Origin: Candidatus Methanomethylophilaceae archaeon
GTDB taxonomy: Archaea; Thermoplasmatota; Thermoplasmata; Methanomassiliicoccales; Methanomethylophilaceae
Direction of reading: 5' to 3'
Assembly (NCBI GenBank): GCA_028694055.1
Contig: JAQUUA010000002.1
Location: 1-41,196 of the forward strand
DNA: 41,196 nt
The position numbers were made by a program, and so were the translations under genes. The notes under the pieces are model-generated. The model did no database searches, had not been told where the DNA came from, and worked only from the letters and a program-made list of their open reading frames with translations. Positions 1 to 41,196 of this stretch are shown here, piece after piece. How positions within the stretch are numbered: the stretch's first letter is position 1; each line of letters opens with the position of its first letter.

Positions 1-668
1 CTCAGGACGCCATAGTGCGGGAGGAGAGGGTGGCCGCACCCTATGATGAGCGCAAGGTCATCGACAACATACTCCCTGGAGGCCAAGAGCTGATCAAGGC
101 CCATCTGGAGCACCTGCTGCACCATGGTGAGACCGTCTGGTACCAGGAGGCCTTGGATTATCTGCAGGAGAAGGGCGTGGAGGTTCCGGAGCACGACAAG
201 GGCCACGACAAGGGGGATTCCTGCGTGAGCCCGGAGTGCGACTGCCACAAGCAGCCCCCGCTGATGGTGCAGAACGCCCCCTCCGCCGGGATGCAGTGGC
301 CCATCCAGCTGCGTCTCATAAACCCCCGCCCCCCCTTCCTGAAGGGCAAGGAGCTGCTGCTCACCGCCAACTGTGCCGGTTACGTCTGCGACGAGCCAGG
401 GGGAGGCTGGAGGGGCGGATCGGCCTTCGCCACCGCCTGCACCAAGGTGGATGACGACCCCTCGGAGTATGTGGACCGTCTGCGGGCCATGATCGAGGAG
501 GGCGGGGTGAAGTCCATCAAGGTCATGACCATGGACGTCCCCTGCTGTATGGGCCTCTTGAACGTGGCCAAGATGGCCGTGGAGGCCTCCAACGTCAAGG
601 TGCCCATCAAGCATGCGGTGGTGGACCGGGACGGCCGGGTGGGCAAGTCCGTGGACATCCGCAGCTAA
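1..668 (+). CDS. 4Fe-4S ferredoxin-like protein, C-terminal part (5' truncated)
   Basis: The reading frame is open to the left edge (frame begins at base 3), so the gene starts outside the window and only about 221 residues are visible. The visible part matches my memory of the C-terminal region of a ferredoxin-like protein widespread in anaerobes. It contains an AAPYDERKV segment that normally follows two N-terminal 4Fe-4S motifs, then a helical AHLEHLLHHGE stretch. Next come a Cys-rich linker (CVSPECDC), a QWPIQLRLINP segment, and a final alpha/beta domain with DVPCCMGLL. The 4Fe-4S clusters themselves would lie upstream, outside the window. The molecular role of the family is not established to my knowledge; electron transfer is the likely theme. 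It ends 7 bp before the convergent MFS gene. Confidence 0.75.
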   Translation, partial: QDAIVREERVAAPYDERKVIDNILPGGQELIKAHLEHLLHHGETVWYQEALDYLQEKGVEVPEHDKGHDKGDSCVSPECDCHKQPPLMVQNAPSAGMQWPIQLRLINPRPPFLKGKELLLTANCAGYVCDEPGGGWRGGSAFATACTKVDDDPSEYVDRLRAMIEEGGVKSIKVMTMDVPCCMGLLNVAKMAVEASNVKVPIKHAVVDRDGRVGKSVDIRS

Positions 669-675
669 ACACCTT

Positions 676-2160
676 TTATCCTCTTTTTCTTATCATCGCC
701 ACCAGGGACAGGCTGAGCAGGAGCAGGGCGGCGTTCACGTATATGGAGAGCGTCCAGTCTCCGGTGAGGTCCCGCAGGGTCCCGGCCATCACCGGTGACA
801 ACACAGCGCCGACCTCCGCCACCAGGTTCCACATCCCGAAGGCCTGGGCCATCATCTCCGGCGGTGCCAGGTCGGCGGTCATGGTCATGTGAACGGTCTG
901 CATGCCGGCGAAGGGCACGCCCATCATGAACAGCAGGCCGCCCAGGACCGTCACGTCATGGCCTCCGATGGAGATGTAGAAACCCAAGGCCGCCACCAGC
1001 ACCGCGACCAGTCCACACAGGGCCAGATACGGCCATTTCCCGCCCCCATTGGACCGGGCACGGTCCGCTATGAACCCCCCCAGGGGATAACCTATGGCGT
1101 TGGCCACGCAGAACAAGGCGGCATACACCGCCGCCCCGGACAAGCCCACCGAGGCGGCCTCTGACACCACCAGCAGGCTCCAGAAGGCGAAGAACCACAA
1201 GGTGTAGAGAATGGGTATCGCCGACAGGTACATCAGGACCAGGTTGCGGTCGTGCAGCACCGGGGCGGAGCTTTTCCCCAGCATCATGTAGATTATGAGG
1301 ATGAGGCCCAAGGCGGCCAAGGTCACCAGGACGGCCTGTGCCCATCCGGACAATCCCATCTCCACCGTGGCGATGTAAGTGGCCATGATGACGGCCAGGA
1401 AAACGGCGGAATAGGCCAGCAGCCGTTTGGCCGCCGGAACGATACGTCCTTTCTCGGTGTCCACGTATCTCCAGACCCCATAGGCCACCAGCAAGGTGGG
1501 GATCGCCAGCAAGAAGAACGGCACAGGCCAGGCCCTCTCCGCCCCCCAGATCCCCGCCGCCCATTCCAGCACGAAGGGCGTCCCGATGGTGGCCAGTGTC
1601 AATCCCAATGAAAGGCCGACGAACACCACGCCCATGCCCATGCCCCTCTTCTCTGGCGGGGTGACGGCATGGATGAGGGCGCGGTCGTTGGAGTAGTACG
1701 CCCCTTCCCCCAGGCCGGTAAGCACTCGGGCAGCCACAAAGACCGTGAGGCTGGAGGCCAGAACGGTGAGGAAGGTGGCCACTCCGGACCAGACGGCGCT
1801 GATGACCACCAAGGGCTTCCTGCCGTATTTGTCGCCCAGATAGCCGGCCGGGAACTGGGTGAGCATGTAACCGGCGAAGAACATCCCGCCGATGACCCCT
1901 CCCAAGGCATGCGGCATGGGGGCCCCGGCCATGAAGGAGACCTCGTTCTCGATCATCCAGGAGACCACGGGTCCAGTCACGGCCCGGTCCAGATAAAGCA
2001 TCGTCCAGGTCAGGAAAAGCCACAGCCACACGCGGCGATGACGGTTCCAGAATCCTTGTGGGGAGCTCGGCAGGTCCACATTCAACACGGCCACCTCTGT
2101 GGCCGTTTCCTGGATTGGGGGGCTGGGAACGGAGAAACAATGCCCATCATCGCATGCCAT
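676..2160 (-). CDS. MFS transporter
   Basis: This 494-residue major facilitator superfamily permease sits in the cytoplasmic membrane. After a roughly 40-residue hydrophilic leader there are about 12 hydrophobic segments. The MFS signature between TM2 and TM3 is visible as GYLGDKYGRKPLVV (near residues 105-120), and an acidic/basic pattern GLGEGAYYSNDRA follows in TM4. The second half has the matching loop GGFIADRARSNGGG. The substrate cannot be inferred; the general look is that of the anion/sugar-phosphate or oxalate-like MFS groups. The start at 2160 has no good ribosome site, and a GTG further in is possible. It is convergent with the 4Fe-4S gene and divergent from the B12-binding sensor gene. 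Confidence 0.85.
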   Translation of the reverse strand: MACDDGHCFSVPSPPIQETATEVAVLNVDLPSSPQGFWNRHRRVWLWLFLTWTMLYLDRAVTGPVVSWMIENEVSFMAGAPMPHALGGVIGGMFFAGYMLTQFPAGYLGDKYGRKPLVVISAVWSGVATFLTVLASSLTVFVAARVLTGLGEGAYYSNDRALIHAVTPPEKRGMGMGVVFVGLSLGLTLATIGTPFVLEWAAGIWGAERAWPVPFFLLAIPTLLVAYGVWRYVDTEKGRIVPAAKRLLAYSAVFLAVIMATYIATVEMGLSGWAQAVLVTLAALGLILIIYMMLGKSSAPVLHDRNLVLMYLSAIPILYTLWFFAFWSLLVVSEAASVGLSGAAVYAALFCVANAIGYPLGGFIADRARSNGGGKWPYLALCGLVAVLVAALGFYISIGGHDVTVLGGLLFMMGVPFAGMQTVHMTMTADLAPPEMMAQAFGMWNLVAEVGAVLSPVMAGTLRDLTGDWTLSIYVNAALLLLSLSLVAMIRKRG

Positions 2161-2305
2161 ACGTGGTTGATAAAATTTGTCGCCCCCGCTCTGTCATCAG
2201 GCCTTCGGGCATGGCATGGTGGTCAAAGAAGCATCATCTGCTTCCAGCATCTCTTCGTGGAACGGCATATGATTAAGTATGCTCCAGGCCATGTTTACGA
2301 TTCAT

Positions 2306-3376
2306 ATGTCAGAAGAGGTTATGTCCAACGCCTCCAAGGATGCGAGCCCCCCATCGGAGAGCTGGTCCCTGGAAGGCCTGCAGGACCCGGTGTTCGAGCT
2401 CTACCGGGTGCGTTTCCCCCAGGTCATGGCCGCGTACGGTGATTACGAGGTGGAGAAGACCAAGCAGGACATCGTCTATCACCTCCAGTTCTTGGAGGAG
2501 TCCGTTTGGGCCCAGGACCCTGCCTTGTTCATTGATTATGTGGTCTGGGCCAGGGTGTTGTTCAAAGGATTGGGCATACCCATGTCATGGCTCCAGGACA
2601 GCCTCCTCTGCATCCGTGATGCCCTGGGAGACTCGCCATCCGACGGGATGGCCAAGGAGCACATCGGGAAAGCCTTGATGGAGCTGCAGAAGGAGGACGC
2701 CGATGCGTCGTTGTTGAAGGTATCCTCCAGCTACCACAAGGAGATGAAGGAGTACTCGGACCGTCTGGTGGAAGGACGACGTCAGGAAGCCCGTCAAGTG
2801 GTCATGCGCATGGTCGATTCAGGCGTGAGCATCAAGGAGATCTACATGCAGGTTTTCCAGCCCGCCATGTATTGGATCGGTTGGCTCTGGCAGAACAAGA
2901 GGGTCTCCGTGGCCCAGGAGCATTACGCCACCGCCGCCACGAACCTCATCATGGCCGAGCTCTATTCCCGGGTGGCCGAATCCCCCCGCATAGGCCGTTC
3001 CCTGGTGGCCACATCCGTCTCCGGAGAGCTGCACGAGATGGGCATACGCATGGTGGCGGACATCTTCGAGATGGAGGGATGGGACACCTACTTCCTAGGG
3101 GCCAGCACTCCCAAGGACAGCGTGCTGGAGATGGTCAAGGCCCATGAGGCGGACGTCCTGGCGGTTTCCGCCACCATGACATTCCACATACTGAAGGTGA
3201 AGGAGCTCATATCCCATGTCCGCGTTGCCATGGGCGACAAGGCTCCCAAGATCATCGTGGGCGGCTACCCGTTCAAGATATCAGAGGGCCTGTGGAAGTC
3301 CGTGGGAGCAGACGGCTTCTCCGAGGACGCCGAGGCGGCAGTGGCCCTGGCCAACAAATTGGTCGAACAAAGGTGA
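2306..3376 (+). CDS. Cobalamin-binding sensor protein, CarH/LitR-like B12 photoreceptor module
   Basis: The protein has about 356 residues. An N-terminal helical domain (about 20-130) resembles those of bacterial cobalamin-binding regulators. A B12-binding-2 four-helix cap follows (about 150-225), then a Rossmann B12-binding domain (about 230-356). Counting from base 2306, the cap contains W195, nine residues, then E205-H206: exactly the W-x9-E-H signature known from adenosylcobalamin photoreceptors of the CarH/LitR family. The Rossmann domain has SGELHEMGIRMVAD, in which H243 is the expected lower axial ligand, and a distal GWDTYFLGAS loop. No DNA-binding domain is present, so it cannot act like CarH. 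A histidine kinase starts a few bases after its stop, suggesting a signalling pair. In-frame starts also exist at 2279, 2291 and 2321. I chose 2306 because a TATA-like stretch (about 2268-2279) would give a near-leaderless message there. Confidence 0.82.
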   Translation: MSEEVMSNASKDASPPSESWSLEGLQDPVFELYRVRFPQVMAAYGDYEVEKTKQDIVYHLQFLEESVWAQDPALFIDYVVWARVLFKGLGIPMSWLQDSLLCIRDALGDSPSDGMAKEHIGKALMELQKEDADASLLKVSSSYHKEMKEYSDRLVEGRRQEARQVVMRMVDSGVSIKEIYMQVFQPAMYWIGWLWQNKRVSVAQEHYATAATNLIMAELYSRVAESPRIGRSLVATSVSGELHEMGIRMVADIFEMEGWDTYFLGASTPKDSVLEMVKAHEADVLAVSATMTFHILKVKELISHVRVAMGDKAPKIIVGGYPFKISEGLWKSVGADGFSEDAEAAVALANKLVEQR

Positions 3377-3386
3377 TAGGTTGAAC

Positions 3387-4841
3387 ATGATCATCCAGAC
3401 CAGCCAAGACGGTACGATTGTCCGTTCCTGCGATGAGCAGGGGGCAGGCCTGGGCATAGAAGGCCGTTCCTTATGGGACATAATATCGATAGAGCAGATG
3501 GCAGGTCTGCAGGACTTCTTGGATGACCCCGCCTTCGGCTCCCTGTCATATCGAGAGAAGACCTTCGTGAATATCCCTGGGAAGGGGTCCTCCTTCTTGG
3601 TATCCATGATGAAAGGGAATGAGGGAGGGCTCACCGTGCTCTTGGACCAGGACCGGGCAGGACAGGCTCAGTCTCTGGCCGTGCACTTCCAGAAGGAAGG
3701 GCCAACCCGTCCGGAGGATTCCCAGATATATGAAGATCTAACCCGCATCACCAACGAGATGATGTCCATGCAGAGGCAGCTGGAGAACGCCAACCGGGAG
3801 CTGGCCTACCAGAAGGAGCGCATCCGGGTGACCATGGACAGCATCGGAGAGGGCGTGGTGTCCACCGACAAGTCCGGAAACGTGCAGTACATCAACGACC
3901 AAGGGCAAATCCTCTTGGGTCTGCAGACCTCCTGCATCGGCAAGCCGGTTCATGACGTCATACCTGGTATCCTGCATGAGGAAGAGAGCCTGGAAGGACT
4001 GATCGGAATGGCGATGGAGGACGCAGGCCAACCCATCAGGTTGCTGGACGTCACCCTCTGTTGCGACCAGCCCCCCTGCCCGGTCCTAGACATAACACTG
4101 TCGGCCATAAAGGACCGCTCCGGGGATGTGGCCGGTGGCGTGGTGGTGTTCTTCAAGGACGTATCGGAGAAGAAGAGGGCGCAGGAGGCCCTCTCCAACG
4201 CCAACCGCAAGCTAAACCTCCTGTCCAGCATCACCCGGCACGACCTCCTCAACACCCTCACGGTGCTGAACGGGTACTTGGAGCTGGCACACTCCTCGTC
4301 CATAGATGAAGTAACAAAGAGATACCTGGACAAGATGGTCCTGTCTTCAGAGAGGATGCTGGCCCAGATATCCGCCACCCGTGACTACCAGGAGGTGGGT
4401 GTCAAGGAAGCCGTCTGGGTGGACCTACCGTCAGTAATCCGGCAGGCCTCATCCCAACTGGACCTCGGCTCGATAAGCATGGATATGCAGTTGCCCGAAC
4501 AGCTACGGATATTCGCCGACCCCATGGTGAACAAGGTCTTCTACAACCTGATGGAGAACACCCTGCGCCACGGCAAGGGCGTGAGCACCATGAGCTTCCG
4601 CATCGAGCTTGAGAACAACCATCTGGAGCTGGTGTACAGCGATGACGGCGTCGGCGTGGAGGAGGAGTACAAGGAGAAGATATTCCGGAGGGAGCATTAC
4701 AGCAACACCGGTTTCGGGCTCTTCCTGTCCCGGGAGATCCTGGGCATCACCGGTATGACCATACGGGAGGATGGTGTGCCCGGCCAAGGGGCCCGCTTCC
4801 GCATACGGGTGCCTCCAGGCTCGTACAGGGGACTGGACTGA
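3387..4841 (+). CDS. PAS-domain sensor histidine kinase, partner of the B12-binding protein
   Basis: This is a cytoplasmic histidine kinase of about 484 residues with no membrane segment. The N-terminal 110 residues look like a degenerate PAS fold. A coiled-coil linker (MQRQLENANRELAYQKERI) follows, then a clear PAS domain (MDSIGEGVVSTDKSGNVQYI) and a PAC end (VVVFFKDVSEKKRA). The phospho-acceptor box is ITRHDLLNTL, the RHDxxN form common in methanogen kinases. The ATPase domain shows an N box (NLMENTLRHG), a G1 box (DDGVGVEE) and a G2 box (NTGFGLFLSREI). A ribosome site, AAAGGTGA (3369-3376), overlaps the stop of the upstream gene. ATG at 3387 or TTG at 3381 could be used. No receiver domain or response regulator is nearby. 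Confidence 0.88.
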   Translation: MIIQTSQDGTIVRSCDEQGAGLGIEGRSLWDIISIEQMAGLQDFLDDPAFGSLSYREKTFVNIPGKGSSFLVSMMKGNEGGLTVLLDQDRAGQAQSLAVHFQKEGPTRPEDSQIYEDLTRITNEMMSMQRQLENANRELAYQKERIRVTMDSIGEGVVSTDKSGNVQYINDQGQILLGLQTSCIGKPVHDVIPGILHEEESLEGLIGMAMEDAGQPIRLLDVTLCCDQPPCPVLDITLSAIKDRSGDVAGGVVVFFKDVSEKKRAQEALSNANRKLNLLSSITRHDLLNTLTVLNGYLELAHSSSIDEVTKRYLDKMVLSSERMLAQISATRDYQEVGVKEAVWVDLPSVIRQASSQLDLGSISMDMQLPEQLRIFADPMVNKVFYNLMENTLRHGKGVSTMSFRIELENNHLELVYSDDGVGVEEEYKEKIFRREHYSNTGFGLFLSREILGITGMTIREDGVPGQGARFRIRVPPGSYRGLD

Positions 4842-4889
4842 GCTGGCCTGCAAAGTATTTTACCCTCACCCAACGCTCTGTAATGACGA

Positions 4890-6398
4890 ATGGCGACGTC
4901 CGAAGAAGAATTCCTGAACGAGCTGACGCCGGATGAGGCGCAGGCCATATTGCAGGCCAGCATGTCCATACTCCGGCAGGAATCCTTCCCGGTGGTGGCC
5001 AAGAACGTATTCCAGGGCCTCAAGGAACAGATCGGGGCCAAGGCGGGATATGTGGCCCTCCTCTCCGATGACGGCATGGAGAACGAGATTGTTTATCTGG
5101 ACCCCGGCCATTATGACTGCCGGGTGGACGAGTCCCTTCCCATGCCCATCCGGGGGTTCCGGGCCGTGGTCTACGAATCTGGACGGGCGCAGTACTGCAA
5201 CGACTTCGACCACACGGAATACAAAGGCCTCATGCCGGACGGGCACGTCCGTCTCCGGAACGTCATGTTCACCCCTCTCATCCTGGAAGGCAAGGCCCGA
5301 GGGCTGTTGGGGCTCTCCAACAAGGAGGGGGACTTCACGGACCGCGACGCCATGTTGGCGGAGCACTTCGGTAGGCTGGCTTCTCTGGCGCTGTACAATT
5401 CCTTCAAGAACAGCGAGCTGGAGGCCAGCGAGACCCGGTGCCGTCATCTGATAGAAGGGGCCTTCGATGCCATGGTCTCCATCGACCAGGATGGGAAGGT
5501 CATCTTCTTCAACGATGCCTTCCGGAGGCTGTTGCGCCTCTCGGACGGGGAGATGCTGGGAAAGGGCATCGACGATTTGCTGAAAGCGACCGAGAGGCCC
5601 GAAGCGGAAGGCATCCACAAGGTCAAGGCCGCCCTGCCGGACGGGAGGCAGGCCTCCCTGGAGGTATCAGTCTCCAAAACTATCATGGGAGGCGAGGACG
5701 TGCAGGTGCTGGTCATAAGGGACGTGACCAAGAGCGAGGCCCTGGAGAGGAGGATGCGGCTCGTGGACCGGAAGATGGAGCTCATGGGCAAGGTCACCCG
5801 TCACGATGTGCTCAACCACATCATGGTGGTGCAGGGCTTCCTGGAGCTCTCCCACGATAGCGGGCAACCCCTGTCCGAGAGGTATTTCGAACGCATCAAC
5901 GAGGCCTTGGAGAGGATGAAGAGCCTGTATTCCCTGCAAAGGGAGTTCGAGACCCTGGGGACCGCTGCGGCGGAATGGGTGGACTTAGAGGAGAGCATGG
6001 GGCGGGCCCGTTCGCTCTTGGCTCAGGACAGCAGCGGGGTGGAGTTCCGTATCGGTGTGCAAGGGATGGTCTGGGCCGATCCGTTGTTCGACAAGGTCCT
6101 CTACAACCTGGTGCAGAACTCCCTGCAGCATGGGGAGAAAGTCTCGTTCATCGGCATCGAGGCCGTAACGAACGGCAACGAGGTGCTCATCGACGTGTAC
6201 GATGACGGCGTGGGCGTGCCAGAGGCGGACAAGAGGTCCATATTCAGCTTGGGTTTCGGGAAGAACACCGGTCAAGGGCTGTTCCTGGTGAAGGAGATCC
6301 TGGACACCTATGGCATGAGCGTGGAGGAGGCGGGGTCACCGGGAGAGGGGGCGCGCTTCCGCATCCACGTGCCTATCGGCAGCTGGCGTCTCTCATAG
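4890..6398 (+). CDS. GAF-PAS sensor histidine kinase
   Basis: This 502-residue cytoplasmic kinase is paralogous to its upstream neighbour in the C-terminal half. Domains in order are an N-terminal helix, a GAF domain (about residues 20-175, ending in GLLGLSNKEGDFTDRDAM and LASLALYNS), a PAS domain (about 190-295, FDAMVSIDQDGKVIFFNDAF), the acceptor box VTRHDVLNHI, an N box (NLVQNSLQHG), a G1 box (DDGVGVPE) and a G2 box (NTGQGLFLVKEI). The input ligand is unknown. A TATA-like AAGTATTTTACC (about 4852-4863) lies some 30 bases before the ATG and no ribosome site is evident. It may therefore have its own leaderless transcript as well as read-through from the upstream kinase. It ends 4 bp from the convergent symporter gene. 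Confidence 0.88.
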   Translation: MATSEEEFLNELTPDEAQAILQASMSILRQESFPVVAKNVFQGLKEQIGAKAGYVALLSDDGMENEIVYLDPGHYDCRVDESLPMPIRGFRAVVYESGRAQYCNDFDHTEYKGLMPDGHVRLRNVMFTPLILEGKARGLLGLSNKEGDFTDRDAMLAEHFGRLASLALYNSFKNSELEASETRCRHLIEGAFDAMVSIDQDGKVIFFNDAFRRLLRLSDGEMLGKGIDDLLKATERPEAEGIHKVKAALPDGRQASLEVSVSKTIMGGEDVQVLVIRDVTKSEALERRMRLVDRKMELMGKVTRHDVLNHIMVVQGFLELSHDSGQPLSERYFERINEALERMKSLYSLQREFETLGTAAAEWVDLEESMGRARSLLAQDSSGVEFRIGVQGMVWADPLFDKVLYNLVQNSLQHGEKVSFIGIEAVTNGNEVLIDVYDDGVGVPEADKRSIFSLGFGKNTGQGLFLVKEILDTYGMSVEEAGSPGEGARFRIHVPIGSWRLS

Positions 6399-6402
6399 GA
6401 CA

Positions 6403-7683
6403 TCATATCGGTAAGAGGGTGAACAACAGCACCGTAGCCAATACCACCGGCACTATGTATTTCACCAATGGGAGGACGAAGCGGCGGCAGCCGCAGCTTA
6501 TCTCGTCCTCCAGGAACTGCCGGTCCACGTACCATGAGAACATCAGGGCGGTGAGCAGGGCGGCCAGGAGTATGCCCACGGTTCCGAATGCATGGTCCAG
6601 GATGTCCAGCACCCTTTCTCCCATTATGCGGAGGTCCAAGGCGGAGTAGCTGAGGGCGGCGGCCATCCCCACCACGGTGACCAGGCCGCCCACCAGGAGG
6701 GAGGACCGTACCCTGTCCAGCGACAGGTTGTTCATCACCGAGGCCACGTTCACCTCCATCATGGACACCGAGGATGTCAGGGCGGCGGTGAACAGGAGGG
6801 CGAAGAACAGGAAAGCCAGCAGCTCGCCCAGGAGCATCCCGTCGAAAGCCGCCGGAAGAGTGACGAAGGCCAGCTCCGCCCCCACCGTGGGCTCCAACCC
6901 GTTGGTGAAGACCACCGCGAAGATGATGGTACCCGCGATTATGGCCACGGAGACGTCGGCGATGCAGACCGCTATGGCGGAGCGGGTGATGTTCACATCC
7001 TTGCCCATGTAGCTGGAGTAGGTGATTATGAGGCCATACCCCACAGACAGGGAGAAGAAGGCTTGGCCGAAGGCAGCGGTCCAGAGCCCGGCCTCCGACA
7101 TCTTGGAGAAGTCCGGTGTGAATAGGTACTCCAATCCCTGCATGAACCCCGTGGTCTGCACGGAATAGACCAGAAGGATGGCCAATATCACGAAGGTCAA
7201 AGGGACCAAGGCATTGCTCATCCTCTCGATACCGGACCGCACACCCTTTGAGACGATGAGGGAGGTTATGGCCAGAGTCACCAGGAAGAACAGGACCGGC
7301 AGATAGCCGGCAGTCAGGTCTGGGAAGCTAAGGTCCATGGCTCCCGTGGAGGACACCAAGAAGGCCAGCGTCCATCCGGTTATCACCAGGTATACGCCGG
7401 TGATCATGACCATCACCAGGAATATGAACCAGCCCACCCAGGCGTAACGTTCCCGGAGACTGCGGAACGATGACACCACGTCCTTCTCCAGATGACGTCC
7501 GACCGCCATCTCCACAACCATCAAGGGGAAGGCCAGGAAGATCACTGCCAGGATGAACGGCAGAAGATAAGCCCCTCCCCCGTTCAGGCCGGCTATGGCT
7601 GAGAATCTCCAGATGTTGCCCAGCCCCACCGCGGAGCCGATGGTGGCTATAATGAAAACCCGGCTGGAAGACCATTTCTCCAT
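6403..7683 (-). CDS. Sodium-dependent neurotransmitter:sodium symporter (NSS) family transporter
   Basis: This is a LeuT-fold symporter of about 426 residues that would import an amino acid or similar amine with Na+. The diagnostic NSS first membrane segment is present at the N terminus (IGSAVGLGNIWRF), followed by NGGGAYLLPF in TM2. About 11-12 membrane helices follow, including TM6-like FFSLSVGYGLIITYSSY and TM8-like LFFALLFTAALTSSVSMME. These are standard LeuT substrate and sodium sites. The frame is open further upstream. I chose 7683 because the opposite-strand purine run GAGGAGGAGGG lies just 5' of it with proper spacing; 7689 is an alternative. The substrate cannot be read from the sequence. 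It is divergent from msrB. Confidence 0.88.
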   Translation of the reverse strand: MEKWSSSRVFIIATIGSAVGLGNIWRFSAIAGLNGGGAYLLPFILAVIFLAFPLMVVEMAVGRHLEKDVVSSFRSLRERYAWVGWFIFLVMVMITGVYLVITGWTLAFLVSSTGAMDLSFPDLTAGYLPVLFFLVTLAITSLIVSKGVRSGIERMSNALVPLTFVILAILLVYSVQTTGFMQGLEYLFTPDFSKMSEAGLWTAAFGQAFFSLSVGYGLIITYSSYMGKDVNITRSAIAVCIADVSVAIIAGTIIFAVVFTNGLEPTVGAELAFVTLPAAFDGMLLGELLAFLFFALLFTAALTSSVSMMEVNVASVMNNLSLDRVRSSLLVGGLVTVVGMAAALSYSALDLRIMGERVLDILDHAFGTVGILLAALLTALMFSWYVDRQFLEDEISCGCRRFVLPLVKYIVPVVLATVLLFTLLPI

Positions 7684-7735
7684 GTCCATCCCTCCTCCTC
7701 GCCTGCGATGTCCTGCCATTGATGGTGCCCGTAAC

Positions 7736-7749
7736 GGAAATAAGTTTCC
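7736..7749. promoter_or_regulatory. GGAA-N6-TTCC inverted motif between symporter and msrB
   Basis: GGAAATAAGTTTCC has 5-bp inverted arms. It fits the GGAA-N6-TTCC pattern reported for the nitrogen repressor NrpR of methanogens. It lies in the divergent intergenic region. This is a single short match, so it may be chance, and the amt-glnK promoter in this window lacks such a site. Confidence 0.25.
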
Positions 7750-7788
7750 CGTGGCGGGCATAGGATAATCAATCGATCCATCCATCAT

Positions 7789-8193
7789 ATGCACATGAGC
7801 ACCGAGGAAAGATTGCCGGAGACCGAGGAGGAGTGGTCGAGGAAACTGTCCAAGGAGGCCTTCCTGGTCCTTCGCCGTCGAGGGACGGAGGCGCCGTTCA
7901 CCGGTGAGTACCACCGGCATAAAGGCGATGGCATCTACCTATGCGCCGGTTGTGGGGCGCACCTCTTCGATTCCGAGCGCAAGTTCGATTCCGGAACCGG
8001 GTGGCCCAGTTTCGATTCCGCCCTTTCCGGCAAGGTGGAGGAGGAGGTCGACCGCAGCCATGGAATGAAGCGCACGGAGGTGCACTGCTCCCGTTGCGGC
8101 GGCCATCTCGGCCATGTGTTCCCTGACGGGCCCACACCCAGCGGCCAACGTTACTGCATCAACTCCGTTTCCCTGCGGTTCCAGGAACGTTGA
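7789..8193 (+). CDS. msrB: Peptide-methionine (R)-S-oxide reductase
   Basis: This 134-residue cytoplasmic enzyme reduces the R epimer of methionine sulfoxide in proteins. All MsrB hallmarks are seen. The structural zinc site has Cys pairs C52/C55 (LCAGCG) and C100/C103 (HCSRCGG). SGTGWPSF forms part of the active site. HLGHVFPDGP is present, and the catalytic C123 sits in RYCINSVSL. The resolving cysteine seen in many homologues is not obvious in the usual position, so recycling may use another thiol. ATG at 7789 or at 7795 could be the start. Oxidant-defence genes recur at 11.5-12.6 kb. Confidence 0.96.
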   Translation: MHMSTEERLPETEEEWSRKLSKEAFLVLRRRGTEAPFTGEYHRHKGDGIYLCAGCGAHLFDSERKFDSGTGWPSFDSALSGKVEEEVDRSHGMKRTEVHCSRCGGHLGHVFPDGPTPSGQRYCINSVSLRFQER

Positions 8194-8197
8194 CGTC

Positions 8198-9265
8198 TCA
8201 GCTGATGATCACGTTCAAAGAGTGGATGGTGCCATCGAAGAAGCGTCCGGTGGCGGCGGCGTTGTAGCCTGTCCCGCCGATGTGCCACCCCGAGGTGCCC
8301 AGTGTCGGGACGGCGTCTGTCACGGACTTCTGACCCATCAACACCATCGTTCCTTGGCTGTTGTTGACGAAGATCTGCACCGTTCTGTCACTCATGCTGT
8401 ACACCCCCATGACCGTGTACTGGGTCCCGGCCACGATCTGGATGCCGCTGAACCCAGCTATGCCAGTGCCGTCGGAACGCACCCAACCGGCCCGGGTGCC
8501 GAACTCGAAGTGCCGATTGCCATCGGAGCTGCCGCTGAGCTGCAGACGGAAGCCGTTGTCGCCATTGCTGTTGAATATGCTGGCCCAACCCTCCTGCTGG
8601 TCCGGCGCCAGCCTCAATGTTACTTTCGCTGTGACTGTGAAGTTCTGACCAAGGGGGCCGATGCTGCTCTGGGGGAGACTAAGAGACTGTTGTTGGCTGG
8701 ATACGATGCTCAGCGGGAACGCCGTCACCGCCCCGTTCTTGGACACTGCTGAGGACAGGTCGATGCTGGTCCCATAGGAGCCCATAGCCAAGAATGTGGT
8801 GCGGGCTATCGTGAACCCGGTGGGGAGATGGATCAAACGCACATCCACTCGGCTCCCTTCCATGGAGTCGCCCAGCAGCAGCACCAACTGGTCGCCGGTA
8901 CCGAATCTTCCGCCCGCCCCTCCTATGGCATAGAACTGTATGCTACCGTCCAGAGCCTGATAGCGGGTGGAGAAGGAGCTGTGGTTATCCAAGGCCTGCG
9001 TGGAGGATATGCCGTTCACTTCCAGGCGGGCCTGTGACAGCAGGAAGGATGACGTCACCGGGCCCAAGGTCAGATAGTAACCATCCTCGCCTCGGTCCTC
9101 CACTTGGGAGAAATACCCCATCGGAACGGCTTCCACGGGGTTCATGAATCCCATGACCATGACCATGAGCACGGCGGAGATGACCACAGTCACAGCTACC
9201 ATCAATATGGTGGCGATGACGGGGGAGACCGCATCCCTTCTGCTACGTGGATGACCTTTAATCAT
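8198..9265 (-). CDS. Archaeal type IV pilin-like protein with LamG-type C-terminal domain
   Basis: This 355-residue secreted or surface protein starts with a short basic leader (HPRSRR) followed by DAVSPVIATILMVAVTVVIS. That is the class III signal peptide and hydrophobic helix of archaeal pilins, which a prepilin peptidase would cut just before the helix. Residues about 45-190 are beta-rich and unassigned. The last 150 residues look like a LamG/concanavalin-A-like jelly roll (FTVTAKVTLR, EGWASIFNSNGDNGFRLQL, GWHIGGTGYNAAATGRFFDGTI), a fold often used for glycan or adhesion binding. A pilin stalk helix carrying a lectin-like head suggests a minor or tip adhesin. No pilus assembly genes are in the window. 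A TATA element about 28 bases upstream (9288-9301) and the lack of a ribosome site suggest leaderless expression. Confidence 0.85.
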   Translation of the reverse strand: MIKGHPRSRRDAVSPVIATILMVAVTVVISAVLMVMVMGFMNPVEAVPMGYFSQVEDRGEDGYYLTLGPVTSSFLLSQARLEVNGISSTQALDNHSSFSTRYQALDGSIQFYAIGGAGGRFGTGDQLVLLLGDSMEGSRVDVRLIHLPTGFTIARTTFLAMGSYGTSIDLSSAVSKNGAVTAFPLSIVSSQQQSLSLPQSSIGPLGQNFTVTAKVTLRLAPDQQEGWASIFNSNGDNGFRLQLSGSSDGNRHFEFGTRAGWVRSDGTGIAGFSGIQIVAGTQYTVMGVYSMSDRTVQIFVNNSQGTMVLMGQKSVTDAVPTLGTSGWHIGGTGYNAAATGRFFDGTIHSLNVIIS

Positions 9266-9287
9266 GACATTTACCGCACTGCATAAG

Positions 9288-9301
9288 GAGTTATAAAACT
9301 C
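9288..9301. promoter_or_regulatory. Palindromic TATA element, possibly bidirectional
   Basis: GAGTTATAAAACTC has 5-bp inverted arms around ATAA and lies between two divergent genes. On the minus strand it sits about 23-36 bases before the pilin start, the normal TATA distance for a leaderless archaeal transcript. On the plus strand it is 67-80 bases before the kinase ATG, so it could also serve that gene with a leader. Confidence 0.45.
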
Positions 9302-9367
9302 TGGAGGATATTATCTCGGGCAACATGATTTATCCGTAATAGTGCATTAGCAATCCTGGTCTTGTTC

Positions 9368-11464
9368 ATGCCTAGAAGTCCCGAAGCTGTCACAGAGAGA
9401 TTGAGATGGGCTTTCGACCATGCCTCCCTGGGCATGGCCATCGCAGACTCGGACGGAAGATACTTGGATGTCAATCAGCAGTTTTCAGAGATGCTGGGGT
9501 TCAGCCGGGAGGAGCTGCTGGAGATGAACTTCATGGACATCACCGCCTCCTCCCATTCTAGCAGCGAGGAGAACCTGCAGCGTCTCCAGAGCGGGGAGGT
9601 CGACAAGCTGGTGGTGGAGAAGAGATACCGTCGCAAGGACGGTTCCGTCATCGAGGTCAAAGTCACCGTGGACATGGTCAGCAATGAAGGCCGGTCCTTC
9701 CTATTCACCCAGGTCCAGGATGTCACCGATCGGAAAAGGGCAGAGAGGAAGCTACGCAAGAAGCGCACCGAGCTATCCACCCTCATAGGGAACCTCCAGG
9801 GCATGGTCTACCGCTGCCTCCTGGACCAGGATTGGACCATGATGTATATCAGCGACCCCTGTGAGAGCATCACCGGCTACAAAGCGGAAGACCTGGTGGA
9901 CAACAGGCTGTTGTCCTATGCATCCATAATACACCCCGATGACCGGCAACGGGTGCAGGACAGCATCAAGCAGGCCATGAATGAGGGTCAAGGGTTCATG
10001 ATCCGTTACCGCATCACCCGTGCCGACGGCTCGGAGCGTTGGGTCATGGAGCAGGGCTCCGCCACCCGTTACGAGGACGAGGACACGCTCCATCTGCAAG
10101 GGTACATCAGCGACATCACCGAGCACGTGGAACTGGAACAGATGTACCAGCGCCTTTTCGACGATCTGCCCTTCGGGGTGGCGGACATATCCGCAGGCAT
10201 GGAGTTGCTGGCCATGAACCAGACATTCATCTCCATGATGGGCATAGAGTTCCCGGAGGATGGAGGCAATCCCTTGTTCCCCGTCGACAACGAGACCGAA
10301 GGCCTCATCAGCCGCAGCCTCCGGCTCGGCTCCACGTTGAACTCCGAGTTCTCCCGGCTCGGACGCACATACTCCATAACCGTCATACCACAGTCCTCCC
10401 GTCGCAACCGCAGCGTGCATGTCGTCCTGCAGGACATCACGGAGATCAAACGGACGGGGGAGCAACTGGTCCGGGAGGAGTCCCGCCTGCGTCTGTTCCT
10501 GAACTCCTTGGACCTCTTCGCCTACGTCAAGGATTCCGACCTCCGCTACGCCATGGTGAACAGCGCCTATGCCCGCTTCCTAGGATTGAGCGAGACCGAG
10601 ATAATCGGTCGCCGGCACGAGGACCTGGACACCGAGATGGATATGGAGGGCAACCTGGAAACGGATCTCAAGGTCATGGAGGAAGGCATACCTCAGATGT
10701 ATGAGACCACCATGCATGGGAAGGTTCTAAAGGTCCGCAAGTTCACCCTCGACCTCCGTGACGGACAGAACGGCGTGGGGGCCCTGATGTCCGATATAAG
10801 CGTCAGGAAGAGGATGGAGGACTCCGACGCCTTCCTGCACTACCTCCTCAGCCATGACCTGAAGAACAAGCTCACAGTCATCATGGGCTACCAGGACCTC
10901 CTGTGCCAATCCTGCGACCCGGACCAGATGGACCGGTTCCTGGAGGCCATAGAGAAGGCCTCCCAGGACGGTGTGGAGCTCATCGACAAGGTGGAGCTCA
11001 TGAAACGCCTCAGCTCCACGTCCGAGACCACGCCGGTGAACCTGCGGGGGGCCATCAAGAGGGTGGAGGCCCAGTTCCACCAGAGGTTGGAGGACGCCGG
11101 GATGACCATGCATGTGGACTATGAGTCCCTGAACGTCTCCGTACAGGGCGGCCCCCTCATACACGAGCTGTTCAGCAACCTGGTGGAGAACTGCATAAAC
11201 CATTCCAGCGGCAGCCGTATACAGATCGCCGCCCGGGACCAAGGAGAGAACGTCCTCTGTCTGGTGGAGGACGACGGCCGAGGGGTGGACGAGGCAGATA
11301 AGGCCATGCTCTTCGACCGGGGCTTCCACAAGGGTCGGAGGGCCGGTTCCGGTCTGGGTTCCTATCTGGCCCATCGTATCACCGAGTTCTATAAGGCGGA
11401 GATATTCGCCTGCGACTCCGAGATGGGCGGCCTGTGCATCGGGATACGCTTCCGCAAGAGCTGA
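9368..11464 (+). CDS. Multi-PAS sensor histidine kinase
   Basis: This cytoplasmic kinase has about 698 residues and no membrane segment. Four PAS-type units precede the kinase core: PAS1 (about 15-120, ASLGMAIADSDGRYLDVN, closing with FTQVQDVTDRKRAERKL), PAS2 (about 135-260, with DWTMMYISDPCESITGY and DGSERWVMEQGSA), PAS3 (about 265-375), and PAS4 (about 385-480, NSLDLFAYVKDSDLRYAMVN). The acceptor box is LLSHDLKNKLTVIMGY. The ATPase domain has an N box (NLVENCINHSS), a G1 box (EDDGRGVDE) and a G2 box (GSGLGSYLAHR). PAS ligands are unknown. ATG 9368 is preferred over the TTG two codons earlier. No receiver domain or regulator lies beside it. Confidence 0.88.
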   Translation: MPRSPEAVTERLRWAFDHASLGMAIADSDGRYLDVNQQFSEMLGFSREELLEMNFMDITASSHSSSEENLQRLQSGEVDKLVVEKRYRRKDGSVIEVKVTVDMVSNEGRSFLFTQVQDVTDRKRAERKLRKKRTELSTLIGNLQGMVYRCLLDQDWTMMYISDPCESITGYKAEDLVDNRLLSYASIIHPDDRQRVQDSIKQAMNEGQGFMIRYRITRADGSERWVMEQGSATRYEDEDTLHLQGYISDITEHVELEQMYQRLFDDLPFGVADISAGMELLAMNQTFISMMGIEFPEDGGNPLFPVDNETEGLISRSLRLGSTLNSEFSRLGRTYSITVIPQSSRRNRSVHVVLQDITEIKRTGEQLVREESRLRLFLNSLDLFAYVKDSDLRYAMVNSAYARFLGLSETEIIGRRHEDLDTEMDMEGNLETDLKVMEEGIPQMYETTMHGKVLKVRKFTLDLRDGQNGVGALMSDISVRKRMEDSDAFLHYLLSHDLKNKLTVIMGYQDLLCQSCDPDQMDRFLEAIEKASQDGVELIDKVELMKRLSSTSETTPVNLRGAIKRVEAQFHQRLEDAGMTMHVDYESLNVSVQGGPLIHELFSNLVENCINHSSGSRIQIAARDQGENVLCLVEDDGRGVDEADKAMLFDRGFHKGRRAGSGLGSYLAHRITEFYKAEIFACDSEMGGLCIGIRFRKS

Positions 11465-11507
11465 CCCGTCCGCAAGGATTATCATCCGCCCGTCCCATCC
11501 ATCCGGC

Positions 11508-11861
11508 ATGGCAGACATCATCAGCCCGGACGGCAAGGGCAAGGAAGACCTCAGGGGACGCATACTGGTGGGCAAGGAGCTCACATCCTACCAGGACGGT
11601 GCGGTGGTATCCCGCACCCTCTTGAACAAGAACGTGGGCACATTGACGCTGTTCTCCTTCGACGAGGGGCAGGGCCTGAGCGAGCACACCGCCCCCTACG
11701 ATGCCACCGTATTGATCCTGGACGGGGAGGCCTCCGTCCGCATCGATGGGGAGGAGTTCCATCTACGGGAAGGGGAGATGATCATCATGCCCGCCAACAA
11801 GCCGCATTCCTTGCACGCTGTGAAGCGTTTCAAGATGCTCTTGATAATGATCCGGGCCTGA
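11508..11861 (+). CDS. Small cupin-domain protein
   Basis: This 117-residue single-domain cupin has the two family motifs in the expected order: GQGLSEHTAPYDATVLILDG (motif 1, one conserved His in place of the usual two or three) and GEMIIMPANKPHSLHAV (motif 2 with the His). Such proteins bind a metal and act as small isomerases, dioxygenases or sensors, so the function cannot be specified. Its close relatives are often annotated simply as cupin. It lies between a sensor kinase and rubrerythrin, which is compatible with, but does not prove, a stress role. Confidence 0.85.
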   Translation: MADIISPDGKGKEDLRGRILVGKELTSYQDGAVVSRTLLNKNVGTLTLFSFDEGQGLSEHTAPYDATVLILDGEASVRIDGEEFHLREGEMIIMPANKPHSLHAVKRFKMLLIMIRA

Positions 11862-11863
11862 GC

Positions 11864-11938
11864 AAGGTTGATAAACCCCTCTGCTCCATAGTTCCATCCC
11901 CATATTATTATTTTTTTTCTATTCTTTTTATCAACCTT
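11864..11938. promoter_or_regulatory. 12-bp inverted repeat flanking the rubrerythrin promoter region
   Basis: AAGGTTGATAAA (11864-11875) is repeated as its exact complement TTTATCAACCTT (11927-11938), with a 51-base AT-rich spacer. The second arm runs into CTTTAAGTA, a TATA-like element some 35-45 bases before the rubrerythrin ATG. The arms could be two operators for one regulator or form a long-loop hairpin. The region contains no gene. Confidence 0.4.
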
Positions 11939-11976
11939 TAAGTAATGGCATCCCAATCCCAACAAGGGTATCGAAA

Positions 11977-12558
11977 ATGAAGAAGACCATGGAGAATCTA
12001 TCCAAAGCTTTCGTGGGCGAGAGCCAAGCCCGCAACCGTTACACGATATACTCCCGCACCGCCAAGGACGAGGGGTACGAGCAGATCTCGGAGATATACC
12101 TCAAGACGGCGGAGAACGAGTGGGAGCACGCCAAATGGCTGTTCCGCATGATCAACCAGCTCAAGGGCGGGGACAAGTCCTACGATGAGATCGTCATCGA
12201 GGCAGACGTCCCTACCGTCTTCGGCAGCACCGCTGACAACCTCCGGGCATCCATCGCCGGCGAGGAGCACGAGAACACTGTGATGTACCCGGAGTTCGCC
12301 TCCGTGGCGGAGTCCGAGGGCCTTCCCGAGGTGGCTGCCCGCCTGCGGGCCATAGGACATGCCGAGAACCACCACAAGACCCGTTTCGAGATGCTCCTGG
12401 CCGCCTTGGAGGGCAAGACCCTGTTCAAGAAGGACAAGGAGGTCACCTGGGAATGCCGCAAGTGCGGTTACCAGCACACCGGTGCCGAGCCTCCGGAGAA
12501 GTGCCCATCCTGCGACCATCCCACCAAGTACTTCCAGAGAAGCTGCGACGTGTTCTGA
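11977..12558 (+). CDS. rbr: Rubrerythrin
   Basis: This 193-residue cytoplasmic non-haem iron protein reduces hydrogen peroxide in anaerobes. The N-terminal four-helix diiron domain is seen as SQARNRYTIYSRTAK, then ENEWEHAKW and EEHENTVMYPEFA, and a last helix with HAENHHKTRFEMLL supplies the remaining Glu/His ligands. The C-terminal rubredoxin-like domain has CRKCGY and CPSCDH, the four-Cys iron site. The order and length are those of classical rubrerythrin. Leader bases 11862-11976 are AT-rich with promoter-like elements and an inverted repeat. A short GC hairpin with a T-run follows the stop. With MsrB it forms the visible oxidant defence. Confidence 0.95.
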   Translation: MKKTMENLSKAFVGESQARNRYTIYSRTAKDEGYEQISEIYLKTAENEWEHAKWLFRMINQLKGGDKSYDEIVIEADVPTVFGSTADNLRASIAGEEHENTVMYPEFASVAESEGLPEVAARLRAIGHAENHHKTRFEMLLAALEGKTLFKKDKEVTWECRKCGYQHTGAEPPEKCPSCDHPTKYFQRSCDVF

Positions 12559-12565
12559 AACCAAC

Positions 12566-12595
12566 GGGGCCCGGCCCCGGCAAAACATTTTTCCC
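12566..12595 (+). terminator. Putative terminator after rubrerythrin
   Basis: GGGGC-CCG-GCCCC forms a 5-bp GC stem (12566-12578), followed within ten bases by CATTTTTC. It starts 8 bp after the rubrerythrin stop. Archaeal termination relies mainly on T-runs, so the T stretch is the more meaningful part. Confidence 0.45.
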
Positions 12596-12626
12596 TCCGT
12601 GTGCGCTCACATGTGAGAGGCTTCCT

Positions 12627-12932
12627 ATGGGAGTGGACTGCATGGACTTTGACCAGTACGAGGTGGACCTCAACGCCAAATGCGTGTGCGGTTGCATGGA
12701 CGGTAACCGTTTCCACAAGATCTACCGTTTCCCCAACATGAGGGGGGCCTCGGTGGCCTCCAACCCCAAGATCCTGGGTTTCTCAGAGGTCGGATACCGG
12801 GTGCTGACCATATCCTTCCTGTCCGAGACCGAATACCAGGTGGAGAACCTCCCCGGCTTCGACAAGCAGATCCTGGACTGTGAGGACTGGGAAGAGGCAG
12901 AGGGTATACTGAGAAGGATTATGGCCCTCTGA
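12627..12932 (+). CDS. Hypothetical protein with N-terminal Cys cluster
   Basis: This is a 101-residue soluble protein I do not recognise. Near the N terminus it has KCVCGCMDGNRF (three Cys in C-x-C-x-C), which could bind a metal, and a further Cys later in ILDCEDWEEAEGILRR. The rest is a compact alpha/beta sequence with an acidic C-terminal helix. The frame is open further upstream into the rubrerythrin gene. I chose ATG 12627 because GAGAGG (12615-12620) sits 6 bases before it; ATG 12642 is an alternative. A perfect 12-bp palindrome, CTCACATGTGAG (12606-12617), overlaps the ribosome site. Confidence 0.6.
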   Translation: MGVDCMDFDQYEVDLNAKCVCGCMDGNRFHKIYRFPNMRGASVASNPKILGFSEVGYRVLTISFLSETEYQVENLPGFDKQILDCEDWEEAEGILRRIMAL

Positions 12933-12946
12933 GGTCGAGTGGTCCC

Positions 12947-14005
12947 ATGCCGGAGCATCATCATGTCATCATAGTCGGCGGTGGCCCGGCGGGGGCCGCC
13001 GCGGCATTCTTCCTCGCCCATCTCGGGGTAAGGGACGTTCTGCTCCTGGACCGTATGCTGGGCAGCGAGGTCTACGACCGTTATCACAGCGTCTGTGGCG
13101 AAGGCATCAGCAGCCGTGCCCTCCGGGACCTGGCCCCCATGGAGCCATGGCATTTGCGGGACCGTATCCAGCGCATGGACCTCCTATGGCCGGGGGGCGT
13201 TCGAATCCGGCGCCGCATGGACGGACTGGTGCTGGACCGCCCCCTGTTCCTGCAGGAGCTGCGACAGAGGGCAGAGGAAGGCGGTTGCACCATCCGTCCT
13301 GGTACCGTGGTCTCGGTGACGGATGAAGGCCGACAGTACCTGCTCCGTCTCCGAGACGGCACCGAGCTCAGCTGTCATTACCTCCTCGGAGCGGACGGGG
13401 CCTTCTCCCGGGTCCGCCAGGACCTCTTCGGCAGCCGTCCACGACGCATGATCGCCGTGCAGCAGTGCTTGAGCACAGAGCCGGCCGCCCCGTCCACAGC
13501 GGAGATCGAGATGGGGGCGGTTTTCCAAGGGGGATACCGCTGGGTGTTCCCATCCGGGGAGCTATCCAATGTAGGCTTCCCCAAGGGCAAGGGGGAGTTC
13601 CAGGGAGTGGCCTTCAAAGGCGGTCGCTACCTGCCCTTCGGCGGCGTGGAGGAGCCGGTGCACGGGCGTGCCATGCTCATAGGGGATGCCGCCGCTCAGG
13701 CCAATCCGGTCTGCTTCGGCGGTCTGCGGGCGGCCATGACCGCTGCCAAGGTGGCCGCCCGGGCGGTGGCCCGCGACGACCCCCAATCCTACGCAAGATG
13801 GTGGAAGAGGTCCCTCTGGTCCTCGCCGCGCTTCCTGCTGGCCCACGACCGTCTGCGGTCCTGGAGCGATGCAGACATGGAGAGGGCGGTGAGGCCCTTC
13901 CGTCGCAGTGTGAACCCCTTGTCGGTGCTGCGGGCGGTGGCCACAATGCCCGGCAACGTGCCCATGTACATAGCCTACCTCATCACTTTCCGATACGCTT
14001 GGTGA
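12947..14005 (+). CDS. Geranylgeranyl reductase family FAD-dependent oxidoreductase
   Basis: This 352-residue flavoprotein has an N-terminal Rossmann motif (VIIVGGGPAGAAAAFFLAH) and the family signature YHSVCGEGISSRAL. It also has an internal GADGAFSRVRQDL and the second FAD motif GRAMLIGDAAAQANPVCFGG. This layout is that of the digeranylgeranylglycerophospholipid reductase (GGR) family, which saturates the double bonds of archaeal lipid isoprenoid chains. However, archaea carry several paralogues, some acting on other isoprenoids, so the exact substrate is uncertain. The C-terminal helix is moderately hydrophobic. The next gene starts 5 bp after the stop, implying co-transcription. Confidence 0.82.
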   Translation: MPEHHHVIIVGGGPAGAAAAFFLAHLGVRDVLLLDRMLGSEVYDRYHSVCGEGISSRALRDLAPMEPWHLRDRIQRMDLLWPGGVRIRRRMDGLVLDRPLFLQELRQRAEEGGCTIRPGTVVSVTDEGRQYLLRLRDGTELSCHYLLGADGAFSRVRQDLFGSRPRRMIAVQQCLSTEPAAPSTAEIEMGAVFQGGYRWVFPSGELSNVGFPKGKGEFQGVAFKGGRYLPFGGVEEPVHGRAMLIGDAAAQANPVCFGGLRAAMTAAKVAARAVARDDPQSYARWWKRSLWSSPRFLLAHDRLRSWSDADMERAVRPFRRSVNPLSVLRAVATMPGNVPMYIAYLITFRYAW

Positions 14006-14009
14006 AACC

Positions 14010-14342
14010 ATGTCCCTGCTACGAAGAAAACATACCATCATACCCCTCACCCGGATGACCCTGGGGGAGTTCGACATCCAAGAGCCCGGTGGCTACCGGA
14101 ACGTCAAGACCTTCCCTCTGCATATCAAGGCCGGTCGGGACCTGCATGTCCGTGTCCGTTCCGACCGGCCGTTGGACCTGGCGGTTTCTGACCAGAAGGG
14201 TTTCTGCCGCTCCTTTCAGGAAGGGGTGACGGAAGGCGGCCTGGGGCCGGTGCACTTCCCGGAGAAGGAGCTGGCGGCCCTGGTGCTGGGGGTCTTCCGA
14301 GGCGACCGGGCCGATCTGGAGCTGGAGGTTTGGACGGAATGA
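14010..14342 (+). CDS. Hypothetical protein
   Basis: This 110-residue protein has no family I recognise. It has a basic N terminus (LLRRKH), no membrane segment and a predicted beta-rich body (KTFPLHIKAGRDLHVRVRSD; AALVLGVFRG; DLELEVWTE), so a small beta-sandwich is possible. It starts 5 bp after the GGR-family gene and probably shares its transcript. Codon use and GC match the neighbours, which supports its being a real gene. Confidence 0.6.
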   Translation: MSLLRRKHTIIPLTRMTLGEFDIQEPGGYRNVKTFPLHIKAGRDLHVRVRSDRPLDLAVSDQKGFCRSFQEGVTEGGLGPVHFPEKELAALVLGVFRGDRADLELEVWTE

Positions 14343-14352
14343 CGGCCCCAAT

Positions 14353-14363
14353 CCTCTAAATAC
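14353..14363 (+). promoter_or_regulatory. TATA element for the 14386 membrane-protein gene
   Basis: CTCTAAATACC stands out in GC-rich sequence about 23-33 bases before the ATG at 14386, the distance expected for a leaderless archaeal transcript. Confidence 0.4.
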
Positions 14364-14385
14364 CGCGAACGGCGATGTCCGACCC

Positions 14386-15480
14386 ATGGACAGGAGGCCC
14401 CGTGGCCGGTACCGGGCCAGCAGCAAGCTGGACCTCAGCAGCGGATTCGACCGTGGCGTCATCGCTCTCTTCCTGGTCTCCACCCTGTGCTGCGGCATAG
14501 CGGTGGTGGTGCTCTTCCAGACCGGCGTGGTGCAGGACCTGGTCACCGTGCTCCCCTTGTTCACCGCCTCTTTCGTGGTGCCAGGGTTGGTGGTCTACCT
14601 GGACGTGGGTCGATGGCACTACCTCCTGGCCCTGGTGGCGGTGGCGGCGGTGATGATGGTGGCCGGGCTGGATGCCATATACGCCGCCTTCCTGGTCTAT
14701 GCGGTCCTGGGCGGCTTCGGGGTGGTGGGGCTGGTGGTGGCCCTGCAGAAGCGCTACTTCTATGACGTCCTCTCCCGCATCGAGGCCCTGGGCCTGAAAG
14801 AGGGGCAGGACCGTCGGGACCGTCTCGTCTCCTATGTCTTCAACATCCGTGAGGACACCGACACCCGCAACCTCACCATGGAGCACAACCTCTCCCGCAA
14901 CCGTTTCCCCTGGCGGGAGATGGGGGAGCTGATGGTGCTGGGATTCATGCTAGGGATATTCATATGGATATACCTCAGCCTGAACCCCGCCCTGCTCATC
15001 AACTACAGCCTGAACCAGATCCTCCTGGTGATGTTCCTGATATCCATGTACATACCCCTCCTGGTCCTCCCTTGGGCCATATTCAAGTCATTGGATGTGC
15101 GCATCAGCAGCGAGTTCCGGGACTTCCGTCTCTTCGGAGGCGTGGTCACCACCCTCCAGAAGACCGTCCTGCCGGTGGCGGCGGTCATGATCTACGCCAT
15201 ATCGGCCGTGAACCGTCTGGGTCTGGATGTGGTCTTAGGCTATATCGCCACATCCGCCGCCTTCAACATACTGGTGGTGGGGGCCACCACCGTCATCTAC
15301 TACACATTCTTCGAGAAGGGGCTGGTGGACAGCATAGTGGGCCGCTGGCGGACTTTCCGTCCCATGCCCATACTGGCGGAGCTGAGGGAGAAGGAGGAGC
15401 GTAGGAGGAAGGAGATCCCCGGCATGCCACGAAGGGTCTACGAGGAGAGCATGGAGATGGATTTCACTCCCTATCGATGA
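14386..15480 (+). CDS. Multi-pass membrane protein, unknown function
   Basis: This 364-residue integral membrane protein has about eight hydrophobic segments in two groups of four. A central cytoplasmic-like, charged stretch (residues about 125-180, with LKEGQDRRDRL and REDTDTRN) separates them, and the tail is basic and acidic (LREKEERRRKEIPG). I do not recognise the family; the general layout is reminiscent of archaeal type II secretion/pilus platform (TadC/FlaJ-like) proteins, but no conserved motif confirms this. The last 17 bp overlap the convergent gene on the other strand. No enzymatic motif is evident. Confidence 0.7.
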   Translation: MDRRPRGRYRASSKLDLSSGFDRGVIALFLVSTLCCGIAVVVLFQTGVVQDLVTVLPLFTASFVVPGLVVYLDVGRWHYLLALVAVAAVMMVAGLDAIYAAFLVYAVLGGFGVVGLVVALQKRYFYDVLSRIEALGLKEGQDRRDRLVSYVFNIREDTDTRNLTMEHNLSRNRFPWREMGELMVLGFMLGIFIWIYLSLNPALLINYSLNQILLVMFLISMYIPLLVLPWAIFKSLDVRISSEFRDFRLFGGVVTTLQKTVLPVAAVMIYAISAVNRLGLDVVLGYIATSAAFNILVVGATTVIYYTFFEKGLVDSIVGRWRTFRPMPILAELREKEERRRKEIPGMPRRVYEESMEMDFTPYR

Positions 15481-15919
15481 GACGGGAGACTATCCAAGGC
15501 GCTCGGATGCCCAGGCGCTCCTTGTTCACGGCCATGGCGGCCAGGATCACATTGCTACCCGCGGCCATGGCGGCCGCCACCGGGGTGGAGTCCACCATGA
15601 GGTAGCCGGAGAGGTAGGAGAACAGCAGCAAGAGCCCCATCACCACATAGAAACGGTGCGGTTGGGAGATCCATGACGGTATCTGCTCGCTGTAGTACGA
15701 GACCACCAGGGCGGCAGCGGCCACGGCTACGATTATGAGCGCCAACAGGCTGCTGTCCAGTACTTGGACCAGGGAATGGTAGCCCTCGCCGGTGGGGTCC
15801 CTGATCATACGGGAGAACACTCCGGACATGAAGATGGAGAACGACAGTCCCAAGGCCCTCTCCAGTGTGGCCCTGGAATCCTGTATCGCATGTCTCCAGC
15901 TGAAAGCGTTTCGCTGCAT
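15464..15919 (-). CDS. Small membrane protein, unknown function
   Basis: This is a 151-residue protein. The N-terminal 30 residues are polar (HAIQDSRATLERALGLSFSI). Four hydrophobic segments follow: around 22-40 (amphipathic), 55-75 (LLALIIVAVAAAALVVSYY), 90-108 (FYVVMGLLLLFSYLSGYLM) and 112-130. I do not recognise the family. A purine-rich run (GGGAGAACGGG on the minus strand) precedes ATG 15919. The 3' end overlaps the upstream convergent gene by 17 bp. Confidence 0.6.
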   Translation of the reverse strand: MQRNAFSWRHAIQDSRATLERALGLSFSIFMSGVFSRMIRDPTGEGYHSLVQVLDSSLLALIIVAVAAAALVVSYYSEQIPSWISQPHRFYVVMGLLLLFSYLSGYLMVDSTPVAAAMAAGSNVILAAMAVNKERLGIRAPWIVSRLIDRE

Positions 15920-16002
15920 CCCGTTCTCCCATCCCCTCGCTGCGATTTAACCCTTTGCCGAAAGGCGGAGATGAACTTTCGACTCCCCCCCTCCCGGTTC
16001 GG

Positions 16003-16011
16003 TTCATATAT
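16003..16011 (+). promoter_or_regulatory. TATA element for the RecA-like / PolB operon
   Basis: TTCATATAT lies about 35-43 bases before the first ATG of the three-gene operon (16046), in otherwise GC-rich sequence. Confidence 0.45.
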
Positions 16012-16045
16012 CCTCCTCTCGGCTGATGTATCCGGGTCACGGTAA

Positions 16046-16732
16046 ATGTTCGCAAGCAGAGGCAGCGGTCAGGGTCCGATGCAGGATTTGATGCTGGCAC
16101 AGGCCATGGGTATGCTGGACGATAGTTTCCTCCCCCCGGTCGGCAAGGTGACGTTCCTGGAGGGGGACGAGGGGCCGGTGGACATGCTGGCCCATTCCCT
16201 GTGCTCCCGGGCCGCCGCCTCAGGGTCCCCGGTCTACTGGGTGGATGGGGGCAACATATTCGACCCGCACCGGCTCTCCCGCATGATGCGGCGGCAGGGA
16301 AGCAATCCCCGCATGCTGTTGGAGAGGGTGCATGTGAGCCGGGCCTTCACCGCCCATCAGATGTGCGCCATAGTGGAGGAGGGCCTGGAGGCCGCCCTGC
16401 GGGAGCATGGGCTAGGTCTGGTGCTCTTGCCGCGGATGTCCTCGCCGTATCTGGACGAGGACGTGGACCGCACCGAGGCCCAGCATCTCCTCCGTGGGTC
16501 CCTGCGCAGCCTACAGGATCTCTCCCGCCGTCATCAGGTGCCGATAGCCGTCAGTGCCCAAGGGGGCCGAGGGAGGGAGAGGATGCAACGCAGCGTCAAG
16601 GGAGGCAGCGATGATTCCATGAGGGTCAGCGCCCACGCCGGGGTGCTGCGGGTGGAGGCCCCAGGAGGTAAGGAGGCCTTGCTGCCCCTGGCCCCGGGAC
16701 AGACCTCCTTCCGGAGTTTCCAGGAGGCCTGA
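16046..16732 (+). CDS. RecA/RadA-fold protein with degenerate P-loop
   Basis: This 228-residue protein is laid out like the RadB/RecA core. The place of the Walker A loop (after the strand GKVTFLEG, residues 33-40) holds GDEGPVD, which lacks the GKT/S needed to bind ATP phosphates. The Walker B strand GLVLLPRMSSPY ends in Pro where Asp is expected. A following helix-rich segment (LRGSLRSLQDLSRRHQVPIAVSAQ) fits the family. It is therefore probably a structural RecA-fold subunit, not an ATPase. It is the first gene of a tight operon with an 81-residue protein (2-bp gap) and a PolB-like protein, which argues that the three form a complex on DNA. Assignment to the fold is by pattern, not by search. 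Confidence 0.65.
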   Translation: MFASRGSGQGPMQDLMLAQAMGMLDDSFLPPVGKVTFLEGDEGPVDMLAHSLCSRAAASGSPVYWVDGGNIFDPHRLSRMMRRQGSNPRMLLERVHVSRAFTAHQMCAIVEEGLEAALREHGLGLVLLPRMSSPYLDEDVDRTEAQHLLRGSLRSLQDLSRRHQVPIAVSAQGGRGRERMQRSVKGGSDDSMRVSAHAGVLRVEAPGGKEALLPLAPGQTSFRSFQEA

Positions 16733-16734
16733 GG

Positions 16735-16980
16735 ATGGGTCGGACCGTTCCCACCTATCGGCAGATTATGGAGATGACCATCTCGGATTGGGAGGGGTTC
16801 CGCCGCGCCCTGGGTGCGGAGGACCGAGAGGCCTTCGATGCTTTGGTGCGGAAGGCTAGGGAGCATGCCTGTTCCGGCAGCAACGCCGCCGTCTGCGACC
16901 CCTCCGAGAGCCTCATGCTCTCCATGTTGCTGGAGCATGAGAAGGAGCTGCGCCGTTTGCGTAAGGAAGAGGAAGGATGA
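16735..16980 (+). CDS. Small helical protein between RecA-like and PolB-like genes
   Basis: This 81-residue soluble protein is predicted mostly helical, with an acidic middle and a charged C-terminal coiled-coil-like helix (MLLEHEKELRRLRKEEEG). Two Cys (HACSGSNAAVC) are seven residues apart. I do not recognise a family. It begins 2 bp after the RecA-like gene and its stop overlaps the PolB-like start (ATGA, 16977-16980), so translation is probably coupled and the protein may be an adaptor in the same complex. Confidence 0.7.
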   Translation: MGRTVPTYRQIMEMTISDWEGFRRALGAEDREAFDALVRKAREHACSGSNAAVCDPSESLMLSMLLEHEKELRRLRKEEEG

Positions 16981-19166
16981 GAGGCTGGATCATCGACTGC
17001 TACCCGGACCGCAATGACGAAGGGGTGGTTCTATGGTTCCGCACCGCCGACCGTGTGGTCCGCGTGCACGATGCCGGGTACCGGCCATCATTCTATGTGT
17101 CCGGACAGGGCCTGGAGGGACTGACCCGCGACCTGGAGGGGGCCGGGGCCATCACCTCCCTCGTCCGCCGGCGCACGGAGCTGGGAGCCCCACCGGTGGA
17201 GGTCCTGAAAGTCAGCGTGGACAACTCCCGTCAGCTGGCTCGTCTGGCCCGGGCGGTGGACCGCTGGGGGGATTATCGTCGCTTCCGTCTGTACAACGTC
17301 GACCTGCGCATCGGGCAGCGCTACCTCCTCCCCCGCGGGCTCTTCCCCTTCGGTCTGGCCGAGTATGATGGGGGCATGCGTATGTTGGAGTCCCGTCTCC
17401 GCATAGACTATCCTGTCCCGCCCCTGCGGGCATCCCAGGTCTGCATGGAGTCCGGCTACGGCCCCAAGCCCCTGCCTGACGACCCCATCCGCTCCTTGTC
17501 CCTGGACGGCATGCAATGGGAGGGGAGGGAGGAGGACATGCTACGGGACCTGCAGGAGGCCGTGCGGAGGGTGGACCCGGACCTGCTGCTCGTGCCACGG
17601 GGGGACTCCGCCGGCCTTGGCCACATCCTGCACCGGGCCTCTGTCCTGGGATTGGAAGGATTCGAGCTAGGCCGGGAGAAGGGCTTGCGGGAGAAGGAAG
17701 AGCGCAGCTACCAGAGCTACGGGCAGACCGTCTATCGGCCTGCGGCCAAGATGCTCCGGGGCCGCCTGCACATCGACACCTCTTCCTTCATGTACCGGGA
17801 GGGGGGAGTCAGCGGGGTCCTGGACCTCTCCCGGGTCTGCGGCATACCATTCCAGGACCTCACCCGCGTCACCCCGGGGACGGCCATCAGCTCCATGCAG
17901 ATGGACCAGGCCCTGCGCAGCGGGCACCTGGTGTCTTGGAAGAAGAACCGTCCTGAGGACTTCAAGACCGCTCGGCAGCTCATCCGTTCCGACCGGGGCG
18001 GCATGATACACCAGCCGGTGGTGGGCCTGCACCAAGGGGTGACAGAGCTGGACTTCTCCTCCCTCTATCCCAGCATAATCGTGAATTTCAACATATCCCC
18101 GGAGACCCTGCAATGCTCCTGCTGTCCGCAGGCGGAGCGTGTGGTCCCGGAGCTGGGCTATCGTATCTGTGGTCGGCAGCAAGGACTCCTTCCCCAGGTG
18201 ATAAGACCAATAATCGAGCGCCGCCGCACCTTCAAGAGGCTGGCCAAGGAGCGTCCGGAGAGGAGAGAGGACTATGAGGGCCGGTCCAAGATACTGAAGT
18301 GGCTCCTGGTCACATGCTTCGGTTACACCGGATACCGCAACGCCCGCTTCGGGAGGATCGAGTGCCATGAGTCCATAACCGCCTATGGGAGGGAGATACT
18401 CCTGCGGGCCTCGGAGATGGCGGAGGAGAGCGGATTCCGCATACTGCATGGCATAGTGGACTCCTTGTGGCTGCAGGGGGACGGGGACGTCTCCCGGTTC
18501 CAGGACCGGGTGGGCCGGGAGTACGGCATCCCTCTGGAGGATGAGGGCCGTTACAGCTGGCTGGTCTTCCTGCCCAACATCCACAACGGCATGGGGGCCC
18601 TGAACCGCTACTACGGGGCCTTCCAGGACGGGAGGGTCAAGATGCGTGGGATAGCGGCGAGGAAGAGGGACTGCACGCCTCTGGTACGGGATTTCCAGAC
18701 CCGGGCCCTCTCCTTGCTGGCGGAGGGGGAGGGGTGCTCCGGGTTCATGGAGAGGGTGCCGGATGTGATCGGGTTGTTGCAGGGCTTCCATGAACGCCTC
18801 CTGTCCGGTGAGGTTCCCCGGGAGGAGTTGGTGCTCACGCGTCGGATATCCCGTCCCTTGGACGGCTACCGGCAGATGAACCACACTGCCGCGGCCCTCC
18901 GTTGCCTACGTCAGCAGGGGCAGGAGCTCCAGCCCGGTGAGTCCTTGCGTTATGTTTTGCGGGACGACTCCTCCCGGCAACCTTCCCAGAGGGTGGAGGT
19001 CTCCGAACTGCAGGGAGAGGGGGGATATGATGCCGGGTTCTACGCCGAGCTACTCCTCCGCAGCGGCGAGGAGCTCCTATCGCCTTTGGGATGGGACCGG
19101 GAGAGGCTGAGACAGAGGCTGCTGGGGAGAGGGGATCAGACCGTCATCGGGTCCAAGCCGGTGTAG
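16977..19166 (+). CDS. Inactivated B-family DNA polymerase homologue
   Basis: This 729-residue protein has family B polymerase architecture but broken active sites. Motif A is intact as LDFSSLYPSI with D359. Motif B (438-450) reads KILKWLLVTCFGY, losing the conserved Asn and Tyr of the usual KxxxNSxYG. Motif C, normally YGDTDS, reads HGIVDS (491-496), so the first catalytic Asp is Ile and only D495 remains. In the exonuclease region the second motif reads PRGDSAGLGHIL where NxxxFD is expected, and no DIE motif is found. Polymerase and proofreading activity should both be lost. A family of conserved inactivated archaeal PolB proteins has been described (Rogozin and colleagues, 2008) and this looks like a member. 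It ends the RecA-like operon and overlaps the convergent TctA-like gene by 31 bp. Confidence 0.85.
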   Translation: MRGWIIDCYPDRNDEGVVLWFRTADRVVRVHDAGYRPSFYVSGQGLEGLTRDLEGAGAITSLVRRRTELGAPPVEVLKVSVDNSRQLARLARAVDRWGDYRRFRLYNVDLRIGQRYLLPRGLFPFGLAEYDGGMRMLESRLRIDYPVPPLRASQVCMESGYGPKPLPDDPIRSLSLDGMQWEGREEDMLRDLQEAVRRVDPDLLLVPRGDSAGLGHILHRASVLGLEGFELGREKGLREKEERSYQSYGQTVYRPAAKMLRGRLHIDTSSFMYREGGVSGVLDLSRVCGIPFQDLTRVTPGTAISSMQMDQALRSGHLVSWKKNRPEDFKTARQLIRSDRGGMIHQPVVGLHQGVTELDFSSLYPSIIVNFNISPETLQCSCCPQAERVVPELGYRICGRQQGLLPQVIRPIIERRRTFKRLAKERPERREDYEGRSKILKWLLVTCFGYTGYRNARFGRIECHESITAYGREILLRASEMAEESGFRILHGIVDSLWLQGDGDVSRFQDRVGREYGIPLEDEGRYSWLVFLPNIHNGMGALNRYYGAFQDGRVKMRGIAARKRDCTPLVRDFQTRALSLLAEGEGCSGFMERVPDVIGLLQGFHERLLSGEVPREELVLTRRISRPLDGYRQMNHTAAALRCLRQQGQELQPGESLRYVLRDDSSRQPSQRVEVSELQGEGGYDAGFYAELLLRSGEELLSPLGWDRERLRQRLLGRGDQTVIGSKPV

Positions 19167-20422
19167 ATCAAGAACACTGGCAGCAGCATGCAGGATGCCA
19201 GGTGCACCCGGTTCACCCCCACGGCGGTGGGGATGAGCCCCATGACCGTCCCTGTCAGGAGGACCAGCAGTCCGGAGGGGCCGGTCATGGCGGCCACCAA
19301 CAGGACCATGAAGGCCATGACGGCGCTGCTTATGCGATGGAGGTCGGCACCTCCCATGCTGCGGGCCATGGCCAGCCCGGAGGTCAAGGTGGCGAGGTAT
19401 CCCAGGAGCGACGACAGGAGCACCGCGAAGAGGAGTATGCAGAGCGGGAGCAGCCCCGGTCCGGGGAGCGACCCTCCCATGACCTCCCCCACGGCGATCA
19501 TGGTGCCGGATCGTCCGTTGCCAGAGACGGCGAGGGTTACCAGGGTGAACACGGTGGAGGCGGTGCCCACGGAAGCCACCATGGAAATGAAGCGTGCCGG
19601 TTCCCTCTCCGGAGATGTGACGCAGGCCACCACCGTCCCGGCGGTGGCGGTTATCCCCGGGAACCAGCCCACCATGGCCGCGGCCAGGAGGCCCTTCAAG
19701 GCCGGCATGGGATGTCCATGCACCTGTGACGGCGTCCTCTGTGGCGGTAATGGGCCCCCCTGCACGGAAAGCAGCATGGCGGGCATGCCGAACAGTCCGG
19801 TGAGCAGGGGGAGCATCATGCTGCCTCCATCCATCAGGTGCCACTCCGGCAGGGAGGCATGCATGCAGAGGTATCCCAGCAGGCCGGATAGGGCCATCAG
19901 CAACAGGGCCCACAGACGGTCGTGCCCACCGTCTTCCGTAAGGACCAGCAGGAGAAGGGTGGACAACAGGACATAGGGCGTGACCGCAGCCATGGTTCCT
20001 TCCGCCCCTTCCTGCATGAGCAGGAACAAGGGCAAGGCCAAAGCGGTGGCCGCCACCGCCCCTACCAGCGAACCCACCGCTGCCGCCGAGACCGCATCCA
20101 TCCCCTGGCCTTGCAGGAGCATGCGATGTCCTGGGAGGATGTTGAGGATGTCCTCTGGGCCGGGGGCCCCCAGGAACACGGAGGGGACGAAGTCCACGAA
20201 GGAGTGCACCACTGAGGCCGATACCACCCAGGAGGCGACGAGCACCGGCATCCATTCCGGCGGGGCGAGGGATTCCAGGGCGGATTCGATGAGCGGATAG
20301 GAGCCCAGCATGATGGCCGCCAGGGTGTTCACGTGTATGCCCGGCACCAGGCCGGTGAAGCACCCCATGGCCGATCCCACGATGATGATGCAGAACAGCA
20401 TGGAGACCAGCTGCAGCTCCAT
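19136..20422 (-). CDS. TctA-family (DUF112-like) membrane permease
   Basis: This 428-residue multi-pass protein has about 11 hydrophobic segments. The N-terminal GCFTGLVPGIHVNTLAAIML matches the family glycine-rich motif of the large subunit of tripartite tricarboxylate transporters. It recurs as a weaker copy in the second half (WFPGITATAGTVVACVTS). FVPSVFLGAPGPEDILNILPGH is also typical. Archaeal members of this group are usually solitary, without the TctB and TctC partners, and none are present here. The substrate is therefore unknown, with a carboxylate a reasonable guess. A longer overlapping frame exists on the same strand, but it lacks the hydrophobic pattern. Confidence 0.8.
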   Translation of the reverse strand: MELQLVSMLFCIIIVGSAMGCFTGLVPGIHVNTLAAIMLGSYPLIESALESLAPPEWMPVLVASWVVSASVVHSFVDFVPSVFLGAPGPEDILNILPGHRMLLQGQGMDAVSAAAVGSLVGAVAATALALPLFLLMQEGAEGTMAAVTPYVLLSTLLLLVLTEDGGHDRLWALLLMALSGLLGYLCMHASLPEWHLMDGGSMMLPLLTGLFGMPAMLLSVQGGPLPPQRTPSQVHGHPMPALKGLLAAAMVGWFPGITATAGTVVACVTSPEREPARFISMVASVGTASTVFTLVTLAVSGNGRSGTMIAVGEVMGGSLPGPGLLPLCILLFAVLLSSLLGYLATLTSGLAMARSMGGADLHRISSAVMAFMVLLVAAMTGPSGLLVLLTGTVMGLIPTAVGVNRVHLASCMLLPVFLIYTGLDPMTV

Positions 20423-20486
20423 GAGGGAGAGGCAGAAAAGGGAAGCGGATAAGCGTGGACACTACGTTCAGGCTGCGAAAGGTTCC

Positions 20487-21068
20487 TCAGTCATAGTAGA
20501 CGGTACGCCCGTCCACCACATCCACGCGGAGGACGGTCTTGATGCTTACGCCCATCTCCGCCTCCATCTCCGCCTTCCGGTCGGTCTTCTCGAAGACGGT
20601 GATGATGTCCACGATCTCCGCTCCGATGGTGTTTTTCAGGGCATGGACGATGGCCCGGAGGGTGCCGCCGGTGCTGAGGACATCATCCACGATCACCACC
20701 CTGTCTCCTTTCTTGATCCCGTTTATGAACATGTCCGCTTTGGAATAACCGGTGAACTGGGCGATGTTCACCTCGCCGGGAAGACCGTAGCTGCGCTTAC
20801 GGATGACGTTGTAGGGGATCCCCAAGCGGAGGGATATGGGCACTACCAGATGGATGCCCATGGCTTCCGGGGCCAGTATCATGTCGCAGTCGAAGTCCCC
20901 GATGCGGACGATCTCATCCACCGCCTCCTGCAAGACAGCAGGGTCCATCCGAGGGATGCCGTCCGTTATGGGATGGACGAAGTAATGATACTTGCCCATC
21001 TTGACCACAGGGCATTCCAGGACGCTCTGCTTCAGCCTCTCCAGCATAAGGGGTCTATCGTCGGGCAT
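20487..21068 (-). CDS. hpt: Hypoxanthine phosphoribosyltransferase (archaeal type)
   Basis: This 193-residue cytoplasmic enzyme converts hypoxanthine (and perhaps guanine) plus PRPP to the nucleotide. It has the PRPP-binding loop VVIVDDVLSTGGTL (124-137) and the archaeal Hpt-specific features: an N-terminal ERLKQSVLECPVVKMGKYHYF segment and APEAMGIHLVVPIS. In sequence it is closer to adenine/orotate-type transferases than to bacterial Hpt, as is usual for archaeal Hpt, so adenine cannot be fully excluded. It lies 13 bp downstream of adenine deaminase on the same strand, and the pair would take adenine to hypoxanthine to IMP. Confidence 0.88.
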   Translation of the reverse strand: MPDDRPLMLERLKQSVLECPVVKMGKYHYFVHPITDGIPRMDPAVLQEAVDEIVRIGDFDCDMILAPEAMGIHLVVPISLRLGIPYNVIRKRSYGLPGEVNIAQFTGYSKADMFINGIKKGDRVVIVDDVLSTGGTLRAIVHALKNTIGAEIVDIITVFEKTDRKAEMEAEMGVSIKTVLRVDVVDGRTVYYD

Positions 21069-21081
21069 GGGAAAAATGTTT

Positions 21082-22713
21082 TCATTCCTCCAAGAGCAGG
21101 GGAACGAACTGGAAACGGGAGCTGTCGAACAGGCCGCGGTCCCCGAGCTTCAAGGCAGGGATGACCAGAAGGCTCTGGAAGCCCAGGGTCATGAAGGGAG
21201 CGTCCAGGGAACAGCCCATGCTTCTCACGAAGTCCTGCACACGATGCTCAGCCGTCGCCACCTCTTGGGCGGAGGCGGTGCTCATGAGCCCGGCCACAGG
21301 CAGAGGCAAAGATGCCTCATCCTTCCCGTCCGTGGCGTAGTATCCCCCGTGGACGGATATGGAGTTGACTGCCTCGGCCAACAGCTGGGGGTCGGTGGCG
21401 GCTACGATGATGTTGTGGGAGTCATGGGCCACGGATGATGCGATGGCGCCTTTACGGATCCCGAGGCCTTTGATGAAACCCAGGGCCGGTGCGGCCTCTT
21501 GGTAACGGTTGATGACCGCCAGGTGTAGAATGTCCTCATCCAGGTCGGCTTGCACACGGCCATCCTTGACCGGTAGCAGGGCATGTATCTCCTCGCTGAT
21601 GATCTGGTCCGGTATGATGCCTATGACCCGTGCTTGAACGTTGTCCCTGTCGCTTCTGACCAGGAAATCATCCGCGTTCCAATCCTTCCTCCAGATGTAT
21701 GTCTGGGCGGCCTTCGGGGTAACCGGGAAGAGGGCCTCACCGTCTTTGGCCACCAGCTCGCCGTCGATGTACACCTCCAGTACTTGGAAGTCCACCAGGT
21801 CCCTCACCACCGTCAGGTCGGCCGGCATGGCCAGATCCACACATCCCCCCTCCAGATTGTAGTGGCGGGAAGGCCAGATGGTGGCGGCCTTGATGGCGGT
21901 TATGGCATCCAAGCCCAGGGAGACGGCCTTCCGTAGCAGGGCCTCCATGTAGCCGTTGACCATGTCAGAGGCGTGCATGTCATCGGTGGCCAGGAAGAAC
22001 GGGTACTCCTCTGAGACCTTGATGAGGTCGGCCATGTTCTTGCAGGCCGTCCCCTCCCGCACCTGAACAGTCATGCCCTTCTCTGATTTCTCCAAGGCCT
22101 CTTGCAAGGTGGTGCACTCGTGGTCGGTGCTTATCCCCGCCGCGATGTAATCCTCCAACCCATCGCCGCTGAGCCCCGGGGCGTGCCCATCGATGGGCTT
22201 CCCCAGCTTCTGAGCCGCTTCCAGTTTGGCCATGACATCGGGCTGCTTGTTGAGGACACCGGGGAAGTTCATCATCTCCGCCAGCCCCTTCACCTCGTCC
22301 ATGGCCAGGAGCTTGGAGACGTCCTCCGGCCCCAGCACTGCTCCGGAGGTCTCCCAGGGGGTGGCAGGGACGCAGGAGGGAGCCATGAAGTGGAAGCGCA
22401 TGGGCACATCCGAGGCGTCCTCCATCATGTAACGGACGCCTTCCATGCCAAGGACGTTGGCGATCTCATGCGGGTCGGCAATCACCGCTACCACACCGTG
22501 AGGCACGGCGGTCTGAGCGAAACGAGAGGGCACCAGCAAGGAGGACTCGATGTGCACGTGGGAATCTATGAGTCCGGGGATGATGTAGCGGTCGAAGTCT
22601 TCTTCGACCTCTTCGATGGACATGATGACACCGTCCTGGATGGTCAGCACGGCAGGGAAAATGCGATCACCGATAACGTCCACGACGTTGCCGGATATCT
22701 CAGTGGATCTCAT
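21082..22713 (-). CDS. ade: Adenine deaminase
   Basis: This amidohydrolase of about 543 residues deaminates adenine to hypoxanthine. The metal-binding DSHVHIESS (H52, H54) follows the N-terminal beta-sandwich (NVVDVIGDRIFPAVLTI). Further on come ADPHEIANVLG, the substrate-pocket segment DGHAPGLSGDGLEDYIAAGI and ATDDMHASDMV with its metal Asp. The adenine-deaminase-specific C-terminal domain (SVAHDSHNIIVAATD) is also present. The frame runs further upstream, but AGGTGG immediately before 22713 and the family's typical N terminus fix the start there. The next gene is hpt, making a two-gene purine-salvage unit. Confidence 0.94.
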   Translation of the reverse strand: MRSTEISGNVVDVIGDRIFPAVLTIQDGVIMSIEEVEEDFDRYIIPGLIDSHVHIESSLLVPSRFAQTAVPHGVVAVIADPHEIANVLGMEGVRYMMEDASDVPMRFHFMAPSCVPATPWETSGAVLGPEDVSKLLAMDEVKGLAEMMNFPGVLNKQPDVMAKLEAAQKLGKPIDGHAPGLSGDGLEDYIAAGISTDHECTTLQEALEKSEKGMTVQVREGTACKNMADLIKVSEEYPFFLATDDMHASDMVNGYMEALLRKAVSLGLDAITAIKAATIWPSRHYNLEGGCVDLAMPADLTVVRDLVDFQVLEVYIDGELVAKDGEALFPVTPKAAQTYIWRKDWNADDFLVRSDRDNVQARVIGIIPDQIISEEIHALLPVKDGRVQADLDEDILHLAVINRYQEAAPALGFIKGLGIRKGAIASSVAHDSHNIIVAATDPQLLAEAVNSISVHGGYYATDGKDEASLPLPVAGLMSTASAQEVATAEHRVQDFVRSMGCSLDAPFMTLGFQSLLVIPALKLGDRGLFDSSRFQFVPLLLEE

Positions 22714-22853
22714 GCCACCTGGATTGTTTCCACGGAATAAAAAGAATCGTCTGGGTCCCCGGATTAGGATTCGGTCTAGCTGTTTTGAGTCATCACAAGA
22801 CAATTGTGTAATGAATGTTAGAATTATTAGACGAATGAACATCTTAGACAAAA

Positions 22854-22861
22854 TTTAAATA
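22854..22861 (+). promoter_or_regulatory. TATA box of amt-glnK
   Basis: TTTAAATA within AAAATTTAAATACA, in an AT-rich stretch that contrasts with the coding sequence. It is 26 bases before the 20-bp palindrome, so transcription would start just in front of or inside the palindrome. Confidence 0.55.
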
Positions 22862-22886
22862 CAAATCATCACTACTGACCTTTTGT

Positions 22887-22906
22887 AATTAGACATATGT
22901 CTAATT
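22887..22906. promoter_or_regulatory. Perfect 20-bp palindrome, probable operator of amt-glnK
   Basis: AATTAGACATATGTCTAATT is a perfect inverted repeat. It lies about 26-45 bases after the TATA box and 63 bases before the preferred amt start, i.e. around the expected transcription start, where a bound repressor would block the polymerase. The half-site TTAGAC also occurs upstream at 22827-22832 and 22844-22849. It does not match the GGAA-N6-TTCC pattern of NrpR. Confidence 0.6.
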
Positions 22907-22969
22907 CAAATGAGAAAAACCGTACAAACATCGATGAATAACCGATGAATGCGGACAAAGGTGAAATTA

Positions 22970-24672
<1,703 letters not shown>

Positions 24673-24749
24673 AACCAGAAACATACTTCCTCGCAGAAAC
24701 ATCTTCCAAACCTTTTACCGTCCTTCTGTGGATTGATTTCCCGGGCAAT

Positions 24750-24757
24750 CTTTTATC
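24750..24757 (+). promoter_or_regulatory. TATA-like element for tyrS
   Basis: CTTTTATC lies 32-39 bases before the tyrS ATG in the 116-bp gap after glnK. The gap also holds CAGAAACAT twice (24676-24684 and 24694-24702). Confidence 0.35.
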
Positions 24758-24788
24758 TATTACCAGAGGATTGAGAAGGCCGGTATAA

Positions 24789-25853
24789 ATGGATCTGGAC
24801 GAGAGGATCTCCCTGATTGCACGCAATGTGGAAGAGATGGTCACCGCTGAGGAGCTCAAGGCCCTACTGGAGAGCAACCCCAGCCCCCGCGGATACATCG
24901 GCTTCGAGCCCTCTGGCAAGGTCCATCTGGGTTGGCTGATATGCGCCCAGAAGATCCGCGATCTGGCCGAGGCCGGTGTGCAGATGACGGTGTTCTGGGC
25001 GGATTGGCACGCCTACATCAATGACAAGCTGGGCGGCGACCTGGAAGACATCCGCACCTGCGCCCGCTACATGGAGGACTGCTTCGAGGCCCTGGGCGTC
25101 CCCAGGGACAAGGTGCAGTACCGCTACGCATCCGAGGTCTTGGAGGGAATGGATTACTGGGAGCAGGTCATCAAGGTGGCCAAGGTCACCTCCCTGTCCC
25201 GGGTGAAGCGGGCCATGACCATCATGGGCCGCAGCGAGGACGAGGCGGAGCTGGACTCCTCCAAGATGCTCTATCCCATCCTTCAGGCCACAGACATATT
25301 CTCCATGGACGTTGACATAGCCTATGCCGGCTTGGACCAGAGGAGGGCCCATATGCTGGCCAGGGATGCGGCTGAGAAGCTGGGATGGAAGAAACCCATC
25401 GCCATTCACACCCCGTTGCTCCCCGGCCTGAAAGGCGGCAACCGCATGGACCCCGCATCCTGCAAGATGTCCAAGAGCGACCCCGACAGCGGCATATCCA
25501 TCCACGATACCGAGGAAGACATCCGGCGCAAGCTGAAGAAGGCCTTCTGTCCCACGGAAGCGGAGGAGGCGGACAACAACCCCGTGCTGCTGCTCTGTCA
25601 GTACTTGGTGTTCGACCGTCTCGGGCACCTGCAGGTGGACCGGCCGGAGAAGTTCGGCGGCTCCATGAGGATAGAGGACATGGATCAGCTCCTGGAGGTC
25701 TACACCTCAGGCAAGCTGCACCCCTCCGACCTCAAGGCGGCGGTGGCGGAAGCGCTCATTCAGATATTGGCACCGGTGCGCGACTACTTCCAGAAGAAAC
25801 CGGAGAACCTGGACCGCATGGTGGAAGTGCTCCGCAAGCTGGGACGTTGCTGA
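24789..25853 (+). CDS. tyrS: Tyrosyl-tRNA synthetase (archaeal/eukaryotic type)
   Basis: This 354-residue class I aminoacyl-tRNA synthetase charges tRNA-Tyr in the cytoplasm. The HIGH-equivalent is GFEPSGKVHLGW (38-49), whose GFEPSG stretch is typical of archaeal TyrRS and separates it from TrpRS. Tyrosine-pocket residues appear in QATDIFSMDVDIAYAGLDQR (166-185), and CKMSKSD (225-231) is the KMSKS loop. The length fits archaeal TyrRS, which lacks the bacterial S4 domain. Its stop is one base from the stop of the convergent DHH gene. Confidence 0.95.
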   Translation: MDLDERISLIARNVEEMVTAEELKALLESNPSPRGYIGFEPSGKVHLGWLICAQKIRDLAEAGVQMTVFWADWHAYINDKLGGDLEDIRTCARYMEDCFEALGVPRDKVQYRYASEVLEGMDYWEQVIKVAKVTSLSRVKRAMTIMGRSEDEAELDSSKMLYPILQATDIFSMDVDIAYAGLDQRRAHMLARDAAEKLGWKKPIAIHTPLLPGLKGGNRMDPASCKMSKSDPDSGISIHDTEEDIRRKLKKAFCPTEAEEADNNPVLLLCQYLVFDRLGHLQVDRPEKFGGSMRIEDMDQLLEVYTSGKLHPSDLKAAVAEALIQILAPVRDYFQKKPENLDRMVEVLRKLGRC

Positions 25854-25854
25854 G

Positions 25855-26826
25855 TCACTCTTGGTGCCGCATCTCCCGGAAGAGGGACATGGTCTTCTCC
25901 GTGCAGATATGCAGCAAGGCCTCCACGTCTCCCACACCGGATATGCCGGCGGCACCGCCATGTCCACCGCCGTCCGACTCCGTCTCTCCACCGATGGACT
26001 CCAGCAGCTTTCCCAGATGCAGCCCGCGACGGACCACGGACTGGGTGGCCCTGGCGCTGATACGGTATCGCTCCTGGCGTTGCGAGCCTACGAAGGCCAC
26101 ATCCGCACCCAGGTTCAAGAGCCCTCGGCATATGGAGGCCTCGAAGCTGCTGCCTTGGGAGCTGGCCACGATCATATTCCCTATCCGGTCGAAGCGGCAT
26201 CTCTGCGCCCCCTTCATTATGGCCGTGCGTTCTGATGTGCTCACCTCGTTCCGGGTGATGGCCAGGGCCTCGTCCATCTGCAGCTGGGAGGCGTCCATGA
26301 GCTGGGCGAAGGCCCGCAGCAGAGGCGGGCGGGCGAATTGGAAGTGGCCGCTGTCCGTGAGCATCCCGGCCATGAGGGCCAGGGCGGTCTCGGCGTCCGG
26401 CTCCTTCCCGGCCGCTTGCATGACCTCCAGCACCAGTTCTGTGCAGGAGGTCTTGGACGGGTCGCAGAAATAGGTGTCCACGTCCCATTTGTCCGTGCGG
26501 TTGTGATGGTCGATGACCACGGTTTCCCGAGGGAAGCCGCTGAGCGGGGCCAACTGCTCGGGGGAGGAGGTGTCCACCACCAGCACCTGGTCGAAGGAGG
26601 AGAGGTCACAGCTCTCCAGGAACTCCCCGCCCAGACGGTCCAGGACCAGCTTGGCCACCCGGTCCACCCCTCCCGGGGCGCAGATCACGGCCGGGGGGAA
26701 GCACCTCTGCAAGGCATAGGCGGACCCTATGGCATCGGAGTCGGCGTTGGCATGCACCAGTATGACCTTGTTGTCCCGGTCCAGGGCGCGGAGCACATCC
26801 TCTATCATCGCTCTTTGGAACGACAA
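25855..26826 (-). CDS. DHH-family phosphoesterase (RecJ/NrnA-like)
   Basis: This 323-residue cytoplasmic phosphodiesterase carries the family's metal motifs: HANADSDAIGSAYAL (25-39), LVVDTSSPEQL and VVIDHHNRTDKW (the DHH motif). It also has a later Asp in GMLTDSGHFQFA, and a C-terminal DHHA1 domain with GGGHGGAAG. Members degrade small oligonucleotides, cyclic dinucleotide products or single-stranded DNA, and the target here cannot be decided. The gene is single, convergent with tyrS, and followed upstream by a T-rich stretch (26827-26884) separating it from the ABC exporter. Confidence 0.88.
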   Translation of the reverse strand: MSFQRAMIEDVLRALDRDNKVILVHANADSDAIGSAYALQRCFPPAVICAPGGVDRVAKLVLDRLGGEFLESCDLSSFDQVLVVDTSSPEQLAPLSGFPRETVVIDHHNRTDKWDVDTYFCDPSKTSCTELVLEVMQAAGKEPDAETALALMAGMLTDSGHFQFARPPLLRAFAQLMDASQLQMDEALAITRNEVSTSERTAIMKGAQRCRFDRIGNMIVASSQGSSFEASICRGLLNLGADVAFVGSQRQERYRISARATQSVVRRGLHLGKLLESIGGETESDGGGHGGAAGISGVGDVEALLHICTEKTMSLFREMRHQE

Positions 26827-26884
26827 CCGGTATTTTGTTCTTTTGCGAGAAGAAAGGGAAAAAAGAGAAAGGTGTTTGGGATGC

Positions 26885-28210
26885 TCAGACCTTGCGGCTC
26901 CGGCGCAGGCCCTTCATCAAGCTCATGGCGGAACCGTCCTTCTTGAAACGGAAGCCGGTGAGCAGGATGTCCGACTTGTAGAGACGGACGGTGATGAAGA
27001 TGGTGGCCAGCGTGAACACCGTGAGATAGACCATGCCGCCATAGACCAGCAGGGTGTTGTCGAACATCAGGTTGTTCATCCCCATCATGGGATGGGAGAA
27101 CGGGATGGCGAACACCAGGACCTGCAGGAACAGGGGGAGGGTGTTGAAGTCCGTGAACATCACGATGAACATGGGCACCATGGCCAGGAAGCTGATGGGC
27201 AGGGTCAGGCTCTGCGCCGCCTTGTAGTTCTTGGCGAAGGCCCCCAGGATCATGCACAGGCCCAGGGCGCAGAGGATGGCCATGAACATCATCAAGGCCA
27301 GTATGGCCCAGTCCAGGAGATCCAAGGAGAGCCCGTATTGCGCCAGGTCGTAATCCGCCGATGCCAGGTTGAACCCTTGCATGTAATACGCCATGCCGAC
27401 CATGTAGATCAGCCCGAACACCAACCCCACTGAGGCGGAGCCGATGAGCTTGCCGGCCACGATGGTGGTGCGGTTCACCGGCAGGGTGAGCAGGGTCTCC
27501 AGGGTCTTGTTCTCCTTCTCCATGCCCATGGAGGAGATGATGATGCCGCCCACCATGACGATGATTATCATGATGAGGATGGGCATCATCATGTTCTGGG
27601 AGTCCAGGAGGCCGGAGACGGTCATGGGGTCGATGCCGATCATCTCCTTGTCGCCCAGGATGGTGTTGGAGTAGGTCACCAGCGGAGCGGTGGCATTAGC
27701 GGCATCCACGATGCTGCCCTGCCCTTCGATGAGCTCCATGGTGATGGCCGAGGAGATGACGTTCAAGGTGTTGTAGACCGGAGCGGATGACAGGGAATCG
27801 AACAGACCGGTGCCCTTCATGTTCCAATAGACCTGGATGGCGGCTTTCTCGCCGGCTTTGATGCTGGTAGTGAAGTTCTCATCGAATATCAGGAGCGCCG
27901 CCGCCCCTTGATCCTTCATGGCTTGCAGCGCATCCTCGATCTCCGAGGCGGATGTGCCGTTGTAGACCAATGTGACGTTGTAGGCGGCCATGACCTCGAT
28001 GGCGAAGGCGGCGTAGGAGTCGTTCTCCGCCGTGGGGTCCAGGTTTATAACCGCCAGGGTGGCGGAGGACTCTTGGCTCTCGGATATGGCTGTACCGGTG
28101 AGGTTGCCCAAGGAGGCGAACACCAGGGCCATGACCACGATGGGCAGCACGGACGCCGGGGTGAGGAGCTCCTTGACCTCCTTCTTTATGAGGTTGTAGA
28201 GATGGTTCAT
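26885..28210 (-). CDS. ABC-2 type transporter permease (NatB-like)
   Basis: This 441-residue membrane subunit has one N-terminal helix (VLPIVVMALVFASLGNL) and a large extracytoplasmic domain (about 40-215). A cluster of about five helices from MMMPILIMIIIVMVGGIIISS onward completes it, with the family motif EKENKTLETLLTLPVNRT between helices, the hallmark of Na+/drug/lipid ABC-2 exporters. The cargo is unknown; NatAB-type sodium export and antibiotic or peptide export are both possible. The start overlaps the ATPase stop by 4 bp (ATGA). Confidence 0.85.
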   Translation of the reverse strand: MNHLYNLIKKEVKELLTPASVLPIVVMALVFASLGNLTGTAISESQESSATLAVINLDPTAENDSYAAFAIEVMAAYNVTLVYNGTSASEIEDALQAMKDQGAAALLIFDENFTTSIKAGEKAAIQVYWNMKGTGLFDSLSSAPVYNTLNVISSAITMELIEGQGSIVDAANATAPLVTYSNTILGDKEMIGIDPMTVSGLLDSQNMMMPILIMIIIVMVGGIIISSMGMEKENKTLETLLTLPVNRTTIVAGKLIGSASVGLVFGLIYMVGMAYYMQGFNLASADYDLAQYGLSLDLLDWAILALMMFMAILCALGLCMILGAFAKNYKAAQSLTLPISFLAMVPMFIVMFTDFNTLPLFLQVLVFAIPFSHPMMGMNNLMFDNTLLVYGGMVYLTVFTLATIFITVRLYKSDILLTGFRFKKDGSAMSLMKGLRRSRKV

Positions 28211-28926
28211 GGGCTCACCGCCTTGGTGAACACTTCCTCGATGTTGTTGGCGCCGTAACGCTGCTTCAGACCGGCAGGGGTTCCTTCCAGGACCACTTTG
28301 CCATGGTCGATGAGGGCCACCCGGTCGCAGAGGTACTCCACCTCGAACATGTTGTGCGAAGACAGCAGGATGGACACCCCGCTCTTGGCGATCTTCTGGA
28401 TGATCTCCCGGATCTCGAAGGCGTTGACCACGTCCAGACCGGAGGTGACCTCGTCCAGGATGGCGAACTTGGGCTTGGCCATGATGGCCCGGGCGATGAG
28501 CAGACGGCGCATCATCCCCTTGCTGTAGGTCTCCACCTTGCTGTCGATACGGTCGCCCAGGTCGGCGACCTCCATCCCGTAGCGCACCATCTCCCGACGG
28601 GCCTCCCCGTCGGCGAAGAAGGAGGCGATGAAATCCAGATAGGCGCGTCCTGTGAGGTTCTTGTAGGCCCCGGCGTCCTCGGGCAGGTAGCTGATGATCT
28701 TCCTGACCTCGTTGGACTCCGTGGCCACGTCCTTACCGAAGACCTTGATCTCCCCGGAGCTGATGCTCAGGAGGGTGGAGATGATTCTCAGGGTGGTGGT
28801 CTTTCCCGCCCCGTTTGGCCCGATGAGGCCGAAGATCTCCCCATCCCGCACGGTGAAATTGATACCGTCCAGGGCGACGATCTCCCCATAGTTCTTGTAA
28901 AGGTTCTTAACGACAAGCGCATCCAT
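28207..28926 (-). CDS. ABC transporter ATP-binding subunit (NatA-like)
   Basis: This 239-residue ATPase powers the permease encoded immediately downstream. It has the Walker A motif GPNGAGKTTTLR, a Q-loop at YLPEDAGAYKNLTG, and YSKGMMRRLLIAR as a signature motif, in which the usual LSGGQ is reduced to YSKGM as in many NatA-type ABC-2 ATPases. Walker B is FAILDEVTSGLD and the H-loop is LLSSHNMFEVE. CGGAGGATA is the ribosome site just before ATG 28926. The pair forms a two-gene operon behind a strong TATA box. Confidence 0.93.
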   Translation of the reverse strand: MDALVVKNLYKNYGEIVALDGINFTVRDGEIFGLIGPNGAGKTTTLRIISTLLSISSGEIKVFGKDVATESNEVRKIISYLPEDAGAYKNLTGRAYLDFIASFFADGEARREMVRYGMEVADLGDRIDSKVETYSKGMMRRLLIARAIMAKPKFAILDEVTSGLDVVNAFEIREIIQKIAKSGVSILLSSHNMFEVEYLCDRVALIDHGKVVLEGTPAGLKQRYGANNIEEVFTKAVSP

Positions 28927-28957
28927 GGCTTATCCTCCGTGTCCGAGGACTTTTTGA

Positions 28958-28970
28958 TATTATATATAAT
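28958..28970 (-). promoter_or_regulatory. TATA box of the ABC exporter operon
   Basis: On the minus strand ATTATATATAATA, within an AT-rich run about 32-44 bases before the ATPase ATG. It is the clearest TATA box in the window. The site is itself nearly palindromic. Confidence 0.6.
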
Positions 28971-29035
28971 AATGTTTGATGAATAGTTGAAGTCCGGAAG
29001 CATCCGGAGAAAAGAGTGGAAAGGTGTTTCCGCGC

Positions 29036-29392
29036 TCAGTTGGAGCGGGGGGCGCCCATGGCCTTGTTCAGGGTCTCCTGCAGGCTCTGGAACTTCTCAC
29101 GCATGGATTTCTCCTGCCTCTCCAGGGCCTTGACCCGGATGTCCATGGTCTCCACGGACTCCTCCATCTCCTCTTTCAAGGCGGAGCGGTCGGAGGTCTT
29201 GATTAGCAGGGCGCCCACGCTCTTGTAGACCGGGGCTTCGTCGCCGGCTTTCTCCAGCTCGGCGAGGGTGCGCTTCAGCTCCCGCACCTGGGCTTCCATC
29301 TGCATCTTCTGGGTGCTGACGGTCTGGAGCTGCTGTTGCAGCTGCTGGAACTGCGCTATCTGGTTCTGAAGTTGGGGGCTGATGTCATTCAT
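29036..29392 (-). CDS. pfdB: Prefoldin beta subunit
   Basis: This 118-residue subunit of the hexameric prefoldin chaperone captures unfolded proteins for the thermosome. It has the typical N-terminal coiled coil (QLQNQIAQFQQLQQQLQTVS), the central beta hairpin segment VYKSVGALLIKTSD, and a C-terminal coiled coil (MDIRVKALERQEKSMREKFQ). GGTG just upstream with a 1-base gap after the pcc1 stop supports ATG 29392; a GTG three codons earlier is the alternative. It closes the proteasome/exosome superoperon. Confidence 0.93.
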   Translation of the reverse strand: MNDISPQLQNQIAQFQQLQQQLQTVSTQKMQMEAQVRELKRTLAELEKAGDEAPVYKSVGALLIKTSDRSALKEEMEESVETMDIRVKALERQEKSMREKFQSLQETLNKAMGAPRSN

Positions 29393-29393
29393 T

Positions 29394-29627
29394 TCATTCA
29401 CCTATCAATCCGCTGATGTCTTCCGTGATCTTCATCCATCCGAGGTATGAGTTGAGGGCCGCCCTCATGGAGGTGCTGTCATCGGCCTCGATGTCCATCA
29501 CCAGCCTCCCCTCCGCCACATCGGCGGACACCCGGGTGCGGGGGAGTTCCCTCCCCAGCTCCGGGAGCAGGGATGCCAGCATCACCGATGCCTCCGGCGT
29601 CTCCAGCTCCAGGCGGGCCCTCAACAT
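29394..29627 (-). CDS. pcc1: KEOPS complex subunit Pcc1
   Basis: This 77-residue dimerising subunit of KEOPS, the complex that makes the t6A modification on tRNA, is recognised by its size and by features such as the N-terminal strand RARLELETPEA and SADVAEGRLVMDIEADD. A helix, STSMRAALNSYLGWM, follows. Archaeal pcc1 genes usually lie in this same superoperon, between rpoP and pfdB, which supports the call. It is followed by pfdB after a 1-bp gap. Confidence 0.85.
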   Translation of the reverse strand: MLRARLELETPEASVMLASLLPELGRELPRTRVSADVAEGRLVMDIEADDSTSMRAALNSYLGWMKITEDISGLIGE

Positions 29628-29634
29628 GATCGCA

Positions 29635-29772
29635 CTAGTTGGATTTCAGGACCTTCTTGACGTTGGGCCTTTCCTTGTAGAAGATCTTCGATCCGCACTT
29701 CTCACACTGCAGTCCCAGAGCGTTCAGGTTCCTGATGGGCTCATTGCATTTTCCGCATCTGTACAATCTCAT
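29635..29772 (-). CDS. rpoP: RNA polymerase subunit P (Rpb12-like)
   Basis: This 45-residue zinc-ribbon subunit of archaeal RNA polymerase was read directly from the sequence because it is too short for a length cut-off. The protein begins MRLYRCGKCNEPI, has the second Cys pair in LQCEKCGSKIF, and ends YKERPNVKKVLKSN. Two CxxC pairs and the FYKERP motif are diagnostic of RpoP. It starts at ATG 29772 and stops at 29635. Its place between rpl37Ae and pcc1 is the conserved one in archaeal superoperons. Confidence 0.95.
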   Translation of the reverse strand: MRLYRCGKCNEPIRNLNALGLQCEKCGSKIFYKERPNVKKVLKSN

Positions 29773-29785
29773 ACCTCCGAATGGT

Positions 29786-30034
29786 TCACTCCTCGACCTT
29801 GGAGATCAATCTCCGCGGTACGGGGGTGTAGGCGGACGCGGCGAACTTGGCGTCGCATCTGCGGCACATCCAAATGCCGGAGCCCTCCCGCTTCACCGAC
29901 TCGTGGTGGCAGACGGGGCACTCGTGCTTCTGCTTCTGGTGCACCTCCAGGTCCTTGACCCTCCTGCGCACCCTCACACCGTAGCGGGCACCGAATCTGC
30001 CGGCGGCACCGATCTTTGCTGTCCTCTTGGCCAT
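29786..30034 (-). CDS. rpl37Ae: 50S ribosomal protein L37Ae
   Basis: This 82-residue large-subunit ribosomal protein has the family N terminus (AKRTAKIGAAGRFGARYGVR) and a zinc ribbon of the C2C2 type (CPVCHHESVKREGSGIWMCRRCDAKF). The basic N-terminal region contacts rRNA. GGTGATGA precedes the ATG as ribosome site. It follows rrp42 by 6 bp in the superoperon. Confidence 0.95.
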   Translation of the reverse strand: MAKRTAKIGAAGRFGARYGVRVRRRVKDLEVHQKQKHECPVCHHESVKREGSGIWMCRRCDAKFAASAYTPVPRRLISKVEE

Positions 30035-30040
30035 TTGTCA

Positions 30041-30814
30041 TCACCCAATGATGTTTCTGATCTCCTCACCTTTCTCGCGGGAGGCATTGACGACGGCCTT
30101 GACCTCATCCACAGTGAGTGGGCCTTGGCCGCCTTTCTGCATCGCCCTCAGGTCGCCGTTCTCGTCCGTGGTCACGGTGAGACGGGCAGAAGCGATCATT
30201 TCCTCGTCGAAAGTTGGGTCTAATATTAAAGTATTTGCTATCTTGGCCGCGGTCACGGAAATGGGCGTGCAGGTGACTGGTAGAGGGTAGTTCTCCCCCT
30301 TGCCGGCCTCTGCCGCCGGGACCACCGCGGTCTTCAAGGCCGCCACCGCCGCCAGGTTGGAGGCGTCGAAGAGGTTGCCGTCATAGTTAAGGGCATAGAT
30401 GTCGATGAAGCACATCCAGACCGACTCTCCCGGGGTGATGCACAGTTTGTCCACATCCACCATGCCGCTCTCCCGGATGCCTCTGTCGACCACACGGGCC
30501 AACTCGATGGCGTCCTCTCCCGGCGGGCCGGACTCGAAGTCCGAGTGGCCCATGGGTATGAGCTCGGCGCCGGTGGTGAGCACTCCCTTGTTGGGGGTGT
30601 CCGAGAAAGGGGTGCCGATGATGAGTTTGATGCCCACCATGACATCGGTCTTGCCGAAGCGAACACGGGCGGAGCCGTCCGCGGAGTCCACGACATTGGT
30701 CTCGATGCTGATGTCACGGAGGTCCATGGGGGCACGGCCGTCCATGCGCTCGCCCTTCTTCAGGAGCTCGATGATATGGTTCTTGCGGATCTCAGATATG
30801 ATGCTGCGGCTCAT
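30041..30814 (-). CDS. rrp42: Exosome complex subunit Rrp42
   Basis: This 257-residue non-catalytic RNase PH-fold subunit pairs with Rrp41 in the hexameric ring of the archaeal exosome, which degrades RNA 3' to 5'. [34 protein letters not shown] and [19 protein letters not shown] are typical. The frame is open further upstream into rrp41. The true start is ATG 30814, which overlaps the rrp41 stop by 4 bp (ATGA), so translation is coupled. Confidence 0.95.
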
Positions 30815-31551
30815 TCCTCCACCTCCGGGGTCTCCACGGCGTAGCGCCTCTTCAGGGCGTCCTTCTGGAGCTCGTAGATCTCGTAGCAGGCCTTGATGCC
30901 CATGTCCAGGGCAGTCTCGAACTCCTCCTGGGTCATGTGGCCGTCCATCTGCAGGAGCACCACCTCGCCGGTCTTGGGGATGATGGCCATGGGCACATCG
31001 GCCTGGCCGTAGTTGTCCTCCTCCTTGTTGAGGTCCAGGAGCAGCTTGCCGTCGGCCTTGCCCACGGCGATGGCGGGTATGATGTCCTTCATGGGGACGC
31101 CGGCATCGGCCAAAGCCACGGAGGCGGCCACCAGGCCTGCGCAGCGGGTACCGGCGTTGGCCTGCAGGATCTCCATGTAGACATCGATGGACGCACGGGG
31201 GAAGAGCTCGGTCTGCACCACGGACTCCAGGGCCTCGGAGATGATCTTGGATATCTCCACGGATCGGCGGTCCGGTCCCGGGCGCTTCCGGTCGCTGACC
31301 GAGAAGGTCATCATGTTGTACTTGCACTGGATGATGGCCTTGCTGGGGTTCTGCAGGTGCCGAGGGTGGCACTCCCGGGGGCCGTAGACGGCCGCCAGGA
31401 CCTTGTTCTTTCCAAACTCCACATAGGCCGAGCCGTCCGCGTTCTCCAGGACGCCCGCCTCAATCTTGATGTGCCTCAGCTCGTCCGGCCGGCGGCCGTC
31501 GATCCTGAGACCGTTCTCGTCTATGAATTTGATATCGGATTCCATTGACAT
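30811..31551 (-). CDS. rrp41: Exosome complex catalytic subunit Rrp41
   Basis: This 246-residue phosphorolytic RNase PH-fold subunit cleaves RNA 3' ends with phosphate. [20 protein letters not shown] at the N terminus, the RNA-contacting arginines around [15 protein letters not shown], and [20 protein letters not shown] with the phosphate-binding GTR are all seen. So are the active-site Asp residues in [21 protein letters not shown] 31551 is preferred, with GGTGA five bases before it; ATG 31545 and GTG 31560 are also in frame. Confidence 0.96.
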
Positions 31552-31567
31552 TGTAATCACCTTGGGT

Positions 31568-32260
31568 TTACTCCACCAATCCTGTTTTCCTGTTCTCCAG
31601 GAGTTCCTTCACCCTCTCCGTGAGACGGTTGGTGTGTGCTTCGGCTGCGATCATCTTGATGGCCTCTTCCGCCACCAGCATGTTGGGCATCTCGCCATCG
31701 ATCCAGATGCGGCCGTTCTGCCCCACGAAGATGCGGCAGTCGGTCATGTTCTGTATCATCTGGATCATCGACCCTCCCTTCCCGATCACACGGGGGACCT
31801 TGGAATGGGAAATGTCCACCAGATGCCCGCCTTCCAGCCTCCTCAGACCGGACTCGTTCAAGGTGACCTGGACCTTCATGGTCTCATCCACCATCAAGAC
31901 CTTGGCCAGTATGACCTGGCCCAAGTTGAGGAATCGGGCGGTGTCTCCGAACTCCACCCTCCATGGCACCTCGTTGACGTGCAGGGGGGCGGGGTAGGGG
32001 GAGTTGATCTCCACCAGCCAGTTCGACGGCCCGATGTCTATGACCACGCCGACGACGGAGTCCCCGGGGTGGGGCATGTAGCGGCCCCCCAGGGGTATGA
32101 CGTTGACATAGTTCGAAGCAATGCTCTTCACGCCCAATAAGGAGGCGTAAATCTTCCCGTCAAGCACGTAGGTGCCATTCCCGGCCTTCAGATCCCCCTC
32201 GTTCAGGAGATCGCCGGGGACGACAACTTCGCGCACCGGCTTGACGTTTTCAGTTTCCAT
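31568..32260 (-). CDS. rrp4: Exosome RNA-binding subunit Rrp4
   Basis: This 230-residue cap subunit sits on the exosome ring and binds RNA. Domains in order are an N-terminal beta domain ([20 protein letters not shown]), an S1 domain (about 65-145, [20 protein letters not shown]) and a KH domain (about 150-230, with [15 protein letters not shown], the GxxG loop). The length and order are standard. ATG 32260 is preferred over a GTG three codons earlier because GTGAT gives a properly spaced ribosome site. Confidence 0.95.
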
Positions 32261-32292
32261 AATTATCACATCACGAATGTAAGTATCTGGGT

Positions 32293-32985
32293 CTAGAGCA
32301 GTTTAACCTCTGCTCTGCCCTTGGTCTTGGAGTTCAGCCGGGCGGTCATCTCGTCCCGCACCCCGGCCGGTATCTCCAACACCCCTATCCAGGAGCCGTC
32401 GCCCTGCCATTCATCCCTCTGCACGACGCCGAAGCTCACCAGGTCGTCGAAGCAACGTCCGTAGTCATCCGCCTTCAGGCGCACCGCCACCCGGCTCCTC
32501 TCGAAGCGGATGGGCATCAATGGCCTGAGGACATCCATGGCGGCCTTGACCTGCACGGCCAAGGGCTTGAATGGATCGACTCGGAACTTGGCCTCCTCCA
32601 GCGCCAGCTCTATGCGTAGGGGCGGGTGGGGGGCCTTGGTCTGAGGGTTGATGGCGTTGCGGGAGATCTCGGAGATTATCTTCTTCCTCTTGGACTCCAT
32701 TATCTCCCGGCGCTGCTCGGCGGTGAGCTGCACCTCGCCCCGGACGATGATCTGCCTCATAATCTCCGACACATCATCTGTGCCGAAGACTTCCAGCAGC
32801 TTGTCCTCCGCGGCGCGGGTGCCCTTGCTGGCATTGTGGAAAACCTGGTCCACGGCCGCATGCTCCAAGAGGTCCACGTCCTTGCCGTCCCTGATCATCC
32901 TCGCCACGTCTGGGTCGATGAGGATCTCGAACGTCTCTCCGTGGGACTCCAAGCGTGCGACGATGGCTTCATCCAGATTGACCAT
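32293..32985 (-). CDS. sdo1: Ribosome maturation protein SBDS (Sdo1 homologue)
   Basis: This 230-residue homologue of the Shwachman-Bodian-Diamond protein promotes release of the anti-association factor IF6 from the large ribosomal subunit. The N-terminal SBDS domain ([35 protein letters not shown]) contains the typical [21 protein letters not shown] helical middle ([20 protein letters not shown]) and a C-terminal ferredoxin-like domain follow. ATG 32985 follows GGTGG by five bases. Its place between psmA and rrp4 is conserved across Euryarchaeota. Confidence 0.95.
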
Positions 32986-33004
32986 GTCTACCACCCCGCC
33001 GGTC

Positions 33005-33718
33005 TCACTCCATCTTCTTCAGGTGCTTGTCCAGCTCCTTCTCCTCCAGACGGCGGAAGGGCTGACCGCTGCGGACCACGCCCACCTCCACATTCTGAGG
33101 CAGGAGCTTCTCCTCCGTGGCAGCCGCCAGGGCACGCAGCCCCAGCTGGAGGGCGTCCTCGAACTTCATGCCCTCCTGGTACTCTTTCTCGAAGAGCTCC
33201 ATGACCGCCGCCCGACCGGAGCCTATGCTGCCGGCCTTGTAGGAGACCAGGGCCCCGGAGGGGTCGGTCTCGAAGAGGTGGAATCCGTAGTCATCCACGC
33301 CAGCCATGAGCAGGGCGGTGCCGAAAGGCCGCACCCCGCCATACTGGGTGTAGTTCTGTTTGTAGTCGCAGATGCGCTTCACTAGGCTCTCCACGCCGAT
33401 GTTCTCGTCGTAGGTGACCTTGTGGACCTGCGCCGCCTGTCTGGCTTGGTCCACGAGGATGCGGGCGTCGGCCACAAGGCCGGAGGTGGCGCATCCGATG
33501 TATTCGTCGATCTGGAAGATCTTCTCGATGGATTTCGGCTCCATCAATCTGCTGGAAATTCTCTTGTCGACGATCAAAACCACGCCGTCCTTGAATTTCA
33601 AGCCGATGGTGGTGGTGCCCCTCTTAACAGCTTCTCGGGCATACTCCACCTGGAACAACCTGCCGTCAGGAGAGAATACCGTTATACCCCTGTCATAAGC
33701 CATTTGTCCTGGTTGCAT
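33005..33718 (-). CDS. psmA: Proteasome alpha subunit
   Basis: This 237-residue subunit forms the outer rings of the 20S proteasome. It has the alpha signature [20 protein letters not shown], the gate region [10 protein letters not shown], and the HbYX pocket Lys in the [10 protein letters not shown] region. The beta subunit is not in the window. ATG 33718 gives the usual MQxxQMAYDR N terminus. A 106-bp gap with a TATA-like element separates it from the RNase P gene upstream, so it may start its own transcript, the superoperon, through to pfdB. Confidence 0.97.
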
Positions 33719-33766
33719 ATATAACGCTCCAACTATCGCTATTCAGCTTTCGGTTATCAAAAGGCA

Positions 33767-33777
33767 GTATTTATGAA
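33767..33777 (-). promoter_or_regulatory. TATA-like element for the psmA superoperon
   Basis: On the minus strand TTCATAAATAC, about 49-59 bases before the psmA ATG, in the AT-rich 106-bp gap between the RNase P gene and psmA. Its position would give a short leader. Confidence 0.4.
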
Positions 33778-33824
33778 TTTACCTTCTAAAGGCAAGATAG
33801 ATAGTATATGCGGCACTTTTGGAT

Positions 33825-34103
33825 TCAAAGTCCGTAGGCGAGCCGTAGCTTCCTAAGGGTGCCGGAACAAAGGAGGGATTGACCGCCTGCATCCCGCATG
33901 AATGATGTCAGGTCGTCCCTCTCCGCAGGGGAGCATCTCAGAATTGCCAGGTCCTCCTTCACCTGAATCACGTAAGGGACCGGTCGACCGGAGGCCTCTG
34001 CCGCTTGGCGCAGGAATGACAGGAACGCCCCTTTGTCCTTGGATATGAAGGACATCCGGAATATGATGTAACGACGGCGGCCCCGTTTCTCCTTTACGAC
34101 CAT
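33825..34103 (-). CDS. rnp2: RNase P protein component 2 (Pop5-like)
   Basis: This 92-residue protein subunit of archaeal RNase P helps mature tRNA 5' ends. It has the Pop5/Rpp14-type N terminus (KEKRGRRRYIIFRMSF), the central helix GAFLSFLRQAAEA, and AILRCSPAERDDLTSFMRD. Placement just upstream of psmA is the conserved archaeal one. The usual partner rnp3 (Rpp30) is not adjacent here. Sequence similarity is short, so confidence rests on both sequence and position. Confidence 0.8.
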   Translation of the reverse strand: MVVKEKRGRRRYIIFRMSFISKDKGAFLSFLRQAAEASGRPVPYVIQVKEDLAILRCSPAERDDLTSFMRDAGGQSLLCSGTLRKLRLAYGL

Positions 34104-34125
34104 TATCTGCTGTTATGCGCAAGGA

Positions 34126-34872
34126 CTAGAAAAGACCATCCCTTTCCACCATTTCGAAGTGCAGGCCGCATATGGGACAGGTCTGTTCCCGGGATCCCAG
34201 CTTCCAGCCGCACTCGGGACAGAGGTCGTCCAAGACCAGCCCGCATCGGCAGATGCCCTGGCCTTCATGAATGACGGCTTCGCAGACCGGGCAGAGGCGG
34301 GGGACGAAGACCTCGAAGGATTCCCCGCAGCGGGGGCAGGATTCTTGGCCGGTGTGCACCGAGCTTCCGCAGGTGGGGCACTCCATTTCTCCGGCCTCGT
34401 CCGGGAAAAGGGCACCGCATTCACAGGCTTTACCGACCACGGCCCGACCGCAGACCGGGCATATATCGTCGCTCTCCTTCGGTTGGCCAGCGGCCCTCTC
34501 GGCACGGAAATCCCTCTCTATGTACGATGCACCGCAGTAGGGGCAGAAGCCGGTGCGGGAAATGCATACTGGATGGAAGGATTTGCCGCAGTCGCATACT
34601 CGGTACTCGCAACCAGCGCCAACCTCCCCCAGACATATCTGGCAGGTCACGCTCTGGTCCCTCTCTTGCATGTCCTTCTCCAAAGGGGCCTCTTCGATCG
34701 CTTCTGCCGCCAAGTCCTTCCTGGGCCGGAGGAGCTTCCACGCCAGCAACATAAGCAGGACCAAGGCCAGCAACATGCCGGCCAGGAAGAGGTCGGTGCC
34801 GTTCACGGGAATCGTATTGCAGGGGTGATATGAAAAACCATCACATCCTCCCATAATGATTTCGGTGGGCAT
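34126..34872 (-). CDS. Membrane-anchored zinc-finger protein with RING-like domain
   Basis: This 248-residue protein has a single membrane helix near the N terminus (LFLAGMLLALVLLMLLAWKLL, about 29-49) and a long cytoplasmic region rich in Cys. The first finger, about 76-114, runs CQICLGEVGAGC, then VCDCGKSFHPVCI, then CPYC. That is the C-x2-C, C-x-C-G, F-H-x2-C-I, C-P-x-C series seen in RING-H2 fingers, although the first His (usually CGH) is Lys here. At least three more zinc-ribbon pairs follow (CPVCG...CECG, CPTCG...CPRCG, CPECG...CPICG). Function is unknown. It could be a ubiquitin-like E3-type factor or a simple zinc-ribbon scaffold. It sits upstream of rnp2 and the proteasome gene on the same strand. 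ATG 34854 is an alternative start. Confidence 0.65.
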   Translation of the reverse strand: MPTEIIMGGCDGFSYHPCNTIPVNGTDLFLAGMLLALVLLMLLAWKLLRPRKDLAAEAIEEAPLEKDMQERDQSVTCQICLGEVGAGCEYRVCDCGKSFHPVCISRTGFCPYCGASYIERDFRAERAAGQPKESDDICPVCGRAVVGKACECGALFPDEAGEMECPTCGSSVHTGQESCPRCGESFEVFVPRLCPVCEAVIHEGQGICRCGLVLDDLCPECGWKLGSREQTCPICGLHFEMVERDGLF

Positions 34873-35157
34873 GTGCCAAGAAATTGTTTCGTATGTTTAC
34901 GAAGCATTTATCCTTTTAAGCCATCGTCCTATCGTATTATCGTCAGTATGAGTCTCAAAAATTTAGTAGCACTTTAACATCTGGGTAGTTCATTATTAAC
35001 GATGTTAATGCAATAATAATTACGTTTAGAAAAATCTGTAAAAAGTTCTGGTACAATAGACATAATCATATTAATCAGTTTTGGAGAAAGCATTAAAGAA
35101 CCCGTTAACTATGTGGGATAAGATTCCTAACACTGTACGGTTAACGGAGGCATAGAT
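34873..35157. promoter_or_regulatory. AT-rich divergent intergenic region before hdrA
   Basis: This 285-bp gap is far more AT-rich than the rest of the window, and I see no protein or tRNA in it. Two inverted repeats stand out. TTAACATC (34974-34981) is repeated as GATGTTAA (35001-35008). CCGTTAAC (35102-35109) is repeated as GTTAACGG (35140-35147). It should hold the promoters of both hdrA and the zinc protein, though no single TATA box is clearly better than others. Confidence 0.5.
35102..35150 (+). promoter_or_regulatory. Inverted repeat overlapping the hdrA ribosome site
   Basis: The arms CCGTTAAC and GTTAACGG are exact complements with a 30-base loop. The second arm ends inside ACGGAGG, the ribosome site (35144-35150) of the TTG-initiated hdrA. 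Pairing in the leader would hide that site. Confidence 0.4.
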
Positions 35158-38100
35158 TTGACAAAATCGGCACTAGTGATTGGTGGAGGAATTGCAGGTA
35201 TCCAGGCTTCGTTGGATCTTGCCGACAGGGACATACATGTCTACATGGTGGAGAGAGACCCCTCCATCGGTGGCAGGATGTCCAGGTTGGACAAGACTTT
35301 CCCGACGAACGACTGTTCCGCTTGTATTCTTTCGCCCAAAATGGCAGACTGTTATGGACACCCGAACATCGACGTACTGACTTTTTCCGAAGTCGTGAAG
35401 GTGGACGGAGGACCTGGAGATTTCAAGGTCAAAGTCCTGAAGAAAGCTCGATATGTGGATATCGAGAAGTGTACCGGTTGCGGGGACTGTATTGCGAAGT
35501 GCCCCACCAAGAACATACCGGATGAGAACGAGTACGGGCTCAAGACCCGGAAGGCAGTGTTCATACCGCATGCTCAGGCCGTGCCCCGCATGGCCATCAT
35601 CGACCCCAACCACTGCCGCAAGCTTCTCAATGACAAGTGCGGCCTTTGTGAGAAGGCCTGCGGTGTCGGAGCCATCAACTACAAGGACGAGCCCAAAGAG
35701 GTTGTTCTGGAAGTGGGCTCCATCATCTGCGCCAACGGTTTCAACACCTGGGACGCCAAGATCTCCACGGAGTACGGCTACGGGCGCTTCGCCAACGTGG
35801 TCACCGCCATGGAGTACGAGCGCATGATGTGCGCCTCCGGTCCCTCCGGCGGGCACATCAAGATGCCCTCCTCCGGAGACGACCCCAAGAGGATCGCCTT
35901 CATCCAGTGCTGCGGTTCCAGGAGCGAGAAGAAGGGATGGCAGAAATACTGCTCCTCGGTGTGCTGCATGTACGCCACTAAGCAGGCCATCATCACCAAA
36001 GAGCACTCCGATGTGGACCAGGAGGACATATTCTTCATGGATATCCGGTCCTTCGGTAAGGAGTTCGAGAACTACATCCACCGCGCCCAGGACGAGTATG
36101 GCATCACCATGCACCGCTCCGCCCGTGTGGCCTCTGTGGATGAGAACCCCCTCACCAAGCACCTTTTGGTTCGTTACACGGATGAGAAGGGCGAGCCCAA
36201 GTCCCAGGAGTACGACCTGGTGGTCCTGTCCATCGGACTGAACCCGCCCGAGGGCGCCGAGGAGTTCGCAAAGATCATGGGGATCGAGCTCAACGAGTAC
36301 GGTTTCTGCGAGACCTCCATCTACGACCCCTTGGCCACCACCCGTCCGGGTGTGTACGTCACCGGCGCCTTCGCCGCCCCCAAGGACATCCCCACCTCTG
36401 TGGCGGAGGCCTCGGGTGCATCGGCCAAGGCCGGATCCCACATCGTGGACGCCAACTTCGAGCCCTGCGCTCCCAAGGAGTTCCCGACGGAGAAGGAGAC
36501 CGTTGGAGTCGAGCCCCGTGTCGGTGTCTGGGTATGTTCCTGCGGAACTAACATCGGTTCCACCGTGGACGTCCCTGCCGTGGCCGAGTACGCCTCGAAG
36601 CTGCCCGGCGTGGTGCACTCCACGACCAGCATGTACACCTGTGCCCAGGACGCGCTCAAGGAGATCACTGAGACCATCCGCGAGAAGGACCTCAACCGTG
36701 TGGTCGTCGCTTCCTGCACACCGCGTACCCATGAGCCCCTGTTCCGCAACGCCTGCCGCGAGGGTGGCCTGAACCAGTATCTGTTCAACATGGCCAACAT
36801 CCGCGACCAGTGCTCCTGGATCCACATGCACGAGCCGGCGAAGGCCACGGAGAAATCCAAGGACCTGGTCCGCATGGCTGTGGCCAAGGTGCGTCTGCTG
36901 GAGCCTTTGGAGGGTGCCAAGATACCGGTCACCAACTCTGCCGCCGTCATCGGTGGCGGTGTGACCGGCATGACCGCGGCCCTCGACATCGCTGCCCAGG
37001 GATTCCCTGTGCACCTGGTGGAGAAGTCCGACAAGCTGGGTGGCAATGCCAACAACTTCAACCACGATGAGAGCGGCGTTTCCACGGTGAAGTTCCTGAA
37101 GGACCTCGTCGCCAAGGTGGAGGCCAACAAGCTCATCACCGTGCACCTCAATGCCGAGGTCAAAGACATCCCCGGCTACGTAGGCAACTTCAAGCTGCAG
37201 ATCGGCAGCGAGGAGTTCCAGGTGGGAGCGGTCATCCTGGCCGTTGGAGCCGCCGCCTATTCCCCCAAGGAGTACGGCTACGGCAAGGACCAGAAGGTCG
37301 CCACCGCCCTGGAGGTCGAGAAGCTCATCGCCGAGAAGAAGTTCAAGGCCAAGGATGTGGCTTTCATCCAGTGCATAGGTTCCAGGAACGCGGAGACCAC
37401 CTACTGTTCCCGTGTCTGCTGCACCACTGCCCTGCGCAACGCCATAGCCATCAAGGAGGCTGACGCCAAGGCCAACGTGACCATCTTCCACAAGGACATC
37501 CGTTCCTACGGATTCCGTGAGGAGCTCTACCGCAAGGCATCCCAATTGGGTGTGCGCTTCCTGCGCTTCCCGGATGAGACCCAGCCGGAGTACGACGGCA
37601 AGTCCGTCAAGGCCTTCGACAACATCCTGGGCGCCGAGGTTTCCGTGCCCGTGGACTGCCTGGTGCTGAGCACCGGCATCGCCCCCGAGCGCGAGCAGAA
37701 GGAGGAGCTGGCCAAGATGTTGAAGATACCCATCAGCAAGGACGGGTTCTTCTTCGAGGCCCACCAGAAGCTCAGGCCCGTGGACTTCGCCACCGAAGGC
37801 GTCTACGTGGCTGGATTGGCTCACTGGCCCAAGCACATCGACGAGTGCATCGCCCAGGCATCTGGAGCTGCCTCCCGTGCCCTCACCGTGATCTCCAAGT
37901 CCGAGCTCGTGTCCGAGGGAATCATCGCCAGCGTCAACGACAAGTACTGCGACGGCTGCGGTGTGTGCGAAGGCTGCTGCGAGTACAGCGCCATCGAGAT
38001 CGTGGAAGTGGAGCCCGGAAAGCTCAGGAGCGTCGTCAACGCCGGTCTCTGCAAGGGATGCGGCTGCTGTGTCGCTGCCTGCCCGTCCGGTGCCATGGAG

Positions 38101-38172
38101 CAGAAGGGATTCAAGAACAGCCAGATACAGGCCGAGATCGACGCCTGTCTGGACGAAGCCCTGGGAGCGTGA
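35158..38172 (+). CDS. hdrA: Heterodisulfide reductase subunit A, tandem (double) form
   Basis: This 1004-residue iron-sulfur flavoprotein would bifurcate electrons from the hydrogenase between ferredoxin and heterodisulfide. It is longer than the usual form of about 650 residues because it contains two HdrA-like halves. Half 1 (1-440) has a first FAD motif (VIGGGIAGI, 7-15) and an inserted ferredoxin domain with CTGCGDCIAKCP (105-116) and CGLCEKAC (161-168). Half 2 (455-1004) has the HdrA Cys start VCSCGTNIG (459-467), a second FAD motif (AVIGGGVTGM, near 598) and two C-terminal clusters, YCDGCGVCEGCC (near 930) and CKGCGCCVAACP (near 965). Both halves carry FIQCxGSR then YCSxVCC. The start is TTG 35158 with GGAGG at the right distance. 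mvhD follows 4 bp later. Confidence 0.93.
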   Translation: MTKSALVIGGGIAGIQASLDLADRDIHVYMVERDPSIGGRMSRLDKTFPTNDCSACILSPKMADCYGHPNIDVLTFSEVVKVDGGPGDFKVKVLKKARYVDIEKCTGCGDCIAKCPTKNIPDENEYGLKTRKAVFIPHAQAVPRMAIIDPNHCRKLLNDKCGLCEKACGVGAINYKDEPKEVVLEVGSIICANGFNTWDAKISTEYGYGRFANVVTAMEYERMMCASGPSGGHIKMPSSGDDPKRIAFIQCCGSRSEKKGWQKYCSSVCCMYATKQAIITKEHSDVDQEDIFFMDIRSFGKEFENYIHRAQDEYGITMHRSARVASVDENPLTKHLLVRYTDEKGEPKSQEYDLVVLSIGLNPPEGAEEFAKIMGIELNEYGFCETSIYDPLATTRPGVYVTGAFAAPKDIPTSVAEASGASAKAGSHIVDANFEPCAPKEFPTEKETVGVEPRVGVWVCSCGTNIGSTVDVPAVAEYASKLPGVVHSTTSMYTCAQDALKEITETIREKDLNRVVVASCTPRTHEPLFRNACREGGLNQYLFNMANIRDQCSWIHMHEPAKATEKSKDLVRMAVAKVRLLEPLEGAKIPVTNSAAVIGGGVTGMTAALDIAAQGFPVHLVEKSDKLGGNANNFNHDESGVSTVKFLKDLVAKVEANKLITVHLNAEVKDIPGYVGNFKLQIGSEEFQVGAVILAVGAAAYSPKEYGYGKDQKVATALEVEKLIAEKKFKAKDVAFIQCIGSRNAETTYCSRVCCTTALRNAIAIKEADAKANVTIFHKDIRSYGFREELYRKASQLGVRFLRFPDETQPEYDGKSVKAFDNILGAEVSVPVDCLVLSTGIAPEREQKEELAKMLKIPISKDGFFFEAHQKLRPVDFATEGVYVAGLAHWPKHIDECIAQASGAASRALTVISKSELVSEGIIASVNDKYCDGCGVCEGCCEYSAIEIVEVEPGKLRSVVNAGLCKGCGCCVAACPSGAMEQKGFKNSQIQAEIDACLDEALGA

Positions 38173-38176
38173 TCAC

Positions 38177-38596
38177 ATGAGTGAAACATTCGAACCGAAA
38201 ATCATAGCGTTCTGCTGCAACTGGTGCTCCTACGCCGGTGCCGACGGCGCCGGTGTGGCCAGGCTGCAGATGCCCACGAACTTCCGCATCATCCGTGTGA
38301 TGTGCTCCGCACGCGTGGACCCCGAGCATGTGCTCAGGGCCTTCGCCAAGGGCGCCGACGGAGTGGTCATCCTGGGATGCCACCCCGCCGACTGCCACTA
38401 CATCGGAGGCAACTATCGGGCCAGGAGGAGGATCGCCCTTCTCCGCTTCGTGCTGGAGGAGTACGGCTTCGACCCCAAGAGGTTGAAGCTGGAGTGGGTC
38501 TCCGCTTCCGAGGGAGAGAAGTTCCAGACCACCATCACCGAGTTCGTGAACACCATCAAGGAGCTCGGCCCCACCCCCCTTGAGGAGGCAAACTGA
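38177..38596 (+). CDS. mvhD: F420-non-reducing hydrogenase iron-sulfur subunit D
   Basis: This 139-residue subunit carries a [2Fe-2S] centre and links the hydrogenase to HdrA. Cys ligands appear in FCCNWCSYAGAD near the N terminus, VMCSAR, and GCHPADCHYIGGNY in the middle, all characteristic of the MvhD/HdrA-linked delta subunit. The frame is open upstream inside hdrA. ATG 38177, 4 bp after the hdrA stop, gives the normal length. Its stop overlaps the mvhG start by one base (TGATG). Confidence 0.95.
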   Translation: MSETFEPKIIAFCCNWCSYAGADGAGVARLQMPTNFRIIRVMCSARVDPEHVLRAFAKGADGVVILGCHPADCHYIGGNYRARRRIALLRFVLEEYGFDPKRLKLEWVSASEGEKFQTTITEFVNTIKELGPTPLEEAN

Positions 38597-39801
38597 TGTC
38601 ATTCCTAGACAAGATAAAAGCCAGACTGGGCAAGAAGGTCGGAGACTCTATGGAGAAGGCCGCCGTACCGGCTAAGGAGGAGGCCCCTAAGAAGGCCGCC
38701 GCCCCTGCCAAGGAGGCCGCCCCCGCAGCCCCCGCAGCCCTGTCCCCCGAGCTAGCTGCCCTGTTGCCCGGAGCCCCTCCGGGCGGCAAGATCAAGTTCG
38801 CTCACTACTGGGGAGCAGCCTGCGGAGGATGCGACGTGTCCATGTTGGACATCGATGAGAAGATCCTCACCGTGGGCGACATGGTGGACATAGTGTTCTG
38901 GCCCATTGCCGCCGATGGAAAGGTCTCTGATGTAGAGGCCCTGGAGGACGGGGAGATAACCCTGACCCTCTTCAACGGTGCAGTGCGCAACAGCGAGAAT
39001 GAGCACATGGCCCACCTGCTGCGCCAGAAGTCCACTATAATGGTGGCCTACGGCAGCTGCGCCATGCTGGGCGGCATACCCGGCTTGGCCAACACCACCA
39101 ACACCAAGGAGATACTGGACTACGTGTACACCAAGACCCCCACCATGGGGGCTTTCCAGAAGACCCAGAAATCCCCGGTCATACCTCAGACCTTGTACAA
39201 GGCTCCCGAGGGCGACCTGGATCTACCGGTCCTCTATGACACCGTCAAGGCTCTCGACCAAGTGTTGGATGTGGACTACTATGTGCCGGGTTGCCCGCCC
39301 ACCCAGAAGACCATCGCGGTTCTCCTGGGCGCGCTCATCGACCACGTGTACAACGGTGCCCCGCTGCCCCCCAAGGGTACGGTCATCGGTGCCGAAGACA
39401 AGACGCTCTGCGAGGAGTGTCCGAGAAAGAAAGAGAACCGGAGGATCACCAAGGTCGTGGAGCCCCACGAGATCGATGTCGATCCCGAGCTCTGCCTCAT
39501 GGACCAAGGCATCATCTGCCTCGGTCCGGCCACCCGCGCCGGCTGCGGTGCCCCATGCACACAGGCAGGACAACCCTGCCGCGGTTGCTACGGCCCCACC
39601 AGTGCAGTGGATGAGCAGGGTGCCAGTATGCTCACCGCCCTGGCCTCGCTCTTCCCGGTTCTGGATGACGACCCCAACATGGGGGAGGACCAGATCATCG
39701 ACATCATGAGGCAGGTGAAGGATCCCTTGGGATACTTCTACCAGTTCAGCATGGCCAAGTCTCTGATTCGCCGGTCCGTCAAGGAGAAGGGGGGTAAGTA
39801 A
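38596..39801 (+). CDS. mvhG: F420-non-reducing hydrogenase small subunit, with Ala/Pro/Lys-rich N-terminal extension
   Basis: This 401-residue small subunit of the cytoplasmic [NiFe]-hydrogenase carries the electron-relay clusters. The proximal cluster is in HYWGAACGGCDVSML (about 69-83), with YGSCAMLGG, VPGCPPTQK and the later clusters in CEECPRKK, CLMDQGIICLG, GCGAPC and CRGCYGPT. Homologues begin close to the proximal cluster motif. Here about 60 extra residues come first: a short basic helix (FLDKIKARLGKKV) and a linker rich in Ala, Pro and Lys with APAKE repeats. The extension keeps the operon's reading frame and spacing, so it is part of the gene. Its role is unknown; a flexible tether is possible. 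Confidence 0.93.
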   Translation: MSFLDKIKARLGKKVGDSMEKAAVPAKEEAPKKAAAPAKEAAPAAPAALSPELAALLPGAPPGGKIKFAHYWGAACGGCDVSMLDIDEKILTVGDMVDIVFWPIAADGKVSDVEALEDGEITLTLFNGAVRNSENEHMAHLLRQKSTIMVAYGSCAMLGGIPGLANTTNTKEILDYVYTKTPTMGAFQKTQKSPVIPQTLYKAPEGDLDLPVLYDTVKALDQVLDVDYYVPGCPPTQKTIAVLLGALIDHVYNGAPLPPKGTVIGAEDKTLCEECPRKKENRRITKVVEPHEIDVDPELCLMDQGIICLGPATRAGCGAPCTQAGQPCRGCYGPTSAVDEQGASMLTALASLFPVLDDDPNMGEDQIIDIMRQVKDPLGYFYQFSMAKSLIRRSVKEKGGK

Positions 39802-39803
39802 AA

Positions 39804-41196
39804 ATGGCTGCTCCTAAGATTTGGGATGAAACACACAAAAGCGAGTCCAAGAGGATAACCGTCGACCCCATCACCCGTTTGGAGGGTCATGGGAAGATAG
39901 AGATCTTCCTGGACGACAACGGCAACGTGGAGAACGCCTATTGGCAGGTCCCGGAGCTGAGAGGATTCGAGAGGTTCTGCATCGGCAGGCGGGTCACGGA
40001 GATGAACCAGTTGACCGCCCGCCTCTGCGGAGTGTGCCCCGGTGCACACCACCTGGCGGCCACCAAGGCTTCCGACGGTTGTTACAGCACCAAGCCCACG
40101 GACACGGCGTTCATGATCAGGGACCTGTTCTACAACGCCCACTTCGTGCACAGCCACATAGCCCACTTCTACGCCCTGGCCGCCCCGGACTTCGTCCTGG
40201 GGCCGGCGGCGGATCCCGCCACCCGGAACGTCCTGGGTGTCGTGGGGGCCGTGGGTCTGGAGTTGGGTGCAGCGGTCCTCAAGGCCCGTTCCCAGGCTCA
40301 GAAGATCCAGGCCATGCTGGGAGGCAAAGCCACCCATCCGGTCATGGGTGTGCCCGGCGGTGTCAGCCACGGCGTCACCAAGGAGATGCAGAAGGAGATC
40401 ATCGGCATGGCCGAGAACCTCGTGGAGTTCGGTAAGACCTCCATGACGGTCTTCAACAGCGTCGTCCTGGAGAACAAGGACTACGTGGACATCGTCGCCA
40501 ACCCCGACCTGTTCTACCACGAGATCTACTACATGGGTCTGGTGGACAAGGACAACAAGGTCAACTTCCACGACGGAAAGGTGCGTGTGGTGGATCAGAA
40601 GGGTGCGGAGTTCGCCAAGTACGACCCCTATGACTACACGGACAACATCGCCGAGGCTGTGGAGCCCTGGTCCTACGAGAAGTTCCCCTACCTGAAGAAG
40701 ATCGGGTACAAGGGACTGGTCGCCGGACCGGACAGCGGTATCTACTGCGCCACCCCTCTGAGCCGTCTGAACGCGTCCACCGGTTTCACCACCCCCATCG
40801 CTCAAGAGGAGTTCGAGAGGTTCTACTCCGTCTTCAAGAGCCTGGGCGTGGAGGGTCCGGTGCACAATGTTCTGGCCACTCACTGGGCTCGTATCGTGGA
40901 GCTCATCCACGCTGCCGAGCGGTGCTTGGAGAACGCCTCCAACCCCGACCTCACCACCGGCGACATCAAGACCTGGGACATCTCTCCCGGCGGTCGTGGT
41001 GTGGGCTGTGTGGAGGCTCCTCGCGGTACCCTCACGCACGACTACGTCTGCGATGACAACGGTATCGTGACGGACTGTAACCTGGTCGTGGGAACCACCA
41101 ACAACAACGGACCGATGAACATGAGCGTCAAGAAAGCCGCTCAGGCCTTGATCAAGAACTACGAGGTCTCACCCGGTCTGCTGAACATGGTGGAGA
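39804..41196 (+). CDS. mvhA: F420-non-reducing hydrogenase large subunit (3' truncated by window)
   Basis: This large subunit binds the [NiFe] active site that splits H2. Visible features are ITVDPITRLEGHGKI at the N terminus (18-32) and the first nickel motif RLCGVCPGAHH (73-83, C75 and C78 binding the metal). GPVHNVLATHWARIVELIHA and PRGTLTHDY lie further on. The C-terminal motif DPCxxC lies beyond the right edge, so the gene is incomplete at 464 codons and is not a pseudogene. It starts 2 bp after the mvhG stop and completes the visible hdrA-mvhD-mvhG-mvhA operon. Confidence 0.95.
   Translation, partial: MAAPKIWDETHKSESKRITVDPITRLEGHGKIEIFLDDNGNVENAYWQVPELRGFERFCIGRRVTEMNQLTARLCGVCPGAHHLAATKASDGCYSTKPTDTAFMIRDLFYNAHFVHSHIAHFYALAAPDFVLGPAADPATRNVLGVVGAVGLELGAAVLKARSQAQKIQAMLGGKATHPVMGVPGGVSHGVTKEMQKEIIGMAENLVEFGKTSMTVFNSVVLENKDYVDIVANPDLFYHEIYYMGLVDKDNKVNFHDGKVRVVDQKGAEFAKYDPYDYTDNIAEAVEPWSYEKFPYLKKIGYKGLVAGPDSGIYCATPLSRLNASTGFTTPIAQEEFERFYSVFKSLGVEGPVHNVLATHWARIVELIHAAERCLENASNPDLTTGDIKTWDISPGGRGVGCVEAPRGTLTHDYVCDDNGIVTDCNLVVGTTNNNGPMNMSVKKAAQALIKNYEVSPGLLNMVE

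Follow-up and report, generated by a model that had tools for sequence, protein, structure and literature searches.

A candidate light-sensing unit of a photocobilin and a separate histidine kinase in a methanogenic archaeon

What would a cobalamin-binding protein and the histidine kinase encoded directly behind it sense in a methanogen? The question is raised by a locus in Candidatus Methanomethylophilaceae archaeon (GCA_028694055.1, contig JAQUUA010000002.1), where a first-pass annotation made from the letters of the window (the whole stretch of DNA analysed, 41,196 nucleotides) had proposed a B12-based light sensor of the CarH/LitR type that signals through a kinase. Here we present an analysis of the two genes, which are read, by sequence and model, as a two-gene light-sensing unit with light as the likely physiological signal (probability about 0.6). 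This reading is based on the domain content, the pocket residues, the gene pairing and the linker of the partner kinase, from which we infer the cofactor identity, the photochemistry, the kinase contact and the output of the unit.

Domains and pocket residues of gene 1

The features of gene 1, in positions of the window and residues of the predicted protein, are as follows.

2306..3376, + strand: gene 1, predicted photoglobin-B12 protein of the photocobilin type, 356 aa (open reading frame, Pfam, PDB matches, model)
2372..2698, + strand: photoglobin (phycobiliprotein-like globin) domain, residues ~23-131 (Pfam, profile, fold matches)
2459..2470, + strand: T52-K-Q54-D55, counterpart of the CxRD/CxQD bilin motif (PDB and family alignment; PMC10979010, PMC10151467)
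2546..2548, + strand: W81, aligned with Trp296 of SasPcob (PDB and family alignment)
2735..2974, + strand: B12 helical cap, residues 144-223, with G192/W195 and E205-H206 (Pfam, alignment, model)
2888..2923, + strand: W195-x9-E205-H206 (translation, family alignment)
2999..3370, + strand: Rossmann B12-binding domain, residues 232-355 (Pfam, model)
3023..3034, + strand: G240-E-L-H243 (GxxH) with the lower axial ligand His, aligned with His108 of SasPcob (translation, PDB alignment, family alignment)
3098..3112, + strand: G265-A-S-T-P269, GxxxP signature (translation, family alignment)

The start codon lies at 2306 or at an ATG nearby (2279, 2321). Pfam places B12-binding_2 at residues 148-219 (7.4e-14) and B12-binding at residues 232-346 (2.1e-21), and W195, E205, H206 and the axial-ligand His in SGELHEMG stand where the first-pass annotation had put them. 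Its view of W-x9-E-H as a photoreceptor hallmark agrees with a light-type B12 domain, the spacing being that of Trp61, Glu71 and His72 in SasPcob (PMC10979010). The published signature of light-responsive B12 proteins (GxxW, EH, GxxH and GxxxP; PMC11796333) is complete in the gene 1 protein (G192/W195, E205-H206, G240/H243 and G265/P269 as SignatureFinder motifs), and both elements of the photocobilin motif test, W-x9-E-H and E/D-x-H, are present.

Conservation of these residues in homologues had been named in advance as a test of the light-sensor reading. Of the 86 relatives in the family alignment, 85 have the W, 85 the E and 84 the H, the W195 column (like that of E241/H243) being partly selected because the patterns of the genome scan that supplied most relatives contained these residues; E205, H206, D55 and W81 lay outside the patterns. 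At the same sites, eight methyltransferase corrinoid proteins encoded in related genomes have Y, F or W for the W and V, L, I or Y for the E and H. Since the three residues are kept in relatives while the corrinoid proteins differ there, W-x9-E-H is not a chance occurrence. It is scarcely credible that gene 1 itself encodes a methyltransferase corrinoid protein that merely happens to have a kinase in its vicinity: the B12 fold is common to both kinds of protein and NCBIfam gives MtgC-like matches, weak and far below cut-off, but the corrinoid proteins lack the light-signature residues, gene 1 has a globin domain and its pairing with a kinase is conserved. This identity was rejected on the light-signature residues and the conserved pairing.

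The closest solved structures are those of photocobilins in the dark and light states (8j2x/8j2w, 4e-29), with CarH at 1.6e-06; the full-length model (pLDDT 91.3, pTM 0.88) likewise has photocobilin 8j2w as its best fold match. To judge by its sequence, gene 1 almost certainly belongs to the photocobilin family. Of the earlier CarH/LitR assignment the light-type B12 domain stands, but photocobilins are the closer match and the globin had been overlooked. Pfam agrees that there is no DNA-binding domain, and the N-terminal ~140 residues, undescribed in that annotation, are a globin; on these two grounds a truncated CarH was rejected.

The evidence for the globin is clear for the family and weak for the window protein taken alone. 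PF00502 (Pfam Phycobilisome) is found in 29/41 family N-termini at E <= 0.01, the window protein scoring 0.0068, below the Pfam cut-off, and a profile of the 41 N-termini matches the photocobilin globin (4e-09) and allophycocyanin (2.9e-08). Residues 44-123 of gene 1 match the C-terminal biliverdin-binding globin of photocobilins with 14.5 bits, which is not significant by itself. When the model of the N-terminal domain (pLDDT 86.8) is compared with known folds, phycobiliproteins rank first, with modest scores (TM ~0.6, best E 3.4e-03).

In the solved photocobilin SasPcob, biliverdin is held by Asp270 and Trp296 (PMC10979010). D55 of gene 1 falls in the Asp270 column, as does the His that replaces Asp270 in AbPcob (alignment with PMC10979010; the 8j2x chain numbering, offset by 5 from that of the paper, was fixed by Trp61, Glu71, His72 and His108). 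Asp is found at the D55 site in 78/81 relatives and Trp at the W81 site in 81/81. Three residues before D55 the family has mostly Ser, Cys (20 relatives) or Thr, and the window protein has Thr (T52); because Thr occupies the Cys position, any bilin in the gene 1 globin would be non-covalent. His137 of SasPcob, which contacts biliverdin from the opposite subunit, is reported for SasPcob only and is not a family criterion; its counterpart in gene 1 is S272, and the residues common in the family at this site do not include His.

The partner kinase and the distribution of the pair

Downstream of gene 1 the following features were identified.

3371..3377, + strand: AGGTGAT, Shine-Dalgarno-like, overlapping the gene 1 stop and upstream of ATG 3387 (reading of the sequence, putative)
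3387..4841, + strand: gene 2, probable partner histidine kinase with a diverged N-terminal region, linker, PAS, HisKA (RHDLLN) and HATPase_c (open reading frame, Pfam, profiles)
3726..3809, + strand: conserved linker (YEDLTRITNEMMSMQRQLENANRELAYQ), common to partner kinases of other photocobilins (profile matches)
4239..4241, + strand: predicted phospho-acceptor His in RHDLLN (H-box match)
4890..6398, + strand: gene 3, second kinase (GAF-PAS-HK, RHDVLN), 48 bases downstream of the partner kinase (Pfam, H-box)

A PAS kinase of the RHDxxN type had been reported within a few bases of gene 1, and this is correct: ATG 3387, 10 bases past the gene 1 stop, is a likelier start than TTG 3381, and the H-box reads RHDLLN. 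The placement of AGGTGAT over the gene 1 stop suggests coupled translation.

That the kinase is the partner of gene 1 had been proposed from gene order and now has further backing. A same-strand kinase lies directly behind the photocobilin gene in 74/82 loci with room for one, as against 49/563 for other genes there, the kinases being recognised by a profile built from the window and archaeal kinases and loci of related species not being independent; persistence of the kinase beside the sensor was another of the tests named beforehand. Partner kinases also have an N-terminal module and linker in common, found in 76/154 kinase ORFs. Once assigned partners are set aside, the only strong module matches left are to additional genes within two of the photocobilin loci (L104, L107), and the next-best match has an E-value of 3e-4. 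The window kinase matches the partner profile through its linker (1.4e-06 and, in a second comparison, 1.6e-09); its first ~110 residues match the partner module at E 0.006, inside the control background. RHDxxN-type H-boxes are found in the partners of three Methanomicrobiales and of the host's family, AHDLRN or a similar box predominates among the bacterial partner kinases matched, and the Lokiarchaeote partner has SHELKNP; an exchange of the kinase core, with the linker kept, would reasonably account for these sequences. On the sequence evidence, gene 2 is very probably the conserved partner of the gene 1 photocobilin.

Gene 3 (31% identical to the partner kinase) is possibly a third gene of the unit; a second kinase lies behind the partner kinase in 21/64 loci of relatives. 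A further kinase gene close by (9362-11464) encodes a multi-PAS histidine kinase. No response regulator gene was seen beside the gene 1-gene 2 pair. The host has 11 receiver-domain matches, two of which fall in short proteins of 137 and 128 aa, and all of them lie away from the pair.

The sensor-kinase unit is rare in the host's order and otherwise mainly bacterial. A match occurs in five of 147 genomes of the order. Besides the host these comprise three genomes of a single other genus, in all of which the kinase overlaps or adjoins the photocobilin gene, and a fifth in which no kinase lies beside it. The tree does not place the window gene and gives no evidence that it was acquired by a separate recent transfer; its grouping with the order's other carriers in one clade is not rejected (p-AU 0.97). 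In the genome scan, which is a sample rather than an exhaustive count because it keeps 80 loci and relies on motif patterns, the relatives listed are mostly bacterial (Anaerolineae, Thermodesulfobacteriota, Azospirillum, Paenibacillus, Heliobacterium, Bacteroidales and others), and the archaeal ones listed outside the order are three Methanomicrobiales and one Lokiarchaeote. An archaea-only system was rejected on this account. The proposal of an archaeal B12 sensor therefore stands as regards presence in a methanogen but not as regards specificity, the unit being widespread in bacteria.

Three deviating loci were observed. In a related genome (L026, 687-1346) the photocobilin adjoins a DUF1638 protein and has no neighbouring kinase. 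In a genome of the same phylum (L028) a B12 protein with the W, E and H and no globin is followed by a kinase and sits on a long tree branch. A globin-B12 protein of the same phylum (L027) has E-Y in place of E-H and no same-strand kinase alongside.

Host, cofactor supply and the probable signal

For the host there is a draft genome with a completeness of 84% and a contamination of 4.7%. It contains mcrA, and the contig of the window carries exosome, SBDS, proteasome alpha and B-type polymerase (PolB) genes, in keeping with the earlier claim of a methanogen host. A contaminating contig was rejected on these archaeal core genes and on the G+C of the pair, which resembles that of its neighbours. 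Elsewhere in the window (35158-39801) a large FAD/4Fe-4S oxidoreductase of 1004 aa, whose domain content is HdrA-like, is followed by an Oxidored_q6 protein. A CobA/BtuR cob(I)alamin adenosyltransferase is encoded in the host genome (4e-63); the PduO type was not found there. A search for canonical heme oxygenase (PF01126) gave no match in any of the five carriers within the host's order, some of whose genomes are drafts, and matches in just 7/45 other carrier genomes (loci L029-L105), several of them drafts, in which the bilin-pocket residues are nearly invariant. As a bilin source, no HutW/ChuW-type enzyme scored over cut-off in 17 genomes. Conservation of the bilin pocket where heme oxygenase is not found implies that the pocket binds another tetrapyrrole or has a different role. 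We consider it unlikely, if conceivable, that in the methanogen relay the globin binds a linear tetrapyrrole produced by a route other than heme oxygenase, perhaps an oxygen-independent chromophore common to many anaerobic carriers.

These observations bear on what the unit responds to. Methanogens usually live in the dark, which counts against a light sensor. A possible, though not the favoured, alternative is that the pair reports cobamide status, the availability of adenosylcobalamin or the ligand or redox state of a corrinoid being passed to the kinase, with photolability incidental and the globin structural or regulatory. In its favour, this methanogen and related genomes encode corrinoid proteins, the methyltransferases of the host need corrinoids, heme oxygenase was not found in the host, a kinase output suits nutrient sensing, and AbPcob retains its globin despite weak biliverdin binding (PMC10979010). 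Against this, carriers such as the phototroph Heliobacterium, Azospirillum and Paenibacillus have no common methylotrophic physiology, and the full light signature of the adenosyl pocket is retained together with the D and W residues of the globin.

Quite improbable is a sensor of oxygen or photo-oxidative stress, in which photolysis or oxidation of the bound B12 would report light plus oxygen together. TtCarH monomerisation is oxygen-dependent, and CtMerR crystals lit without oxygen changed locally and did not monomerise (PMC11796333). Genes close by encode a rubrerythrin (11977-12558) and a methionine sulfoxide reductase-like protein with a SelR domain (7789-8193), but anaerobes commonly carry stress genes.

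In the preferred light-sensing reading, adenosylcobalamin would be bound between the Rossmann domain, whose H243 would be the lower ligand, and the helical cap, and W195 and E205-H206 would surround the upper adenosyl group; the N-terminal globin, with D55 and W81 and with Thr in place of Cys, probably holds a linear tetrapyrrole non-covalently. Light, acting directly or via the bilin, would break the Co-C bond, the adenosyl group would leave, and its loss would change the cap and the oligomer state. Residue 196 of gene 1 is Gln, as opposed to His132 in CarH, which makes the bis-His light state; SasPcob also has Gln at this site (PMC11796333). Because of Gln196, a water- or hydroxide-bound light state like that of SasPcob is likelier than the bis-His state of CarH. 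The change in the sensor would be passed to the soluble gene 2 kinase, possibly to the gene 3 kinase too, and may alter phosphorylation of an unlinked response regulator.

Comparison with known systems

Gene 1 resembles CarH/LitR and CtMerR in the B12 domain, W-x9-E-H and the axial His; compared with these it has no MerR DNA-binding domain, an extra globin, Q196 for His132 of CarH, and predicted signalling through a kinase. BBAG-2 globins, encoded beside separate B12 proteins (PMC10151467), are likewise related bilin-binding globins associated with a B12 protein, but there the genes are separate and the genome has a bilin reductase or heme oxygenase, whereas in gene 1 the two parts are fused and heme oxygenase was not found in the host.

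The closest likeness is to the photocobilins SasPcob (8J2W/8J2X) and AbDPcob (8J2Y) (PMC10979010), which combine a globin and a B12 domain with W-x9-E-H and an E-x-H lower ligand; SasPcob further resembles gene 1 in the Asp and Trp of the biliverdin pocket and the Gln after Trp. The globin sits in front of the B12 domain in gene 1 and behind it in SasPcob, and photocobilin groups exist with the B12 domain at either end (PMC10979010). These photocobilins are standalone or fused to a diguanylate cyclase, whereas the output of gene 1 is apparently a separate kinase, and gene 1 further differs in its archaeal host, in which heme oxygenase was not found. The main text of the two photocobilin papers mentions neither archaea nor histidine kinases; priority for the pairing is not claimed. 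The photoglobins of Schneider et al. 2022 (discussed in PMC10151467 and PMC10979010) are reportedly non-heme globins coupled to B12 domains and predicted to sense light in signalling systems; gene 1 has the same coupling and differs in Thr for Cys in the CxQD motif.

The photocobilin family is already described, and what is variant here is the split of sensor and kinase, with an RHDxxN kinase core, plus the host. If the pair works as predicted, a methanogenic archaeon would sense light by means of B12, and photocobilins would gain a dedicated kinase as a defined route of output.
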